64,000 nt of DNA. It comes from Desulfurobacteriaceae bacterium (GTDB taxonomy: Bacteria; Aquificota; Aquificia; Desulfurobacteriales; Desulfurobacteriaceae). Shown in pieces: positions 1-64,000 of this stretch. The notes below the pieces were generated by a model that saw nothing but the letters and a program-made list of their open reading frames with translations, was not told the DNA's origin and did not search any database. The position numbers were made by a program, and so were the translations under genes. How positions within the stretch are numbered: position 1 is the stretch's first letter; each line of letters begins with the position of its first letter. The DNA is taken from the NCBI GenBank assembly GCA_027063785.1, contig JAMORC010000024.1:1-64000 (forward strand). Direction: 5' to 3'.

Positions 1-91
1 GGTGTCCGTTCTTCTTGCACCAATTAGAACCGCAGTCGGGACACCTTATATCGTGTCGGTATTTTCTCGGTCTTCCTCTTTTTCCTTTCAT
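1..91 (-). CDS. IS1-like transposase, N-terminal zinc ribbon (cut by window edge)
   Basis: Reading the minus strand from an ATG at 91 gives 30 codons that run off the left edge. The peptide starts MKGKRGRPRKYRHD and continues RCPDCGSNWCKKNGH. The basic N-terminus followed by CPDCGS and a basic KNGH stretch is typical of the DNA-binding zinc ribbon of IS1-type transposases (InsA-like). The second cysteine pair and the catalytic domain would lie outside the window, so it cannot be said whether the element is intact. The divergent sequence to the right also looks transposon-derived, which marks this edge as an insertion hotspot. Confidence 0.55.
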   Translation of the reverse strand, partial: MKGKRGRPRKYRHDIRCPDCGSNWCKKNGH

Positions 92-122
92 GGCATAGTT
101 ATTTTAGCATCTTGAGAACTGA

Positions 123-254
123 ATCCCGTATAAAACTCCTGCTGAGAAGTTTGAGGAATATATTAGAGGTCGTCAAGGTGTCCACCATGTATTGAACTCG
201 AACAAGTTTTTGCAGTTCTTTATGGTATTTAATAAAATATGGAGGGAGGTTTAG
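123..254 (+). pseudogene. Possible C-terminal remnant of a DDE transposase
   Basis: One open + frame runs from 123 to a TAG at 252-254 without a start codon and is closed upstream by a TGA at 120-122. It reads IPYKTPAEKFEEYI and continues through a hydrophobic tail. The YKTPAE motif resembles the end of integrase-fold (IS3/IS481-like) transposases, where a Y-x-TP-A/E motif lies near the C-terminus. The stretch is only about 43 codons, so this is a tentative call. It overlaps the ribosome-binding site of the following lipoprotein gene. Confidence 0.3.
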
Positions 255-256
255 AG

Positions 257-2029
257 ATGAGGAGGCTTTTGGCAGTTGCTACATTATTGTCGGTCTTTTT
301 GGGTTCCTGTGGTGGAGGGGGGGGAAGTAATGAGAACTCTGTTAGTAGTACTTCTATAGCGGGAGTTGCTGTTGATGGATATTTAGAAAATGCCGTAGTT
401 TGTTTTGATTTGAACGATAACACCAAGTGCGATGGGGGTGAACCTGTAGCATACACTGATGAAAGTGGAAGGTTTTTATTAAAGCTTCAAAGTTCGGAAA
501 TTGGTAAGCATAGAATTGTGGTTGAAGCGGTAGAGAATGTAACGAAGGATAACGGAACACTGGTGTCTGGGAATTTTACTTTGCTTTCTTTAAGGGATAA
601 CTATGCAGTGGTTTCTCCTTTAACTACAGTTGCTGCTTACATTGAAAAAAATGGAACAGTTTCTGGAGACGTAGCGGTAGAAGTACTTCAATCTTTTGCT
701 CCAGGAGTTCTTGGTAACAGCTCTATGGTTGTTGAAGATTACATTAAAATGGGACAAGTGCAGATTGCTGGCCTGGCAAAGAATTTAGCAAGACTTATGA
801 TTCAGTTGAGAAAATTAGGGTTTGATGAAAATCAAATTTATGCTTATGCCGTTTTAAAATTTTCACAGATTGCTGTTTTAAGTGAGAACGATACAGCTTT
901 TGAAAATTGGTTAAATAGCCTTAATAATAAAACAATAATTGAATCTGAGCTTGAATCTGCAGAAGAATTAAAAATGGGGAAAGTTTTTTCTAACGGTACT
1001 TTTTATAACTTTGTGGTTGATTGGGATAATAATACTGATATTAATTTTATTTCCTTAAGGAAATCGGTTTTTTCAGATTTGAGTGGCGGCAGTGGGGGAG
1101 TTGTTTTCTACGGCTCTGATATTGATGGTAATGATACTGAGTATCCTGATATTTCGGTTAATTCAACGTCCGATATTGATGACTGGAGTAAAAAATATAG
1201 TTTTGATTTAAAGTTTGATAGTGGAAGTTTGGTTTTTGATAACGGAACGAAATCTTTCAGGGTAGTGGCTGTTTCAAAAATAGACCTTTCAGGGATTACG
1301 CTGAATTATAAGTATATATTCCCTGACGATAGAGATACAGAGATTTACAGATTGGGGCTTAATGACTTTAAAGTTACTTTTGATAATGGAACGGCATATT
1401 TGCTGTCTCTTGTATGCGATGATGGAGTTAAAAATATGTATCTATTTGATGAGAATGCAGCCAATCAAATTATAAAAGTTTTGAAAAGTTGGTATTCACC
1501 TGCTGAGAATCTATATGGAAAAACTTTGCATCATTTTGTTATAGACTGGGATAATTCAACGGGTAATCATTTTGTAAGTCTTAGAAAAGATGTCTTTCAG
1601 ATTAACATTGACAGTGGTAACGGAACTTACGATGTTTACAGGTTTGATATTGATGATAATGCTACACCCGAGATAGACTTTGTGGTAGGTAATGTTGATG
1701 AAATAACTGACTGGTCGTTTGACTATGGCTTTAACGCCACTGTTTACGATAATGGCGAAATGGAACTTAATGGAACTAACGGGAACTATAAAGTTATAAG
1801 CGTGGTTAAACGTAATCTTGAAGGTAAGAAATTGCCTGTTTATGAGGTATTTATTGATGAAAAACGGGATTCAATGGATCTTAAAGATTTAAATCTTCAG
1901 AATTGGAATGCGATGTTTAGCGGAGGGTATGAATATATTGTATGGATTGATAACGGAACATCTGTAATTCCAAGGTATCTTTTTGACGAGAATGCTACTA
2001 ATCAGATTATTCAGCAGTTATCTAACTAA
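257..2029 (+). CDS. Secreted repeat lipoprotein, acidic, function unknown
   Basis: The start is placed at the ATG at 257 because GGAGGGAGGT lies at 241-250; an in-frame ATG at 239 has no such site. The 590-residue product has a lipoprotein signal (MRRLLAVATL, lipobox LGSC, then a Gly run) and should be lipid-anchored outside the cytoplasm. Next comes a domain with the DLNDNTKCDGGEP motif, known from bacterial surface proteins (Asp/Asn-rich loop, possibly Ca2+-binding). The C-terminal half is two tandem copies of a roughly 165-residue unit, each opening with FV(V/I)DWDN and closing with YLFDENA(A/T)NQII. Asn-Gly-Thr and Asp-rich turns are frequent. The gene is visibly richer in A+T than its neighbours and sits beside transposon debris, so horizontal acquisition is likely. 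No enzymatic motif was recognised; adhesion or surface display is only a guess. Confidence 0.8.
   Translation: MRRLLAVATLLSVFLGSCGGGGGSNENSVSSTSIAGVAVDGYLENAVVCFDLNDNTKCDGGEPVAYTDESGRFLLKLQSSEIGKHRIVVEAVENVTKDNGTLVSGNFTLLSLRDNYAVVSPLTTVAAYIEKNGTVSGDVAVEVLQSFAPGVLGNSSMVVEDYIKMGQVQIAGLAKNLARLMIQLRKLGFDENQIYAYAVLKFSQIAVLSENDTAFENWLNSLNNKTIIESELESAEELKMGKVFSNGTFYNFVVDWDNNTDINFISLRKSVFSDLSGGSGGVVFYGSDIDGNDTEYPDISVNSTSDIDDWSKKYSFDLKFDSGSLVFDNGTKSFRVVAVSKIDLSGITLNYKYIFPDDRDTEIYRLGLNDFKVTFDNGTAYLLSLVCDDGVKNMYLFDENAANQIIKVLKSWYSPAENLYGKTLHHFVIDWDNSTGNHFVSLRKDVFQINIDSGNGTYDVYRFDIDDNATPEIDFVVGNVDEITDWSFDYGFNATVYDNGEMELNGTNGNYKVISVVKRNLEGKKLPVYEVFIDEKRDSMDLKDLNLQNWNAMFSGGYEYIVWIDNGTSVIPRYLFDENATNQIIQQLSN
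1001..1483 (+). repeat. Internal protein repeat, copy A
   Basis: This is the first copy of a tandem unit inside the lipoprotein gene. It begins with FYNFVVDWDN, has FISLRKSVF about 15 residues later, a DIDGNDTE acidic turn, a DWS motif, and ends with LFDENAANQIIKVL. The second copy starts at 1526. Confidence 0.75.
1526..2026 (+). repeat. Internal protein repeat, copy B
   Basis: This is the second copy, opening LHHFVIDWDN, with FVSLRKDVF, a DIDDNATPE acidic turn, a DWS motif, and ending LFDENATNQIIQQL. The same order of landmarks as copy A shows a duplication inside the gene. The copies have diverged clearly, so this is not a recent duplication. Confidence 0.75.
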
Positions 2030-2039
2030 TAAAAATTTT

Positions 2040-2061
2040 AAGGGGGAGATGTCCCCCTTTT
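2040..2061 (+). terminator. Rho-independent terminator after the lipoprotein gene
   Basis: AAGGGGGA (2040-2047) pairs with TCCCCCTT (2052-2059) around a GATG loop, followed by a short T run. It lies 11 bp after the lipoprotein stop codon and should insulate that gene from the downstream epimerase. Confidence 0.8.
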
Positions 2062-2335
2062 GAGGAATTTTAATGCTTTTGTTTGAAGTGTTTTCATCGA
2101 GAGGAAACAAGGAAAAAGAACTTCAGAGAACTATATTGTACAGGCAATAAGACAGCTAAAAGTGGATGATTTGATTCCCAAAAAATTGTACAACTCTCAA
2201 CTAACATTAGCCAATACTTCGCTACCCGGAGGAAAAGGAGAGCAAGGATTATCTCATCCGAGTATTCTGAAGCCCACTTACAGACAAAATGGTTGTACAA
2301 TTCCTGGAAAGTTAGACCATTTTCTGGGGGACATT
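2062..2335. other. Non-coding stretch with three TTGTACA sites
   Basis: About 270 bp carry no convincing gene. The frame of the downstream epimerase is open upstream, but the 58 extra codons do not resemble an epimerase N-terminus. TTGTACA occurs at 2136-2142, 2187-2193 and 2294-2300. The last two sit in a perfect 11-bp inverted pair, AATTGTACAAC (2184-2194) and GTTGTACAATT (2292-2302). The stretch could be operator sites or the relic of a small mobile element; nothing in the sequence decides between these. Confidence 0.45.
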
Positions 2336-3283
2336 TTGAAAGAAGTTCTTGTTACTGGAGGAGCGGGATTTATTGGTTCACACCTGGTGGAGGAACTCCT
2401 AAGTCGTGGTAGGAAAGTAGTTGTAATCGATGATCTTTCATCCGGTAAACTGGAAAACCTGCCTTTAAGCAACGAAAATCTCCTTTTTATAAAAGGATCA
2501 ATTACTGATCGATCTTTCCTGTCAGGACTTTTCTCGGAATATAGTTTCTTTACGGTTTTTCATCTTGCGGCAGTTGCGTCTGTTTACCGGTCTATAGAGG
2601 AACCGCTTTACTGTCATAGCGTAAACTTCGACGGAACGCTCTACTTGCTCGAGGAGGCTAAAGTCAGCGGTGTCAAAAATTTCATTTTTGCTTCTTCTGC
2701 TGCCGTTTATGGAGATCTGCCGCAGTTACCCAAGAAGGAGGATATGCCCGTTAAACCACTAACTCCTTATGCTGTTGATAAGTATGCTTCCGAAAGATAT
2801 TCTCTGAATTCATGGGGGCTGTACGGCCTTCGAGCAGTTGCACTTCGGTTTTTCAATGTTTATGGGGAGAGGCAGGATCCTTCTTCTCCTTATTCAGGTG
2901 TAATTTCAATTTTCATGGATAGGGTAAAACGTTTTTTAAGAGGAGAGGATGTATCAATAGATATTTACGGAGATGGAAAGCAGACGAGGGATTTTATCTA
3001 CGTGAAAGATGTTGTATCTGCTTTATTGTTGGCAGAGGAAAAAGGAGAAGCCGGTGAAGTCTATAACGTAGGTACGGGAAAAGAAACTTCAATTTTGGAG
3101 CTTATTTCTGTTTTGGAGGAAATTGTGGGACAAGTTCCTCCGCTTCGATTTTTGCCTCCTCGTCCCGGAGATATAAAGCGTTCTGTCGCGGATATCTCTA
3201 AAATTTCATCGCTGGGATTTTCTCCCCGTTCTTCTATTGAAGAAGGGTTAAGAAGGTTGTGGAACTGGATGAGTGATTTTTAA
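2336..3283 (+). CDS. NAD-dependent epimerase/dehydratase (UDP-glucose 4-epimerase-like)
   Basis: A 315-residue extended short-chain dehydrogenase. The N-terminus reads KEVLVTGGAGFIGSHLVEEL, with the GxxGxxG NAD-binding loop, and a YAVDK segment supplies the YxxxK catalytic pair. SSAAVYGD and RFFNVYGERQDP are typical of nucleotide-sugar 4-epimerases of the GalE/WbpP group. I start it at a TTG (2336) because GGGGG at 2326-2330 is well spaced and the protein then begins exactly at the first beta strand. Likely role: interconversion of UDP-sugars for cell-surface polysaccharide in the cytoplasm. The exact sugar cannot be read from sequence. Its stop overlaps by 4 bp that of the convergent phosphoribosyltransferase gene. 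Confidence 0.85.
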   Translation: MKEVLVTGGAGFIGSHLVEELLSRGRKVVVIDDLSSGKLENLPLSNENLLFIKGSITDRSFLSGLFSEYSFFTVFHLAAVASVYRSIEEPLYCHSVNFDGTLYLLEEAKVSGVKNFIFASSAAVYGDLPQLPKKEDMPVKPLTPYAVDKYASERYSLNSWGLYGLRAVALRFFNVYGERQDPSSPYSGVISIFMDRVKRFLRGEDVSIDIYGDGKQTRDFIYVKDVVSALLLAEEKGEAGEVYNVGTGKETSILELISVLEEIVGQVPPLRFLPPRPGDIKRSVADISKISSLGFSPRSSIEEGLRRLWNWMSDF

Positions 3284-3936
3284 GGGTGTAACCTATTAAT
3301 CACTTCTATAACTTCCTCATCGGTGGTTTGCGAAAAGTCCTGATAAAACTGTCCTACAGCCTGGAAGAAATGGGGAGTATGGAGGACTATTAAGTCATCA
3401 ACGATCTGCTGGAATTCCTCTACCCTATCGGCAGGCATGACGGGAACCGCGAGTATTATTCTCTTTGGCTTTTCCTTTCTAAGTGAAAGTATTGCTGCTT
3501 TTACTGTTAAACCGGTAGCTATGCCGTCGTCGACTAATATCACATCCCTCCCGGTCAGGGGCACCCTTTCCCTGTTTCCCAGGTATTTCATTTTTCTCCT
3601 TTCTATCTCTTTAATTTCCTCCAGGGCTTTCCTCTCCAGGTATTCCTTAGTTACTCCGAGCCTGTAAGCCACTTCATCGTTGACTGAAGGGTTCATCAGG
3701 ATGGTTCCGTCTTCTGTTACCGCAGCTACGGCGAACTCCTCATTAAAAGGTGCTCCTATCTTCCTCGGTATTACCAGCTCAATCGGAGCGTTGAGAGCTT
3801 CTGCTATAGGCTCTGCTACGATTACTCCTCCCCTAGGAATTGCAACGACTACGGGATCCTTCAGGTTACCGTCGTACTTTCTGACTATTGCTCCGGCCAG
3901 CAGTTCACCGGCTTCCCTTCTGTCCCTAAATACCAT
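3280..3936 (-). CDS. Phosphoribosyltransferase-family protein
   Basis: A 218-residue protein with the type I phosphoribosyltransferase fold. The PRPP-binding loop is VILVDDGIATGLT near the middle, and VVAIPRGGVIVAEPIAEAL near the N-terminus matches the stand-alone family often annotated as predicted phosphoribosyltransferase. The start ATG at 3936 has GAGGAG upstream. The family is widespread but its substrate is not established, so purine or pyrimidine salvage is only one option. It is downstream of nfo on the same strand with a 9-bp gap, suggesting co-transcription. Confidence 0.8.
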   Translation of the reverse strand: MVFRDRREAGELLAGAIVRKYDGNLKDPVVVAIPRGGVIVAEPIAEALNAPIELVIPRKIGAPFNEEFAVAAVTEDGTILMNPSVNDEVAYRLGVTKEYLERKALEEIKEIERRKMKYLGNRERVPLTGRDVILVDDGIATGLTVKAAILSLRKEKPKRIILAVPVMPADRVEEFQQIVDDLIVLHTPHFFQAVGQFYQDFSQTTDEEVIEVINRLHP

Positions 3937-3945
3937 AATTTCTCC

Positions 3946-4794
3946 TCATCGGCTTTCTACCATTGAATATAGTAGTTTTATTTCCTCCGCCCAGATTGAG
4001 GGATCAATTGTTTCGAGGATTAGCGGAATCCCGTCCAGTCTTGGATCATTCATTATGAACCTGAAAGCCTCAAGTCCAATGTTCCCCTTCCCGATGGAGT
4101 GATGTCTGTCAACCCTGCTTCCGAGTGTTGATTTCGCGTCGTTAAGATGCATTCCTTTAAGGTACCTTAAACCGATTGTTGATTCAAATTCCTCCATCGT
4201 TCTTAAATAACTCTTTTCCGTTCTTATGTCGTAGCCGGCCGCGAACAGGTGACAGGTATCGAGGCATACACCTATTCGGTCTTTTTTCTCAACAAGTTCA
4301 ATAATTCTCGCCAGGTGTTCAAACCTGTAACCGACGTTTGAGCCCTGACCTGCCGTGTTTTCGATGACGAGGACAACGTCTTTTGTTCGTTCTATTGCCT
4401 CATTTACCGATTCTGCTACAAGTTTCAGGCAGTCATCTTCGGAGATTCTCCTTAAGTGACTCCCGGGATGAAAGTTTATGTACCTCAGCCCGAGCTGATA
4501 ACATCTTTCAATTTCATCTATAAATGCCCTTAGTGACTTTAATCTTTTCTCCTTTTCGGGGTGTCCGAGGTTTATAAGGTAGCTGTCGTGGGGAAGTACG
4601 TGTTGAGGAGAAATACCTACTTTCTTCAAGTTTTCCCTGAATTTTTTTATTTCCTCTTCTGTAAGGGGCTTTGCCCGCCACTGTCTCTGATTTTTCGTAA
4701 ATAGGGCAAAGGCTTTTGCTCCTATTTCCTTTGCGTTTAGTGGAGCTTTTGAGACTCCCCCTGCTGCGCTTACGTGTGCTCCTACGAACTTCAA
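3946..4794 (-). CDS. nfo: Endonuclease IV (AP endonuclease)
   Basis: 282 residues, the usual length. The protein cuts DNA 5' of abasic sites in base-excision repair and uses three zinc ions. The metal-ligand segments are all visible in order: [39 protein letters not shown] and DRHHSIGKG. The start is a TTG at 4794, preceded by GGAGGGAAAG; the protein then begins [13 protein letters not shown], the standard family start. It is divergent from the TauE/SafE gene with a 76-bp gap that must hold both promoters. Confidence 0.95.
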
Positions 4795-4870
4795 CTTTCC
4801 CTCCGTATTCTCGAGCTTTGGCGGTAAGCAATATAATTCTCATTCGCTTAAAAGCACCTTTGAGGAACTG

Positions 4871-5653
4871 ATGTTGATCTATTTGCTACTGTTTGCTACG
4901 GGTCTTTTTTCCGGTTTCCTTGCGGGGCTTTTCGGCATAGGAGGGGGAGTTATACTGGTTCCCGTTTTCTGGTATCTCTTTTCTTTCTATGGAATTCCCG
5001 ATTCCGAAGCCTTCAAACTTTCTATTGCTACAAGCCTTGCAGTTATAGCTGTTACTACTTTTGTTACTTCTGGATTTCACCTTTTAAAAGGGAATTTGGA
5101 AAGAAAGGATGTTTTGAATCTCCTGGTTTACATAATTTCGGGCGTTGCCGTTGGAGCTTTGGTTTCTCATTTCCTGCCCGGTTCTGCTTTAAAAAAGACT
5201 TTTTCTGTTTTTCTTTTCCTGGTTGCCTTGAGGATGATTACGGGGAGGAAGAGTCTTTTTGAGCTGAAGGGTTCCAACTTTCTCGTTCCGACTGCGGTAT
5301 TTCTCTCTGCTGTTTCAAGCACCCTTTTCGGTATAGGAGGAGGGGTGGTTGTAAACTCGCTCCTCTTTTCTTTTTCCGAAATGAGAGCTTCAGAAGTTGT
5401 CGCCCTGGCTTCCGGGGTTTCTTTTTTAAATGCTCTTTTCGGCACGCTGATTTACGCCCTTATACCTGCAGAGACCTTTGTAAACTGGCAGCTTGGCTAT
5501 GTTTACCTTCCTGCTGCTTTTCTCGTCTCGGTAGGGGCACTTTTAGGAAGCAGAGCGGGATTGTTGATACTCAGGAGAGTAAGTCATTCAAACCTTAAAA
5601 GGGCTTTCGGAATTTTGCTGATTTTCCTGTCTTTGAAGATCCTTTTCTCGTGA
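4871..5653 (+). CDS. TauE/SafE-family membrane transporter
   Basis: A 260-residue integral membrane protein with about eight hydrophobic segments in two homologous halves. Each half carries the family signature: GLFGIGGGVILVPV near the N-terminus and TLFGIGGGVVVNS in the middle. Members export sulfite, sulfoacetate or other small organosulfur anions, or move them with protons. In a sulfur-using thermophile sulfite or a related sulfur anion is plausible, but the substrate is not shown by the sequence. A TATAAT at 4832-4837 may be part of its promoter. Confidence 0.85.
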   Translation: MLIYLLLFATGLFSGFLAGLFGIGGGVILVPVFWYLFSFYGIPDSEAFKLSIATSLAVIAVTTFVTSGFHLLKGNLERKDVLNLLVYIISGVAVGALVSHFLPGSALKKTFSVFLFLVALRMITGRKSLFELKGSNFLVPTAVFLSAVSSTLFGIGGGVVVNSLLFSFSEMRASEVVALASGVSFLNALFGTLIYALIPAETFVNWQLGYVYLPAAFLVSVGALLGSRAGLLILRRVSHSNLKRAFGILLIFLSLKILFS

Positions 5654-5657
5654 CTGC

Positions 5658-5686
5658 TTGGGAATTTCCGATGAATTTACTATATT
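5658..5686 (+). promoter_or_regulatory. Promoter for rpsB-tsf
   Basis: TTGGGA (5658-5663) and TATATT (5681-5686) are separated by 17 bp, a good housekeeping-sigma pair. Transcription would start near 5693 and give a leader of about 95 nt before rpsB. Confidence 0.5.
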
Positions 5687-5702
5687 TCCTCCTGACAACT
5701 CA

Positions 5703-5757
5703 CCGGCCGGACTTCGGGAGGGGTGCCCGCAGGGTTCTTCCGAAGGATGAAGGCCGG
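5703..5757 (+). promoter_or_regulatory. Structured leader RNA upstream of rpsB
   Basis: Nested inverted repeats predict a stable RNA. The outer stem is CCGGCC (5703-5708) with GGCCGG (5752-5757). The inner 8-bp stem is CTTCGGGA (5712-5719) with TTCCGAAG (5738-5745), and CCC-GCA-GGG (5726-5734) can form an apical hairpin. There is no U tract, so it is not a simple terminator. The position in a roughly 95-nt leader just before the S2 gene suggests autogenous control by a ribosomal protein. That is an inference. Confidence 0.5.
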
Positions 5758-5787
5758 GAGGAATAACCCAAATCTAAGGAGGTTTAG

Positions 5788-6633
5788 ATGACAGAGGAAG
5801 TAAGGGAAAACCAGCAGGTCGAGCAGGAAACAAAGCCTGTGGAGGAAGTTAAGGAACAGGAGGTCTTCAAGCCGAGGCCGCCCGGCCAGAGGGTTACTAT
5901 GAAGGAGCTTCTGGAGGCTGGAGTTCACTTCGGCCACCAGAAGGAGCGCTGGAACCCGAAAATGAAGAAGTTCATCTTCACCGAGCGCAACGGCATCCAC
6001 ATCATTGACCTTCAGCAAACCCTCAAGTACTTTGAGCAGGCTTACGACTACATTGCGGATCTCGTTGCAAACGGCGGAACCGTTCTCTTCGTCTGCACGA
6101 AGAAGCAGGGTCAGGACATCGTTAAGGAGGAAGCCGAGCGCTGCGGGATGTTCTACGTTAACAAAAGGTGGCTTGGAGGAACTCTTACAAACTTCCAGAC
6201 AATCAGGAAGTCTGTGTTTAAGCTGAAAATGCTCAAGAAGATGGAGGAAGAGGGAATTCTTGAGAAGCTCCCGAAGAAAGAAGCCGTAAGGTTAAGGAGA
6301 AAGAGGGAGAAGCTTGAGAAGTACATAGGCGGTATTGAGAACATGAACAGGCTTCCCGATGCCGTGTTCATCGTTGACATCGTCAGGGAAGAGAATGCGG
6401 TTAGGGAAGCAAGAAAGGCGGGTGTTCCGATAGTTGCCCTTGTTGATACAAATGCAGATCCCGACCTTGTTGACATTCCGATACCTGCCAACGATGATGC
6501 TATTAGGGCAATAAGGCTTCTTACTTCCAGGATTGCCGATGCAGTCCTTGAAGGGAAGATGAGAAGGGATGCTATTAAGCTCGCAGAGGGTGAAGAGGCG
6601 GAAGAGGTAGACTTTATTCCAGAGGAAGAGTAG
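5788..6633 (+). CDS. rpsB: 30S ribosomal protein S2
   Basis: 281 residues; the core begins at [16 protein letters not shown], the hallmark S2 motif, and includes [11 protein letters not shown] and [10 protein letters not shown]. About 33 Glu/Lys/Pro-rich residues precede the core, and the C-terminus is an acidic tail, so the protein is longer than the E. coli form (about 240). It binds the small subunit near S1 and the 16S head-body junction. The AAGGAGG at 5776-5782 is a strong ribosome-binding site. It is followed by tsf after 10 bp, the near-universal rpsB-tsf operon. Confidence 0.97.
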
Positions 6634-6643
6634 GAGGTTGGTG

Positions 6644-8582
<1,939 letters not shown>

Positions 8583-8593
8583 GGAGGGAAGAA

Positions 8594-8770
8594 ATGGCTC
8601 ACAAGATTGATCCCGAACTCTGTATCGGTTGCGGTGCCTGCGCATCCGTCTGTCCGACAAACGCAATTCACCCGACGGACGACGGAAAGTACTACATTGT
8701 TCCCGAGGACTGCATCGACTGCGGTGCGTGCGTTGAGGTTTGCCCGACGGATGCAATTTCTGCGGAGTAA
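8594..8770 (+). CDS. 2[4Fe-4S] ferredoxin (first of a tandem pair)
   Basis: A 58-residue protein starting MAHKIDPELC behind AAGGAGGG. It has two CxxCxxCxxxCP clusters (CIGCGACASVCP and CIDCGACVEVCP), the classical small dicluster ferredoxin. It would carry low-potential electrons in the cytoplasm, for example for reductive carbon fixation or hydrogenase-linked reactions; this context is inferred. It is about three-quarters identical to the next gene, which shows a local duplication. It follows frr closely and has no separate promoter that I can see. Confidence 0.93.
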   Translation: MAHKIDPELCIGCGACASVCPTNAIHPTDDGKYYIVPEDCIDCGACVEVCPTDAISAE

Positions 8771-8792
8771 CTAAGCTCAGGGAGGGGAGAAA

Positions 8793-8975
8793 ATGGCTCA
8801 CTATATCGTCTCAGATCTCTGCATCGGTTGCGGTGCCTGCGCCGAGGTTTGTCCGACCAACTGCATCTTCCCTACTGACGACGGGAAGTACGACATTGAT
8901 GAGAATGAGTGCATCGACTGCGGTGCATGCGTTGAGGTATGTCCGGCAGACGCAATTTCTGCAGGAACCGGCTAA
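8793..8975 (+). CDS. 2[4Fe-4S] ferredoxin (second of a tandem pair)
   Basis: 60 residues starting MAHYIVSDLC, with clusters CIGCGACAEVCP and CIDCGACVEVCP. About 44 of 58 aligned positions match the upstream ferredoxin by hand count. It has one extra cysteine (PTNC) right after the first cluster, where the paralogue has alanine. Charge differs too: this copy has more acidic residues between clusters, so the pair may serve different partners. A good ribosome-binding site (GGGAGGGGAG) precedes the ATG, and a strong terminator follows the stop. Confidence 0.93.
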   Translation: MAHYIVSDLCIGCGACAEVCPTNCIFPTDDGKYDIDENECIDCGACVEVCPADAISAGTG

Positions 8976-8979
8976 AACC

Positions 8980-8999
8980 GGGGGCACCCGCCCCCTTTT
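8980..8999. terminator. Terminator between ferredoxin and panD
   Basis: GGGGGC (8980-8985) pairs with GCCCCC (8990-8995) around ACCC, followed by TTTTA. It lies between convergent genes; on the minus strand the flanking AAAA side makes it usable for panD too (the minus-strand copy ends in GTTTT). Confidence 0.8.
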
Positions 9000-9378
9000 A
9001 TACACTTACTCCCCCCGAAGTTTTCACCACCCTAATCGGTTTGTTGTTCCCATCAACGAGAACTACCGTAGGGGAAAAGTTCTTCACTTCCTCTTCTTCT
9101 AGTTCGCAGTAGCTTACTATTATGACGATGTCTCCCTTTTGAACTTTCCTTGCGGCAGCTCCGTTTAGACATACTTCCCCGCTTCCCGGTTCTCCCGGTA
9201 TTACGTAAGTTGAAAATCTTTCCCCGTTTGTGACGTTGTAGATGTCGACCTTTTCGTAGGGGAGGATATCCGCAAGTTTCATTAGCTCGCTGTCGATGGT
9301 TATTGAGCCTTCGTAGTTAAGGTCTGCTCCCGTTACCGTTGCCCTGTGGATTTTGGATTTGAACATGAATCTCCTCAT
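8998..9378 (-). CDS. panD: Aspartate 1-decarboxylase
   Basis: 126 residues, matching the family. It makes beta-alanine from aspartate for pantothenate and CoA. It is a pyruvoyl enzyme: the self-cleavage site is the Gly-Ser in NYEGSIT, with the [11 protein letters not shown] region before it and [13 protein letters not shown] later. The start [10 protein letters not shown] fits family N-termini; a second ATG four codons in is also possible. It stands alone on the minus strand between the ferredoxins and a + strand gene. Confidence 0.95.
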
Positions 9379-9476
9379 CTCTTCACCTCTTTAGGAGATT
9401 TTCGGCGGTTAATATATGGCTTGAAGTGAGTGTTTTGGAACTCTAACTTAAACTTAAAAGGTTGTTGGAGGGAGAG

Positions 9477-10280
9477 ATGGTGAGATATCCGGCGGTTGCG
9501 GGTCAGTTCTACCCGGGAACCGAAAAAGAGCTGAAACTCTACCTGAGTACTTTCTGCAGGAGTGATGTTCCGAAGGTAAAGGCAAAAGCGGTTGTTGTTC
9601 CACACGCCGGCTACATTTACTCAGGTAGGGTTGCGGGAGAGACTTACAGCAGGGTTGAAATTCCCGGACTTAACGTTGTTATGGGACCTAACCATACGGG
9701 GCTCGGACGTCCCGTTTCCGTATATCCCGGAGGCGTATGGCTTACCCCTTTGGGGGAGGTTCCTGTAGAGGAAGAGGTTGCCTCTCTTCTTGCTTCCCGT
9801 CCTCCTTTTGAGGCGGATACGTCGGCTCATATTTACGAACATTCCCTTGAGGTTCAGCTTCCTTTCCTTCAGTTCTGTTCTCGCTTTAAGGAAGACCTTT
9901 CAATAGTTCCGATTGTTTTCCAGCACATTTCCTACGAAGACTGTGTGGCTGCCGGTGAAATCCTTTCAGAGGTTTTATCCGGAAGGGACGCCCTTATTGT
10001 GATAAGCACAGACTTTTCCCACTATGTTTCTCAGGAGGAGGCCGAGACTTACGACTCGATGGCTATTGAAGCCATTTTAAACCTTGATCCGGAAGAACTT
10101 TACAGGAGGGTGCACGCTTACAACATATCTATGTGCGGAGTAATTCCCGCTACTGTTGGTATTGTGGCGGCAAAACTGTTGGGGGCTAAGGGAGCGGAGC
10201 TTGTCTCCTACAGGACGTCCGGTGATGTTACGGGGGATTACTCTCAAGTTGTGGGGTATGCGGGAATCATCATATATTAA
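9477..10280 (+). CDS. MEMO1-family protein (AmmeMemoRadiSam system protein B-like)
   Basis: 267 residues from the ATG at 9477, which has GGAGGGAGAG just upstream. The protein starts VRYPAVAGQFYPG and contains VVVPHAGYIYSGRVAGE, GPNHTG and STDFSHYVS, the conserved His/Asp-containing motifs of the MEMO1 family. Related proteins resemble extradiol dioxygenases and can bind iron. In bacteria this family often sits beside AMMECR1 and radical-SAM genes; neither is nearby here, so it is a stand-alone copy. Its biochemical role is not settled. Confidence 0.88.
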   Translation: MVRYPAVAGQFYPGTEKELKLYLSTFCRSDVPKVKAKAVVVPHAGYIYSGRVAGETYSRVEIPGLNVVMGPNHTGLGRPVSVYPGGVWLTPLGEVPVEEEVASLLASRPPFEADTSAHIYEHSLEVQLPFLQFCSRFKEDLSIVPIVFQHISYEDCVAAGEILSEVLSGRDALIVISTDFSHYVSQEEAETYDSMAIEAILNLDPEELYRRVHAYNISMCGVIPATVGIVAAKLLGAKGAELVSYRTSGDVTGDYSQVVGYAGIIIY

Positions 10281-10287
10281 CTATGAT
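10249..10287 (+). promoter_or_regulatory. Possible promoter for the arsR-trx operon
   Basis: TTGTGG (10249-10254) with TATATT (10273-10278, 18-bp spacer), or a later TATGAT (10282-10287), lie 40-75 bp before the regulator gene. It is the last plausible promoter region of this size before a very long gene run. Confidence 0.3.
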
Positions 10288-10325
10288 ACAATTTGCCGTA
10301 AATTCTTGAAGCCGGAACGTTAAGG

Positions 10326-10592
10326 ATGGATGAGAGAATAGCTGAAGTCTTTAAGGCCCTTGCTCACCCTACGAGGATAAGGATAATAAGATACCTTTCT
10401 GACGGCGAAAAATGCGTGAAGGAGATTTGGCAGGAGCTTGGGATTCCTCAACCTACAGTCTCTCAACACATAAACATATTGAAGAGCGCAGGGATAATCT
10501 CGTACAGGAAGGACGGTGTAAAGACCTGTTATAAGGTAGAGAAACCTTTTGTTATAGAGTTAATTAAACTAATCGAGAAGGAGGTAGAGTAA
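10326..10592 (+). CDS. ArsR-family winged-helix regulator
   Basis: 88 residues, nearly all one winged-helix domain: [18 protein letters not shown], then the recognition helix region [18 protein letters not shown] cysteine follows at KCVKE and one at KTCYK, but the metal-binding CxC of classical ArsR/SmtB sensors is absent. It heads a tight run with thioredoxin (stop and start overlap) and thioredoxin reductase. A redox- or thiol-responsive repressor of this operon is a reasonable inference, perhaps acting through the two cysteines. Confidence 0.85.
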
Positions 10593-10918
10593 TGGCTTTG
10601 GAAATCAGAACGGTTGATGAGTTCGAGAGGGAGGTTCTTCAATCTGATATGCCGGTTCTTGTCGATTTTTGGGCACCCTGGTGCGGACCCTGCAGGATGC
10701 TTGCTCCTACAATAGATGAGCTGGCGCAGGAGTATGAAGGAAAAGTTAAAGTTGTGAAGGTAAATACCGATGAGCTTCCGATGGTTGCCATGCAGTACGG
10801 AATAAGGGGTATCCCGACAGTAATGCTGTTCGTAAACGGAGATGTTGCGGACGTTAAAGTGGGACTTCAGCCGAAAGCCGTTTTTGAGGCCATGATAGAG
10901 AGAGTTCTCGGGGAGTAA
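10592..10918 (+). CDS. trxA: Thioredoxin
   Basis: 108 residues with the [10 protein letters not shown] active site and the cis-proline RGIPTVM, the standard thioredoxin pattern. It is a cytoplasmic dithiol reductant, recycled by the reductase encoded 2 bp downstream. Its ATG overlaps the stop of the ArsR gene. This regulator-trxA-trxB order suggests that the pool is controlled locally. Confidence 0.96.
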
Positions 10919-10920
10919 AA

Positions 10921-11847
10921 ATGGAGATTTATGATGTTGTTATAGTGGGAGCAGGGCCTGCCGGGCTCTCTGCCGGCATTTACGCCGGCCGTTCCAACCT
11001 TAAAACTGTCATACTTGACCAGATGATGCCGGGCGGACAGCTGCTTATAACCGAGCAGATTGAGAACTATCCGGGGTTCTTTGACGGTATAACCGGCTTT
11101 GAGCTTTCCGAAAAAATGAGGCAACACGCCGAGAAATTTGGAGCCGTAATAGAGAACGGTAAGCCCGTTTCTTCCGTTGATCTCGACGGTGACATCTTTG
11201 TTGTGAAGTGCGAGGGGGGAGAGTTTAAAGGGAAAAGTCTTATCTGGGCTGCCGGCTCTGTTCCCAGAAAGCTTAACGTTCCCGGGGAAGCCGAGTTTGT
11301 GGGAAGGGGAGTTTCATACTGTGCTGTATGTGACGGGGCTTTCTTCAGAGATAGAACGGTTGCCGTCATCGGCGGCGGCGATTCTGCCCTTGAGGAAGCT
11401 CTCTACCTTACCAAGTTCGCCAGTAAAGTTTACCTTGTCCACAGGCGGGACAAGTTTAGGGCCGTAAAGATCATTCAGGACAGGGTTTTTAAGAATGAAA
11501 AAATAGAACCAATTTACAACAAGGTTGTTACTTCTATAAACGGCAAAGACTTTGTTGAGTCACTTACTCTGAAGGATACCGTTACCGGGGAAACTTCAGA
11601 GTTGGCCGTTGACGGCGTTTTTATCTTCATAGGCAACGAACCTAATGTCTCTCCTGTGATTCACCTGGTTGATACCACCGATCAGGGCTTCATAATAACC
11701 GATGAAGAGATGGCGACGAAGACTCCCGGTCTTTTTGCTGCCGGTGATGTAAGGCACAAACCCCTGAAGCAGGTTGTAACTGCTGCTGCCGACGGAGCGG
11801 TAGCTGCTATGTCTGCCGCAAAATACCTTGAGGAGAAGGAAGGGTAA
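10921..11847 (+). CDS. trxB: Thioredoxin reductase
   Basis: 308 residues of the low-molecular-weight flavoprotein type. The FAD-binding start is DVVIVGAGPAGLSAGIYAG, the redox-active disulfide is CAVCDG, and the second dinucleotide motif is VAVIGGGDSALEEALYL. The HRRDKFRA segment with basic residues favours NADPH. It reduces the adjacent TrxA. The C-terminal GLFAAGDVR motif is intact, so the gene looks functional. Confidence 0.96.
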   Translation: MEIYDVVIVGAGPAGLSAGIYAGRSNLKTVILDQMMPGGQLLITEQIENYPGFFDGITGFELSEKMRQHAEKFGAVIENGKPVSSVDLDGDIFVVKCEGGEFKGKSLIWAAGSVPRKLNVPGEAEFVGRGVSYCAVCDGAFFRDRTVAVIGGGDSALEEALYLTKFASKVYLVHRRDKFRAVKIIQDRVFKNEKIEPIYNKVVTSINGKDFVESLTLKDTVTGETSELAVDGVFIFIGNEPNVSPVIHLVDTTDQGFIITDEEMATKTPGLFAAGDVRHKPLKQVVTAAADGAVAAMSAAKYLEEKEG

Positions 11848-11848
11848 A

Positions 11849-12400
11849 ATGAGAAAACTTCTGGCTGCTGCTTTAGTCTTTTCCCTCTTTGCAGTTTCCG
11901 GCTGTCAAAAGGAGTCTACAGGTGTAAAACCTGTTGAGAAGACTGCAACTGCCGAGAATTCCGGGGTAAAAGCTTATGATTTTACTTTTACAGACATTAA
12001 CGGGAAGAAGCACAAGCTTTCGGATTACAGAGGGAAGGTCGTTGTAGTCCAGTTCTTCGGAACTTACTGTCCTCCTTGTAAAGCCGAAATGCCTGCACTT
12101 GAAGAAATTTACAAGAAACACGGCGGTAAGGTCGTTGTAATAGGTCTTTCTGTTGACTATATAGGCCTTCCGTCGGAAAAACTGAAGGGCTTTGTGGAGG
12201 AAATGGGAATTACCTACCCTGTAGGATCTTCGACTGAAAAGGCTTGGGAAGAGTATGCCGGCAGGATAACCGGCCTTGACTCCATTCCGCAGACCTTCAT
12301 AATTGATAAAGAGGGCAGGGTAAGGTACTATGAGGTCGGATTTACACCTTCTTACATAGCTCTTTTTGAAAAGGCCGTTGAGGAACTCCTCAAAGAGTAA
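11849..12400 (+). CDS. TlpA/ResA-like thiol-disulfide lipoprotein
   Basis: 183 residues from the ATG at 11849, which overlaps the end of trxB by nothing and has GAAGGG upstream. The N-terminus MRKLLAAALVFSLFAVSGC is a lipoprotein signal with the Cys at about residue 19, so the thioredoxin-fold domain faces outside the cytoplasmic membrane. The active site is CPPC in TYCPPCKAEMP, followed by a cis-Pro at SIPQTFIID. Members reduce disulfides of apocytochromes or other exported proteins. Its place behind trxA-trxB fits an exported branch of the thioredoxin system. Confidence 0.88.
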   Translation: MRKLLAAALVFSLFAVSGCQKESTGVKPVEKTATAENSGVKAYDFTFTDINGKKHKLSDYRGKVVVVQFFGTYCPPCKAEMPALEEIYKKHGGKVVVIGLSVDYIGLPSEKLKGFVEEMGITYPVGSSTEKAWEEYAGRITGLDSIPQTFIIDKEGRVRYYEVGFTPSYIALFEKAVEELLKE

Positions 12401-12403
12401 AGG

Positions 12404-12985
12404 ATGAAAATAAAGAACGTTAAGTTCTACAAGGCTGCCTACGTACCCGAGGATATTCCGTCAACTCCTTACAACGAAGTGGCTTTTGTCGGGCGTTCGA
12501 ACGTCGGAAAGTCTTCCCTCCTGAATACCCTTGCCAACAACTTTAAGCTGGCGAGAGTAAGTTCTGAGCCGGGTAAGACCCGGTCTATCAACTTTTACCT
12601 GGTGGATGGAAAGTTTTTTCTGGTTGATCTGCCCGGTTACGGTTTCGCCAAAGTTCCCCTGAAGGAGCAGAGGAGGTGGAGAGAGCTTATTGAGGGGTAC
12701 TTGAAAGGCAGGGACAGGTTGAAGGGGATTTTCCTTCTGGTTGACTCGAGGGTTGGACCTACCGAGAAGGACATTCAGATGAAGGAATGGCTTGAGTTTT
12801 ACGGCATTCCTTACGTTGTTGTGGCCACTAAAGTTGACAAACTTAAAAGGTCTGAAAGGCAGGGGCTTGAAAAGAGAATATTAGGAAAACTTGGTTCTGA
12901 CGTGGATGTTATTCCCTTCTCTTCGAAGACAAGGGAGGGAAGGGATAAGCTTCTCAAGAAACTCAGGGAACTTTTAAGCGGGTAA
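12404..12985 (+). CDS. engB: Ribosome-biogenesis GTPase YsxC/EngB
   Basis: 193 residues. GTPase motifs in order: G1 GRSNVGKSSLLN, G3 DLPGYGFAKVP and G4 TKVDKL, the EngB signature set. It helps late 50S subunit maturation. It ends by overlapping the first base of recN (TAATG junction), so coupling is likely. Confidence 0.95.
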   Translation: MKIKNVKFYKAAYVPEDIPSTPYNEVAFVGRSNVGKSSLLNTLANNFKLARVSSEPGKTRSINFYLVDGKFFLVDLPGYGFAKVPLKEQRRWRELIEGYLKGRDRLKGIFLLVDSRVGPTEKDIQMKEWLEFYGIPYVVVATKVDKLKRSERQGLEKRILGKLGSDVDVIPFSSKTREGRDKLLKKLRELLSG

Positions 12986-14544
12986 TGATAGAAGAGCTGA
13001 GGCTGAAGGATTTTGGCTCTATAACGGGAGAGCTTCTATTTTCTCCCGGTTTCAACGTGATAGTGGGCGAAACCGGTACCGGAAAGTCCCTCCTGCTCAG
13101 CAGTGTGGAGTTTCTTAAAGGTGCAAAGTCTTCCGTTTCGAGGGACGGTTCATTTGTAGAGGCCGTCTTTACTGTTAACGGAGAGGAGCTGATAGTAAGG
13201 AGGGAAGTTTCGGGAGGGCGTTCCCGGTACTTCCTGAACGGGCGGAGAGTTCCGCAGAAAGTTGTCGAGGAAGCAGTATCTCCCCTCCTCCTTTTTCAGT
13301 CGCAGAGACAGTCGGTTAAACTGCTGAAGCCCTCTTATCAGCTTTCTGTCCTTGACAGGATTTCCGATTCTGAAGGACTTCTGGAGGACTATAAGAAACT
13401 CTACTCCCGCTACAGGGAATTGCTGTCGGAGCTTGAAAACTTGAGGAAGTCCCTGTCCGATAGGGAGAGGGAAATAGATATTCTCAAGTATCAGATAGAG
13501 GAGATAGAGACTGCGGCCATTAAGCCCGGAGAGGAAGAAGAACTGCTCAGGCTCAGGGAGGTTGTATCCCGGGCAGAAAAGGTGGCTAAGCTGAGGCAAT
13601 TTTCCCTCCACCTGCTTTACGAGGGGGAACCTTCCGTTCTTGACCTTGTTTCGAAGCTCATAAGGGAATTTGAAGAGATTGAACTATACTCCGAAATTGT
13701 CAGGGAGCTTAATGAGATTTACTACAAGCTTGAGTCCGTTGTTTCGGAGATTGAGAAGCGCGTTCAAGTCCCGGAAACCGAACTGTCTCTGGAAGAGATA
13801 GAAGATAGACTTTATCAGATTGAAAGAATCAAGAGGAAGTACGGCGGTACCCTTGAGAAGATAGAAGAGTTCTTGGCGGAGGCGAGGGAAAAGCTTGAGA
13901 AGCTTCTAAATGCCGAAACCGACCTTGAAGCGGTTGAAGCTCAGCTGAAATCTGTTGAAAGGGAACTTTTTGACGTCTCTTCAAAGCTGTCCGAATTGAG
14001 GAAAAAGGGAGCGGTTAAGCTTAAAAATCTGGTTCTTAAAGGTTTCAAAGAGCTGGGTCTTGAGGAGGCAAGGTTTGAGGTTGAGGTAAAGGAGCTGTCC
14101 GAACTTACTCCGGTCGGGAGGGATTCGGTCAGATTCCTGTTTTCCGGAAATCCTTCCCTTCCCCTTTCTCCTCTTTCCGAGTCCATTTCGGGAGGAGAAC
14201 TTTCCCGATTCCTTTTGATTCTACTTTCTGTAGTTTCCCTTCCGAATATGACTATGGTTTTTGATGAAATAGATGCAGGAATGTCGGGTAAAATAGTGGG
14301 AAAGGTGGCGCGGAAGCTGAGGGAGATTTCAAGAAGGCAGCAGGTTATAGCCGTTACCCATTCGCCTCAGGTTGTAGCCGCTGCCGACAGGGTCTTTAAG
14401 CTGGAGAAAGTGGAGGGCAAGGTTTCTGTTACCCTGCTTTCCGGAGAGGAGCTTGAAAGGGAGCTTGCCCTTATGATATCCGGAGAAGTGACGGAAGGCA
14501 GCCTCAAGGCAGCCAAGGATCTACTGAAAAAATGGGAGGAGTGA
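12985..14544 (+). CDS. recN: DNA repair protein RecN (SMC-like ATPase)
   Basis: 519 residues, slightly shorter than the usual 550. N-terminal Walker A is GETGTGKSLLL, the middle is long charged coiled coil (about residues 135-360), and the C-terminus has the ABC signature SISGGELSRFLL, Walker B MVFDEIDAGMSG and an H-loop (AVTHSPQVV). It binds ends at double-strand breaks. The shortening is in the coiled-coil region. It overlaps the next gene's start. Confidence 0.94.
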   Translation: MIEELRLKDFGSITGELLFSPGFNVIVGETGTGKSLLLSSVEFLKGAKSSVSRDGSFVEAVFTVNGEELIVRREVSGGRSRYFLNGRRVPQKVVEEAVSPLLLFQSQRQSVKLLKPSYQLSVLDRISDSEGLLEDYKKLYSRYRELLSELENLRKSLSDREREIDILKYQIEEIETAAIKPGEEEELLRLREVVSRAEKVAKLRQFSLHLLYEGEPSVLDLVSKLIREFEEIELYSEIVRELNEIYYKLESVVSEIEKRVQVPETELSLEEIEDRLYQIERIKRKYGGTLEKIEEFLAEAREKLEKLLNAETDLEAVEAQLKSVERELFDVSSKLSELRKKGAVKLKNLVLKGFKELGLEEARFEVEVKELSELTPVGRDSVRFLFSGNPSLPLSPLSESISGGELSRFLLILLSVVSLPNMTMVFDEIDAGMSGKIVGKVARKLREISRRQQVIAVTHSPQVVAAADRVFKLEKVEGKVSVTLLSGEELERELALMISGEVTEGSLKAAKDLLKKWEE

Positions 14545-15920
14545 TGGGACACGGAGTTCACGGTCAAGGAGCAGAGCAGGTAGGAGGCATCCTTCACGCT
14601 TTTAACCTGCACCTTACAAAGTCGGAACTTGCCGAGCTTTCGGTTTTACTCTTTCTCTTTACTTACGCAATGATTCTCCTTGAAAAGTTCTTTCACAGAA
14701 CCATTGCGGCTTTGGTGGGAGCTTCCCTTACGCTTGTTGTGGGAGTGATTACTCCCGAAAAGGCCTGGGAAGCAATCGACCAGAATACAATCCTCTTGCT
14801 TTTCGGAATGATGAACATCGTTACGGTTATGGGTAAGAGCGGTTTCTTCCACATAGTTGCGGCAAAGGCCGTCAAGTTTACAAAAGGCTCTCCGACAAGG
14901 GTTCTCTGGGTCTTTTCCCTCTTAACGGCCGTCTTTTCGGCCTTTCTTGATAACGTTACGACCGTTCTCTTTATGGCTCCCGTGATGATTAACATTGCCG
15001 AAAAGCTGAGACTCAACCCTATTCCTTACCTTATTGCCATAGTTCTTGCTTCAAACACCGGAGGTACTGCTACGCTGATCGGCGATCCGCCCAACATAAT
15101 CATCGGAAGCATTGCCGGTAAAACGTTCAATGACTTCCTTATAGAGGTTGCCCCTTACGCGATTATTGCCTTCATACTCGGCCTGATGGTTATGCACCTG
15201 ATGATGGCAAAGGGAGGATTTTTGAAATCCCAGGCTACAGAGGAGGAGCTGAGGGAGATACTATCAGGGGAAGTTGATGAGGAGCTTCTTGACAGGAAGC
15301 TCATGAAAAAGTCCGTGATTGTTTTCCTGATAACCATTATCCTCTTTATCCTGGGCCACAACTTGGGGCTTGAGCCGGGAGTGATTGCCCTCTTTATGGC
15401 TACTCTCCTTGCCCTCATCAGCGGGCTTTCTCCGGCGTGGATCCTTGAAAGGGTTGAGTGGACGACGCTCATCTTCTTCATGGGCTTGTTCATGGTCGTC
15501 GGAGCTTTGGAGGTAAACGGGGTCTTTGAGGCTGCGGCCAACTGGTTGATAAGGGAGATCGGGGAGAACATCCATGCGGGTATTCTGATAGTCGGTTTTG
15601 TATCTGCCCTGATTTCCGGTTTTGTGGATAATATACCCTTTACGATGTCGATGGCTTACGTTCTGAAGGGAATGGAAGCTCAGATGGGAAGCGTTATGGA
15701 TCCCCTCTGGTGGTCCCTTTCCCTCGGTGCGTGTCTCGGCGGTAACCTGACCCTGATAGGTGCTTCGGCTAACATCGTTACTGCCGACATAGCGGAGAGG
15801 AACGGATACAAGATAGACTTCTTCAGGTTTATGAAGTACGGAACGCCCGTTGCTGCTGTTACTGTTATTGTTGCGCTTCTTCTATTCTACTTAGAGCACG
15901 CAGTTTTCGGAGGGTTTTGA
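14544..15920 (+). CDS. ArsB/NhaD-superfamily ion transporter
   Basis: 458 residues if started at the ATG at 14544, which overlaps the recN stop and lies just behind GGGAGGAG; an in-frame ATG at 14532 is the alternative. About eleven membrane segments. The duplicated family motifs are LDNVTTVLFMAPVMI with GDPPNIIIGS in the first half and VDNIPFTMSMAYVL with GASANIVTADIA in the second. These define the ArsB/NhaD/citrate-transporter group. A Na+/H+ antiporter (NhaD-like) is the best guess for a marine thermophile, but an oxyanion or dicarboxylate is possible. Confidence 0.85.
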   Translation: MGHGVHGQGAEQVGGILHAFNLHLTKSELAELSVLLFLFTYAMILLEKFFHRTIAALVGASLTLVVGVITPEKAWEAIDQNTILLLFGMMNIVTVMGKSGFFHIVAAKAVKFTKGSPTRVLWVFSLLTAVFSAFLDNVTTVLFMAPVMINIAEKLRLNPIPYLIAIVLASNTGGTATLIGDPPNIIIGSIAGKTFNDFLIEVAPYAIIAFILGLMVMHLMMAKGGFLKSQATEEELREILSGEVDEELLDRKLMKKSVIVFLITIILFILGHNLGLEPGVIALFMATLLALISGLSPAWILERVEWTTLIFFMGLFMVVGALEVNGVFEAAANWLIREIGENIHAGILIVGFVSALISGFVDNIPFTMSMAYVLKGMEAQMGSVMDPLWWSLSLGACLGGNLTLIGASANIVTADIAERNGYKIDFFRFMKYGTPVAAVTVIVALLLFYLEHAVFGGF

Positions 15921-16426
15921 TGAGGGTCATTGAAAGACTGTTTGAAGCTTTTCTGTGGAGAACGAGGTGGCTTGTTATATTTGCAGTAATCTTCTCCCTT
16001 CTTGCCTCTTTAGGCCTCTTTATAGTAGCTTCCTGTGAGATTTTTGACCCGATTTCAAACCTTTTCTCCCACGGCTTTCATATCTCTGAAGAAGAGCATG
16101 AGCACCTTGTCGGTGCGATAGTAGGAGCTATAGACCTGTACCTTATAGCTACCGTCCTCATCATCTTTTCCTTGGGGCTTTATGAACTTTTCATAAGCAA
16201 GATTGATGAAGCCGAAAGCGATGAAAACTCTTCGAAAATCCTTGCCATTCACAGCCTCGACGACCTTAAGGAAAAGCTTGCGAAAGTAGTTCTTATGGTT
16301 TTAATAGTTACCTTCTTTAAGTATGCCATTCACATAAAGTACGAAACTCCCCTTCAGACTCTCTACCTTGCTGTAGGAGTTCTGATGCTTGCCCTTGCCC
16401 TCTACTTCAGCCACAAGAAGCACTGA
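15920..16426 (+). CDS. YqhA-family (UPF0114) membrane protein
   Basis: 168 residues with about four hydrophobic segments, at roughly 15-38, 65-90, 115-135 and 140-160. The order of segments and the internal DLYLIATVLIIFSLGLYELF stretch match the YqhA family, whose function is unknown. The ATG at 15920 overlaps the preceding stop (TGATG) with GGAGG upstream. It is the last gene before the flagellar block, 7 bp from fliG, so it may share the same transcript. Confidence 0.8.
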   Translation: MRVIERLFEAFLWRTRWLVIFAVIFSLLASLGLFIVASCEIFDPISNLFSHGFHISEEEHEHLVGAIVGAIDLYLIATVLIIFSLGLYELFISKIDEAESDENSSKILAIHSLDDLKEKLAKVVLMVLIVTFFKYAIHIKYETPLQTLYLAVGVLMLALALYFSHKKH

Positions 16427-16433
16427 GGTTTAA

Positions 16434-17465
16434 ATGGCAGAAAAGGATAAGCAGAAAACCGAACGGATTACGGGAACTCAGAAGGCTGCCATATTGATCC
16501 TTTCTCTTCCCGAAGATATAGCCGTGAATGTCATAAGGAATTTAAAAGAGCACGAGCTTACGAGGCTGGCCAAGACCATACTCTCTTTGGGAACAGTTAA
16601 GAAAGATATGGTAAAGCTTGTTCTGAAGGAGGCCTATGACGAGCTGTCGGAGATTGCTCCGCTGAGGACAGCTCCTGAAGAGCTTCGGAAGCTCCTTGAA
16701 AAAGCACTTCCGCCCGACAAGCTTCAGCAGCTCTTGGAAGAGACGATGCTTTCGGAGTCGGGCAAGGTGGTTTTTGAAGAGCTTCAAAAGATGGATCCGA
16801 AGTTCATAGCGAAGCTCATCGAGAAGGAGCACCCCCAGATTATAGCGATAATCCTGTCCCAGCTTCCGCCGATGAAGGCTGCCGATGTCATTCAGTACCT
16901 GCCCAAGCGCCTTGGGGTTACGAACGTTCAGGAAGAAGTTGTTAAGAGACTTGCGCTCCTTGAGAAAATATCGATGAAGACGCTTAAGATTGTTACGGAA
17001 GCTCTTGAGGATGAGCTGGCGAGCATAGGTGCCGGTAAAGAGCAGACCCTCAGCGGAATAGATATTGCGGCGGAAATCGTTAATAACCTTCCCAAGGAAA
17101 TTGCACAGGAGCTACTTGACCAGATCAGGAAGGAGAATCCTTCCCTTGCCGACTCCATTGAGGAGAGGATGTTTAAGTTTGAAGATATCATTAAGCTCGA
17201 TAACAGGGCTATTATTGAAATACTCAAGGCTGTTGATAAGAACGATCTGCTCCTTGCCCTCAAAGGTGCTCCGGAGGAGATACTCAACAAGTTCCTTTCC
17301 AACATGTCTAAGAGGGCAGCCCAGATGTTCCTTGAAGATCTCGAAGCCCTGGGCCCTGTTAAAAAGTCCGACGTTGAGAGGGCAAGGAAGAAGGTCATTG
17401 CTATAATTAAGAAGCTTGCAGAAGAAGGTAAGATAGAGCTCGGCGGTTCCGAAGAGCTTGTATAG
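16434..17465 (+). CDS. fliG: Flagellar motor switch protein FliG
   Basis: 343 residues. The N-terminal domain (GTQKAAILILSLPEDIA) docks on the FliF MS ring, the middle domain has the EHPQ motif (IEKEHPQIIAIIL) that contacts FliM, and the C-terminal domain carries the charged torque helix that meets the stator. Length and domain order are normal. It opens the + strand flagellar block and is followed by fliM after 9 bp. Here it is unlinked from fliF, which is encoded 16 kb downstream. Confidence 0.96.
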   Translation: MAEKDKQKTERITGTQKAAILILSLPEDIAVNVIRNLKEHELTRLAKTILSLGTVKKDMVKLVLKEAYDELSEIAPLRTAPEELRKLLEKALPPDKLQQLLEETMLSESGKVVFEELQKMDPKFIAKLIEKEHPQIIAIILSQLPPMKAADVIQYLPKRLGVTNVQEEVVKRLALLEKISMKTLKIVTEALEDELASIGAGKEQTLSGIDIAAEIVNNLPKEIAQELLDQIRKENPSLADSIEERMFKFEDIIKLDNRAIIEILKAVDKNDLLLALKGAPEEILNKFLSNMSKRAAQMFLEDLEALGPVKKSDVERARKKVIAIIKKLAEEGKIELGGSEELV

Positions 17466-17474
17466 TGAGGTCTT

Positions 17475-18512
17475 ATGTCTGAAGAGTTCCTCTCTCAAGA
17501 AGAAATAGATGCGCTTCTTGGCGGTGGAGAGCCGAAAAAAGAGGAGAAGGCTCCGGACGTCCGTCCTTTTGACTTTTCCCAGGTTGAGCAGATAAAGAAA
17601 GGCGGAGTCCCCGGTTTAGAGCTTCTTTTTGAGAGGTGGGTGAAGCTCTTCAGAGAGGAGATAAGGCGGCTCGTTCCCCAGATAAGTATGGTTACCAAGG
17701 AGTCGGTCTACATCACGCGCTTTAACAACTTTATGATCAAAATACCGATGCCTGCGAGCTACAGCATTGTGTCGATGAAGCCTTTTAAGGAGAACTTTCT
17801 TTTCATCCTTGACTCGAGGCTCGTTTTTGTCGTTATAAGCGTTATGTTCGGGGGGCCAGCGAAACCATTTAAGATTGAAGGAAGGGAGTTTACAAAACTC
17901 GAAATGCGGATAATTCAGGATATGGTCAAGATAGCCCTCTTTACCTTTGAGGATGTCTGGAAGGAGGTTTATCCGGTAGAGCTTGAGTTGAAAGGGATAG
18001 AGCTTAACCCGGCTCTTGCCAGGATCGTTGCAGGAAACGAAAAAGTTATAGTTGTTGAGTGTACTATGGATATAGACGGTTACGAAGCTCCCTTTTTCTT
18101 CTGCTTTCCTCAGGGCCTCTTTATGCCCATAAAGGAGTTAATCTTTTCTGAGTCTCTGTTTGCGGAAAAAGATCCGGTCTGGGAAAGCCACCTGAAGGAG
18201 AAAGTTCTCAGAACCAAACTGAAGTTGTCGCTGGAACTTGGGAAGAAAAAGCTGAAGATGGGGGAAGTCCTTGCGTGGAAGGTCGGTGACAGGTTGCCCC
18301 TTGAGGTTTCAAAGGAAGACCTCCTGAGGTTGTGCGTTGAAGGCAGGCCGAAATTCTACGCTAAGCTCGGAAAGGTTAAAGATAGATATGCGGCTTTAAT
18401 ACAGGATTACATTAACGGAGTCGGTGATGGCAGAGGAGGAGAAGGAGAAGAGCCAGGAGGAGCTGGCGAAAGAGTGGGAGGAAGCCCTGAAACAGCAGGA
18501 GGAGAAGGCTGA
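17475..18512 (+). CDS. fliM: Flagellar motor switch protein FliM
   Basis: 345 residues. The N-terminal LSQEEIDALLGGGE is the CheY-P-binding peptide. The middle CheC-like domain follows, and the C-terminal SpoA domain ends near residue 315 (KVKDRYAALIQDY). The last 28 residues are a Gly/Glu-rich tail not typical of FliM. They are encoded by DNA that also encodes the start of fliN in another frame (86-bp overlap). FliM forms the C-ring wall. The CheY motif implies chemotactic switching, although no che gene is in the window. Confidence 0.95.
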   Translation: MSEEFLSQEEIDALLGGGEPKKEEKAPDVRPFDFSQVEQIKKGGVPGLELLFERWVKLFREEIRRLVPQISMVTKESVYITRFNNFMIKIPMPASYSIVSMKPFKENFLFILDSRLVFVVISVMFGGPAKPFKIEGREFTKLEMRIIQDMVKIALFTFEDVWKEVYPVELELKGIELNPALARIVAGNEKVIVVECTMDIDGYEAPFFFCFPQGLFMPIKELIFSESLFAEKDPVWESHLKEKVLRTKLKLSLELGKKKLKMGEVLAWKVGDRLPLEVSKEDLLRLCVEGRPKFYAKLGKVKDRYAALIQDYINGVGDGRGGEGEEPGGAGERVGGSPETAGGEG

Positions 18513-18912
18513 AGAGGGAGATGCCGAGAAAGAAAGTGCCGGGGAAGGAGCCCAGTCTGAAGAAGACATAATGGCGGCTTGGGAAGAAGCCCTTGCACAG
18601 CAGGAGTCTCCTTCTCAAGAAAAGGAAGAGCCGCAGCAGGGATGCAGTGACGAGAAGTACGAGCTTTTAAAGGACATTCCTTTAGAGATAACGGTTGAGA
18701 TAGGCAGTACCGAACTTCCCCTTGAGGAAATACTCAAGCTCCATCCGAACAGCGTCGTAGAGCTTGATAGGTTTATTGAAGATCCTGTCGATATTAAGAT
18801 AAATGGTAAACTTGTTGCAAAGGGTAAACTGTACGTTGTTAAGGAAAACTTTGGCGTTGAAATTGTCCAGATAATAACTCCGGAAGAACGCTTGAAGCTT
18901 ATCGAGGAGTAA
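18427..18912 (+). CDS. fliN: Flagellar motor switch protein FliN
   Basis: 161 residues from the ATG at 18427. The C-terminal half (about 80-160) is a SpoA domain (DIPLEITVEIGSTELPLEEI, then LHPNSVVELDR), the lower C-ring building block. The N-terminal half is acidic and carries a duplicated motif: ELAKEWEEALKQQE at about 12-25 and DIMAAWEEALAQQE at about 47-60. E. coli-type FliN has one comparable Trp/Ala/Leu segment. The start lies 86 bp inside fliM; the acidic reading frame is the real one here because its repeat is protein-like. Confidence 0.93.
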   Translation: MAEEEKEKSQEELAKEWEEALKQQEEKAEEGDAEKESAGEGAQSEEDIMAAWEEALAQQESPSQEKEEPQQGCSDEKYELLKDIPLEITVEIGSTELPLEEILKLHPNSVVELDRFIEDPVDIKINGKLVAKGKLYVVKENFGVEIVQIITPEERLKLIEE

Positions 18913-18914
18913 AA

Positions 18915-19631
18915 ATGGCGGTTTCTTTCCAGACAATGTACGTTTTAGCTGCGGGTGGCGAAAGGGCAATGGAGCAACTTGACGTTACCGCAAACAACAT
19001 TGCTAACGTTAACACTCCGGGATTTAAAAAGATTCTTGAAGAAGAAATGTCCCAGCACATTCCGCAGAACGGCGGAGATGCCTATAACCTGCTTGTCTTT
19101 CCGAGATTTAAAGCAACCCACGTGCTGTTGTCGGAGGGGGCGCTTAAAAAGACCGGAAATCCCTTTGACTTAGCCCTTAAAGGTGAAGGTTTTTTTGCTG
19201 TAAAGACGAAAGGAGGAGAGGTTTATACGAGGAACGGACACTTTACCCTTGGTACTGACGGAAAGCTCGTTGACTCAAATGGTAATCCTGTTCTCGGTAT
19301 AGATGACAGAGAGATAATCCTTTCAGGAAGAGGAAAGGTAACCGTTGATAAGGATGGAGTCATTTACGAGGACGGCAGGAAAGTCGCAGTCCTTAAAGTG
19401 GTTAACTTCCGGTCGGTAAGTCCTGTGGGGGATTCTTACTACCGGGGAATCGGTTCTCCTCAGCCCACTGATGCGGCCGTTCTTCAGGGATATCTTGAAT
19501 CCTCGAATGTTGATCCCGTTAAAGAGATGGTTGAACTTATAAATGCCCAGAGGCGTTTTGAGATGTACGGTAATCTCATTAGGGGGCTTGACGGCCTTAA
19601 CCAGAGGTCGGTAGAAATCGGGAAAGTTTAG
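18915..19631 (+). CDS. flgF: Flagellar basal-body rod protein (FlgF-like)
   Basis: 238 residues of the FlgF/FlgG axial family. The N-terminus has the family helix with NNIANVNTPGFKK, a central beta region (ALKGEGFFAVKTKGGEVYTR), and a C-terminal helix ending LESSNVDPVKEMVELINAQR. It precedes a second family member of standard FlgG length, so FlgF (proximal rod) is the better name. It is 2 bp after fliN and 11 bp before flgG. Confidence 0.88.
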   Translation: MAVSFQTMYVLAAGGERAMEQLDVTANNIANVNTPGFKKILEEEMSQHIPQNGGDAYNLLVFPRFKATHVLLSEGALKKTGNPFDLALKGEGFFAVKTKGGEVYTRNGHFTLGTDGKLVDSNGNPVLGIDDREIILSGRGKVTVDKDGVIYEDGRKVAVLKVVNFRSVSPVGDSYYRGIGSPQPTDAAVLQGYLESSNVDPVKEMVELINAQRRFEMYGNLIRGLDGLNQRSVEIGKV

Positions 19632-19642
19632 AGGAGGGAGAT

Positions 19643-20443
19643 ATGCTTAGGGCTTTGTGGACTTCGGCTTCAGGAATGGAAGCTCAGCAGACAAACCTCG
19701 ACGTTATATCCCACAATATAGCCAACGTTAATACGGTCGGGTTTAAGAAGTCGAGGGCAAACTTTGAGGACTTGATCTACCAGGATATAAGAGATCCCGG
19801 AGTTATGAGTTCTGAGGAAAATAGAGTTCCTTCGGGAATCCAAATTGGACTGGGAGTTAAAGTTTCTGATGTCAGCAAAATATTTACCCAAGGAAGTCTT
19901 ATAAAGACTGATAAACCCTTGGACGTTGCCATTCAGGGAGAGGGCTTCTTTAAGATAGAGCTTCCGGGCGGAGGGGAGGCCTACACGAGGGCCGGGGATT
20001 TCCAGCTGGACGATGAGGGTTATGTTGTTACTCCCGAAGGATATAAGCTTTCTCCGAACATTCAGATATCGTCTCCCGAAACCGTGGTCAATATTTCTAT
20101 TTCTCCGAACGGCAAGGTTTACGTTGTAAGGAACACAGGGGGGCAGCAGGTAACTGAAGAAGTCGGGACTATAAAGCTTTACCGCTTTATAAACCCCGCC
20201 GGGCTTAAGGCCATTGGCGGCAACCTGCTTGTCCAGACCGATGCTTCGGGAGAGCCGATAGAAGGGGATCCCAATACCGACGGTTTTGGAAAGCTAACTC
20301 AGGGTTTTCTTGAAGCTTCGAACGTTAACATCGTTGAGGAAATGGTGAACTTAATTGTTGCTCAGAGGGCTTACGAGATAAACTCAAAAGGAATAATAAC
20401 TGCAGATGAGATGCTCAGGACGGTGGCTACGCTTAAGTCTTAA
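19643..20443 (+). CDS. flgG: Flagellar distal rod protein FlgG
   Basis: 266 residues, close to the usual 260. N-terminal MLRALWTSASGMEAQQTNLD is the near-invariant FlgG start, followed by VISHNIANVNTVGFKK. The C-terminal helix reads LEASNVNIVEEMVNLIVAQR. It builds the distal rod that crosses peptidoglycan and outer membrane. GGAGG precedes the ATG. The gene's 3' end overlaps flgA by 38 bp. Confidence 0.95.
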   Translation: MLRALWTSASGMEAQQTNLDVISHNIANVNTVGFKKSRANFEDLIYQDIRDPGVMSSEENRVPSGIQIGLGVKVSDVSKIFTQGSLIKTDKPLDVAIQGEGFFKIELPGGGEAYTRAGDFQLDDEGYVVTPEGYKLSPNIQISSPETVVNISISPNGKVYVVRNTGGQQVTEEVGTIKLYRFINPAGLKAIGGNLLVQTDASGEPIEGDPNTDGFGKLTQGFLEASNVNIVEEMVNLIVAQRAYEINSKGIITADEMLRTVATLKS

Positions 20444-21362
20444 AGCAGTTTTCCTGCTGCTCGTTTTGATTTGTTACTCTTCCGCCGCCGTTGTTGAGCT
20501 AAAAGACAGGGCTGTTGTCAGCGGAAAAGACGTGCTCCTTTCGGATATAGCCGTCATCTCCGGTAATGGGGCTGAAGGTTTAAGGTACATCGAGGTTTCT
20601 TCTTCGCCGCCTCCCTGCAGGGAAAAAAGACTTTCGAAGTCTGAGGTTGTTTCAAGAATTACTGAATTTTTGAAGAGGCGGGATGGCAATTTTGATAAGG
20701 TAGAGGTGAGGGGAGCGGAAACTGTTACGGTATGGAGGAAGTGCCTTAAAGTAGATAGGGAGCACGTTGAATCCCTGGTAAAAGCCTACCTTAGGAAGTA
20801 CTATCCGGATTTGACGGTTGTAAGGGTGCCTTTCTATGCTTTTAACGTTCCTTCGGGGGAGTTTGAGGAGAGACTTGAACTCGACTCTATTTCTGAAAAG
20901 TACGCTTACTTTGAGTATATAGTCTCCGTTAACGGTAAGGTGTATAAGAGGGTTCGGCTTCCTGTTAGGATTGAGAAGCTTGTAAAGGTAGTTGTTTCCA
21001 GAGTTCCGATACCTAAGGGAGCAGTAATCACTGCTGATATGATTCAGCTCAAGGAGATCCCTTCTTCAAAGTCGAGGGGGACTTTCGGTAAGCCGGAGTT
21101 TGTTATCGGGGGAAAGGCAAGGAGAAAGATTCCGGCCGGCACGATTATCAGGGAAAGGGATATAGAACCGAACTTTGCCGTCAAAAAGGGAATGCCCGTA
21201 AAGGTCATTTACAGATCGGGGGCCATAAGGATCGAGCTTCTCGGGGTTTCTCTGGAAAACGGTTTTGTGGGGAATATAATAAGAGTGAAAAACATCTCTA
21301 CCGGAAAAGTTCTGTTATGCAGAGTTACTGGAAATGGTGTTGTGGAGTTTGTCTCTCGTTAG
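20406..21362 (+). CDS. flgA: Flagellar P-ring assembly chaperone FlgA
   Basis: 318 residues. No other start lies downstream before the signal sequence, so the ATG inside flgG (38-bp overlap) is used. A signal peptide (LKAVFLLLVLICYSSAA) sends it to the periplasm. The C-terminal half is a SAF domain (VSRVPIPKGAVITADMI; later RKIPAGTIIRERDI) with the FlgA end region KGMPVKVIYRSG. It is longer than E. coli FlgA because of an added N-terminal region. It assists FlgI P-ring formation; flgH and flgI follow. Confidence 0.88.
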   Translation: MRCSGRWLRLSLKAVFLLLVLICYSSAAVVELKDRAVVSGKDVLLSDIAVISGNGAEGLRYIEVSSSPPPCREKRLSKSEVVSRITEFLKRRDGNFDKVEVRGAETVTVWRKCLKVDREHVESLVKAYLRKYYPDLTVVRVPFYAFNVPSGEFEERLELDSISEKYAYFEYIVSVNGKVYKRVRLPVRIEKLVKVVVSRVPIPKGAVITADMIQLKEIPSSKSRGTFGKPEFVIGGKARRKIPAGTIIRERDIEPNFAVKKGMPVKVIYRSGAIRIELLGVSLENGFVGNIIRVKNISTGKVLLCRVTGNGVVEFVSR

Positions 21363-22000
21363 TTTTCTTTTCCTGTGCGGATAGGCCGAAAGGTAAGGTT
21401 GTTGCTTTTCCTCCTCAACCGCCTCCGGAAGTCGCTTCTGTAAAGCCTTCTCCGGGTTCCCTTTTCGCGGGAACTCAGGGAGACCTCTTTTCCGACCCGA
21501 AAGCCAGAGAAGTCGGTGATGTAGTTACCATTGAGGTTTACGAGAACATTTCGGGTTCGGGCAGTTCCCAGAACAGCTCTTCGAAGAAGTCCACCTACGA
21601 TCTTAACGTAAATAAGCCGACGCTTTTCGGTAAGAAGGTTCCCGGTAAAAGCAAAGATCCACTTGTCGGCTTTTCAACCTCACCGTCAACAACGTTTACC
21701 GGTAAAGGGGCAACCAAAAGAAACGCAAAGCTTATTGCTACCATATCGGCAAGGGTTGTAAAGGTTTATCCCAACGGGGATCTCTACGTTGTCGGTGAAA
21801 AAGTTATAAGGATAAACGACGACTACCAGGTTTTAAGGATTTCGGGAATAGTTAGGCCGGAGGATATTTCTCCCGATAACAGGGTTCCCTCCTCCAAAGT
21901 TGCAAACATGTACGTGGAATACAACGGAAAGGGTTACTTTAACGAGTCCCAGAGGCCGGGCTGGCTTGCCCGCTTCCTCTCAAAGATCTGGCCCTTTTGA
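21317..22000 (+). CDS. flgH: Flagellar L-ring lipoprotein FlgH
   Basis: 227 residues. The start lies 46 bp inside flgA. The N-terminus (MQSYWKWCCGVCLSLVFFSC) is a lipoprotein signal with the modified Cys near residue 20, which fits outer-membrane anchoring. Motifs: LFSDPKAREVGDVVTIEVYE and the C-terminal RISGIVRPEDISPDN are standard FlgH. Its presence with FlgI shows a diderm envelope. Confidence 0.94.
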   Translation: MQSYWKWCCGVCLSLVFFSCADRPKGKVVAFPPQPPPEVASVKPSPGSLFAGTQGDLFSDPKAREVGDVVTIEVYENISGSGSSQNSSSKKSTYDLNVNKPTLFGKKVPGKSKDPLVGFSTSPSTTFTGKGATKRNAKLIATISARVVKVYPNGDLYVVGEKVIRINDDYQVLRISGIVRPEDISPDNRVPSSKVANMYVEYNGKGYFNESQRPGWLARFLSKIWPF

Positions 22001-22009
22001 GGTGGTGTA

Positions 22010-23107
22010 GTGGGAAGGACGAAGTTTTTCGCTCTTTTCTTGTGGATTTTCCTCAGCCTTGCCTCTTCTGCGGCGGAGGTTTCGATTGGTACTGTTGCGA
22101 ACGTGGTGGGAGTCAGGCCTAACTACTTAACGGGCTACGGTATTGTTGTCGGTTTAAACGGCAGCGGAGACGGAACTACCAGCATTTTTACCCTCCAGAG
22201 TATAGCCAATATGCTCAGGAGAATGGGGATATACGTTGACCCGAAAGCAATAAAAACAAAGAACGCGGCGGCCGTTATAGTAACGGCAAAGCTTCCTCCC
22301 TTTGCAAAGCCCGGAATGACCTTTGACGTTGAGGTTGCTTCTCTCGGTGATGCGAAGAGCCTCTCAAACGGCGTGCTTATAAGGACTCCCCTTAGGGGAC
22401 CTGATGGGAAGATATACGCCTTTGCCCAGGGGCCTGTCTCCACAGGCGGGGGATTCAGTGAATCAAACAGGGGAGGGAAAGTGCAGAAGAACTTTCCCAC
22501 TACCGGTATCATACCGGGCGGAGGGATTGTTGAGAGAGCTTTGCCTTTTGAACTTTCCGATACCAAAGAGCTTGTGTTGACACTTAACAGACCTGACTTT
22601 TCCCTGGCTTCCGAAATAGCATTCAAGGTGAACAGCTACTTTAAACAGAATATAGCAAAGGCGGTAGATTCCGCGACGGTTAAGATTTCCTACATACCGG
22701 GTTACGACAGAGTGAAGTTTATATCCGAAATACTGAGGCTTAAGGTTGAAACGAATCCGGAGCCTACTGTTGTTATCTATGAAAGGACGGGAACGGTCAT
22801 AATGAGCGGGGATATAAAAATAGACCCTCCGGTTTACGTTTCCCACGGAAACATTTACGTTTCTGTTATGAAGCAGCCTATGGTTTCCCAGCCCGCACCG
22901 TTTTCCAACGGAACTACGGTTACTACTGAGCAGGTCACTACTACCGTCAGGGAAGAAAACGGCAGGATATTCAGTATAAACTCTCCGTCTCTCAGGGATC
23001 TTGTTAAAGCCCTTAATGAGCTCGGAGTTTCTCCGGGAGACCTTATTGCCATAATCCAGGCCATGAAAGCGGCGGGGAAGCTCCACGCGAAGGTTATAGT
23101 AATGTAG
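22010..23107 (+). CDS. flgI: Flagellar P-ring protein FlgI
   Basis: 365 residues, starting at a GTG at 22010 behind GAGGTGGTG. A signal peptide (FFALFLWIFLSLASSAAE) is followed by the family core NYLTGYGIVVGLNGSGDGT and the C-terminal LRDLVKALNELGVSPGDLIA. It forms the peptidoglycan ring around the rod. Normal length and no missing region. Confidence 0.95.
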   Translation: MGRTKFFALFLWIFLSLASSAAEVSIGTVANVVGVRPNYLTGYGIVVGLNGSGDGTTSIFTLQSIANMLRRMGIYVDPKAIKTKNAAAVIVTAKLPPFAKPGMTFDVEVASLGDAKSLSNGVLIRTPLRGPDGKIYAFAQGPVSTGGGFSESNRGGKVQKNFPTTGIIPGGGIVERALPFELSDTKELVLTLNRPDFSLASEIAFKVNSYFKQNIAKAVDSATVKISYIPGYDRVKFISEILRLKVETNPEPTVVIYERTGTVIMSGDIKIDPPVYVSHGNIYVSVMKQPMVSQPAPFSNGTTVTTEQVTTTVREENGRIFSINSPSLRDLVKALNELGVSPGDLIAIIQAMKAAGKLHAKVIVM

Positions 23108-23117
23108 GGAGGATACC

Positions 23118-23411
23118 TTGAAGGTAGACAGCACTGGTGTTTACTGGGATATCGGAAACCTTAAGGAGATAAAGAAGCCTCTGGAAGCGGTTGTGGAATT
23201 TGAGGCCTTTTTCTTCCGCACGTTCCTGAAAGAAGCAAGGAAATCTATACCGGAGGGGCTTTTTAACAGCTCCTTTACCTCTAAGTTCTACTTTGACATG
23301 CTTGATATGCAGATTTCCGAAGTTGTTGCGAAGCAAGATCCGCTTAAGCTCAAGGTAGTTTTTGAAGAGGCCATTAAAAGGTACACCTCCCTTTCCGAAG
23401 GGGAGAAATGA
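23118..23411 (+). CDS. flgJ: Rod-binding protein, FlgJ N-terminal-domain type
   Basis: 97 residues from a TTG at 23118 with GGGAGGAT upstream. The core EFEAFFFRTFLKEARKSIPEG and MLDMQISEVVAKQDPL match the rod-binding (cap) domain of FlgJ. The muramidase domain found in enteric FlgJ is absent, so another lysozyme-like enzyme must open peptidoglycan. This single-domain form is common outside gamma- and beta-proteobacteria. It overlaps flhA by 4 bp. Confidence 0.82.
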   Translation: MKVDSTGVYWDIGNLKEIKKPLEAVVEFEAFFFRTFLKEARKSIPEGLFNSSFTSKFYFDMLDMQISEVVAKQDPLKLKVVFEEAIKRYTSLSEGEK

Positions 23412-25489
23412 AAGAAACCGTAGCCCTTTACTACAGCAGGTTTTACAAATACTCTGATGCTGTCTTTGTTGCTCTGATACTGGCGATTCTGGCCAGCATG
23501 ATACTTCCCATTCCCTCTTTTTTACTCGATGTTCTTCTAACAACCAGCATAACCTTTTCCCTCATAATCTTGATGGTTACCGTTTACGTGAAAAGTCCTC
23601 TGGAACTTTCTTCTTTCCCTTCTCTGCTTCTTCTTGCAACGCTTTTCAGGTTGTCCCTTAACGTTGCCACTACCAGGAGGATACTCCTTCACGGTCATGA
23701 GGGGCCCGATGCTGCAGGTAGTGTCATTAGGGCTTTTGGGGAGTTTGTTGTAGGCGGGAACTATATAGTTGGAATTGTCGTTTTCATAATCCTTGTTGTC
23801 ATTAACTACATCGTGATAACAAAGGGAACGGAGAGGATTTCTGAAGTTGCCGCCCGTTTCGTCCTCGATGCAATGCCCGGAAAGCAGATGAGCATTGATG
23901 CCGACCTCAACGCCGGTTTGATCGATGAGAAGGAGGCAAAAAGAAGAAGGGAGGAGATAGCAAGAGAGGCGGACTTTTACGGTGCCATGGACGGTGCGTC
24001 CAAGTTCATAAGGGGAGATGCGATAGCAGGGATAATCATTACGCTTGTGAACATTATAGGAGGGCTTTTGATAGGCGTTTTCCAGCATCACTTGAGCTTT
24101 GCAGATGCTGCGAAAACCTTCACGATACTGACGGTCGGTGACGGACTTGTCTCTCAAATCCCTTCCCTCGTTACGTCAACTGCCGCGGGTCTTATGGTGA
24201 CAAGAGCAGCGGCAGAGACAGACCTTGGGCACGAGATATTTAAACAGCTTACGGGTTACTACAAGCCCCTTTTTATGGCTGCGGTAGCCCTGGCGATAAT
24301 AGGAATAGTTCCGGGAATGCCTACCGTTCCATTTGCCCTTCTTTCGGCACTTGTTGCTGCAGTCGGTTACATGGTTTACCTTGCCGAGAGGGAGAGAGAG
24401 GTAAAGGAGGCGGAGGAGAGGGCGAGGAAACTGCTGAAAGAGGCCAAGAAAGAAGAGGAGCCGGAAGAGCTTATTGTTCAGCCTGAGCCGATAACCCTTG
24501 AGATAGGTTACTCCCTCATTCCTTACGTTGATGAGAGTCAGTCCGGCGAGATTGTAAAGAAGATAAAGAACCTGAGGAAGCAACTGGCGAAAGAACTTGG
24601 AATTATAATTCCCCTCGTTCACCTCAGGGATAACCTTGAGCTTAAGCCCAACGAGTACAGGATACTCCTCAGGGACGTTGAAGTTGCGAGGGGGGAAGTT
24701 GTGCCCGGAGCTTACCTGGCAATAGATACCGGGGGAGTAAAGGGGAAAGTGAAAGGGAAGCCTACTAAGGAACCCGCCTTTGGTCTTACTGCTTACTGGG
24801 TTGATGAAAGTGAAAAGGATAGGGCGAAGCTCCTGGGATATACGGTCGTTGATATAGCGACTGTAATAGTTACCCATCTGTCGGAAGTTATAAAACGTCA
24901 TGCCCATGAAATTGTAAGCAGGGCTGATGTAAAGCAGCTCGTTGATAACCTGTCAAAGAAGTATCCGGTGGTAAAGGAGATGGTTCCGGAGCCGGTCTCT
25001 TACGGTGTGCTGACTAAGGTAATTCAGAACTTGCTGAAAGAGGGTATTCCCGTTAAAGACCTGCTTACGATAATAGAGGCTATAGCCGATAACATCGAAA
25101 AGACGAACGATCCGGATTTACTGACGGAGTTTGTCAGGCAATTCCTTTCGAGACTGATAACCAGTCTCTATTCGAAAGAGGGCGTTTTAACTGCCCTAAC
25201 CCTTTCTCCCGATTCTGAGGAGTATATTTCAAACAAGATTAAGGAAAACGGAGGTATTCTGCCGCCCCTTGATCCCGTTTTTGTACAGAATCTTGTAAGG
25301 AGTATCAGCCAGAGTCTTCAGCCTTTTCTTGTTAATCAGCTTATTCCTGTTTTGATTACATCTCCGGCGGTCAGGCGTTTTGTCAGGAGGATAGTTGAGC
25401 CGTATATTCCAAACCTGGCCGTAATTTCGTACACTGAAGTGGAACCGGGAGTTAAGGTGAACATTGTGGGGACGGTTAAGGGAGAATGA
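23408..25489 (+). CDS. flhA: Flagellar export gate protein FlhA
   Basis: 693 residues, the usual size. The N-terminal half has about eight membrane segments with the FHIPEP-type cytoplasmic loop (RFVLDAMPGKQMSIDADLNA) after the fourth. The C-terminal cytoplasmic domain (from about 330) receives chaperone-substrate complexes. It is coupled upstream to the rod-binding gene and downstream to flhF, each by 4-bp overlaps. Confidence 0.97.
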   Translation: MKETVALYYSRFYKYSDAVFVALILAILASMILPIPSFLLDVLLTTSITFSLIILMVTVYVKSPLELSSFPSLLLLATLFRLSLNVATTRRILLHGHEGPDAAGSVIRAFGEFVVGGNYIVGIVVFIILVVINYIVITKGTERISEVAARFVLDAMPGKQMSIDADLNAGLIDEKEAKRRREEIAREADFYGAMDGASKFIRGDAIAGIIITLVNIIGGLLIGVFQHHLSFADAAKTFTILTVGDGLVSQIPSLVTSTAAGLMVTRAAAETDLGHEIFKQLTGYYKPLFMAAVALAIIGIVPGMPTVPFALLSALVAAVGYMVYLAEREREVKEAEERARKLLKEAKKEEEPEELIVQPEPITLEIGYSLIPYVDESQSGEIVKKIKNLRKQLAKELGIIIPLVHLRDNLELKPNEYRILLRDVEVARGEVVPGAYLAIDTGGVKGKVKGKPTKEPAFGLTAYWVDESEKDRAKLLGYTVVDIATVIVTHLSEVIKRHAHEIVSRADVKQLVDNLSKKYPVVKEMVPEPVSYGVLTKVIQNLLKEGIPVKDLLTIIEAIADNIEKTNDPDLLTEFVRQFLSRLITSLYSKEGVLTALTLSPDSEEYISNKIKENGGILPPLDPVFVQNLVRSISQSLQPFLVNQLIPVLITSPAVRRFVRRIVEPYIPNLAVISYTEVEPGVKVNIVGTVKGE

Positions 25490-26628
25490 ACGTAAAGGTT
25501 TACGAGGGTGAGGAATTAGAAGCCCTTATTGAAAGGGCGAAGAAAGAGCTTGGGGATGTTGAAATCCTCTACTATGAAGTAGAGAAGAAGCGGAGTTTTA
25601 TTCCTTTCTTCGGAAAGAAACGCTACAGGCTCTTTGTTATGCCGAGGCCGAAGGTAGAAGAAGGGGATCGGGAGGATAAGGACAGGGAGGAGCTTGTAGA
25701 GATAAAGAAGGAGATTGAGGAGCTTAAAGGCCTGTTAGCTTCTGTTACCTCTTCTGCCGCTCCGCCTCAACCCCTTCCCGAGCATATTGATAAGGAGCAG
25801 GTTTTTGCCGATAAGAGGATATTCCTTGAGTTCTCAGGAGATGCCGTAGAACTTATACAGCTTCTCATTAAGAAAGGCGTTAATCCGGAAATAGCGGAAG
25901 AAATAGTAAGGGATTCCTGCGGTTTAGATATAGAGACGGAAAAGCTTGATCTTAATACGGCTACTTTCAGGGAAGCTGTGCTTAAAGGTGTTGAAGGTAG
26001 GATAAAGTTTACCGGTGAGTTTAAGGTAGAGGATGGAGACAAGAGGGTTTTTGCTTTTATCGGACCTACGGGGGTTGGGAAAACAACAAACCTTTTTAAA
26101 ATTGCCTCTAAGTTTGTCATAGAGCAGGAGCTTCGAGTCGGCGTAATAACAACGGATACCTTTAAGGTCGGTGCCGTTCAGCAGGCCAGGACTTATGCCT
26201 CGATTCTTAACATTCCCTTTTTTGTTGTTACCGACTCGAAGAAGCTGAAGGAGACGCTTTCGGGTCTTGAGAACCTTGATGTTGTGCTGATAGATACGGT
26301 GGGCAGAAGCCATTACGACTACTGGAGATTGGGGGAAATAAAAGCCACTCTTTCCGGAGCTTCCATCTCTATGGATCTTATTCTCCTGATAAGCTGCAAC
26401 TACGATACTTCCGAAGCTGTTGAGGTTGTAAATCGCTACCGTTCTTTCTTTTCAATAAGTTCCCTCTTTTTCACCAAGGTTGATGAAACCTCAAAGCCCG
26501 GAATTATGGTCAACCTGCCCGTGATTACGGGACTGCCGGTCTCTTACGTTAGTACCGGACAGAGGGTTCCGGAGGATATAAAGTTGCTCACTCCTGAAGT
26601 TGTAACAGACTACCTTGTAGGGGCGTGA
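25486..26628 (+). CDS. flhF: Flagellar placement GTPase FlhF (SRP-type)
   Basis: 380 residues. The N-terminal basic B-domain is followed by a linker and the SRP-like NG domain. G1 is GPTGVGKTTNL; further on VLIDTVGRS is the G3 equivalent (more commonly DTAGRS) and TKVDET the G4. FlhF marks the flagellated pole. Together with flhG downstream this argues for a polar or low fixed number of flagella. Confidence 0.94.
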   Translation: MNVKVYEGEELEALIERAKKELGDVEILYYEVEKKRSFIPFFGKKRYRLFVMPRPKVEEGDREDKDREELVEIKKEIEELKGLLASVTSSAAPPQPLPEHIDKEQVFADKRIFLEFSGDAVELIQLLIKKGVNPEIAEEIVRDSCGLDIETEKLDLNTATFREAVLKGVEGRIKFTGEFKVEDGDKRVFAFIGPTGVGKTTNLFKIASKFVIEQELRVGVITTDTFKVGAVQQARTYASILNIPFFVVTDSKKLKETLSGLENLDVVLIDTVGRSHYDYWRLGEIKATLSGASISMDLILLISCNYDTSEAVEVVNRYRSFFSISSLFFTKVDETSKPGIMVNLPVITGLPVSYVSTGQRVPEDIKLLTPEVVTDYLVGA

Positions 26629-27482
26629 TGGAGAGTCAGGCGGATAAGCTTTTAAACCTTGTTAAGGAGAAGGAGAAGAGAGGAAGGACTCGAATAGTTT
26701 CCGTAGCCAGCGGGAAAGGAGGAGTCGGCAAAACGGGGTTTGCTACTTCTCTTGCCTACGTTCTTGCAAATACTTTTTCGAAGAAAGTTCTCCTCCTCGA
26801 CTGCGATATCGGTCTCGGTAACGTTCACCTTCTGCTCGGCTTGAATCCCGAGAGGAACTTAAAGTCTGTTCTTTCGGGACGGAGTATCGAAGAGGTTGTT
26901 CAATCAGCATATAACTTTGATGTTGTCCTGGGCTTTTCGGGGATAAACTCGGTAGAGGAGCTGGAATCTGTTGAGAGTTCTTCCATTTTCCTCCAGCTTG
27001 AGAGCGTGCTGAACAGGTACGATTACGTAATCTTGGATAACTCTGCCGGCCTTAACAGGAATACCATCGGTTTCTCAAGGCTTGCCTCCGTAACCTACGT
27101 GGTAACGACGCCGGAACCGACAGCCCTTACTGATGCATATGCCTTTATAAAGTCTCTTTATAAGCTGTACGGTTATTCATCGTTTAAGGTGGTTGTTAAC
27201 ATGGTTTCTTCCCGCAGGGAGGGATTTGAAACCTTTGAAAGGCTTGATACTTCCACGAGGAAATTCCTGTCCCTTCCCCTAAAGCTTGCGGGGATACTTC
27301 CCCTGTCAAAAAGGGTGAAGGAAGCACTAAAGTTTGGAAGGCCTGTTCTGGAACTCTTTCCCGGAGATGAGTATTCTGTGGAGATGAAAAAGATTGCCCA
27401 GCTAGAGACGGGAGAGGCCATTCCTGAAGAGGAATCGGGAATAGTCAGTCGCCTTCTTAGATTCTTGAGGGAAGGGGTATGA
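26628..27482 (+). CDS. flhG: Flagellar number regulator FlhG (MinD-like ATPase)
   Basis: 284 residues. The deviant Walker A is ASGKGGVGKTGFATSL, and the MinD/ParA strand follows as VLLLDCDIGLGNVHLLLGL. It stimulates FlhF GTPase and limits flagellar number. The ATG at 26628 overlaps the flhF stop (TGATG). The expected C-terminal membrane-targeting helix could be RLLRFLREGV at the end. Confidence 0.93.
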   Translation: MESQADKLLNLVKEKEKRGRTRIVSVASGKGGVGKTGFATSLAYVLANTFSKKVLLLDCDIGLGNVHLLLGLNPERNLKSVLSGRSIEEVVQSAYNFDVVLGFSGINSVEELESVESSSIFLQLESVLNRYDYVILDNSAGLNRNTIGFSRLASVTYVVTTPEPTALTDAYAFIKSLYKLYGYSSFKVVVNMVSSRREGFETFERLDTSTRKFLSLPLKLAGILPLSKRVKEALKFGRPVLELFPGDEYSVEMKKIAQLETGEAIPEEESGIVSRLLRFLREGV

Positions 27483-28094
27483 ATGTACCGAAAATCGAGG
27501 AAAGAACTTGTTCTTGAAAACCTCCCCCTTGTAAAGAAGGTGGCTAACAAGATCTACAGGAGAATTCCGGAAGGAGCTGTTGACTTTGATGAGCTGGTTA
27601 ACGTTGGAGTTATCGGGCTTATGAAGGCGATAGACAATTACGACAGTGAAAAGGCCAAGTTTTCAACCTATGCTTACATAAAAATTAGGGGAGAAATTCT
27701 TGATTTCCTGAGAAAGCTCGATTTTTTACCGAGGAACGTTAGGGAAAAGGTAAAGAACGGAAATGTAGAGGATTTGAAGGAGGAAGTGATTTCACTTATC
27801 TCCATTGAGGAGAGCCTTTTTTCAAACAGCGATAAGTATACTGTGAAGGATATACTCGTCTCTAAGGAGAGGACGCCTGAAGAGGAAGCCATAATTCGTG
27901 AGATAAAAGAGAAGCTTATGGAAGCTCTTAACTGCCTTTCGGAGAGGGAGAAGCTGGTTCTTCAGCTTATCTTTGTTGAGGAGCTTGACCTTAAGTCTAT
28001 TTCGCAAGTTCTTGATATTTCTGTTTCGAGGGTTTCTCAGATAAAGGGAACTGCTTTGAGGAAGCTCAAGGAGTTTTTATCTGATAAACTATAA
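27483..28094 (+). CDS. fliA: Flagellar sigma factor (sigma-28, FliA)
   Basis: 203 residues, shorter than the usual 235-250. Region 2 is visible as DFDELVNVGVIGLMKAIDNY and FSTYAYIKIRGEILDFLR. Region 4 is LSEREKLVLQLIFVEELDLK with the HTH ISQVLDISVSRVSQIKG. Region 3 in the middle is the shortened part. It would direct late flagellar genes such as flagellin, which are not in the window. No flgM anti-sigma gene is seen beside it. It begins one base after the flhG stop. Confidence 0.92.
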   Translation: MYRKSRKELVLENLPLVKKVANKIYRRIPEGAVDFDELVNVGVIGLMKAIDNYDSEKAKFSTYAYIKIRGEILDFLRKLDFLPRNVREKVKNGNVEDLKEEVISLISIEESLFSNSDKYTVKDILVSKERTPEEEAIIREIKEKLMEALNCLSEREKLVLQLIFVEELDLKSISQVLDISVSRVSQIKGTALRKLKEFLSDKL

Positions 28095-28127
28095 TCTTAA
28101 AGAGAGCCGAATTCGGGAGTTATTTCA

Positions 28128-29627
28128 ATGAACCTGCTTTCGCTCTTGCTGTCTAACTTAAAGGGCAAGGGAACTGTCCATCCGAAGTTGAAGAGGACAG
28201 TTTCTTTTAGTTCTAAAGGAATACCCGCCGGGAAAATTTCCCCTTTTGCCCTGTTTTTGTCCGAGGAACTTGATAAATCGAGTGTTAAAACAATTGCTTT
28301 TTCTAATAAAAAGTCGCATGCTCCGCCTGTATTGAGCCGTTCAGGAATTAAAGAAAAAGAACTTAGGGAACTCGGCTTTAATGAAGGCACTGTTGGAGTT
28401 TTTCCTATTTGGTTCGAGAAGGATTTACACATATTAAAGCCTTCCGTGAAAGTTAACGGTAAAGTTTCGGAAGTTTTTAAATTTTTCCCTAAAAAGAAAA
28501 ATTTATCCTACGGAAAGGCTGTTTCTGCTGAAGTTGAAAAGGTAAATCAGTTCTCTCTAATCCCGCTGCACGGGAAGCCCTTGAAATTAAGCACCAAAAA
28601 CGGCCGATTTAAAGCGGCAAAGCTTTTAGGTTCTATCTCCTCAGGCGATCAAAGGAAAGAAAAGTTTAGCTCTGAATCGAAAACCCAACTTTCTTTACTT
28701 CATTTGACTTCAAGTACTTTAAACACTTCCAAGCTTTTAAAATCTTTGGAAAGGAGTGGTAAAGAGAAATACTTTGACTTTCAGGCCTTTCCTTCTCTTA
28801 ATAAACCGACCTTTAACTCTGAAATTCCGGCTTCTTCCGATCGTAAAAATCCTGCTTTTCCGGAAATTTCCGCTTTAATTCCCGATCGTAATCCCCCTCC
28901 ATTAAGGAAGAAGATTTCGGATCCGGTTCCTCTTGTTAAGTTAGTTAAATCTGACAGAAAGTCGGGTAAAACGTCTGCAGGCGGCGGAAAAGGAGTTAAA
29001 AATCGCTTTGTTTTTAAGCTTTCGAAGGATTCCGGCCGAGCCGGTTTTAAAAAGCTCTTGCCTAAAAACAGGGATTTACGTATAGAGTTAAGTAAGGAAC
29101 AGGCAGACCGTAATACTTCTCCCTATGGTGGGGCGGAGAAGCCAGATTCCGGAGATTACATAAAGGAAAGAGCGTCCTTTTTCGATACTCCAATAAAGGT
29201 AAGAGAGCAAGAAGGAAGAGAAAGTCGCGTTTTTCACTTTCCAAGGTCCGGACATGACTTTCAAAATCATAGCCTTGAACAATCTCCTTCCCTTGATCTT
29301 TCTCAGGATTATCGCGGGGAGGATTCCAGCAGATTCGAAAGAGGAAACGGACATTCCCAGACTGAGGTGGAAGTTAACCGTCACTTTCTCCTGAAGGGAG
29401 ACGATTTGACGGTGAAAATTTCTCTCTTCAGGCAGAACGTTTTTAACATAAGGCTTGACCTGGGTGACAGTTTTTACTTTTCTCCGGGACTTGTTTCGGA
29501 AATTCGGGAAATAATTAAGGAAAGCGGGTTTATACCGGGCAGGATAGTAATAAAGGCTAAGGAAAAAGGTTTTTACTCCTCTAATCTGGAAAAAGAAAGA
29601 GAGAAAACTGTGGAGTTGAAGGTTTGA
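28128..29627 (+). CDS. fliK: Flagellar hook-length control protein FliK (divergent)
   Basis: 499 residues. The first about 400 are low-complexity, rich in Ser, Lys, Pro and Phe, as in the secreted ruler part of FliK. The last about 80 (DDLTVKISLFRQNVFNIRLD through SGFIPGRIVIKAK) fit the globular FliK C-terminal (Flg_hook) domain that flips FlhB specificity. Homology is weak over most of the length; position and architecture support the call. A 33-bp gap before it is the largest inside the flagellar block. Confidence 0.72.
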   Translation: MNLLSLLLSNLKGKGTVHPKLKRTVSFSSKGIPAGKISPFALFLSEELDKSSVKTIAFSNKKSHAPPVLSRSGIKEKELRELGFNEGTVGVFPIWFEKDLHILKPSVKVNGKVSEVFKFFPKKKNLSYGKAVSAEVEKVNQFSLIPLHGKPLKLSTKNGRFKAAKLLGSISSGDQRKEKFSSESKTQLSLLHLTSSTLNTSKLLKSLERSGKEKYFDFQAFPSLNKPTFNSEIPASSDRKNPAFPEISALIPDRNPPPLRKKISDPVPLVKLVKSDRKSGKTSAGGGKGVKNRFVFKLSKDSGRAGFKKLLPKNRDLRIELSKEQADRNTSPYGGAEKPDSGDYIKERASFFDTPIKVREQEGRESRVFHFPRSGHDFQNHSLEQSPSLDLSQDYRGEDSSRFERGNGHSQTEVEVNRHFLLKGDDLTVKISLFRQNVFNIRLDLGDSFYFSPGLVSEIREIIKESGFIPGRIVIKAKEKGFYSSNLEKEREKTVELKV

Positions 29628-31534
29628 AGAGGATTTTCCTTTTCCTCTTCTTTTTCCTCCTATCCGTATCGGCCGGAGCCGTTGAAATTGATAGTGATGC
29701 TGTTATATACAGTAAAGGGGTCAAACAGTTTAAAATCGGTTCTTACTCTACTGCCCTTGAGTATTTTTTAAAGCTTTTGAAGCCGGAGTCAAAGTACTAT
29801 AAGGATTCCCTTCTTATGCTTTCGAAAACTTACTATGCCATAGCCAGGAAGACGGGAAAGAAAAAATACCTCTGGCAAGCCCTTAATTACCTTCAGCTTT
29901 ACTTTATAGCCGTCGGCAACGGGAAGCTTCCCTGGGACTACTACTATACAAAGGGAAGGATTTACGAGGCGTTGGGGTTTTACGAACAGGCGTTGGCGGT
30001 TTATAGAGTGGCCTTCCTGTATGCCGTTACCAATGAAGAGAAGCTGAAGACCACGGTGGGAATAGTGAGGACTGCCGTATGGGTTAAGCGCCCGGATATT
30101 GTTGACCAGTACTACGTGCTGGTAAGTACTGCGAAGCTGACCCCTGAAGAGGTGAAGGAAGTCGAATTCCTGAAGGGACTTATTCTGTTTAGTCAGGGCA
30201 AGTACAGAAAGGCTTTAAAACCGTTTTTCAGGGTATATCGGAAGTATGAAAGTTACCTGATAGACAACCCGGAGTATTACCTTCTGGTAGCTGAGAACGT
30301 TTACAGGATCGGAAACCTTACCTTTGCCGAACAGCTGTTCAGGAGGATAGTGAGCCTCACGAGGGATCCTGCAGTTATCAGGAAGGCCTACTTACGTCTG
30401 GGTGATATTCAATTAAGGAGGGGAGATTTAAGGCTTACCTTCGTTTACTACTACACGGTTATCAGAGACTATCCGAAGTCTGAAGAGGCAATAGTTGCAA
30501 GGCTTAAGATTATCCCTCTGATGAAGTACCGGGAAGTCCGTTATAGGGCCGAGTTAAGCAAGGAGAAGGCATTTAAGGAGCCGGTTAAGTATATAGCAGG
30601 TGTTCTCGTCAATTACCGGACGACCTATGTCGGGATTTACGCTTTAGCGGACTTAGGTTATTTGGTTTTTAAGCTGGGCGCTCCCGAAAACGTTTTCAGC
30701 AGGTTGTTGTGGGAAATTTCCCTGGTATTTCCCGAACAGGTGAAGTATGAACAGAGGGAGTTTCTGACTTACCTCTGGAAACCCTTTCTGCTTAAGCTTC
30801 CTTACGATAAGTCCTGCCTTCTCTACCGTTCAAACCCGAGGTTCTTTCAGGAAATTTTTGACAGGACAGTTCTGTTGAAGTTTGTTGAGTCCCTTAAGCG
30901 GTGTAATATGAGGTCTTTGAGGCTTGAGCTTTTAGAGTTTATGCTCAACCGCTGGAAGGACGATGAAAGCAGGATTCTTGTGGCTCAAGCGCTGTTTGAA
31001 AATAAAGATTTTGAAGAAGCCCTTAAGGTCTTGAGGAGAGTTAAGGATAAGAGCGCTTGCAGTTATAAGAAACTCCTCTTTAAACTCGGGCTTTTCCTTT
31101 CTGTGGAACTGCCTCCTCTTGAGGAGCTTCTCAAGAGCTGTCCCGGCGTCGATTCTGATGCCATTGCTGTTTACTACCTTTCTAACAAGGGAAATTTGGA
31201 AGATGCTTTTGGGATTTTCTCCCGGAGGGCCAAGGAACTTCTAAAAGCCTACGACAGCTCTCCCGTGGTTAAGGCTGCCCTCAGCTCCCTTCTTGAAAGG
31301 GGGATTGAGAAAGGAAACTACCGCGTAGTTTACGATGTTTCCAAGTCCCTTATTCTCGGGGGAGTGGACAACTGCTATGTCGGAAGCTTTTATACAATAT
31401 CATCGGTTAGGCTCGGGAAGCTGAAGGAGGCAGAAAAAGAGTTTAGTCGTCTGAAAAGCTGTACCGACGAACTTTCTAAGGTTGCAAGGGCTGTTTACGA
31501 AGATGCCCTTTTAGAGGAGAGAGGAGGTTTCTGA
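29624..31534 (+). CDS. Large periplasmic TPR protein in the flagellar operon
   Basis: 636 residues from a TTG at 29624 that overlaps the fliK stop. It begins with a clear signal peptide (RIFLFLFFFLLSVSAGA), so the mature protein is periplasmic or outer-membrane-associated. TPR-like helical pairs recur: YSTALEYFLKLLKPESKYY, GFYEQALAVYRVAFLYA, LTFAEQLFRRIVSL and LRLTFVYYYTVIRDYPKS. The C-terminal half is helical with scattered Cys. It is not a standard flagellar gene. Periplasmic TPR proteins (PflA type) brace stators in Campylobacter; a similar scaffold role is an inference from position. Confidence 0.75.
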   Translation: MKRIFLFLFFFLLSVSAGAVEIDSDAVIYSKGVKQFKIGSYSTALEYFLKLLKPESKYYKDSLLMLSKTYYAIARKTGKKKYLWQALNYLQLYFIAVGNGKLPWDYYYTKGRIYEALGFYEQALAVYRVAFLYAVTNEEKLKTTVGIVRTAVWVKRPDIVDQYYVLVSTAKLTPEEVKEVEFLKGLILFSQGKYRKALKPFFRVYRKYESYLIDNPEYYLLVAENVYRIGNLTFAEQLFRRIVSLTRDPAVIRKAYLRLGDIQLRRGDLRLTFVYYYTVIRDYPKSEEAIVARLKIIPLMKYREVRYRAELSKEKAFKEPVKYIAGVLVNYRTTYVGIYALADLGYLVFKLGAPENVFSRLLWEISLVFPEQVKYEQREFLTYLWKPFLLKLPYDKSCLLYRSNPRFFQEIFDRTVLLKFVESLKRCNMRSLRLELLEFMLNRWKDDESRILVAQALFENKDFEEALKVLRRVKDKSACSYKKLLFKLGLFLSVELPPLEELLKSCPGVDSDAIAVYYLSNKGNLEDAFGIFSRRAKELLKAYDSSPVVKAALSSLLERGIEKGNYRVVYDVSKSLILGGVDNCYVGSFYTISSVRLGKLKEAEKEFSRLKSCTDELSKVARAVYEDALLEERGGF

Positions 31535-31911
31535 TGGGGGATCCGTTCAAGGTTTTAAAGCCCCTTGAGACGGGAGCTGTTTACTTCTTTGAAAGGTCAA
31601 AGGTTATCCAGAGCAACATTGCCAACGCCGATACTCCCTTTTACAAGCCCAAGGATCTCGTTTTCGAAAGAGAGCTTGAAAGCGGATTGGCCTTGAAAAG
31701 AACGGATCCGAAACACATAGACCCTGCCGGGGAAAGAAAGGTCGGGTTTAAAGAGGTCGAGGTTAACGACGTTTCCGGTTACGACGCTAATAAGGTTGAT
31801 TTAGATAAAGAGCTTGGAAAGCTTGCCGAAACGGCAATAATGGTCAGGGCCATAAATGAGGCCATAAGGAAAGAAATAGGCAAGTTGAAGCTCTCGATTA
31901 GCGGGAGGTAG
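31534..31911 (+). CDS. flgB: Flagellar proximal rod protein FlgB
   Basis: 125 residues with the N-terminal signature VIQSNIANADTPFYKPKDLVF and a C-terminal helix (VDLDKELGKLAETAIMVRAI). It is an early rod component next to the MS ring. The ATG overlaps the stop of the TPR gene by one base. flgC and fliE follow, the conserved rod-base set. Confidence 0.94.
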   Translation: MGDPFKVLKPLETGAVYFFERSKVIQSNIANADTPFYKPKDLVFERELESGLALKRTDPKHIDPAGERKVGFKEVEVNDVSGYDANKVDLDKELGKLAETAIMVRAINEAIRKEIGKLKLSISGR

Positions 31912-31913
31912 TT

Positions 31914-32321
31914 ATGATTTTTAAAGGCCTTGAGGTATCCCTCACGGGAATGGTAGCCCAAAGGGTCAGGATGGATATAGCTTCGAGCAACCTTGCCAAT
32001 GCCAACTCCCTTGATGAGAACGGCAGGCCTTACAGGAGGAAGATGCCGGTCTTTGAGGCTGTTCTGGTAGAAGAAGGGGAAACAAAGCTTTACAGGGTAA
32101 GGGTTAAAGAGATAAAAGAAGATCCCTCTCCGTTTAAGCTGAAGTACGATCCGAACAACCCGTTGGCGGATGAAAAAGGATACGTGAAGCTCCCCAACGT
32201 TGACCCTCTGAGGGAGATGGTTGATATGCTTTCTGCTATGAGGAGCTATCAGGCGAATCTAACCGCCTTTAATACCCATAAAGGAACGATACTGGGAGCG
32301 ATTGACATACTTAAGGCTTAA
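31914..32321 (+). CDS. flgC: Flagellar proximal rod protein FlgC
   Basis: 135 residues. Signature N-terminus MDIASSNLANANSLDENGRP and C-terminus VDPLREMVDMLSAMRSYQAN are family hallmarks. It assembles with FlgB and FliE into the proximal rod. Spacing of 2 bp from flgB. Confidence 0.96.
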   Translation: MIFKGLEVSLTGMVAQRVRMDIASSNLANANSLDENGRPYRRKMPVFEAVLVEEGETKLYRVRVKEIKEDPSPFKLKYDPNNPLADEKGYVKLPNVDPLREMVDMLSAMRSYQANLTAFNTHKGTILGAIDILKA

Positions 32322-32332
32322 GGAGTTAAATC

Positions 32333-32620
32333 ATGAAAGTTGAGTTTGACGCTAATTTCTCTCCCCTGCTTCTACCGGAAAAGAAGGATAAGGGTAAAGT
32401 TTCGGGCTTTGAGAAGGTTTTGCAGGATTTTCTGAAGAGTGTTAATGACCAGCAGCTCGAGGCAAGGGAGGTAGAAAAAGCCCTGTCAGAAGGAAGGATT
32501 TCAAACATTGAAGAAGCTATGTTCAAAATAGAGCGGGCAGACCTTTCGTTACGGCTTCTCGTTGAGATCAGGAATAAGGCACTTGAGAGCTATCAGGAAA
32601 TCATGAGGATGCAGGTATAG
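32333..32620 (+). CDS. fliE: Flagellar hook-basal body adaptor FliE
   Basis: 95 residues. The C-terminal helix IERADLSLRLLVEIRNKALE and the ending SYQEIMRMQV are typical of FliE, which links the MS ring to the rod. It lies between flgC and fliF, the standard order. Confidence 0.93.
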   Translation: MKVEFDANFSPLLLPEKKDKGKVSGFEKVLQDFLKSVNDQQLEAREVEKALSEGRISNIEEAMFKIERADLSLRLLVEIRNKALESYQEIMRMQV

Positions 32621-32629
32621 GAGCAGTAA

Positions 32630-34219
32630 TTGGATGCAAAAGAACTAAAGGAAAAGATAGAAAGCTTCTTAAGGGAGCACGCCAATCCGAGGACTATTGT
32701 TCTGGTTCTTGCAGCCTTTACGTTGGTTGCTTTTCTTTCTTTTCTTGCGCTCCACAGGGGCGGTGAGGGGAACTATGCCGTGCTTTATACCCATCTCAGT
32801 CCTGACGATGCCGGTGAAATCCTTTCCGTCCTTCAACAGGAGAAGATTCCCTACAAGGTTGTCGGGGACGGAAGCATCATAATGGTTCCCAAAGATAAAG
32901 TCTATGATGTCAGGCTGAAGCTTGCAGCGAAAGGACTGCCCCACGGAAAGGTCGTGGGATTTGAGATATTTGATGAGCCGAAGCTCGGAATTACCCAGTT
33001 TCAGCAGAATGTCGAGTATTTAAGGGCCCTTCAAGGGGAACTTGAGAGGACAATCAGCCGGCTTGATGCTGTAAAGGATGTGAAGGTTAACATTGCCCTT
33101 CCGAAGGATTCAATCTTTGTAAGGGAAGAAAGTGAACCGAAGGCTTCTGTTCTCATTAGACTTTGGGAGGGTAAAGACCTTACCCCCGAGCAGGTCAAAG
33201 CTATAGTCTTCCTTGTTTCCCACGCCGTTCCCGGACTTAAGCCGGAGAACGTTACCGTTGTTGACAGCAGGGGAAGGGTTCTTTCGGAACTCATTTCTGA
33301 AAGCGAAGAGGAGTTTACCTCCTCGAAGGAGCTGAAGATAAAAAGAGAGCTTGAGAGGAACATAGAGAGGAAAGTTCAGTCCATGCTCTCTCAAGTTCTC
33401 GGCGGCGGGAAGGTAGTTGTAAGGGCTTCAGTGGAAGTTGAGACGGGGAAAGTAGAGACCAAGAAAGAGATTTACGATCCCGACATGACGGCGGTTGTAA
33501 GTCAGAGGAAAATCCAGGAAAAAGAGAAGGGAGTTAAAAAACAGCCGCAGGGAGTTCCTGGGGCTTCTACCAACGTTCCTCCGGTTGTTAACCTGAACGG
33601 AAATCAGCAGGTTGCCGAAAGGGAGAAGAAAGACATTACGACAAATTACGATGTTTCTAAAACTCTGGAGAAATCCGTAACTCCCATTTTCAGGATTAAA
33701 AGGATTACCGTAGGTGTTCTGGTTGACGGGAAGTATCAGAAGGTAAAGGATAAGAACGGAAACGTTGAGATAAAGTTCCTTCCCCGTTCTCCGGAGGAGA
33801 TAAAGACCTACGAAGAGATAGTGAAGAGTGCTATAGGTTTCGATCCGAAAAGGGGAGATAAGGTAACTGTTGCCAGCGTTCCCTTTGAGTCAAAAGCGCT
33901 GTTTGAGGCGGCTGAGGAAAGGGGAGTCTTTCCCTGGTACTACCTTGCCCTTGTCGGTCTTTTAGTTGCTGCCCTGGGAGGGGCTTTAGCTATGAAGGTC
34001 TTCAGGAAGAAGGAAGAGGTTGAAGCTCTTCCGGAGGAAGAGGTTTCTGAAGCCCTCCTTGCGGAAATGAGGCTTCAGAGGGAACAGCAGCAGGGCATAG
34101 AGGAAATAAGGCTGGAGTCTGATCCGATATACCTTAAAATCGTTGAAGTTGCCAAGGACTATCCCGAATTGATAGCTAATGTTGTAAGTAAATGGATTAA
34201 GCAAGAGGGACTTAAATGA
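32630..34219 (+). CDS. fliF: Flagellar MS-ring protein FliF
   Basis: 529 residues, starting at TTG 32630 because the nearby ATG is out of frame; GGAG lies about 8 bp upstream. Two membrane segments (about 22-43 and 430-450) flank the large periplasmic ring-building domains, which include YAVLYTHLSPDDAGEIL and the YscJ-like region. The C-terminal tail docks FliG. A Gln/Pro/Asn-rich insertion lies in the middle, as usual. Confidence 0.95.
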   Translation: MDAKELKEKIESFLREHANPRTIVLVLAAFTLVAFLSFLALHRGGEGNYAVLYTHLSPDDAGEILSVLQQEKIPYKVVGDGSIIMVPKDKVYDVRLKLAAKGLPHGKVVGFEIFDEPKLGITQFQQNVEYLRALQGELERTISRLDAVKDVKVNIALPKDSIFVREESEPKASVLIRLWEGKDLTPEQVKAIVFLVSHAVPGLKPENVTVVDSRGRVLSELISESEEEFTSSKELKIKRELERNIERKVQSMLSQVLGGGKVVVRASVEVETGKVETKKEIYDPDMTAVVSQRKIQEKEKGVKKQPQGVPGASTNVPPVVNLNGNQQVAEREKKDITTNYDVSKTLEKSVTPIFRIKRITVGVLVDGKYQKVKDKNGNVEIKFLPRSPEEIKTYEEIVKSAIGFDPKRGDKVTVASVPFESKALFEAAEERGVFPWYYLALVGLLVAALGGALAMKVFRKKEEVEALPEEEVSEALLAEMRLQREQQQGIEEIRLESDPIYLKIVEVAKDYPELIANVVSKWIKQEGLK

Positions 34220-34890
34220 TAGACCTTGAGGATTTTACTCCTATACTGGAAGTTAAGGATGGAGTTAAGGAGAGAAAGGTAGAGCAGGAAGAGAAGGAAA
34301 GGAGTGTTGATGAAGTAGAAAGAGAGTATCAGGCAAAGATTCTTTCCCTTCAGAGGATGTTTAAGGAAGAACTGGAAAAAGTTAAAGAAAAAGCATTTTC
34401 GGAGGGTTTTGAGGAAGGGAGGAAACGGGAAAGGGAAAAACTTCAGGCTGAATTTGAGAAGAAAGTTGAGGAAATAAAGAAAGAGTACGAAGAAAGATTG
34501 TCAAAGCTGAACTTGAATCTCGACTTGCTTCGGTCGAAGCTGTGGGAAGAGAAGGGGAAGTTTTTAAAAAGGTTTAAGCAGTCGCTGGTGGAAGCTCTGG
34601 TTGAGATTTTTAGATTTCTCTACATAAACCCCGAAAACCTGCCTTTTGTTGCTGAAAGGCTGGAAGAGATATTGAAAGATTTTCCCGGAGAAGAAGTCCT
34701 CTCAATAGAGGTTGGTAAAGGACTTTACAGGTTTGTTTCCGGAAGTAACGTTAAAGTTACAGAAGATCTTGGAGATTTTGACTTTAGAGTGATTTTTAAG
34801 GACTTCATTGTTGAATCGAGACTTGAGGAAAAACTTCAATTGCTGAGAGAAGAAATTGAAAGAGAGGTTAAAAAGTCTTCCAGGCTATAA
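34216..34890 (+). CDS. fliH: Flagellar ATPase regulator FliH
   Basis: 224 residues, almost wholly charged coiled coil from 20 to 130 (for example AKILSLQRMFKEELEKVKEK), followed by a small C-terminal domain. It includes the SEGFEEGRKREREK stretch typical of FliH glycine/charge repeats. It resembles the peripheral stalk of V/F-ATPases and holds FliI. It overlaps fliI by 35 bp. Confidence 0.85.
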   Translation: MIDLEDFTPILEVKDGVKERKVEQEEKERSVDEVEREYQAKILSLQRMFKEELEKVKEKAFSEGFEEGRKREREKLQAEFEKKVEEIKKEYEERLSKLNLNLDLLRSKLWEEKGKFLKRFKQSLVEALVEIFRFLYINPENLPFVAERLEEILKDFPGEEVLSIEVGKGLYRFVSGSNVKVTEDLGDFDFRVIFKDFIVESRLEEKLQLLREEIEREVKKSSRL

Positions 34891-36166
34891 AGTTCTCGGA
34901 AAGGTAACGGGGGTAAAAGGGGCTGTTATCGAGGCGAGGCTTCCGCGTGTGCATATAGGTGATTTTTGCAAAGTTGGGAATACGGTTGAGGCAGAGGTCG
35001 TTGGTTTTAGGGAGGGTAAGACTCTGCTGATGGCCTATGACGACACGGCCGGTATAACCCTGGGATCAAAAGTTGAGGCAAAGCTTTCGGGCCTTAAAGT
35101 TGCGGTATCCGAGGAGCTTCTCGGAACCATACTCGATCCCTTCGGCAATCCTTTGAACAGAGAAAAGCTTCCGTGCGAAGAATTTGTTCCTCTAAAGCCG
35201 CAGCCGGTGAACCCTCTTGATAGGGAAAGGATAAGAGAACCGCTTGACCTGGGTATCAGGGTTATCAACGGACTGTTAACTGTCGGGAAAGGCCAAAGGG
35301 TGGGCATTTTCGCCGGTGCCGGTGTGGGAAAAAGTACCCTTCTCGGGATGATTTCTCGTTACACCAGTGCCGACGTTAATGTGGTTGCCTTGATAGGTGA
35401 GAGGGGAAGGGAGGTAAGAGAGTTTGTCGAGGACAACTTGGGAGAGGAGGGGCTCAGCCGCTCAATAGTTGTTGTTGCAACTTCTGATATGCCACCCCTT
35501 GCAAAGCTTAGGGCAGCATATACTGCTTGTGCCATAGCCGAGTACTTTTCCGACAAGGGAAAAGATGTGCTTTTGCTTCTTGATTCCCTTACAAGGTTTG
35601 CTATGGCCCAAAGGGAGATAGGTCTTTCTGTGGGAGAGCCTCCTACCTCTAAGGGATATACCCCTTCGGTCTTTACTGCAATGGCGAGGTTAATAGAGAG
35701 AGCCGGTAATTTTGCCGGTGGAGGAAGTATAACGGGCATATACACCGTTCTTGTCGAGGGAGACGATATTTCTCTTGATCCTGTTGCGGATGCCGCTGTA
35801 GGATTGCTCGACGGTCACATAGTCCTGTCGAGAGAGCTTGCCAACAGGAGGCTCTTCCCCGCGGTCGACATATTAAAGAGCATAAGCAGGTTAACCCCTC
35901 AGCTGGTTTCGGAAGAGGTTTTGAGGATGCAGTCCCGCGTTTTTGAGATTGAGTCGACGTACAGGGAGAACGAAGACTTAATAAGTTTAGGGCTGTACAA
36001 GAAAGGAACGTCTCCGAAGATAGACCTTGCAATAGAGGTCAGGCCTTTTATAGAATCTTTTATAAGGCAGGGAATCGAGGAGAGGGTCTCCCTCGAGGAC
36101 AGCCTTAAGGATCTAAGGGCTTTAGTCGAATATATTATCGAAAGGGGAGCAAGCCATGAAGATTAA
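34856..36166 (+). CDS. fliI: Flagellar export ATPase FliI
   Basis: 436 residues from TTG 34856, inside fliH. The Walker A is GIFAGAGVGKSTLLGMI, followed by GERGREVREFVEDNLG, Walker B VLLLLDSLTRFAMAQREIGL and the P-loop neighbour GEPPTSKGYTPSVF. These are FliI/SctN hallmarks. It energises unfolding and loading of export substrates. fliJ, usually its neighbour, is displaced to 42669-43091 on the opposite strand. Confidence 0.96.
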   Translation: MKERLKSLPGYKVLGKVTGVKGAVIEARLPRVHIGDFCKVGNTVEAEVVGFREGKTLLMAYDDTAGITLGSKVEAKLSGLKVAVSEELLGTILDPFGNPLNREKLPCEEFVPLKPQPVNPLDRERIREPLDLGIRVINGLLTVGKGQRVGIFAGAGVGKSTLLGMISRYTSADVNVVALIGERGREVREFVEDNLGEEGLSRSIVVVATSDMPPLAKLRAAYTACAIAEYFSDKGKDVLLLLDSLTRFAMAQREIGLSVGEPPTSKGYTPSVFTAMARLIERAGNFAGGGSITGIYTVLVEGDDISLDPVADAAVGLLDGHIVLSRELANRRLFPAVDILKSISRLTPQLVSEEVLRMQSRVFEIESTYRENEDLISLGLYKKGTSPKIDLAIEVRPFIESFIRQGIEERVSLEDSLKDLRALVEYIIERGASHED

Positions 36167-36812
36167 CGGAATAGACGGCCTTCTTGAATCCTCAAGGGAG
36201 GTCAAGGTAGTCCCTGCCGGTTACGACAATTCAAAGATGGGAAGGGAGGACTTCCTTAAAGTCCTGCTTGCCGACATTCAGTGGCAGGATCCCCTCGAAG
36301 CTAAAGATATAAGCGAGTTTATAAACAACACAGTTAAGCTCAGGGAACTTGAAGTTTTGAACTCTTTCGAAAACAGCGTTTCCGGGCTTAAGTCGGTTTT
36401 CGATTCCTATGCCCTTTTCTTCTCGTCGAGCTTTATCGGAAAAAAAGTAATTTTTGAAGGAAATTCCACCTACGTTGAAAACGGAAAGGGGAAGTTCTCT
36501 TTTTCCCTGGAAGGGAGTGCTAAAGAGGTGGTTGTTACCGTTATCGATTCTGAAGGTAATGTGGTAGAGAGAAAGGTTTTCTCCAACCTCTCTCCGGGGG
36601 AGTACCCGGTTGAGATAGAGAATCCCGATCTGGGAACAGGTTACGTTACTGTTCAAGTTAGCGCTGTTTCGCCCGACGGTAAAAATGTAGATGTTTCTGT
36701 TAAGGGCATTGCCCTTGTTGATAGAATAGAAAAGGATGCCGACGGAACAGTTTATGCCGTTGCCGGCGGTGAGAGGATACCGATTGATAAAATCGTCGGG
36801 ATAGGAGGGTAG
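36156..36812 (+). CDS. flgD: Flagellar hook scaffolding protein FlgD
   Basis: 218 residues. The N-terminal export/assembly region has GREDFLKVLLADIQWQDPLE, the near-invariant FlgD motif, and then beta-rich tudor/FnIII-like domains (SLEGSAKEVVVTVIDSEGNV). It caps the growing hook. The start lies 11 bp inside fliI. flgE follows after 2 bp. Confidence 0.93.
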   Translation: MKINGIDGLLESSREVKVVPAGYDNSKMGREDFLKVLLADIQWQDPLEAKDISEFINNTVKLRELEVLNSFENSVSGLKSVFDSYALFFSSSFIGKKVIFEGNSTYVENGKGKFSFSLEGSAKEVVVTVIDSEGNVVERKVFSNLSPGEYPVEIENPDLGTGYVTVQVSAVSPDGKNVDVSVKGIALVDRIEKDADGTVYAVAGGERIPIDKIVGIGG

Positions 36813-36814
36813 TT

Positions 36815-38467
36815 ATGCTTCAATCCTTTTACACAGCGTTTACAGGATTAACGGCCGAAAAGCGCTGGCTTTCTGTGATTTCAGATAACATAGCCAACGT
36901 GAATACTGTAGGATTTAAGGCTGAGAGGGCTGTTTTCGAAGATCTCCTATCAAGGAGCCTGACGACTTTTAAAAACGGTGCACCTGTTAATCAGGAGATA
37001 GGCGGTGGAACATTTGTGGCTGCAACGGTTAAGGACTTCAGCCAGGGAACGTTTATGAATACTAACAACCCCCTCGACCTTGCCCTTGACGGAGAGGGCT
37101 TTTTTATGGTTACGGATTCTTCTGGAGTAACCTACTACACCAGGAACGGTCAGTTCAGGCTTGATGCTAACGGCGACCTGATAAACATGCAGGGAATGAA
37201 AGTTCAAGGGTGGATGCTTGACGAAAACGGGAACATAGCCGGGGCGATCGGAAGCGTGAATGTACCCATGAGCATGGATCCAAAAGCCACTACATATGTG
37301 GCTTTTGATGAGCCAAGCAACCTTGACTCAAGAGCTGAGTTTATAACCGATAACCCCAATACCGCCGATGTGGATGAATCCGTCTTCAATACTGCCAATT
37401 CCATGACTTATAACTACGTTAATGCGATAACGGTTTACGACTCCCTGGGGAATCCTCACAACCTTGAGTACTACTTTATCCATAAGAAGGACGATGCCGG
37501 TAAAGCGTATTGGCTTGTCTTTGCAAGCCTGGACGGAAAGCCCGTTGAGATACCCAAGGGAGACAATAACTATGCCTTCTTAAAGCTATCCTTTAAGACA
37601 GACGGAACCCTTGATACGACAAACATTGTGGGCTATGGAAAAGTTACTTTGAACGATAATAGCGGTAGCGGTTACACGCTCGACGAAAAAGGCGGAGATA
37701 CCGGAAAGTTCTACCTGTCAAACGACCCGGATACGCTAATCACGGTGGTGCCCGGAAGCCTTGGAGAAGTTTCTTATAAGGTTGGGGATGACACTAGAAC
37801 CCTCTACGACGATGGAAAAGGACACTTGATAGATAAAGTTACCGGAGATGTCAGGGGAACAGTTGATTATTCAAAAGGCCTTATATACATCTCTGAGCTT
37901 GCGAACAACGGTTCAGATTCAAATAATATCCATGTTGCTTCCTATGAATCCTACGACGATTCAGAGAGCAATAAGCTCGATCCTAAGAGGATAGAAACGA
38001 ATCCCGTTGCTTTTGACAACGGTGCGGCTCCTCTAAAGCTCTCCCTTAACATACTGAACCTCAAACAGCTCGCTTCTGACTTCATCTTCTACGCTGAGCA
38101 GGACGGAAACAGCAAGGGAGACTTGATTAACCTTGCCGTTAGTGAGGATGGAGTAATTAAGGCAACTTATTCCAACGGCAGGGTTAAGGATGTGGCGAGG
38201 CTTGCCATAGCTACGTTTAAGGATAAGGAAATGCTGGTAAGGAGAGGGAATGGCCTTTACCTACCCAACATGCAGACCTTCACGCCCGTCATAATGCCCG
38301 GAGGTGTTATCTCAAAGGTGAGAAGCGGAATGCTTGAGATGTCCAACGTTGATATAGCAAACGAGTTTATAAACTTGATTACGGCTCAGCGTTCTTACCA
38401 GGCAAACGCTCGTGTCATTACGACGGATGATCAGATTCTTCAAGAGACGATGAACATCAAGAGGTAA
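36815..38467 (+). CDS. flgE: Flagellar hook protein FlgE
   Basis: 550 residues, longer than the 400-residue enteric form because of extra outer domains in the middle (about 180-400). The N-terminus has FYTAFTGLTAEKRWLSVISD and NIANVNTVGFKAER, the C-terminus MLEMSNVDIANEFINLITAQ. It polymerises into the hook. The middle includes FlgE_D2-like YVNAITVYDSLGNPHNLEYY. Large hooks of this kind are common in non-enteric diderms. Confidence 0.94.
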   Translation: MLQSFYTAFTGLTAEKRWLSVISDNIANVNTVGFKAERAVFEDLLSRSLTTFKNGAPVNQEIGGGTFVAATVKDFSQGTFMNTNNPLDLALDGEGFFMVTDSSGVTYYTRNGQFRLDANGDLINMQGMKVQGWMLDENGNIAGAIGSVNVPMSMDPKATTYVAFDEPSNLDSRAEFITDNPNTADVDESVFNTANSMTYNYVNAITVYDSLGNPHNLEYYFIHKKDDAGKAYWLVFASLDGKPVEIPKGDNNYAFLKLSFKTDGTLDTTNIVGYGKVTLNDNSGSGYTLDEKGGDTGKFYLSNDPDTLITVVPGSLGEVSYKVGDDTRTLYDDGKGHLIDKVTGDVRGTVDYSKGLIYISELANNGSDSNNIHVASYESYDDSESNKLDPKRIETNPVAFDNGAAPLKLSLNILNLKQLASDFIFYAEQDGNSKGDLINLAVSEDGVIKATYSNGRVKDVARLAIATFKDKEMLVRRGNGLYLPNMQTFTPVIMPGGVISKVRSGMLEMSNVDIANEFINLITAQRSYQANARVITTDDQILQETMNIKR

Positions 38468-38478
38468 TGGGGCTTTAG

Positions 38479-38985
38479 ATGGCTGAGGAGGAAAAGCAGG
38501 AGCAGGAACAGGGAAGCAAAGGTGGTAAGAAGAAGCTAATTTCCCTGATACTGATCCTCCTTCTTGTTGCGGGGGGAGGAGCCGCCTACAAGTTCTTGGT
38601 TTTGGATAAAAAAAAGGCCGAGACGAAGGAAAAGCAGGCCGAGAAGATCATTGAAGAGATAAAGGCCACAGAAAACGTCGGGGTTATGTTCGACCTTGGA
38701 ACTTTCGTCGTGAACCTTGCAGATCCCGATATAGAAAGGTATCTCAAGGTGTCCATAGTTCTTGAGCTTAAGGACCAGAAAGTTCAGATGGAAGCGCAGA
38801 AGAGACTGCCGGAGATAAAAGATGCCATAACGACCCTGCTTTTAACCAAGAGGTCTTCAGAGATCAGAACTCCTGAAGGGATTGAGTTCTTGAAGGAAGA
38901 GATCGCCAAGAGAGTCAACGCTATTCTTCCCTTGGGCGGAGTTAAAAACGTTTACTTTACTGAGTTCATAATCCAGACGGGTTAA
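38479..38985 (+). CDS. fliL: Flagellar basal-body protein FliL
   Basis: 168 residues: a short charged cytoplasmic start, one membrane helix (KLISLILILLLVAGGGAAY) and a periplasmic domain. The TFVVNLADPDIERYLKVSIV stretch is the FliL core, ending FTEFIIQTG. It surrounds MotB and supports stator function. The next small FliN-like gene starts after 1 bp. Confidence 0.92.
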   Translation: MAEEEKQEQEQGSKGGKKKLISLILILLLVAGGGAAYKFLVLDKKKAETKEKQAEKIIEEIKATENVGVMFDLGTFVVNLADPDIERYLKVSIVLELKDQKVQMEAQKRLPEIKDAITTLLLTKRSSEIRTPEGIEFLKEEIAKRVNAILPLGGVKNVYFTEFIIQTG

Positions 38986-38986
38986 G

Positions 38987-39226
38987 ATGGAAGAGCTTGA
39001 GGCTTTAGACAGATTTAAGGATATTGAGCTTAAAATCTCCCTCGTTTTGAAGGGTAAGTCAATGCCCCTTTCCAAGATTTTGAAGTTGAAGGAAGGGGAC
39101 GTGATAAAGTTTGACAGGAAAGTTGAGGATTACCTAAACGTTGAACTTAACGGACAACCCTTCGGTTACGGGGAGCTTATAGTCGTAAACGACAAGATAA
39201 GTTTGAGGCTTGTCGATCTTGAGTAG
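38987..39226 (+). CDS. Second, small FliN-like SpoA-domain protein
   Basis: 79 residues: one SpoA (FliMN C-terminal) domain and nothing else. LKISLVLKGKSMPLSKILKL, then GDVIKFDRKVEDYLNVELNG and GELIVVNDKISLRL follow the FliN core pattern. It is a separate gene from the 161-residue FliN at 18427 and lacks that protein's acidic arm. Its place between fliL and fliO matches the fliL-fliM-fliN-fliO order seen in other genomes, so it may be the ancestral fliN position. Whether it enters the C-ring is not known. Confidence 0.8.
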   Translation: MEELEALDRFKDIELKISLVLKGKSMPLSKILKLKEGDVIKFDRKVEDYLNVELNGQPFGYGELIVVNDKISLRLVDLE

Positions 39227-39527
39227 CGATGCTTTAAGGTTTCTCCTGACCTCTGGCGGTTTAATTATTATCCTGATTGCCGTTTACTACCTGGTAAATA
39301 AAGCAGGTTTTTCGGGAGATTTCCCTTTCAGGAGAAGGGGGATTATAGAGATTGTTGATAGAGTGCCCATCGATAGGGAAAGAGGAATACTCCTTATCAG
39401 GGTTCGCGAAGAGGTATTTTTGCTGTTTTACAGCGGTAGTTACGTTCAGTTGTTGAAAGAGTGGAAAGATGAGATTCCTGCTGACTTTAGTGGTTCTCCT
39501 CCTTTCGACGGTTCAGGCAAGGGCTGA
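39219..39527 (+). CDS. fliO: Flagellar export apparatus assembly protein FliO
   Basis: About 102 residues from TTG 39219 (TTG 39210 is an alternative). One N-terminal membrane helix (FLLTSGGLIIILIAVYYLV) is followed by a small cytoplasmic domain with RRGIIEIVDRVPIDRERGIL, the weakly conserved FliO pattern. It assists FliP assembly and, as usual, is followed by fliP, which it overlaps by 59 bp in another frame. Confidence 0.8.
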   Translation: MSSDALRFLLTSGGLIIILIAVYYLVNKAGFSGDFPFRRRGIIEIVDRVPIDRERGILLIRVREEVFLLFYSGSYVQLLKEWKDEIPADFSGSPPFDGSGKG

Positions 39528-40182
39528 GACAGTAAACGATTTCCTTTCGGGACTGGGTCAGGTTGATATTACCCTTAAGATCCTTTTCCTTATAACGGTT
39601 CTTGCACTTGTTCCTTCCATACTTATTACTGTAACGGCCTTTACCAGAATTGTTATTGTTCTTTCGCTTCTCAGGCATGCCCTCGGTACTCCTCAGACTC
39701 CCCCTAATCAAGTTGTTATAGCGCTTTCACTTTTCCTTACCGTTTTCACGATGGCTCCTACTTTCAAGAAGATGGATGAGGTAGCCCTGCAGCCCTACCT
39801 GGCCGGTAAGGTATCCGATGTTGAGGCCGTAAAGCTTGCTGTGAAACCTCTGAAAGAGTTTATGCTGAGGAATACCAGAAAAGAGGATCTCAAGCTGTTT
39901 CTCGATGTAAAGGGAGAAAAGCCTTCTTCGCCTGAAGAAGTGTCAATGGTTACGCTTATTCCGGCCTTTATGGTCAGTGAGATAAAGACTGCTTTTGAGG
40001 TAGTTTTTGTTGTTTTTCTCCCCTTTATAGTGATTGACCTTTTGGTTGCCAGTATTCTGATGTCGATGGGAATGATGATGATTCCTCCCATGATGCTTTC
40101 CCTTCCGTTTAAGCTCATACTGTTTGTGGTTTCCGGCGGTTGGGAACTACTCGTGAAAGCCCTTATAGAGAGTTACAGATGA
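39469..40182 (+). CDS. fliP: Flagellar export gate protein FliP
   Basis: 237 residues with a cleavable signal peptide (RFLLTLVVLLLSTVQARA), then family motifs FTRIVIVLSLLRHALGTPQT, PPNQVVIALSLFLT and the late FVVFLPFIVIDLLVASILMS with GMMMIPPMMLSLPFKLILF. FliP, FliQ and FliR form the export channel. The start lies within fliO; fliQ overlaps by 4 bp. Confidence 0.97.
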   Translation: MRFLLTLVVLLLSTVQARAETVNDFLSGLGQVDITLKILFLITVLALVPSILITVTAFTRIVIVLSLLRHALGTPQTPPNQVVIALSLFLTVFTMAPTFKKMDEVALQPYLAGKVSDVEAVKLAVKPLKEFMLRNTRKEDLKLFLDVKGEKPSSPEEVSMVTLIPAFMVSEIKTAFEVVFVVFLPFIVIDLLVASILMSMGMMMIPPMMLSLPFKLILFVVSGGWELLVKALIESYR

Positions 40183-40448
40183 CGGTTGATCAGGTTATTA
40201 CGTTAGGACAGAGAATGCTTGAGGTGGCGCTTCTTGTCGGAACTCCCGTTCTGCTGATAACGTTTATTGTCGGGCTTATCGTCAGTGTCTTTCAGGCAGC
40301 GACACAGATTCATGAAATGACCCTCACCTTTATTCCGAAGATTCTTGCTACTCTCTTCGCCGTGTTTGTCTTCGGCGGTTGGATGCTCATAAAGCTAATA
40401 GATTATGTCAAGCAGAACTTTCAGTTCTTACTTCAGGTAATTAAATGA
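40179..40448 (+). CDS. fliQ: Flagellar export gate protein FliQ
   Basis: 89 residues from the ATG at 40179 (overlapping the fliP stop), the standard size. Two membrane helices: ALLVGTPVLLITFIVGLIVS and ILATLFAVFVFGGWMLIKLI. The link FQAATQIHEMTLTFIPK is the family hallmark. Overlaps fliR by 4 bp. Confidence 0.96.
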   Translation: MTVDQVITLGQRMLEVALLVGTPVLLITFIVGLIVSVFQAATQIHEMTLTFIPKILATLFAVFVFGGWMLIKLIDYVKQNFQFLLQVIK

Positions 40449-41242
40449 GTGAAGGGCTGTTTCTGTACCTCTGGAAAGTTTTTCCCTCACTTCTCTTTGT
40501 TTTTGCAAGAATTTCGGTTTTTTTCATAGCTTTTCCCTTTGTGTCTTCTCCTTTTTTACCGGTGCGCATAAGGGTTTTCCTCTCGCTCGCTCTCTCCTTT
40601 TACTTGGTGAGTTTTGTTCACGTGTCTGGTATTACCCTTGATTCTGTAGGCCTGCTGGAGTTTTTTCTGATAGTTTTGAGGGAAGTACTGATAGGCCTTT
40701 CCTTTGCTTTAGTTGCCCAGATTTTCTTTGCCATCGTTATTTACGCCGCCGACGTTCTCAGTTACCTGATGGGATTGACCGTTGTAAACCTGTTTGATCC
40801 GACTTTCGGCATGGTTTCTGTTGTCGGTAGATTCTTTGTTTTCCTGTTTTACTTGCTGTTTTTTGAAACCGATGCCTATAAGGTTTTCCTTGCCACCCTC
40901 GTTGAGAGCTTCCGTTTAATTCCTCCCGGGGATTTTTCTATTTCTCAGTCTATTTTTGATTTTTTCTTAAGAGAAACTTCTCTGATTTTCAGTTTCGGTT
41001 TTAAGATGGCTTTTCCTTTTCTCTTCGTTCTCTTTGTTGCCAACCTCATTTTGGCCTTGGTTAACAGACTGATTCCCCAGATAAACGTTTTCATAGTCGG
41101 ACTTCCCATGCAGATATTTGTCGGACTTCTTTTCCTTTCTCTCGGTTTTTCGGCAGTGATTTATTTCATGGTTGAGCTTCTGAACCGCTACGGCGAAGAC
41201 TTAGTAGAATTGCTTAAAGTTTTCGGAGCAGGCGGTGGCTAA
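40445..41242 (+). CDS. fliR: Flagellar export gate protein FliR
   Basis: 265 residues with about six membrane segments, beginning ARISVFFIAFPFVSSPFLPV. The VLREVLIGLSFALVAQIFFA segment and the MGLTVVNLFDPTFGM loop match FliR. It completes the FliPQR core. Its 3' end overlaps flhB by 8 bp. Confidence 0.94.
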   Translation: MSEGLFLYLWKVFPSLLFVFARISVFFIAFPFVSSPFLPVRIRVFLSLALSFYLVSFVHVSGITLDSVGLLEFFLIVLREVLIGLSFALVAQIFFAIVIYAADVLSYLMGLTVVNLFDPTFGMVSVVGRFFVFLFYLLFFETDAYKVFLATLVESFRLIPPGDFSISQSIFDFFLRETSLIFSFGFKMAFPFLFVLFVANLILALVNRLIPQINVFIVGLPMQIFVGLLFLSLGFSAVIYFMVELLNRYGEDLVELLKVFGAGGG

Positions 41243-42278
41243 GGATCCTTCAAAGACCGAAAAGGCGACTCCGCGGCGGCGGCAGAAAGCCAGGGAAGAG
41301 GGTCAGGTTTTAAAGAGTCAGGACGTTCCCATAGCTTTTTCGCTCTTTACTGCTGCCGTGCTTCTTTACTTTTACGTTTCTTTCGCTTACGGAAGGTTAA
41401 CGGAGCTTTCCCGGTTTGTATTTTCCCAGCTTTCGACCTGTGATATTGGTCACTTGATAGTTGTTTCCCTTCAGCAGTTTTTTTTCCTGATTCTGCCTGT
41501 TTTTCTGTTTTTGCTTGTTGCGGGTTTTACCGGTAACGTTGTGCAGTTCGGCTTCCTTTTCTCTACAAAGCCCCTTGTTCCCAAGCTTGACGTTATCAAC
41601 CCCGTAAAGGGTTTTCAAAGACTTTTTTCGCTGAAGACGCTGTTTGAGGCTTTCAGGAATACGCTTAAGCTTCTGCTGGCTCTTGTTGTTGGTTATTATT
41701 CGGCGAAGTTTATCCTTTCAGGCTTTAATTCGATGGCCTTCCTTCCTTTTGGTCAGCAGGTTTACTTTCTCGTTAAGTACACAGTGCTTCTTTTCTTCGT
41801 TTTCGGTCTTCTCTCCCTTCCCATTGCTGGTATTGATTTTCTCTATAGGCGTTGGGAGTATGAGGAGAACTTGAAGATGAGTAAGCAGGAAGTTAAGGAA
41901 GAGAGGAAGCAGTATGAAGGTCATCCCCTGATTAAGTCTGCAATAAGGCGCCGTCAGAGGGAAATTGCAATGAAGAGGATGATGGCCGAAGTTCCGAAGG
42001 CTGACGTGGTGATTACCAACCCGGAACACTATGCTGTGGCCTTAAAGTATGAAAGGGGGAAAATGCAGGCTCCCAAGGTTGTTGCCAAAGGGGCGGATAA
42101 CCTGGCCCTTAAGATAAAGGAGATTGCCATCGAGCACGGCGTTCCTGTGGAGGAAAATCCCCCTTTGGCCAGGGCCCTTTACCAGAACTGTGAAGTCGGT
42201 GACTACATTCCCGAGGAGTTTTACAGAGCTGTTGCGAAAGTGCTTGCAAAGGTTTACAGGAGAAGGAAAGTTTACTGA
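41235..42278 (+). CDS. flhB: Flagellar export substrate-specificity switch FlhB
   Basis: 347 residues from a GTG at 41235. Four membrane segments follow the basic start SKTEKATPRRRQKAREEGQV. The cytoplasmic domain has the autocleavage site, here VVITNPEHYAVALKYERG: NPEH instead of the canonical NPTH. The rest of the domain (APKVVAKGADNLALKIKEIA) is intact. The Asn-Pro bond that is broken is retained. It is the last + strand flagellar gene and overlaps the convergent MotE-like gene by 7 bp. Confidence 0.95.
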   Translation: MAKDPSKTEKATPRRRQKAREEGQVLKSQDVPIAFSLFTAAVLLYFYVSFAYGRLTELSRFVFSQLSTCDIGHLIVVSLQQFFFLILPVFLFLLVAGFTGNVVQFGFLFSTKPLVPKLDVINPVKGFQRLFSLKTLFEAFRNTLKLLLALVVGYYSAKFILSGFNSMAFLPFGQQVYFLVKYTVLLFFVFGLLSLPIAGIDFLYRRWEYEENLKMSKQEVKEERKQYEGHPLIKSAIRRRQREIAMKRMMAEVPKADVVITNPEHYAVALKYERGKMQAPKVVAKGADNLALKIKEIAIEHGVPVEENPPLARALYQNCEVGDYIPEEFYRAVAKVLAKVYRRRKVY

Positions 42279-42715
42279 TTTTCTTTAAGTTCCGTTAGTA
42301 TTTCGACTATCCGGTTGACCATTTCGGGTTTAACGTAATTGAGAACTTCTCCGGCTTTCCTTTCTTTCATGTTGTAAATTATGTATGCAGCTTCCCTCGG
42401 ATTTTTCATATTAGATATTTTGTCTCCGGCAAGTTCGGGATCCATTTTTTCAAATACCCTTGCAAGCTTTTTAAATCTTTCTTCTTCCACCTCTTTGACT
42501 CTCTTTTCAAATTCCTCCCTTTCTTTTCTGAGCTTTTCCCTTTCCGCTTCTATTTTCTTCAGCAGTTCCTCTTTTTCCTTTATGAGAAGTTCGATCTCTT
42601 TCTTTAACTTGAGGAGCTTCTCTACCTCCCTCTTTGCTTCCTTTTCCGTTACCTGTGCCGACGCACAGTTAAAGGTTAAAAGCACTGTCAGGAGAACGGT
42701 GTAGAAGGACTTCAT
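42272..42715 (-). CDS. MotE-like protein (coiled coil plus MgtE N-like domain)
   Basis: 147 residues. A signal peptide or anchor (FYTVLLTVLLTFNCASA) is followed by a long charged coiled coil (about 22-85) and a C-terminal helical domain with FEKMDPELAGDKISNM and MNRIVEIL-like repeats. This layout (signal, coiled coil, MgtE N-terminal-like domain) is that of MotE, a periplasmic stator-associated protein in epsilonproteobacteria and others. Its gene overlaps fliJ by 47 bp and lies against flhB, which supports a flagellar role. Confidence 0.78.
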   Translation of the reverse strand: MKSFYTVLLTVLLTFNCASAQVTEKEAKREVEKLLKLKKEIELLIKEKEELLKKIEAEREKLRKEREEFEKRVKEVEEERFKKLARVFEKMDPELAGDKISNMKNPREAAYIIYNMKERKAGEVLNYVKPEMVNRIVEILTELKENQ

Positions 42716-43091
42716 TTACAAACCTCTCCGTAAGGCGGTTTTCTCTTTTCTCGCTTTCAACTTTAAGCCTTCTTTCCTGCTTTTCAATGAGCTTCAAGTA
42801 GCTGTTCACCGATGATACCTTTTCCTTCTGAAGCTCCTCTGCCTTTTTAAGGGCTTTAATCATTACTTTAAGCTGTTGCTTCTTCTTTCTCAGGTTTTCC
42901 AGGCATACCGATCTCAGGGTCAGCTGTAGAGGGTCGTTCAGCTCCTGCGATTCCAGCTTTAACTTTTCGTTTTCAACCCTCTTGAGCTCTTCCTCAAGGG
43001 TCTGAAGTTTCTCCTTTATCTTTAGTAACTTTTCTTTTTCCTCCTTGAGTTCTCTTTCTTTTACTTTCTTTAAGACTTTGAGAAACTTCAC
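42669..43091 (-). CDS. fliJ: Flagellar export chaperone FliJ
   Basis: 140 residues forming a nearly continuous helical hairpin of coiled coil, rich in Lys, Glu and Leu (LKEEKEKLLKIKEKLQTLEE at the start; KEKVSSVNSYLKLIEKQERR later). That is the FliJ/SctO pattern; sequence similarity in this family is always low, so context matters. It lies between a PilZ gene and the MotE-like gene, on the opposite strand from fliI. FliJ is the central stalk of the export ATPase. Confidence 0.78.
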   Translation of the reverse strand: MKFLKVLKKVKERELKEEKEKLLKIKEKLQTLEEELKRVENEKLKLESQELNDPLQLTLRSVCLENLRKKKQQLKVMIKALKKAEELQKEKVSSVNSYLKLIEKQERRLKVESEKRENRLTERFVNEVLLHRSPDSAFNL

Positions 43092-43093
43092 CT

Positions 43094-44125
43094 TTAGCCC
43101 CTGTTCCTGACTGCAAGCTGTGCAAGTTTCTGCTGCTCTTTCTTTACGAAGTTGTGAATGAAGCTCTGGTCTTCCGGTTTTATGTTTTCAAACTTAATTC
43201 CGTAACAGTTTGCGTGTCTTCGGGGATATACGTTCACTATTACGCCCTTAAGGTGAAGGGGTCTGTCTTGTAGCTGGAACTTCAAAACAACCTCTGTTGT
43301 CGGTTGGAGTTCTATCCCGAGCTTATCTAAGGATATGCAGACTTTTGCTCCTCCTGCCGATATATCAACGATTTCTCCGTCTATCCATACCATTTCTTCC
43401 TGAACTTTGTTGTAAAAACCGAACCTTACCGGTATTTCTACTTCTACCCTGGCGTGTTCCCTCCTCTGATACCGGGTAAGTTCAAACGTATGAGGAATCT
43501 TCAGGATGTACTTTCCGTTGTCTATGAAAGTGCTTTCGACAATCCCTTCAAATTTATAGATTCCGTCTCCTTTTCTTATGAAGGAGATGGTAACGGGCTT
43601 ACCTTCGATTCCCCTCGGTCTTTTGTTCTCATCTATTACGGCCCAGTACATAAACCTTTCATCTTTATCAAAAAGTGCTACTTCGTAGCTGCTCTTGTCA
43701 GGCAGGTAAAGTTTAGCAGGTTGAAAAAGTTCTATGTCCTTTGTGCTGGTAAGGGGAACAAAGTAAGGGACGTAGTCAAAGCCCAGCTTTTCCCTCATCT
43801 CTTTTACAAGCTCTTCGCGGGGAGAGGGGTCTTCTCTGAGGTAGAGGTCTACCACTTTCTCAAAGGGGGCTTTGAACTCTAAAGTAAGGAAAGGGTCTCT
43901 GCCCAGTTTCTGAGAGTATTCCCACAGTATCTGGGCTTCCTCCTCTGTCAGTCCCCTTTCAAGGGCTTCCTTGAAGAACGAGTTTCTGAGGTACTTCGTT
44001 CTTATGTAGTTTCTGATAAGTCCGGCGAGTATAAAGAAAAGGATAATCGCTAAAACTATGAGTATGAAAGCCATTATGGTGTTGGTTTCGGCTTTCGGGA
44101 ACTTCAGGAAGTCTATGCTTCTCAT
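43094..44125 (-). CDS. PilZ-domain c-di-GMP receptor, membrane-anchored
   Basis: 343 residues. One membrane helix near residues 18-36 is followed by a helical region, an N-terminal YcgR-like beta domain (about 130-215) and a PilZ domain. Both c-di-GMP motifs are intact: RxxxR at 222-226 (in QRREHAR) and DxSxxG at 254-259 (in VDISAGG). It sits 2 bp upstream of fliJ in the same direction, so it is probably a c-di-GMP flagellar brake or motor regulator of the YcgR/FlgZ kind. The anchor would keep it near the motor. Confidence 0.85.
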   Translation of the reverse strand: MRSIDFLKFPKAETNTIMAFILIVLAIILFFILAGLIRNYIRTKYLRNSFFKEALERGLTEEEAQILWEYSQKLGRDPFLTLEFKAPFEKVVDLYLREDPSPREELVKEMREKLGFDYVPYFVPLTSTKDIELFQPAKLYLPDKSSYEVALFDKDERFMYWAVIDENKRPRGIEGKPVTISFIRKGDGIYKFEGIVESTFIDNGKYILKIPHTFELTRYQRREHARVEVEIPVRFGFYNKVQEEMVWIDGEIVDISAGGAKVCISLDKLGIELQPTTEVVLKFQLQDRPLHLKGVIVNVYPRRHANCYGIKFENIKPEDQSFIHNFVKKEQQKLAQLAVRNRG

Positions 44126-44135
44126 TGCTTTTTCC

Positions 44136-44810
44136 TCAAGGGCTTGCAGTGCATTTTATTCTATCATAGAGGCAGTCTTTCCGCAGAGGGCATTCCTGAC
44201 ACTTGGGTTTCCTGCGGCACTTTTCCTTGCAGTGAACAACGATGAGGGCGTGGAATTCCTTGTAGATTTCGATGTTTTCCTCTAAAGGCGGGATTTGGCC
44301 TTCGACGAGGGATTTTAGGTATTCGTAACTTATTGATTCTGAGTCTGTTATGCCGATGCGGTAGAAAAGCCTTTTGGTATAGGCATCCACGACGAAAGAA
44401 GGTTTTTCGAGGGCGTAGAGTAGGATGGAGTCGGCCGTTTCTCGGCCTATGCCTTTTATTGAGAGGAGCTTCTTCCTGAGGGTTTGGGTTCTTTCCCTTT
44501 TTAGCTTTTCAAAGCCTCCTTCTTCCATAAGGAAATCAGAGAAGCTTTTAAGGTAAGAGGCTTTCTGTCTGAAAAATCCCGCCGGCCGTATGGCCGTTTC
44601 AAGTGTTTCTTTATCCGCTTTTAGGATTGCTTCCGGAGATAGTAGCTTTAGTTCTTTTAGGTTTTCCAGCGCTTTTTCAACGTTTTTCCAGCTTGTGTTT
44701 TGGGTAAGAATGGCTCCGACGCACACTTCAAATGGAGTCTCTGCCGGCCACCAGTTTTGTTTTCCGTAAAACTTGAGCAGTTTATTGTAAACTTCTATTA
44801 CCGAGCTCAT
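44136..44810 (-). CDS. HhH-GPD DNA glycosylase (endonuclease III-related, MagIII-like)
   Basis: 224 residues from the ATG at 44810, preceded by GAAGGG; longer upstream frames lack family similarity. The helix-hairpin-helix is LLSIKGIGRETADSILLYAL, the catalytic Asp is in FVVDAYTKRLF, and four C-terminal cysteines (CRRKPKCQECPLRKDC) bind a [4Fe-4S] cluster. The Lys found in true endonuclease III (GRKTA) is Glu here, so AP-lyase activity is unlikely. It resembles the monofunctional 3-methyladenine glycosylase type described in Helicobacter. It is 10 bp from the PilZ gene, same strand. Confidence 0.82.
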   Translation of the reverse strand: MSSVIEVYNKLLKFYGKQNWWPAETPFEVCVGAILTQNTSWKNVEKALENLKELKLLSPEAILKADKETLETAIRPAGFFRQKASYLKSFSDFLMEEGGFEKLKRERTQTLRKKLLSIKGIGRETADSILLYALEKPSFVVDAYTKRLFYRIGITDSESISYEYLKSLVEGQIPPLEENIEIYKEFHALIVVHCKEKCRRKPKCQECPLRKDCLYDRIKCTASP

Positions 44811-44840
44811 CCCTTCAAAATTTAGTCGAGAGAGGAAAAA

Positions 44841-45512
44841 ATGATAGACCTTCACACGCACACGTTCTTCAGTGACGGAGAGCTGCTTCCCAGTGAGCTT
44901 GTGAGGAGGGCGGAAGCTCTCGGGTATAGAGCGATAGCTATTACGGATCACGTTGACTATTCAAACTACAGGTTTGTCCTTGAGAACATACAGGAAGCCG
45001 TTAATGTATTGAACGATACCACTTCTATAGTGGTGCTTCCGGGAGTTGAGATAACTCACGTTCCGCCGGTGAAAATTCCCGATCTTATAGTTAAATGCAG
45101 GGAGGCCGGTGCAAAAGTTGTTGTTGTTCACGGTGAAACGGTTGTTGAACCGGTGGCTTCCGGCACGAATGCTGCTGCTATAGAAGGAAAAGCGGATATT
45201 CTTGCCCATCCGGGACTTATTTCTCACAGGGAAGCTGAAGCGGCGGCCGAGGCCGGAGTTTTCCTTGAAATAACTGCGAGGAAGGGGCACAACATCACTA
45301 ACGGCCTTGTCGCAAAGGTGGCCGTGGAAGCGGGAGCTTCCCTGGTTATAAACACCGATGCCCACTCACCGGGGGACTTAATAACCAGGAGCTTCGCAGT
45401 AAAAGTCGGAATTGGAGCCGGCCTCAGCATTCGGCAGGTCGAGGAGTGTTTCTTAAACAGTGAAAGGTTTGTAAAGGAGATCAAAACTTCATACACAAAC
45501 ATAGACACTTGA
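44841..45512 (+). CDS. PHP-domain phosphoesterase, C-terminus rewritten by the IS
   Basis: 223 residues. Metal-binding motifs of the PHP fold: DLHTHTFFSDGELLPSELV, ITDHVDY, LPGVEITH, DILAHPGLI and the late NTDAHSPGDL. Members hydrolyse phosphate esters, for example histidinol phosphate or nucleotides; the substrate cannot be told. The final residues (about KTSYTNIDT) are coded by the left terminus of the IS607 element, whose inverted repeat begins at 45488. The PHP core is complete, so the protein may still work. It is divergent from the glycosylase with only a 30-bp gap. Confidence 0.82.
   Translation: MIDLHTHTFFSDGELLPSELVRRAEALGYRAIAITDHVDYSNYRFVLENIQEAVNVLNDTTSIVVLPGVEITHVPPVKIPDLIVKCREAGAKVVVVHGETVVEPVASGTNAAAIEGKADILAHPGLISHREAEAAAEAGVFLEITARKGHNITNGLVAKVAVEAGASLVINTDAHSPGDLITRSFAVKVGIGAGLSIRQVEECFLNSERFVKEIKTSYTNIDT
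45488..45504 (+). repeat. Left inverted repeat of the IS607 element
   Basis: TTCATACACAAACATAG matches the complement of 47561-47577 at 15 of 17 positions. It overlaps the last codons of the PHP gene. Confidence 0.65.
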
Positions 45513-45547
45513 CGATATGAGTAAATAGACATAATTCTACTTCTATT

Positions 45548-46171
45548 ATGGAAGAGCTACTTTCTCCAAAGGAAGCGGGAAAGCTCTTAGGAGTCTCTAC
45601 GAGAACAATACAGCGGTGGGATAAAGAGGGATTAATCAAAGTTATCCGCACTCCAAAGGGTAGGAGAAGAATTCCAAAATCAGAAGTCCTAAGATTACTA
45701 CGAGAAAAACTTAACGACAGAAGAGCTGTTATTTACGCAAGAGTAAGCTCCCGTAAACAAGATAACGATGGAAAACTGAAAAGACAGAAAGAGCGGTTAC
45801 TCAAGTTTGCGGAAGAGAACAACTACGAAGTAGTCAAAGTGTTTCAGGATGTTGCAAGCGGAATAAATGCCAAAAGGAAAAACTTCTGGAAAATGCTTTC
45901 TTACGTTAAAGAGAACGGAATTCCTTACGTAATAGTTGAGTTCCCGGACAGGTTAACACGATTTGGATTAAGCTTTGTAGAAAAACTCCTTGAAGAATAC
46001 GGAGCAAAACTCATTGTGGTTGAAAAGAAGATGAGCAAAGATAAGATGGAGGAGCTTGTAGAAGACTTAATTACCATCATTACTTCCTTCGCAGCAAAGA
46101 TTTACGGAGCAAGGTCTCAGAAGTTTAAAAAAGTCAAAAAGCTGTTAGAGGAAGAACTTGAAAGTAGTTAA
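45548..46171 (+). CDS. tnpA: IS607-family serine recombinase (TnpA)
   Basis: 207 residues. A MerR-like helix-turn-helix (LLSPKEAGKLLGVSTRTIQRW, then IKVIRTPKGRRRIPKSEV) is N-terminal, and the serine-recombinase domain follows: YARVSSRKQDNDGKLKRQ with the catalytic Ser, and VVEFPDRLTRFG. DNA binding before catalysis is the reversed order typical of IS607. It moves the element through a circular form. The gene overlaps tnpB by 14 bp. Confidence 0.93.
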   Translation: MEELLSPKEAGKLLGVSTRTIQRWDKEGLIKVIRTPKGRRRIPKSEVLRLLREKLNDRRAVIYARVSSRKQDNDGKLKRQKERLLKFAEENNYEVVKVFQDVASGINAKRKNFWKMLSYVKENGIPYVIVEFPDRLTRFGLSFVEKLLEEYGAKLIVVEKKMSKDKMEELVEDLITIITSFAAKIYGARSQKFKKVKKLLEEELESS

Positions 46172-47576
46172 AACGGTTCTCCTGAGAGTTTATGAACCCA
46201 ATAAGGAAAAGAGGGAACTCCTTGACAGGACATTTTTCCTCTATGCAGAAGTTTTGAAGTTTTACCTTGAGGTGATAAGAAAAGCAGGTATTTATAGAGT
46301 GGTATCCCTAAGTAAAAAACGAGCGCTCACGTTTCTTGAAAGCATAACAGTTTCAACAAAATCTCATCCCAATCCATCCTACCCGATAGAAGAAGCGATA
46401 AAGACTCCGGTTCAAACAAACATAAGAAGGAGTGCAATAAACAAAGCGTATGGGATGGTAAAAAGCTACGTTTCAAACCTTAAGAACTGGTATAAAGAAG
46501 GGAGAGAACTCGGACACAGGAAACCCTCTTATCCGAATCCCAAAAACTTTTCCCTCACCTACTACGCAACGGACGTGGAACTTCAGGACATTTTCTTAAG
46601 AGACGGGAAAGAACTTCACTTTGTTAGGTTAAAAGTTTTAAGCGAAAGTGGGAATTACAGGAAGAGAAACTATCCCGTTAAAGTTTACAAGAGACTTTTT
46701 GACCTCATAGACAGCGGATATGTTCCCAAAAACACAGCAACGCTGATAAAGAGGGACAAGGAGTTTTACGTTGCTTTAACACTTGAGAAAACGCTTAAGA
46801 AAAGGAAACTCACAAAACCGAAAACAGTAATCAATGTTGACCTAAACGTAGAGAGGAACTTAGCCTGCGTAGGAGTATTTGAAATAGACTGGAAAAGGAA
46901 AGACAGCAGATTAAAAGAGATACACTTCATAAACGGGGAACTTTTAAGACTTGTTAGGAAGAGGGACTACCTGCTGGAAGAAATCAGGACGAAACAAAGG
47001 TTAACGGGAAGGAGTCCGACGAAAGAAGACTGCAAAAGACTCTGGAAGAAAGTAAACAACCTGAATAGGGACATAGCTTTAAAGACAGCAAGGGAAATAG
47101 CTAAGATAGCGAAAGATTACGAAGATGCGGTAGTAGTTTTTGAGAAACTGACGGGACTGAGAGGAGAGAAAAAACAAAAGAGTAAGAAGCTAAACAGGAA
47201 ACTTACCTACTGGTTGAGGAAAAGGATAACTGATAGAGTTAAGGAATTATCCATTGAAGAAGGATTCAGCGTTGACTTTGTGTATCCGGGATGGACGTCA
47301 AAGAAGTGCAGTCTTTGTGGAGCTAAAGGAGAGAGGTTCTCTCCTTCTGGCTCTACTGCACTGTTTAGGTGTCCGTCCTGCGGATACACGGTCAACGCTG
47401 ACGTAAATGCGGTATTTAACCAACATTTTCTTTACCTGTCCCACCTTCTAACCGGGAGACGGGATGAAGGTGGGAGAAGGGACTCTGTGGTGTCCCCTGA
47501 GACTTCCCTGAAAAGTCCTCTTGTTGGGACACAATCTAAGGGGAGTCTCAAAAGTAACAGCTACGTTTGTATATGA
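46158..47576 (+). CDS. tnpB: TnpB RNA-guided nuclease (IS607 orfB)
   Basis: 472 residues from TTG 46158. RuvC catalytic residues are intact: D228 in INVDLNVERNLA, E329 in VVFEKLTG and D415 in NADVNAVFN. A zinc ribbon CSLC...CPSC spans about 384-408. TnpB cuts DNA at sites matching an omegaRNA guide next to a TAM and keeps the donor site occupied by the transposon. The last about 60 residues beyond the RuvC-III motif are likely dictated by the overlapping RNA rather than by protein function. Confidence 0.93.
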   Translation: MKVVKTVLLRVYEPNKEKRELLDRTFFLYAEVLKFYLEVIRKAGIYRVVSLSKKRALTFLESITVSTKSHPNPSYPIEEAIKTPVQTNIRRSAINKAYGMVKSYVSNLKNWYKEGRELGHRKPSYPNPKNFSLTYYATDVELQDIFLRDGKELHFVRLKVLSESGNYRKRNYPVKVYKRLFDLIDSGYVPKNTATLIKRDKEFYVALTLEKTLKKRKLTKPKTVINVDLNVERNLACVGVFEIDWKRKDSRLKEIHFINGELLRLVRKRDYLLEEIRTKQRLTGRSPTKEDCKRLWKKVNNLNRDIALKTAREIAKIAKDYEDAVVVFEKLTGLRGEKKQKSKKLNRKLTYWLRKRITDRVKELSIEEGFSVDFVYPGWTSKKCSLCGAKGERFSPSGSTALFRCPSCGYTVNADVNAVFNQHFLYLSHLLTGRRDEGGRRDSVVSPETSLKSPLVGTQSKGSLKSNSYVCI

Positions 47577-47591
47577 ATGTGTATGTTTTTG
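47440..47591 (+). ncRNA. Candidate omegaRNA of TnpB
   Basis: The tnpB 3' end and right terminus have strong pairing. GAGACTTCCCT (47499-47509) pairs with AGGGGAGTCTC (47539-47549) over 11 positions (one G-T), enclosing a smaller GTCC/GGAC hairpin (about 47515-47529). In characterised TnpB systems the RNA covers this region and the guide is the flanking DNA, here probably starting about 47592. The limits given are estimates. Confidence 0.45.
47561..47577 (-). repeat. Right inverted repeat of the IS607 element
   Basis: CTACGTTTGTATATGAA is the inverted copy of the left repeat, differing at two positions. It ends 1 bp past the tnpB stop codon. Confidence 0.65.
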
Positions 47592-47645
47592 GATAGCTGT
47601 TGCAACCACTTGACTGGTAACCCTGTTTAGTAAATATTAAGAGCC

Positions 47646-47740
47646 GGAGGCGGAAGGGGGCTGGTGTCCCCCCCGGACTTCAAATCCGGTGGTCCCGCTA
47701 GGAGCGGGACGGTGGGTTCGATTCCCATCCGCCTCCGCCA
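47646..47740 (+). tRNA. selC: tRNA-Sec (anticodon TCA)
   Basis: 95 nt including encoded CCA. The acceptor stem is 8 bp (GGAGGCGG with CCGCCTCC), the anticodon loop is CTTCAAA with TCA, the variable arm is long (GGTCCCGC with GCGGGAC), and the T arm is GGTGGGTTCGATTCCCATC. The length and extended acceptor stem match bacterial selC. It implies selenoproteins such as formate dehydrogenase elsewhere in the genome. The convergent radA stop is only 1 bp away. Confidence 0.93.
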
Positions 47741-47741
47741 A

Positions 47742-49055
47742 CTAAATCAGGGCTTTTTCCGGAATCTCCTCTACTGACTTTATGCCCTCAAGCACTTTCA
47801 GGCCGTTCTTTTCGGCCTCTTTCCTCCTAAGCTCTTCAAGCCTTACGTTTCTGACTTCCCCCGTAAGTCCGACTTCTCCGAACAAAACCAGCTCTTCCTT
47901 GACGGGTCTGTTGAGATAGCTTGAAACTATTGCAGCGGCGACGGGTAGATCGACGGCGGGTTCTTCGACTTTTACTCCCCCTACTACGTTGACGAATACG
48001 TCGAAGTTCCTTAAAGGGTAGCCCAATTCCTTTTCAAGAACTGCGACTATAATTGAGAGCCTGTTGGCGTTGATGCCTTTTGCCTTCCTTTGGGGAGTTG
48101 TAAAAACTGCTCTTGTCACGAGGGCTTGAACTTCAAGGAGTATGGGGCGGCTTCCTTCTACTCCGGCAAATATTACGCTTCCCGGCTTACCCCGCGGCCT
48201 TTCTGAGAGGAAGAACTGTGATGGGTTAGGAACCTGCTTCAGTCCCTTTTCCGTCATTTCAAAGACCGCTATTTCCCCGGTAGAGCCGAACCGGTTCTTT
48301 AAACTCCTGAATACCCTGAAGTTATAACCCCTGTCTCCTTCGAACTGAAAAACAGCATCAACTATGTGTTCTAAAACTTTGGGTCCTGCAACACTCCCTT
48401 CTTTTGTAACGTGACCGACTATGAAGCTCGTTATGCCTTTTGATTTTGATAGGTTTGTAATAAAAGCAGAGCACTCCCTTACCTGGGAAACGGAGCCTGC
48501 GGCCGACTCCAGATCCGGCAGGTACAGGGTCTGTATGGAATCGTAGATCGTCAAAACCGGGTTTAACCTTTCAACTTCTTCCGCAATTGCTTCCAGGTTG
48601 TTTTCTGCCAATACAAAAAGCCTGTCGTTGCCGATACCGAGCCTTCTTGCCCTCATGGCAATCTGTTCGGGGGATTCCTCCGCAGAGGCGTAAAGGACAG
48701 TTCCTTCTTTTGTAAACAGGTCTGAAATTTGAAGGAGGAAAGTGGATTTTCCGATTCCCGGTTCTCCCGAGATGAGGGATACCGATCCTTTTACTACTCC
48801 TCCCCCTAAAACCCTGTCAAATTCTTCGATTCCCGTTCTGAACCTCTCCTCGCGCTGTTTCCCTATTTCGACTATTGGCCTGGGGGCTGAGCTTGAAGGC
48901 TTAATCCACGATCCCCTTCTGTTTCTTCCCCCGGTATCTTTTTCTAATTCTTCGACTAAAGACCCCCAGCTTCCGCACTCGGGGCACTTTCCTGCCCATT
49001 TAGGAGATTTGTAGCCGCAGTTCTGGCAAACATAGTAGCTTTTTCTCTTTGCCAT
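47742..49055 (-). CDS. radA: DNA repair protein RadA (Sms)
   Basis: 437 residues from the ATG at 49055. The frame is open further upstream, but there it reads through tRNA-Thr, so the shorter start is right. Zinc finger CQNCGYKSPKWAGKCPECG, RecA-like Walker A GEPGIGKSTFLLQI and the RadA-specific KNRFG motif (LKNRFGSTGEIAVF) are all present; a Lon-protease-like C-terminal domain follows (VNVVGGVKVEEPAVDLPVAA). It promotes branch migration in recombination. Confidence 0.96.
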   Translation of the reverse strand: MAKRKSYYVCQNCGYKSPKWAGKCPECGSWGSLVEELEKDTGGRNRRGSWIKPSSSAPRPIVEIGKQREERFRTGIEEFDRVLGGGVVKGSVSLISGEPGIGKSTFLLQISDLFTKEGTVLYASAEESPEQIAMRARRLGIGNDRLFVLAENNLEAIAEEVERLNPVLTIYDSIQTLYLPDLESAAGSVSQVRECSAFITNLSKSKGITSFIVGHVTKEGSVAGPKVLEHIVDAVFQFEGDRGYNFRVFRSLKNRFGSTGEIAVFEMTEKGLKQVPNPSQFFLSERPRGKPGSVIFAGVEGSRPILLEVQALVTRAVFTTPQRKAKGINANRLSIIVAVLEKELGYPLRNFDVFVNVVGGVKVEEPAVDLPVAAAIVSSYLNRPVKEELVLFGEVGLTGEVRNVRLEELRRKEAEKNGLKVLEGIKSVEEIPEKALI

Positions 49056-49087
49056 TAGGGACTCTTCAGCTTGATTTCGGGGGAAGG

Positions 49088-49163
49088 TGGTGCTGGCGGG
49101 GGGACTTGAACCCCCGACCTGGGCATTACGAGTGCCCCGCTCTGCCAACTGAGCTACGCCAGC
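49088..49163 (-). tRNA. tRNA-Thr (anticodon CGT)
   Basis: 76 nt including encoded CCA. Acceptor GCTGGCG with CGCCAGC, D arm GCTCAGTTGGCAGAGC, anticodon loop CTCGTAA in stem GGGCA/TGCCC, and T arm GGGGGTTCAAGTCCCCC. The gene is 32 bp upstream of radA in the same direction. Confidence 0.95.
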
Positions 49164-49208
49164 GTTTTGTCAGTAATATCATATCCGAAGCGGATTTTGT
49201 CAAGTGAG

Positions 49209-49460
49209 TTATTTCCCTTCTCTGCAGTACCTTTCAAGTAAAGACGGAACTCCCAGCTTGTGAATTAGTATCGATGAAGGGCAGAGCCCCGTTACTGCGT
49301 AGAACATGAGCATGAAGCCGACAAAGGCCGTGAAGTAGAAGAAGTACTTGTTCCCCGTTACAAGTCCCAGTATAACGCTTGCAAAAACGAAAAACCCTGC
49401 AAGGAAAGAGGTTATCCTTTCTACGTACCAGCTATCAGTTTTAGCCCTGTATATTGCCAT
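49209..49460 (-). CDS. DUF2892-family (YgaP-like) small membrane protein
   Basis: 83 residues with two hydrophobic helices: AGFFVFASVILGLVTG and FYFTAFVGFMLMFYAVTGLC. The second ends with the FVGFMLM...TGLCP pattern of the DUF2892 family, found fused to rhodanese in YgaP. Function unknown. The start overlaps the preceding gene by 20 bp, so the two are coupled. It is the last gene of a minus-strand unit. Confidence 0.8.
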   Translation of the reverse strand: MAIYRAKTDSWYVERITSFLAGFFVFASVILGLVTGNKYFFYFTAFVGFMLMFYAVTGLCPSSILIHKLGVPSLLERYCREGK

Positions 49461-50166
49461 TTTTGTCCCCCTTTTCGTAGATTAAAGTACAGCTTTTCGG
49501 GAAAATCATATTCAAAGTATTAAGGTCAATAAAGACCCTTTTGTTGCACACTCCTGCAAACTCTCCGGCAAGGTTAAAGGTAAATCCGTCAGATTTACAG
49601 TAACCCGAAAATGGCACGTATAGGAAAGTGCCGTCCTCCTGCGGGAGGACGGTTACCCCGTATTCCTCAACCTTTCCCTTGTTAACGGGCGGAATGAGGA
49701 GCGATGAGAAGCTGTACTCGAGGACGTAGAGACCTCCGCAGTTATAGACTTTTTCCGGAGGGCCGTAGCCTATTCCGTTAAACCGGAGGGAAGAGAACTC
49801 CCACTCCATAGGAGAAAAGGTTAAGAGCCTTACCCTTATCCTCCTTCCGCTCTCGGTTTCGTAGGGGAGTGCCGGGTGGTTGACTATGCCTTCTTTTACG
49901 TTAAGGAACATTGTGGGAATTACCGATTTAAGGAACTCTATCCTATCAAGGACAGAGTCGGGTACCTCTTTCCGGAGCGGGGGAATTACTTCCCGGTTTT
50001 CGGTTTCGGGGAGTTTCTCGGGTATTTCTTTTACTGAGTTGCTGCTTTTATTGAGTACAAGGTGCCTTGTTACTTCTGACGGCCTGTAGAAGGTAAAAAA
50101 GAGGACGGCCGAAATCAGGGTTATTGTTCCGAATAGGGCTATCAGGAAGTTAAGGAGCTTCTTCAT
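49441..50166 (-). CDS. Hypothetical membrane-anchored protein
   Basis: 241 residues not recognised. One N-terminal membrane helix ([20 protein letters not shown]) is followed by a Pro/Glu/Ser-rich linker (about 35-75) and a beta-rich domain with six cysteines at most (including YNCGGLYVLEYSF, SGYCKSDGF and VCNKRVFID). The layout suggests a bitopic protein with a periplasmic domain. It lies between a TPR lipoprotein and a small membrane protein and overlaps both, so the three probably form one envelope-related unit. Confidence 0.65.
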   Translation of the reverse strand: MKKLLNFLIALFGTITLISAVLFFTFYRPSEVTRHLVLNKSSNSVKEIPEKLPETENREVIPPLRKEVPDSVLDRIEFLKSVIPTMFLNVKEGIVNHPALPYETESGRRIRVRLLTFSPMEWEFSSLRFNGIGYGPPEKVYNCGGLYVLEYSFSSLLIPPVNKGKVEEYGVTVLPQEDGTFLYVPFSGYCKSDGFTFNLAGEFAGVCNKRVFIDLNTLNMIFPKSCTLIYEKGDKNGNIQG

Positions 50167-50965
50167 TCAACTCCTCTAGTTCTCTTTTTGCCCGTGCGGC
50201 AAGTTTTGAAGAAGGATTTAACTTTATGCACTTCCTGAGGTATTTTACCGCCCTCTTTGTTTTTCCTTTTTCCTTCAGAATTCTGCCCACGGCGCAGTAG
50301 GGCGGTTGAAGCTCGGGGTAGAGAGAAATCAGGTGGTAGTATATGTCCAGGGCGTCGTCCAGCTTTCCTTCTGCTTCGAGGAGTTTTGCAAGTTCCAAGT
50401 AAGCGGGGACGTAATCTGAGTTGTTCCGTATTGCAAGTATTAAGTTTTTCTTTGCGTTTTTAACATTTCCTTCCCTTTCGTCGAGCAGTGCAAGCCTGTA
50501 GTAGGCAACTTCGGGAGTAAGGTAGAGGGGATTGCTGAGGGCTTTTTTGTAGAACTCCCTTGCCTTTTTAAAGTCCCCTTTCTGCTCGTAGAGGAGCCCG
50601 AGGTTAAGGTAGGCTTCGGAGAAGTTTTTCTTTAGGGATATGGCTTTTTTGAGGTATTCTTCCGCCCTTTGGAGGTCTCCCCTCCTCATAAAGGCTACGC
50701 CTATTCCGTTGTATATTTTTGGATCGTCGGGCTTTAATTTCTTAGCCTTGAAGAAGTAATTAAGGGCGAGAGGAACCTCTCCCATTTTTAGGTAGGCAAC
50801 TCCAAGTTCATAGTAGCCTTCTGCCTTCTCTTCTTTGGTCGGTTTCTTGACCGGAGGAGGCGGTGGCGGAGGTTGCGGCCTTGGCTTTTGGTCCTTCTTG
50901 TTACCGAGAAGTGAAGAGCAGGAAAAAAGGCTGAGCGTTAGGATTAATGCGAGGAGCTTTTTCAT
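50150..50965 (-). CDS. TPR lipoprotein (PilF/PilW-like)
   Basis: 271 residues. The signal [16 protein letters not shown] is lipoprotein-like, then a Pro-run (PPPPPPP) and six to seven TPR units, for example [20 protein letters not shown] and [20 protein letters not shown]. Outer-membrane TPR lipoproteins of this size include the type IV pilotin PilF, but no pilus genes are near, so a generic envelope scaffold is equally possible. It overlaps folE by 4 bp and the hypothetical gene by 17 bp. Confidence 0.8.
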
Positions 50966-51525
50966 CTCCCACCCTTTATCAGGAATAGAGCTTCCGTTCT
51001 GGTAGGTTCCTTTCTCATTATTCCCTTTACGGCACTGGTAACTGTAAAAGAGCCGGGTTTCTTAACGCCCCTCATAATCATGCAGAGGTGCTGTGCTTCA
51101 ATCACTACCATAACGCCTTTTGCGTTGAGCTTTCCCATTATTGCAGAAGCGATTTGTTCTGTCATCCTCTCCTGAAGCTGAAGCCTCTTTGCGTAAACGT
51201 CCACTATCCTGGCAAGTTTTGAAAGACCGGTTACTTTGTTATCCCCCGGTATGTAAGCAACGTGGGCCTTTCCGAAAAAGGGAAGCATGTGGTGTTCACA
51301 CATTGAGTAAAAAGGGATATCCCTGACGATTATCATCTCATCATACTTTTCGCTGAAGAGAACCATGTGGTTTTCGGGAGAGTCCGAATACCCCGAGAGG
51401 ATTTCCTCGTACATCTTTGCTACCCTTCTGGGGGTTTCTTTAAGACCCTCCCTCTCGGGGTCTTCTCCTATTGCCAGGAGTATTTCCCTTACAGCCCTCT
51501 CGATTCTATCCCTATCAAAAGCCAA
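50962..51525 (-). CDS. folE: GTP cyclohydrolase I
   Basis: 187 residues from a TTG at 51525, just behind the ftsH stop, with GGAGG in the ftsH end. Motifs: [20 protein letters not shown] (zinc Cys and His), [20 protein letters not shown] and [12 protein letters not shown]. It makes dihydroneopterin triphosphate for folate. Complete and of normal length. It lies 2 bp after ftsH. Confidence 0.95.
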
Positions 51526-51527
51526 CT

Positions 51528-53426
51528 TCAGGCCTCCAGCTGTGGATTAAGTCCAAGTCCTCCTATTTCCTCTTTCCTTTCGCCCGACTTTTTCTCTTCC
51601 CCTCCCGGTTTTTCAGGGGGTTCGTTGTCGTTTGACCTTGAAAGCAGTTCTCCGTTTATAGCTTTGTCTATTTCCTCTCCGGTTAAGGTTTCCCTCTCAA
51701 GAAGCGCCCTTGCGAGGTTTTCAAGCTTTTCCATGTTTGCAGATAGTAGTTCTTTAGTTCTCTGGTAGGTTTCGTTTATTATTCTCTTTACTTCCTTGTC
51801 TATTAACCTCTTCAGGTCTTCACTCACAAGCTCGGTGGGTTCTCCAAAGTGTTCTTTAATCCTGACGGCGATGGGGCCTATTTTCTCGCTCATTCCCCAT
51901 TCTGCAACCATCTTACGGGCTATTTCCGTTGCCCTTTCTATGTCGTTCCCGGCTCCTGTGGATATGGTTCCGAGGGCAAGCTCTTCTGCGACTCTTCCGC
52001 CGAAGAGCACGGCGAGCCTGTCGAGAAGGTATTCTTTTGTGTACGTGTACCTATCCTCCTCGGGGAGCTGCTGGGTAATTCCGAGTGCCCTTCCTCTCGG
52101 GATTATGGTAACTTTATGGACTTTGTCGGCATTGGGTAGGAGCTTGGCAACGAGGGCGTGGCCGGCCTCGTGGTATGCGGTAGTAACCTTCTCCTTCTCC
52201 GATAAGACCATACTTTTTCTTTCAATTCCCATAGTAACCTTATCCTTGGCTTCCTCAAAGTCCTCCATGGTAATTTTCCCGTGGTTCTTCCTGGCTGCTA
52301 TGAGGGCTGCTTCGTTGACTATGTTTGCAAGGTCGGCGCCCGAGAATCCGGGGGTTGAGCGGGCTATAACTTCTAAATCAACGTCCTCGGCCAGCGGCTT
52401 GTCTTTTGTGTGTATCTTGAGTATCTCAAGCCTTCCTTTGACGTCGGGAAGCGGAACGTGGATTTGCCTGTCAAACCTCCCCGGCCTTAAAAGGGCCGGA
52501 TCGAGGATGTCGGGCCTGTTTGTCGCCGCTATTACGATTATCCCGTCGGAGCTTTCAAAACCGTCCATTTCTACCAGGAGCTGGTTAAGGGTCTGTTCCC
52601 TTTCATCGTGGCCGCCGCTGAAGCCGGCTCCCCTTTTCCTTCCGACGGCGTCAATTTCATCGATGAAAACGATGCAGGGAGCGTGCCTTTTGGCCTGCTC
52701 AAAAAGGTCTCTTACCCTTGAAGCTCCGACTCCGACGAACATTTCGACGAACTCTGACCCGCTTACGGATAGGAACGGAACGTTTGCCTCACCGGCTATT
52801 GCCTTTGCCAGCAGGGTTTTCCCCGTTCCCGGTGCTCCCGCAAGCAGTACGCCTTTAGGGATTCTTCCTCCGAGCTGCTGATACTTTTTGGGATTTTTAA
52901 GGAAATCCACAATTTCGGAGACTTCCTCCTTAACTTCGTCTATTCCCGCTACGTCCTTAAAGGTTACTTTGGGCTTGTTGTCTATGAAGACCTTTGCCCT
53001 GCTTTTCGCGAAAGAAAGGGCTTTATTGCTCCCTGCGCTCATTTGCCTCATCATGCTGAGCCACAGAAGAATGAGGAAGATCATGGGAAGCCAGGAGACC
53101 AGAACTGTTATGTACCAAGGGCTCCCCTCTTCGGGCTTAACGTTTATTTCAACTCCCTTTTCGGCCATTTTCTTTACTATATCGTTATATCCGGGCGGCA
53201 GGTAGGTCTCAAAGGGAAGCCCCTCCTTTGTTACTCCGATGACCTTCTGTCCCTGAATTACGACTTTCTCGACCTCTCCCTTTTCTACCTGCTGGATAAA
53301 CGTTGAGAAAGGTTCAACGTTTGTTTTAAACTGCTTGGAGTTAAAGAAGTTAAAGGCAAGGATAATCATCAAGGCTATTGCCAGCCAAAGGGCTAAACTT
53401 TTTCCTATTTCCTTCATCTTATCCAT
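51528..53426 (-). CDS. ftsH: ATP-dependent zinc metalloprotease FtsH
   Basis: 632 residues: two membrane helices (about 10-28 and 108-127), an AAA+ module with Walker [16 protein letters not shown], Walker [13 protein letters not shown] and SRH arginines, then the HEAGH zinc site ([16 protein letters not shown]). It degrades damaged membrane and short-lived proteins at the inner membrane. The order tilS-hpt-ftsH-folE is conserved in many bacteria. Confidence 0.97.
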
Positions 53427-53438
53427 CCTCTGTCTCCG

Positions 53439-53945
53439 TTATTCAAAGTAACCTATATAGGGGAGATCCCTGTAAATCTCGTTTAAATCTAATCCGTAAC
53501 CGACGACAAAGTGATCGGGGATCTTAAAGCCTACGAAGTCAGGCCTGATGTCCGTTAATTTAGGCACTTCCTTGTCAAGTAGCACGCAAGATTTGACAAC
53601 GGAAGCTCCCTTTGACTTGACTGAGTTTAAGACAAGCCCGAGGCTTTCCCCGGTGTCAAATATGTCGTCCACTACTAAGACTTTCCTGCCCTTGAGATCA
53701 AGTTCCGGTTGGTAAATTAGCTCAACCTTCCCTTTTTCACTTCCGCTGTAGCTCTTTACTCTGACGAAGTCAATTACCGTTTCGCACTTTAAAAGCCTTA
53801 CCAGGTCGGCCGTGAATATAAAAGCTCCCTTCAGAACTGAGATTACCGTTACGATTTCTCCTTCAAATTCTCTAGATATCTCCTTTGCAAGTTCTTCAAT
53901 CCTCTTCTTTAGCCTTATCTCGTCGATCAAAACCTTCAATTTCAC
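53439..53945 (-). CDS. hpt: Hypoxanthine phosphoribosyltransferase
   Basis: 168 residues, usual size. The PRPP loop is VLVVDDIFDTGESL, and VSVLKGAFIFTADLVRLL and the end FVVGYGLDLNEIYRDLPYIG are hallmarks. It salvages hypoxanthine/guanine to nucleotides. The GTG start at 53945 puts 50 bp within tilS; TTG codons slightly downstream are alternatives. Confidence 0.93.
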   Translation of the reverse strand: MKLKVLIDEIRLKKRIEELAKEISREFEGEIVTVISVLKGAFIFTADLVRLLKCETVIDFVRVKSYSGSEKGKVELIYQPELDLKGRKVLVVDDIFDTGESLGLVLNSVKSKGASVVKSCVLLDKEVPKLTDIRPDFVGFKIPDHFVVGYGLDLNEIYRDLPYIGYFE

Positions 53946-55230
53946 CTTCGAACCTCACTCCGACAAAGTTTCCTTCAACGCCGGCTGGACTGTAGATTCC
54001 GGGCACGTAAACTACCTTTCCTCCGGAGATAACAAGGGGGATCCTGTCCCTCTCAAGGGCAGGAACCTTTTTCTCTATCAGCAGCTCCTTTAACGATTTT
54101 CCCGAAAGGAGTTTGTCTCCCGGCTTTCGATTCCTGACGATTATACCTTTCTCCTGAAAGTCTGATATCGGAAGGATAGGAGTTCCCTTCCCGAGCTCAA
54201 ATACCAATTTTCCCGCCGGGGTCTCAACGGTTGCCGGTAGGTCTTTAACTTCGAATGAGAACGCTTCTTTTCCCTTTTCCTTTTCGATGCAGATGGAAAG
54301 CTGATCTTTGTAGATGATGTAGCCGGTGTGGGGGGTGAACTTTTTAAACCCTTCCGAGCTTAGGAATGAGAGCACCGTAGAGAGTTTTCGAAATGAAAGT
54401 TCCCTCCCGGAAATTTTCCTGTAGGCCTCCCTGATGACCTCTGAGAGTATGTAGGGATGAAGAGCTTTTGCCTCTTCCAGAGGAATGCAGAACCTTTCAC
54501 CTTTGGAGAATCCGGAAACCATAGAGGATACCTCTTGGGAGATAAAGTCTTCCACTTCCCTTATGATTGAGGCCGTCCTCAGGAAAGCAAGCTCTAAGGA
54601 TGGATTAAGCCGTTTCAGTTCCGGGACAACCTTGACCCTTACCAGGTTTCTTTCAAAGTTCAGCGAGTAGTTGGAGCTATCAATGATAAAGGGCAGAGAG
54701 TGTTCCTTTACATAGCTTTCGACCTCTTCCCTCGTAACTTCGAAAAGCGGCCTTACGATGTTTCCCCTCTTCGGTAGAAATCCTCTCAGCCCTTTGAGGC
54801 CGGTTCCTTTTGATATGTTGAGAATGATCGTTTCTACGAGGTCGCTGGCTGTATGAGCAACGGCGATCAGGTTTCCTCCCCACGCTTTTAATACCCTTTC
54901 AAAAGCCTTGTATCTCTCCCTCCTCGCTACTGCCTCAACATTCCTTCCTTCGGAGATTACGGGTATGTTGACTTTTTCTACAAAAAGCTCTACTCCCCAT
55001 TTCCTGCACAGTTCCCTGCAGAAAGCTTCATCCCTTTCCGATTCTTCTCCCCTCAGCATGTGGTTGACGTGGACGGCGGCTACGCTGATGCCGAGTTCTT
55101 CTCTCAGTGAAAGCAGGACATGGAGGAGGGTTACGGAATCGGGACCGCCGGATAAGCCCACGAGAATCTTTGAATGGGGCGGAATAAGGCGGAATTTCTT
55201 TATAGTTTTCCAAACTTTCGGCTTTATCAT
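53896..55230 (-). CDS. tilS: tRNA(Ile)-lysidine synthetase
   Basis: 444 residues from the ATG at 55230. The frame is open further upstream, but there it reads through a tRNA, so this start is chosen. The PP-loop ATP motif is ILVGLSGGPDSVTLLHVLLS, followed by VNHMLRGEESERDEAFCREL and a C-terminal TilS domain (about 360-444). It converts C34 of tRNA-Ile2(CAU) to lysidine so it reads AUA. A tRNA with anticodon CAT is encoded just upstream, which is notable. Confidence 0.95.
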   Translation of the reverse strand: MIKPKVWKTIKKFRLIPPHSKILVGLSGGPDSVTLLHVLLSLREELGISVAAVHVNHMLRGEESERDEAFCRELCRKWGVELFVEKVNIPVISEGRNVEAVARRERYKAFERVLKAWGGNLIAVAHTASDLVETIILNISKGTGLKGLRGFLPKRGNIVRPLFEVTREEVESYVKEHSLPFIIDSSNYSLNFERNLVRVKVVPELKRLNPSLELAFLRTASIIREVEDFISQEVSSMVSGFSKGERFCIPLEEAKALHPYILSEVIREAYRKISGRELSFRKLSTVLSFLSSEGFKKFTPHTGYIIYKDQLSICIEKEKGKEAFSFEVKDLPATVETPAGKLVFELGKGTPILPISDFQEKGIIVRNRKPGDKLLSGKSLKELLIEKKVPALERDRIPLVISGGKVVYVPGIYSPAGVEGNFVGVRFEGEIEGFDRRDKAKEED

Positions 55231-55250
55231 AGGAGAGATTATAGGAAAGA

Positions 55251-55327
55251 TGGTGGCGACGGGTGGAGTCGAACCACCGACCTGGCGGGTATGAGCCGCC
55301 CGCTCTAACCACCTGAGCCACGTCGCC
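55251..55327 (-). tRNA. tRNA with anticodon CAT (Met elongator likely; Ile2 possible)
   Basis: 77 nt including CCA. Acceptor GGCGACG with CGTCGCC, anticodon loop CTCATAC in stem GGCGG/CCGCC, T arm GGTGGTTCGACTCCACC. The G1-C72 pair excludes an initiator tRNA. Elongator Met is favoured by overall resemblance. The gene sits 20 bp upstream of tilS, whose product modifies tRNA-Ile2(CAU), so the Ile2 identity deserves a check. Confidence 0.92.
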
Positions 55328-55408
55328 ACTTGCGGTAGAAAATATATTCCTCTTTGGAAAAGTGTCAAATTCGGATTATACTTTCGGGACAAAAGCTAAG
55401 GAGGAGTG

Positions 55409-56584
55409 ATGTTAAGGTTCTTTACCGCTGGGGAGAGCCACGGAAAGGGAATTTTTGCTTATTTAGAGGGTATACCGGCGAACTTCGAGGTCGATTTTGA
55501 GTTTATAAACAATGAGCTTCGCCGCAGACAGTCAGGTTACGGCCGCGGCGGCAGGATGAAGATAGAGAAAGATAGGGTTGAGTTTTTATCGGGAGTGAGG
55601 CTGGGAAGGACGCTCGGTTCTCCCATACTTATGGCCGTGTGGAACAGGGATTATAAGAACTGGAAGGAGATTATGAAGCCTGAGCCGGGAGGTCTTCCGG
55701 AAGAAAAAAGGGTAACGAGGCCCCGCCCCGGTCATGCAGACCTTCCCGGAGTTCTCAAGTACGGCTTTGATGACGTGAGGAACGTTCTGGAACGCTCCTC
55801 TGCCCGCGAGACGGCGGGTAGAGTCGCCGCCGGTGCTTTGTGTAAGGATGTGCTCAGGCGTTTGGGTATTGAGATCGGCAGTTACGTTAACTCCATAGGC
55901 GGAGTTTCGGTTCCGGAGGAGCTTATCGAAAGGATGGATCTCCTCGAAAGGTTCAGGAGAGCCGAAAGTTCGGAGGTCAGGATACCTGTTGAGGATGAAG
56001 AGCTTGAAGCTCGGTTTAAGGAGGAGATAGACGTGGCCAGAAAGGAGGGGGAAAGTTTGGGCGGGACTTTTACCGTTTTTGCCGTCGGCATGCCGCCCGG
56101 AATAGGAAGCCACGTTCAGTGGGACAGGAGGCTTGACGGAAAGCTTGCTCAAGCCCTCATGTCGATTCAGGCTATAAAGGGTGTTGAGGTAGGCCTCGGG
56201 TTTAAGTCCGGAAACCTTCCCGGTTCGGCTGTTCACGATGAGATATTCTACTCGCCCGGGAAAGGCTTTTACAGGGAAACTAACAGGGCGGGAGGGCTTG
56301 AAGGAGGAATGACAAACGGAGAGCCCATAGTTTTGAGGGCCGTTATGAAGCCTATTCCTACGCTCTACAGGCCTTTGAGGAGCGTTGACCTGTCCACAAA
56401 AGATCCCTTTGAAGCTTCCGTTGAAAGGTCTGATGTCTGCGCTGTCCCTGCGGCCGCCGTTGTTGCTGAGGCTATGGTGGCAATAACACTCCTGTCCGCC
56501 GTTCTCGAGAGCTTCCCTTCCGATGACTTTAGCAGGCTGAAGCTCTCTTTTGAGGCTTACAGGAGGGAAATCGCCGAAAAGTAG
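55409..56584 (+). CDS. aroC: Chorismate synthase
   Basis: 391 residues from the ATG at 55409 behind AAGGAGG. Motifs: [45 protein letters not shown] and [18 protein letters not shown]. It makes chorismate from EPSP using reduced FMN. It stands alone on + between two minus-strand units and converges on an aldolase that may act at the start of the same pathway. Confidence 0.97.
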
Positions 56585-56604
56585 GAGCAGCCCGGGGCTA
56601 CTCC
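56584..56604. terminator. Hairpin between convergent aroC and aldolase genes
   Basis: GGAG (56584-56587) pairs with CTCC (56601-56604), and AGCC (56589-56592) with GGCT (56596-56599). It covers both stop codons. No T run, so termination would be weak or Rho-dependent. Confidence 0.3.
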
Positions 56605-57392
56605 AGGTAAGAAGCGGCTTCTTTTGCGCTCTTTCCTTCGTGCACTATTGCGGCGATTGCCCTCACTATTTTCTCCGGGTTTTCGTGCTGGAAGGCGTTT
56701 CTTCCTATGGAGACGCCTTTCGCCCCCGCTTTCATTGCTCCTTCTACCATTTCGAGGATTTCCATATCGTTGTTCATCTTGGGTCCGCCTGCTATGACCA
56801 CAGGAATGGGACATCCCTGGGTGACCTTTTCGAAGGTTTCCGGATCTCCGGTGTAGGCAACTTTTACTATGTCTGCCCCAAGTTCTGCTGCCACCCTCGC
56901 ACAGTGGGCAACCGTATCGGGATCGAAGGGATTTTCTATGTGTTCTCCGCGGGCGTACATCATGGCGATGAGGGGCATTCCCCATTCGAGGCACTTTTCC
57001 GATACTTTCCCGAAGTCCTCAAGCATTTTATCCTCGTTGATATCTCCGAGGTTGACGTGGACGGATACTCCGTCGGCTCCGAGCTTTATCGCTTCCTCCA
57101 CCGTACAGACAAGAACCTTAGAGTTAGGTTTAGGGGAAAGGGCTGTGCTTGCCGATAGGTGAACGATAAGTCCCACGTCTTTTCCCCTTTTCCTGTGTCC
57201 GTGCCTTACAAGGCCTTTGTGAATTATTACTGCGTTGGCCCCTCCGTTTGCCACCTTATCTATTGATTCCCTGATGTTTATGATTCCGGGAATGGGGCCC
57301 ATGGAGACTCCGTGATCCATGGGAATGATGACTGTGTTGCCCGTTTCCCTGTTTATAATTCTCTCCATTCTAATGGCTTTTCCGATTTTCAT
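56598..57392 (-). CDS. ADH synthase / class I FBP aldolase-like (DhnA family)
   Basis: 264 residues of the DhnA/AroA' aldolase family: [35 protein letters not shown], the Schiff-base Lys in [10 protein letters not shown] and [15 protein letters not shown]. In archaea this family makes 2-amino-3,7-dideoxy-D-threo-hept-6-ulosonate, the first step of an alternative route to dehydroquinate. It may instead be a fructose-bisphosphate aldolase. Convergence with aroC, plus trpA in the same minus-strand run, favours an aromatic role. Confidence 0.8.
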
Positions 57393-57453
57393 ATCAGAAA
57401 CCTCCGCAGTGATTTTTCGGGGGAATTGGAGGAAATTTTATCAGGGTTTTGGC

Positions 57454-58065
57454 TTAGCGGTCTTCTCCCTCCCCGAAGGGAGGGAAGTATTCCTGGTAGG
57501 AAAAGAGGAATTTCTCTATGAAGTCACAGAGGACGTGGCCGAGGGTTATGTGCACCTCTTGGATTCTCGGGGTGGAGAAACTCTTGACGATGAACGGGTG
57601 GTCAACCATTGATGCCAGTTTTCCTCCGTCTTTACCGAGGAATCCGACGGTCAGTATTCCCATCTCCTTTGCCTTTTCCACGGCTCTTATGACGTTTTTC
57701 GAATTGCCACTTGTGCTTATTCCTATGAGAACATCGCCCTCCTTACCGAGGGCTTCAACCTGCCTTTCAAATATTCTATCAAAGGAGTAATCGTTAGCAA
57801 CGGCGGTTAAGATTGAGGTATCTGTTGTTAGCGCAATTGCCGGTAGACCCCTCCTCTCAATGGAAAACCTTCCGACAAGCTCTGCCGCTATGTGCTGACA
57901 GTCTGCGGCTGATCCCCCGTTGCCGCACAGGAGGAGCTTGTTTCCGTTTTTAATTCTTTGGGCTACCTCTAAGAATACGCGGTAAATTCTGTCCCGGTTT
58001 TCTTCTATAAAAGCCCTTTTAAGGTCTGCACTTTCTAAGAATGAGTAGTAAATGAGTTCCCTCAT
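57454..58065 (-). CDS. gmhA: Sedoheptulose 7-phosphate isomerase-type SIS protein (GmhA)
   Basis: 203 residues, one SIS domain. [51 protein letters not shown] and [16 protein letters not shown] match GmhA. It starts the ADP-heptose route for lipopolysaccharide core. The close relative DiaA is less likely, since the LTTD and HxxxH-like metal residues are kept. Its start overlaps the rho stop by 4 bp. Confidence 0.88.
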
Positions 58066-59333
58066 GCGTTCATCGCCTTTAAGAAATCTTCGTTGGTCTT
58101 ATACTTCCTGAGCTTTTCAAGGAGAAACTCCATTGCTTCCACCGGTGACATAGACGTGAGGAGCCTTCTGAGTATCCATATCCTGTTAAGTTCCCACTCG
58201 GAAAGGAGGAGTTCTTCCTTCCTTGTTCCCGATTTGTGAATGTTTATTGCCGGGAATATGCGCCTTTCCACCAGTGCCCTGTCAAGGACTATTTCCATGT
58301 TACCCGTTCCCTTGAACTCCTCGAATATAACATCGTCCATTCGGCTTCCCGTCTCGACAAGGGCTGTTGCAATTATCGTGAGGCTTCCCCCTTCCTCTAT
58401 ATTCCTTGCAGCTCCGAAGAACCGCTTAGGTTTATGGAAGGCGTGGGCGTCGATACCTCCCGACAGGATTTTACCGCTGGGGGGTGTCAGTGTGTTGTAT
58501 GCCCTTGCAAGCCTTGTCAGAGAGTCGAGGAGTATAACGACGTCTTTCTTATGCTCTACGAGCCTCTTTGCCTTTTCTATAACAATTTCGGAAACCTGGG
58601 CGTGTCTCTCCGGTGGTTCGTCGAATGTTGATGAGATTACCTCATCCGCCAGGGTATTCCTCTTCATATCGGTAACTTCTTCGGGGCGTTCGTCTATGAG
58701 GAGTATTATCAGGTATGTATCGGGATAGTTTGTCTTTATTGCATTGGCCATCTTCTGAAGTAGAACGGTTTTTCCTGCCCTCGGGGGAGCGACTATCAGT
58801 CCTCTCTGTCCTTTTCCTACGGGGGTGATCAGGTCAACAACCCTTGTAGAAAGTTCGGAAGGATCGTGTTCGAGCCTGAACCTCTCGGTGGGGTGGAGCG
58901 GTGTTAACTGATCAAACTGAGGCCTGTTTTTGGCGACGTCGGGTGCTTCCCAGTTAATTGCGTGAACTTTTAAGAGGGCGTAGTACTTCTCTCCCTCTTT
59001 GGGGGGTCTTACTTCCCCTGCAACCGTGTCCCCGGTTCTTAAGTTGAACTTCCTTATCTGAGACGGAGAAACGTAGATGTCGTTGGAGCTGGGCAGGTAG
59101 TTGTTCTCGGGCGACCTCAGGAAGCCGAACCCGTCGGGCAGGACTTCGAGAACTCCCACCCTGAATATGGCTCCCCTCTTCTCGGCATCTTTTTCAAGGA
59201 TTTTCTTTACAAGTTCCTGCTTTTTTACGGACTTGACTTCGATTCCGAGGGACTTGGCAATCTTCCTTAGATCGAAGATGCTCATTTTCTGAAGCTCGTC
59301 AATGGTGAATCCTTCAAGGGTATTTTCCGCCAT
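58062..59333 (-). CDS. rho: Transcription termination factor Rho
   Basis: 423 residues. N-terminal helical domain ([20 protein letters not shown]), cold-shock-like RNA-binding fold ([20 protein letters not shown]), Walker [16 protein letters not shown], and the Q/R loops with [11 protein letters not shown]. Its presence is consistent with the scarcity of intrinsic terminators in long runs here. It is 22 bp after tatC. Confidence 0.97.
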
Positions 59334-59355
59334 TAAGTGCTCCCTCCGAAAGAGT

Positions 59356-60108
59356 TTATTCGTTAAGGCCTTCTTCCCTTTCCTCAGCCCCCGCAGCTTT
59401 TGCGATCCAGATGCTTAACTCGTAAAGGGCTAAAAGGGGCAGGGCCATCATAACTTGGGAAAAGGCGTCAGGTGGAGTTAAAAGGGCTGCAACGACGAAT
59501 ATTGTTAAAACTGCAAATTTCCTGTTCCTTTCGAGCATCATGTAATTTATTACTCCGAGCTTTGAAAGCAACCAGACAACTACGGGCAGTAAAAATACAA
59601 AGCCGAAAGCGAGGATCATTTGTATCACAAAAGAAATGTAACTCCCGATAGTTATCTGCGGAGTTAGGATGTCTCCCATGAACCCGAGGAGAAACCTCAG
59701 ACCAAAGGGAAGGATGATAAAGTAGGCAAATGCCGCTCCTGCGAAGAAACAGAGGACAGAGGCAAACATAAAGGGAAGCAGGAATTTCTTTTCATGCTCG
59801 TAAAGCCCCGGTTCAATGAACTTCCAGACCTGAAAAAGGACGTAAGGAAGGGCGATGAGGATTCCTGCAAAAAAGGAAACCTTAAGGGCCGTGAAAAAGG
59901 CTTCCGGAGGAGAGAGGAATATCAGTTTTCCTTGTAGATGTTCCGGAAGCGGTTTTTCCAGAAACAGGAGGATTTTCTTTTTAAAAGGCCACGCGATAAC
60001 AAAACCGATGACTACCGCAATAAACGAACGGAAAAGGCGCTGCCTCAGTTCCTCAATGTGTTCCGTAACAGGAAGTTCTTCCTCGGGGGTGAGGTCTCTT
60101 CTTGACAT
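59356..60108 (-). CDS. tatC: Sec-independent protein translocase TatC
   Basis: 250 residues with six membrane helices. The start has the conserved [16 protein letters not shown] and the first periplasmic loop [20 protein letters not shown]. It recognises twin-arginine signal peptides of folded redox proteins. tatA lies 11 bp upstream. No tatB is present, so TatA may serve both roles. Confidence 0.96.
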
Positions 60109-60119
60109 CTCTTATACGC

Positions 60120-60374
60120 TTATTCCTTAACTTTTATTTTTTCAACCTTCTCTTCTTCTGCTTTTTCGACCTTTGCTACGCTCTCTTCCTTCTTTCCTTC
60201 ACTCTTTTCCGACTTCTTTTCTTCCTCTTCGTCAAGTATCCCTGAGGAGGCTTTCCTGAACTCGTTTATGGCTTTACCGGTAGAACGGGCAAGCTCGGGA
60301 AGTTTCTTCGGTCCGAAGATGAGGAGTGCGATTACCAAGATAATTATAAGTTCTTGCGTTCCCAGTCCGAACAT
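60120..60374 (-). CDS. tatA: Twin-arginine translocase subunit TatA
   Basis: 84 residues: one short N-terminal membrane helix (LGTQELIIILVIALLIFGPK), the FGPKKLPELARSTGKAINEF hinge/amphipathic helix, then a Lys/Glu-rich tail. This is TatA-type (FGP motif). It builds the translocation pore with TatC, encoded downstream. Confidence 0.93.
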   Translation of the reverse strand: MFGLGTQELIIILVIALLIFGPKKLPELARSTGKAINEFRKASSGILDEEEEKKSEKSEGKKEESVAKVEKAEEEKVEKIKVKE

Positions 60375-60391
60375 AACGTTCCTCCAAAAAT

Positions 60392-61177
60392 TTAGCTTTT
60401 CGTGGCCGCTTTAAGTCCTTTAAGGAGTTCTTTCAGTTCCTCAATGTCCCAGTTTTCTACTCTCCTTACGACAGCGCTTCCTACAACGAAGCCATCTGGA
60501 GAATTATACATCTGCTTTATGTGTTCCGGTTTTGAGATGCCGAAACCGACGACTGTTCTCTTTCCCGAAATTCTTTTTATCCTCTGAATATCTTTCTCTA
60601 CTTCTTTGAAGGCCAGGGAGTCTCTTTCCCCCGTTATTCCTGTTACGGAAACGTAGTAAATAAACTCGCCGGTTACTTCCCCTATTTTCTTTACCCTCTC
60701 ATCCGTGCTTGTGGGAGCAGCCAAGAAGACGGGGGATAGCTTCATGGACTTAACCTTCCTTGAAAAGTCCTCTCCTTCCTCCGGAGGAAGGTCCGGAACT
60801 ATAAAGCCGTCAACACCTGCAGAGGCCGAATCCCTTATGAATCTCTCTTCTCCGTATACAAATATGGGGTTGTAGTATCCCATGAGTATGATCGGTTTTT
60901 GGGGAGCAAATTCTCTGAGCTTCTCGACCAGTTCCAAAACCTTACGGGTATTTGCTCCCGCCGCCAGTGCCCTTTCGTGGGCTTTCTGGATAGTTGGACC
61001 GTCTGCCAGCGGGTCGGAAAAGGGCATTCCCACTTCTACCATATCGGCATACTCGAGGATGAGCTTAAAGACATCCAGGGAACGGCGGCAGTCCGGATCG
61101 CAGGCCGTTGCGTAGACTATGAGGGGTTTTTCTCCCCTTGAGCTGAGTTTTTCAAAACAGTTCCTTATTCTTTCCAT
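60392..61177 (-). CDS. trpA: Tryptophan synthase alpha chain
   Basis: 261 residues. The catalytic region VEVGMPFSDPLADGPTIQ includes the acidic residues that cleave indole-3-glycerol phosphate. MGYYNPIFVYG, DGFIVPDLPPEEG and VGFGISKPEHI also fit. trpB is not in the window, so the trp genes are split. Its start overlaps the DedA gene by 26 bp. Confidence 0.95.
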   Translation of the reverse strand: MERIRNCFEKLSSRGEKPLIVYATACDPDCRRSLDVFKLILEYADMVEVGMPFSDPLADGPTIQKAHERALAAGANTRKVLELVEKLREFAPQKPIILMGYYNPIFVYGEERFIRDSASAGVDGFIVPDLPPEEGEDFSRKVKSMKLSPVFLAAPTSTDERVKKIGEVTGEFIYYVSVTGITGERDSLAFKEVEKDIQRIKRISGKRTVVGFGISKPEHIKQMYNSPDGFVVGSAVVRRVENWDIEELKELLKGLKAATKS

Positions 61178-61784
61178 ACTTTCTCCAAACTACGAAGAGT
61201 GCAAGGAGAATTACCGAAAGGACCAAACTTACAGCTTTATGGCTAATAATAAATGAAAAGAGTTTTTCGAGCAAGTTACCCAGTAACAGGTAGGAGGTCA
61301 TCCATAGAACGGCTCCCAAGCCGTTGTAAACGGTGAATTTCCCAAATTGAGGTTTGAATATCCCGATAACTACGGGAAGAATCGGCCTTACAACGGGGAT
61401 GAACCTTCCGAAGACGAGGGAAAGCTCTCCCTTCTGTTCCACAAACTTCTTTGTTTTTTCAAAGTCCTTTTTCGAGACTTTAAGCCGTTTTAGAAGCCTT
61501 AAGAGGAATTCTTCTCCCAGCAGGATGCCGAAAAAGTAAGAGACTGAATAACCCAAGAAAGTTCCTATGGAGCCGCAGGCTATAAAAGAGAGGGGAGAGA
61601 CCGTTCCTTTTGATGCAAGGAGTGAAGCCACTATTAAAACTTTTTCTGCCGGCAGGAAGAGTCCCAGCATAAGGGCTGTTTCGAGGAAAGCCCACAGGAA
61701 AACGATTGAGCAGGAAAGCTCGGGGTGCTGTTTTAGAAAATTTACCGACTCCTCAACAAAACGGGTAAGGGAAGCTATGTCCAC
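61152..61784 (-). CDS. DedA-family membrane protein
   Basis: 210 residues from a GTG at 61784 behind AGGTG; the longer frame upstream runs through the promoter of rpmE and is not real. About five hydrophobic segments. FLPAEKVLIVASLLASKG, GTFLGYSVSYFFGILLGEEF and VFGRFIPVVRPILPVVIGIF (with its Arg) match DedA, proposed to flip polyprenyl or phospholipid carriers. It heads the minus-strand run that includes trpA, tatA, tatC, rho. Confidence 0.85.
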   Translation of the reverse strand: MDIASLTRFVEESVNFLKQHPELSCSIVFLWAFLETALMLGLFLPAEKVLIVASLLASKGTVSPLSFIACGSIGTFLGYSVSYFFGILLGEEFLLRLLKRLKVSKKDFEKTKKFVEQKGELSLVFGRFIPVVRPILPVVIGIFKPQFGKFTVYNGLGAVLWMTSYLLLGNLLEKLFSFIISHKAVSLVLSVILLALFVVWRKYGKNKELF

Positions 61785-61813
61785 TTGACACCTGCCGGGG
61801 CGTAAACTAAACT
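61785..61813 (+). promoter_or_regulatory. Promoter for rpmE
   Basis: TTGACA (61785-61790), a perfect -35, and TAAACT (61808-61813) are 17 bp apart. A TATTAT at 61833-61838 is an alternative -10. It lies between divergent genes. Confidence 0.45.
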
Positions 61814-61853
61814 TCTCAGTCGCACGGCGGACTATTATACAAGGAGGCCCAAG

Positions 61854-62060
61854 ATGAAAAAAGGTATTCATCCGGAATACAGGGAAACTAGGGTAATTTG
61901 TGCCTGCGGAAATACTTGGGTTACAAGGTCTACCAAGTTCCCGGAAATCAGGGTTGAAGTTTGCAATGCTTGCCATCCGTTCTTTACCGGAACTCAGAAG
62001 CAGAAAGTAGTCAGGGGTAGGGTAGAGAAATTCCTGGCCAAGTATGAAGGTAAGTATTAA
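61854..62060 (+). CDS. rpmE: 50S ribosomal protein L31
   Basis: 68 residues. It is the zinc-binding (C+) type: CACG near residue 16 and [13 protein letters not shown] further on. AAGGAGG precedes the ATG. The L31 gene lies near rho, as in many bacteria, but divergent with dedA, trpA and tat genes between. Confidence 0.96.
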
Positions 62061-62462
62061 ATGGGCGTGAAGCTCCTCTCGGTGACGGAGAATCTCCTTC
62101 AGACCGTTGCGACAGCAGCACGGGTCTGCTATTCGGGGTTGCCTGTAGAGGAGCTTCTCACCCGTTATTCGGAAGAAGAGCAGGCAGAACTGGTGAAGAG
62201 GGTCGTCGGAATGGGGCACCTTTCCGTGATAGAGCACGGGGTTATGACCCTCTTTGCCGACAGTTCCTTTAAGGAAGAGCTGTTCAGGATAATGGTGGAG
62301 AAGCCGTACCTGAAGATTACGGAAAGAGAGGATGGCTTTATAGTTTCCCTTAACTTAAGGACGGCTTACGAGCTGATGGAGGAGATGTCCCATCTCCGAT
62401 TTGTAGAGGAGCTTCAAAAGGTTTACCCGGCTTTTCTCCCTAAGCCGAAAAATCAACGGTAA
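62061..62462 (+). CDS. Short ThyX-like protein lacking the catalytic segment
   Basis: 133 residues starting immediately after the rpmE stop. The N-terminus resembles flavin-dependent thymidylate synthase (VATAARVCYSG, then VVGMGHLSVIEHGVMTLFAD), and FIVSLNLRTAYELMEEM resembles the later ThyX helix. The intervening RHRxxSxNExSxR segment that binds FAD and dUMP, and the C-terminal third, are missing; normal ThyX is about 210-250 residues. The frame is intact. It may be a degenerate copy or a repurposed small domain. The 3' end overlaps the convergent gene by 23 bp. Confidence 0.6.
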   Translation: MGVKLLSVTENLLQTVATAARVCYSGLPVEELLTRYSEEEQAELVKRVVGMGHLSVIEHGVMTLFADSSFKEELFRIMVEKPYLKITEREDGFIVSLNLRTAYELMEEMSHLRFVEELQKVYPAFLPKPKNQR

Positions 62463-63456
62463 ATCCCTTTTCGCTTCCCTTCAGGAATTTTTCCTTTTCC
62501 TCTTCAAACTCCTTTTTTTCCGAAAATCTAACGACTACCGGGTTAAATCCTTTATCGGCCAAGAACTTCTTTAAGTCTTCCGTGTTTAAGGATTCCTTCA
62601 GTTTCCGGCTTTCTGTAAAAAGTTCAACGGAAAGGTTCTTTCCCAGGAGCTTCACAAGCAGTAGCAACTTTCCCTCGCTGAGTTCTAACTCAACAAGAGC
62701 GGCGGCCATGTCTTCTTCCTTTTTAAAGTATGCTCTGCCCTTTAATTCTCCGTTCAGATAGACGGGAGAGAGAACGATTCCGGTGATTACGAAGAGGGCG
62801 TAGGTGGCAATAAGTTCTTCAACGGCTTTGTTTATTTCGTCCTTCCTCGTCCCGGGAGGCAGTTTATCTCTGACTTTCTGGAAGGTTGATTCTTCGAGGA
62901 GCATAAGCAGAGCCAGTAAGTGGAAGGGTGAAGGGACAGCAGTTTTGGAAGGAAGAAAAGCCGGTAGGTTTTCCTTTAGTTCGGGAAATCTCTTCGTTGC
63001 TATTTTTTGAAGGTATGAAAGTACTTCCTTGTTTAAAAACTTTGATAGTTCGGTTAATTCCGGCTGCTGTTTTGGCAAAAACTCCCTGAGCGTTTCCAGT
63101 AGCTTCCGGGGCTTCTGTTCGGTTTTTACTACGGAAAGTTCTATTTTCGGAGAAGTATTTTCAAGTTTTAAGAGGAGTTCTTCTCCTTCCCGGAACTCTC
63201 TATCAACCTTTACGTCGGCAATTAGTATAAGTTTTCCCGACTTCAGCTTGGCCTTGCCTTCCGGGGTATAGCCGAGGAAAGTTGCTTTTATAAGCAAGGA
63301 CTCTAATTCTTCACTGACGTCCTTTTTTGAGCTTCCCGAAGTGACTGTTGATAATAGCTTTTTCATGTCATAGTAAGAGAAGTTCTCCAGCTTTAGCGGA
63401 AGATCCCTGTTCAGCCCTTCTACCGGGATGATGCCTTCAATCCGTCTTATTTCCAT
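62440..63456 (-). CDS. Hypothetical protein with FliK-like C-terminal domain
   Basis: 338 residues, no signal peptide. The middle (about 130-250) is helical with HLLALLMLLEESTFQKVRDK. The C-terminal about 80 residues (ALVELELSEGKLLLLVKLLG through FLADKGFNPVVVRFSE) resemble the Flg_hook domain of FliK in strand order and spacing. This is a remote match judged by eye. It lies 20 kb from the flagellar block, 9 bp downstream of a cysteine synthase. A second hook-length or type III-like control protein is possible. Confidence 0.5.
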   Translation of the reverse strand: MEIRRIEGIIPVEGLNRDLPLKLENFSYYDMKKLLSTVTSGSSKKDVSEELESLLIKATFLGYTPEGKAKLKSGKLILIADVKVDREFREGEELLLKLENTSPKIELSVVKTEQKPRKLLETLREFLPKQQPELTELSKFLNKEVLSYLQKIATKRFPELKENLPAFLPSKTAVPSPFHLLALLMLLEESTFQKVRDKLPPGTRKDEINKAVEELIATYALFVITGIVLSPVYLNGELKGRAYFKKEEDMAAALVELELSEGKLLLLVKLLGKNLSVELFTESRKLKESLNTEDLKKFLADKGFNPVVVRFSEKKEFEEEKEKFLKGSEKGFTVDFSA

Positions 63457-63465
63457 AGGAGCACC

Positions 63466-64000
63466 TTAGGAGAACAGATCTGTGCTAAGGTAACGTTCCC
63501 CGGTGTCGGGAACCACAGTAACAACCCGTTTTGATATCCCCTTTTCCCTTGCAACCTTTAATGCAGCAGCGACGTTGGCTCCGGCGGATATTCCGCAGAA
63601 AATTCCGAATTCCCTGGCAAGGAGCCTTGCGTAATACTTGGATTCTTCAAAGGATACAGTTTTAACCATATCAATTAAGCTCCTGTCGAGAATGGGCGGT
63701 ATAAAGCCCGCTCCTATGCCCTGAATGGAGTGGAGGCCGGGACTCTTTCCTGATAGAACGGCTGACTCTTCGGGTTCCACCGCGATACACAGGCACTTTT
63801 CATTGACCTCTTTAAATCGCTTCGCCATTCCCGTAAACGTTCCGCCGGTGCCTATTCCCGCAACGAATAGGTTCGGAACTTTTCCCATTTGGGAAAGAAC
63901 TTCAACCGCTGTAGTCCTGTAGTGAACTTCCGGGTTTGCGGGGTTTTCAAACTGTCTGGCCGGGAAGAACTTGTCGGGAGATTCTCTTACAAGCTCTTCA
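63466..64000 (-). CDS. cysK: Cysteine synthase (O-acetylserine sulfhydrylase), partial
   Basis: The reading frame enters from the right edge and ends at 63466, giving about 177 C-terminal residues. GIGTGGTFTGMAKRFKE is the PLP phosphate loop, followed by VEPEESAVLSG, IQGIGAGFIPPILD and FGIFCGISAGANV, typical of CysK/CysM. The Schiff-base lysine and N-terminus lie outside the window. The start cannot be placed. Confidence 0.92.
   Translation of the reverse strand, partial: EELVRESPDKFFPARQFENPANPEVHYRTTAVEVLSQMGKVPNLFVAGIGTGGTFTGMAKRFKEVNEKCLCIAVEPEESAVLSGKSPGLHSIQGIGAGFIPPILDRSLIDMVKTVSFEESKYYARLLAREFGIFCGISAGANVAAALKVAREKGISKRVVTVVPDTGERYLSTDLFS

Follow-up and report, generated by a model that had tools for sequence, protein, structure and literature searches.

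A predicted two-gene, hetero-oligomeric flavin-dependent thymidylate synthase in Desulfurobacteriaceae

In the Desulfurobacteriaceae, heat-loving bacteria of the phylum Aquificota, two unlike proteins related to the flavin-dependent thymidylate synthase ThyX are very probably the small non-catalytic subunit (here ThyX-N) and the large subunit (ThyX-C) of one obligate hetero-oligomeric enzyme, as predicted from the way the two divide the ThyX active site. ThyX-N lies in the window, the whole stretch of 64,000 nucleotides analyzed here (positions 1 to 64,000 of contig JAMORC010000024.1), while ThyX-C is encoded elsewhere in the genome. A sequence-only reading of the window had taken ThyX-N for a ThyX-like protein kept in a new role, as a regulator or a heteromer partner, and not for a decaying gene. 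Retention and partnership are strongly supported by its presence in 22/22 family genomes, a dN/dS of 0.04 to 0.14, and the existence of another Thy1 gene whose losses complement its own; the regulatory role is without support.

The frame is intact and tightly coupled behind the gene for ribosomal protein L31, as had been proposed (Table 1). The stop codon of rpmE ends at position 62060 and the ATG of ThyX-N begins at the next base, 62061; the same order, with a spacing of −7 to +1 bp, is found in 22/22 Desulfurobacteriaceae genomes. Translational coupling of the two genes through the TAAATG junction is possible. By itself, the AAGG/TAAATG pattern is not statistically significant: it occurs once in the window against 0.23 expected by chance, and 22 of 100 shuffled sequences also contain it. 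The idea that L31 is a frequent neighbor of thyX did not hold, since a regular-expression search, which can miss genes, found L31 beside no other thyX among loci L001 to L107 (mostly 1.5- to 5-kb flanks). On the opposite strand lies a 338-aa frame (62440 to 63456) whose 3′ end shares 23 bp with that of ThyX-N; it had no Pfam match at E 0.001, and frames of similar start or length occupy the same place in three other genomes (G001, G004, and G008).

Table 1. Positions of ThyX-N, its upstream gene, and the motifs discussed in the text, numbered along the window
Feature	Position	Strand	Evidence
ThyX-N, 133 aa, ATG start	62061..62462	+	Pfam Thy1 above cut-off; orthologues in 22/22; AF2 model; VIA-align Z 14.0
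rpmE (ribosomal protein L31, 68 aa)	61854..62060	+	Pfam Ribosomal_L31, E 2.5e-29
Shine-Dalgarno-like AAGG and TAAATG stop/start junction	62047..62063	+	Read in the sequence
GHLSVIEH motif, ThyX-N residues 52-59	62214..62237	+	G52, H53, S55, E58, and H59 invariant in 22/22
NxR motif N98-L99-R100 of ThyX-N	62352..62360	+	NLR invariant in 22/22

ThyX-N matches the Pfam Thy1 family (PF02511) at 38.7 bits against a gathering score of 24.8 (E 1.2e-9), over profile positions 1 to 62 of 191 only, and fails the NCBIfam TIGR02170 ThyX equivalog cut-off (26.3 versus 87.9 bits). It retains strand 1, helices 1 and 2, the GHxSxxEH motif, the FTF strand, and the NxR strand-helix; RHR and the dUMP site are missing. 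The two motifs said to have been kept are both present, as GHLSVIEH and as NLRTA (residues 98 to 102). In profile comparisons with ordinary ThyX, the alignment was limited to residues 1 to 68, which match Thermoplasmata-type ThyX with E 5e-26 and 43% identity, and a comparison with ThyX-C aligned 10 residues (E 0.024). The homology of the ThyX-N tail to ThyX rests on a comparison of predicted folds and on the fused relatives described below. An AF2 model built from 12 family sequences (pLDDT 90, pTM 0.82) places strands at residues 3-8, 61-67, 85-89, and 92-98. VIA-align superposes it on the Thermotoga maritima enzyme (4gta) over 121 residues at 2.3 Å and Z 14.0, spanning T. maritima residues 9-216. 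Among the matches listed, the 47 entries at Z ≥ 9.8 belong without exception to ThyX or PolB, and the one after them drops to Z 4.2. Foldseek was weaker, its best match being a ThyX (2cfa) at E 2.9e-4. Since the VIA-align result extends over the whole model, the most likely reading is that the NLR tail represents the ThyX core strand-helix and that ThyX-N is a shortened ThyX, not a plain N-terminal piece. The earlier view that the C-terminal third is missing was right for most of that region. However, part of the C-terminal core survives as a remnant in the model, so that the main loss comprises the middle, from RHR to the strand before NxR, together with most of the C terminus.

We searched for ThyX-N in 41 relatives first and then in 136 genomes of the phylum. 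An orthologue was present in each of the 22 Desulfurobacteriaceae genomes, with lengths of 126 to 134 aa (chosen start) and 51 to 68% identity to the window protein, which bears out the expectation of orthologues of the same length. The short form is the norm across the family, some of whose genomes are assembled in one or a few contigs, and a strain-specific deletion or an assembly error is thereby ruled out. The other matches among the 136 genomes come from nine genomes outside the family and, in one instance, from G011; their frames measure 216 to 344 aa. In an exact-pattern scan of genome contigs, the 11 named records with the ThyX-N type belong to Desulfurobacterium, Thermovibrio, and other Desulfurobacteriaceae. 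Outside the family, the scan, which divergent forms would escape, returned 32 loci (L070 to L101), all ordinary or tandem single frames, with L097 and L101 cut by a contig end. A viral source was rejected, as six pattern matches were found in viruses with no relative among them. One further locus, L028 in G020 (contig C19), has a weak match interrupted by stops.

Across the 22 orthologues, 33 positions are invariant, among them G52, H53, S55, E58, H59, N98, L99, and R100. ThyX-N is under purifying selection, with dN/dS of 0.04 to 0.14 in 11 pairs of 79 to 97% identity (dS above 1 in five). As had been stated for the window protein, the RHRxxS segment is missing, neither RHR nor RHT occurring in any of the 22. 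The position of the dUMP-binding Arg174 is taken by M, K, F, or L in 22/22 and by Arg in none. In genus g6 (G011, G015, and G018), the divergences of ThyX-N and ThyX-C are discordant (dS of 0.26 versus 1.48 for G011/G015 and of 0.96 versus 0.27 for G015/G018), as if one half had been swapped between species.

The review PMC6514825, on the enzymes of Mycobacterium tuberculosis and Helicobacter pylori, describes the FAD of subunit A as held by the RHR of A together with Ser71 and Arg190 of subunit B. In M. tuberculosis numbering, dUMP is bound by A (Arg95 and Arg199) and C (Arg87, Ser105, and Arg107), with Tyr108 of subunit C as a lid over it (same review). ThyX is described as a homotetramer in three sources (PMC6514825, PMC5954106, and PMC7226160). 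Assigned by motif, the serine of GHxSxxEH, S55 in ThyX-N, would correspond to Ser71, and the NxR arginine, R100, to Arg190, with an NxR register taken from a weak match to a T. maritima chain (−1.2 bits). The claim that ThyX-N is without its active site was therefore half right: RHR and the dUMP site are absent, but ThyX-N still has the Ser and Arg by which one subunit contributes to the FAD site of its neighbor in ThyX tetramers.

The remaining share is found in ThyX-C, a protein of about 207 aa (chosen start) encoded in the same genome as the window at locus L001 on contig C5. ThyX-C was recovered from 20 of the 22 family genomes, the two misses being genomes 83% and 62% complete, and is unlinked to ThyX-N; in G001, a genome assembled as one contig, 639 kb separate the two genes. 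In the window's own genome, its Thy1 match begins at profile position 52 and it passes the ThyX equivalog cut-off (139.6 versus 87.9 bits). All 20 ThyX-C proteins retain QLVRHRxASYSQQSQRY and the LR of the Arg174 region. They begin with a segment resembling strand 1 and still have the FTF strand and the C-terminal catalytic helix; helices 1 and 2 are missing. A remnant RH or KH precedes the FTF strand in 20/20, and GHxSxxEH is present in none. A hidden copy of GHxSxxEH in another frame is excluded by a check of all six frames around ThyX-C at 20 loci (40 bases upstream only in G019). At NxR, the asparagine is retained in 19/20, and the motif reads NGE, with Glu for Arg, in 16/20; Lys stands there in two chains and Arg in two. 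These four chains are all from genus g7, so the loss of the NxR arginine contact is not universal.

The losses in ThyX-N and ThyX-C are shown by their motifs to be complementary. As a pair, they hold every FAD and dUMP contact motif of one active site, with Ser and Arg supplied by ThyX-N (22/22) and RHR, S, R, Y, and the Arg174 region by ThyX-C (20/20). A simple cut of an ordinary ThyX into N- and C-terminal halves is rejected on two grounds: a strand-1-like start and the FTF strand occur in both proteins, and the ThyX-N tail folds as the ThyX core strand-helix, not as a new structure.

The sequence-only reading had called for a look at whether a full thyX or thyA exists. No full thyX was found in 18 of the 22 family genomes, each with exactly two Thy1 genes at E ≤ 0.01, ThyX-N and ThyX-C. 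No ThyA was found in 41/41 genomes and no thymidine kinase of family PF00265 in 22/22 family genomes, with one match below cut-off in another family. A ThyA or kinase backup is ruled out on these counts, the latter for PF00265 kinases only, and de novo dTMP synthesis therefore presumably rests on the pair in the 18 genomes. Of the other four, two are the incomplete genomes in which the partner was not found, and two (G005 and G011) carry a third Thy1 gene beside the pair, which might serve alone. In G011, this gene (L118, contig C69) encodes an ordinary ThyX of 216 aa, and in G005 (L117, contig C14) it is a frame of 291 aa; both lie on very long branches and are perhaps acquired genes. A third Thy1 match in the window's own genome (contig C63, E 0.205, 11.1 bits) is under cut-off and was taken as chance.

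A gene with a dCMP-deaminase motif immediately precedes ThyX-C at 11 of 20 loci; the motif is absent at eight, and one more had 40 bases upstream only. For the window's own genome, the Pfam deaminase domain was confirmed. Since this protein is under the NCBIfam ComEB cut-off (116.9 versus 219.45 bits), dCMP is not certain as its substrate. If the neighbor is a dCMP deaminase, it would supply dUMP, the substrate of ThyX.

Because the contact residues are split between the two proteins, ThyX-N looks like a specialized "subunit B" and ThyX-C like A plus C. The two would form an A2B2 tetramer resembling the ThyX homotetramer, in which two ThyX-C chains would build both dUMP sites between them, and each FAD would be gripped by ThyX-C through its RHR and by the adjacent ThyX-N through S55 and R100. 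Judging from the published geometry, such a tetramer would have two working and two vestigial sites instead of four. Together, ThyX-N and ThyX-C would convert dUMP to dTMP in these cells. Among the matches listed in the literature searched, which took in few subscription papers, there was no two-gene or heteromeric ThyX.

Single-chain relatives of the pair occur in other Aquificota families, as bimodular ThyX proteins with both modules in order (frames of 291 to 384 aa). We compared the pair with two kinds of long chain, longA (291 to 384 aa) and longB (310 to 340 aa). Against a profile of 10 longA sequences, residues 17-121 of ThyX-N match the first module, with E 3.8e-8 over 101 columns, and ThyX-C aligns with the second module at E 8.3e-29; matches to seven longB sequences are weaker (E 1.4e-5 for ThyX-N and 2.1e-13 for ThyX-C). 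As judged by eye in the 17 tabulated long chains, a subset of all, the first module retains Ser followed 34 to 58 residues on by N/S-LR, and NxR is gone from its place in the second module, in 17/17. Both kinds thus resemble the pair in having KHxS or HxSP with N/S-LR in the first module and RHR or RHT, with NxR lost, in the second; they differ in that the modules are fused in one chain. LongA (L108 to L116 and L119) reads RHT in 10/10, where ThyX-C has RHR. In three genomes (G024, G027, and G039), all without ThyA, no Thy1 gene other than the longA gene was seen. The tandem ThyX frames L094 (uncultured Clostridia) and L100, of 463 and 488 aa, divide their motifs in a similar but less pronounced way. 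Their first copy keeps GHLSVIEH and has lost RHR, and the second, like ThyX-C, keeps RHR and has lost GHxS; unlike the pair, the copies are fused and nearly full length, and the second retains NAR.

In the phylogeny, longA and longB are separated by a 100/100 branch, longB falling in a different, T. maritima-like clade; this tree comes with long-branch warnings, and its bootstrap had not settled. With the two kinds on opposite sides of that branch, two or more origins are the simplest account of the asymmetry. The family ThyX-C sequences form one clade (100/100) in a tree without the long rows. With the long rows included, they do not (two changes), and 51% of bootstrap trees unite them. We think it probable, if by a modest degree, that ThyX, whose four identical sites are each made up of three chains, has repeatedly been remodeled into an asymmetric A2B2-type assembly in which two sites work and two have been abandoned. 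Duplication with complementary loss would have led to it, most simply in two single-chain cases in the Aquificota (longA and longB) and in a third case, that of the Desulfurobacteriaceae, as a pair of unlinked genes with the small subunit translated behind L31.

Could ThyX-C alone be a sufficient, reduced thymidylate synthase, with ThyX-N an accessory or regulatory protein, such as an activator or FAD chaperone, outside the active site? Its passing the equivalog cut-off, its intact dUMP motifs, and the Arg or Lys at NxR in 4/20 chains would fit, but we consider this unlikely, given that GHxSxxEH is in no frame of the 20 loci, that NxR is NGE in 16/20, that ThyX-N retains precisely the missing FAD contacts, and that other families have equivalent modules fused to the catalytic module. 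Much less credible still is that ThyX-N is a decaying or neofunctionalized paralogue outside thymidylate synthesis, for example a ribosome-linked regulator. The invariable linkage to rpmE (22/22) and the loss of RHR might point that way, yet the low dN/dS, the presence of the FAD-contact residues among the 33 invariant positions, the lack of a full thyX in 18/22, and the lack of thyA and PF00265 thymidine kinase in 22/22 all argue against it.

A further alternative concerns only the origin of the pair, and the weight we give it does not compete with the hetero-oligomer itself. The same heteromer could have come from simple fission of a bimodular, longA-form ThyX instead of from an ordinary ThyX that was duplicated and whose copies lost complementary parts. 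Colinear fused forms in families f3, f4, and f5 are consistent with fission, and a tree constrained to join ThyX-C and the longA second modules in one clade was not rejected (p-AU 0.339). However, the free tree keeps them apart with a log-likelihood better by 3.33, ThyX-N residues 1 to 68 are closer to Thermoplasmata-type ThyX than ThyX-N is to longA (E 5e-26 versus 3.8e-8), and longA has RHT where ThyX-C has RHR. Fission is thus a serious candidate that we nevertheless hold to be the less probable origin.

The predicted hetero-oligomer can be set beside two known systems. With the homotetrameric ThyX (FDTS) of T. maritima (TM0449), M. tuberculosis, and H. pylori, ThyX-N shares its fold and motifs; the FAD site of these enzymes is common to neighboring subunits (PMC6514825), and the same reaction is expected of the pair. 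In those enzymes, one gene gives four identical chains and four sites, whereas here two genes would give two unlike chains. PolB (4p5b, VIA-align Z 11.0) has the same fold as well and is a ThyX paralogue that methylates UMP/dUMP in Streptomyces (PMC5954106). It is a complete enzyme with a changed substrate, whereas ThyX-N is without an RHR of its own.

In annotation, both genes are likely to be labeled "ThyX", or ThyX-N a fragment. ThyX is a drug target. If the hetero-oligomer is real, the halves of its FAD site would sit on separate proteins, so that each subunit's share could be mutated and titrated separately and the role of shared sites in ThyX would become directly testable. The Desulfurobacteriaceae would then also offer a clean bacterial case of complementary loss giving rise to an obligate heteromer, something that apparently happened more than once.
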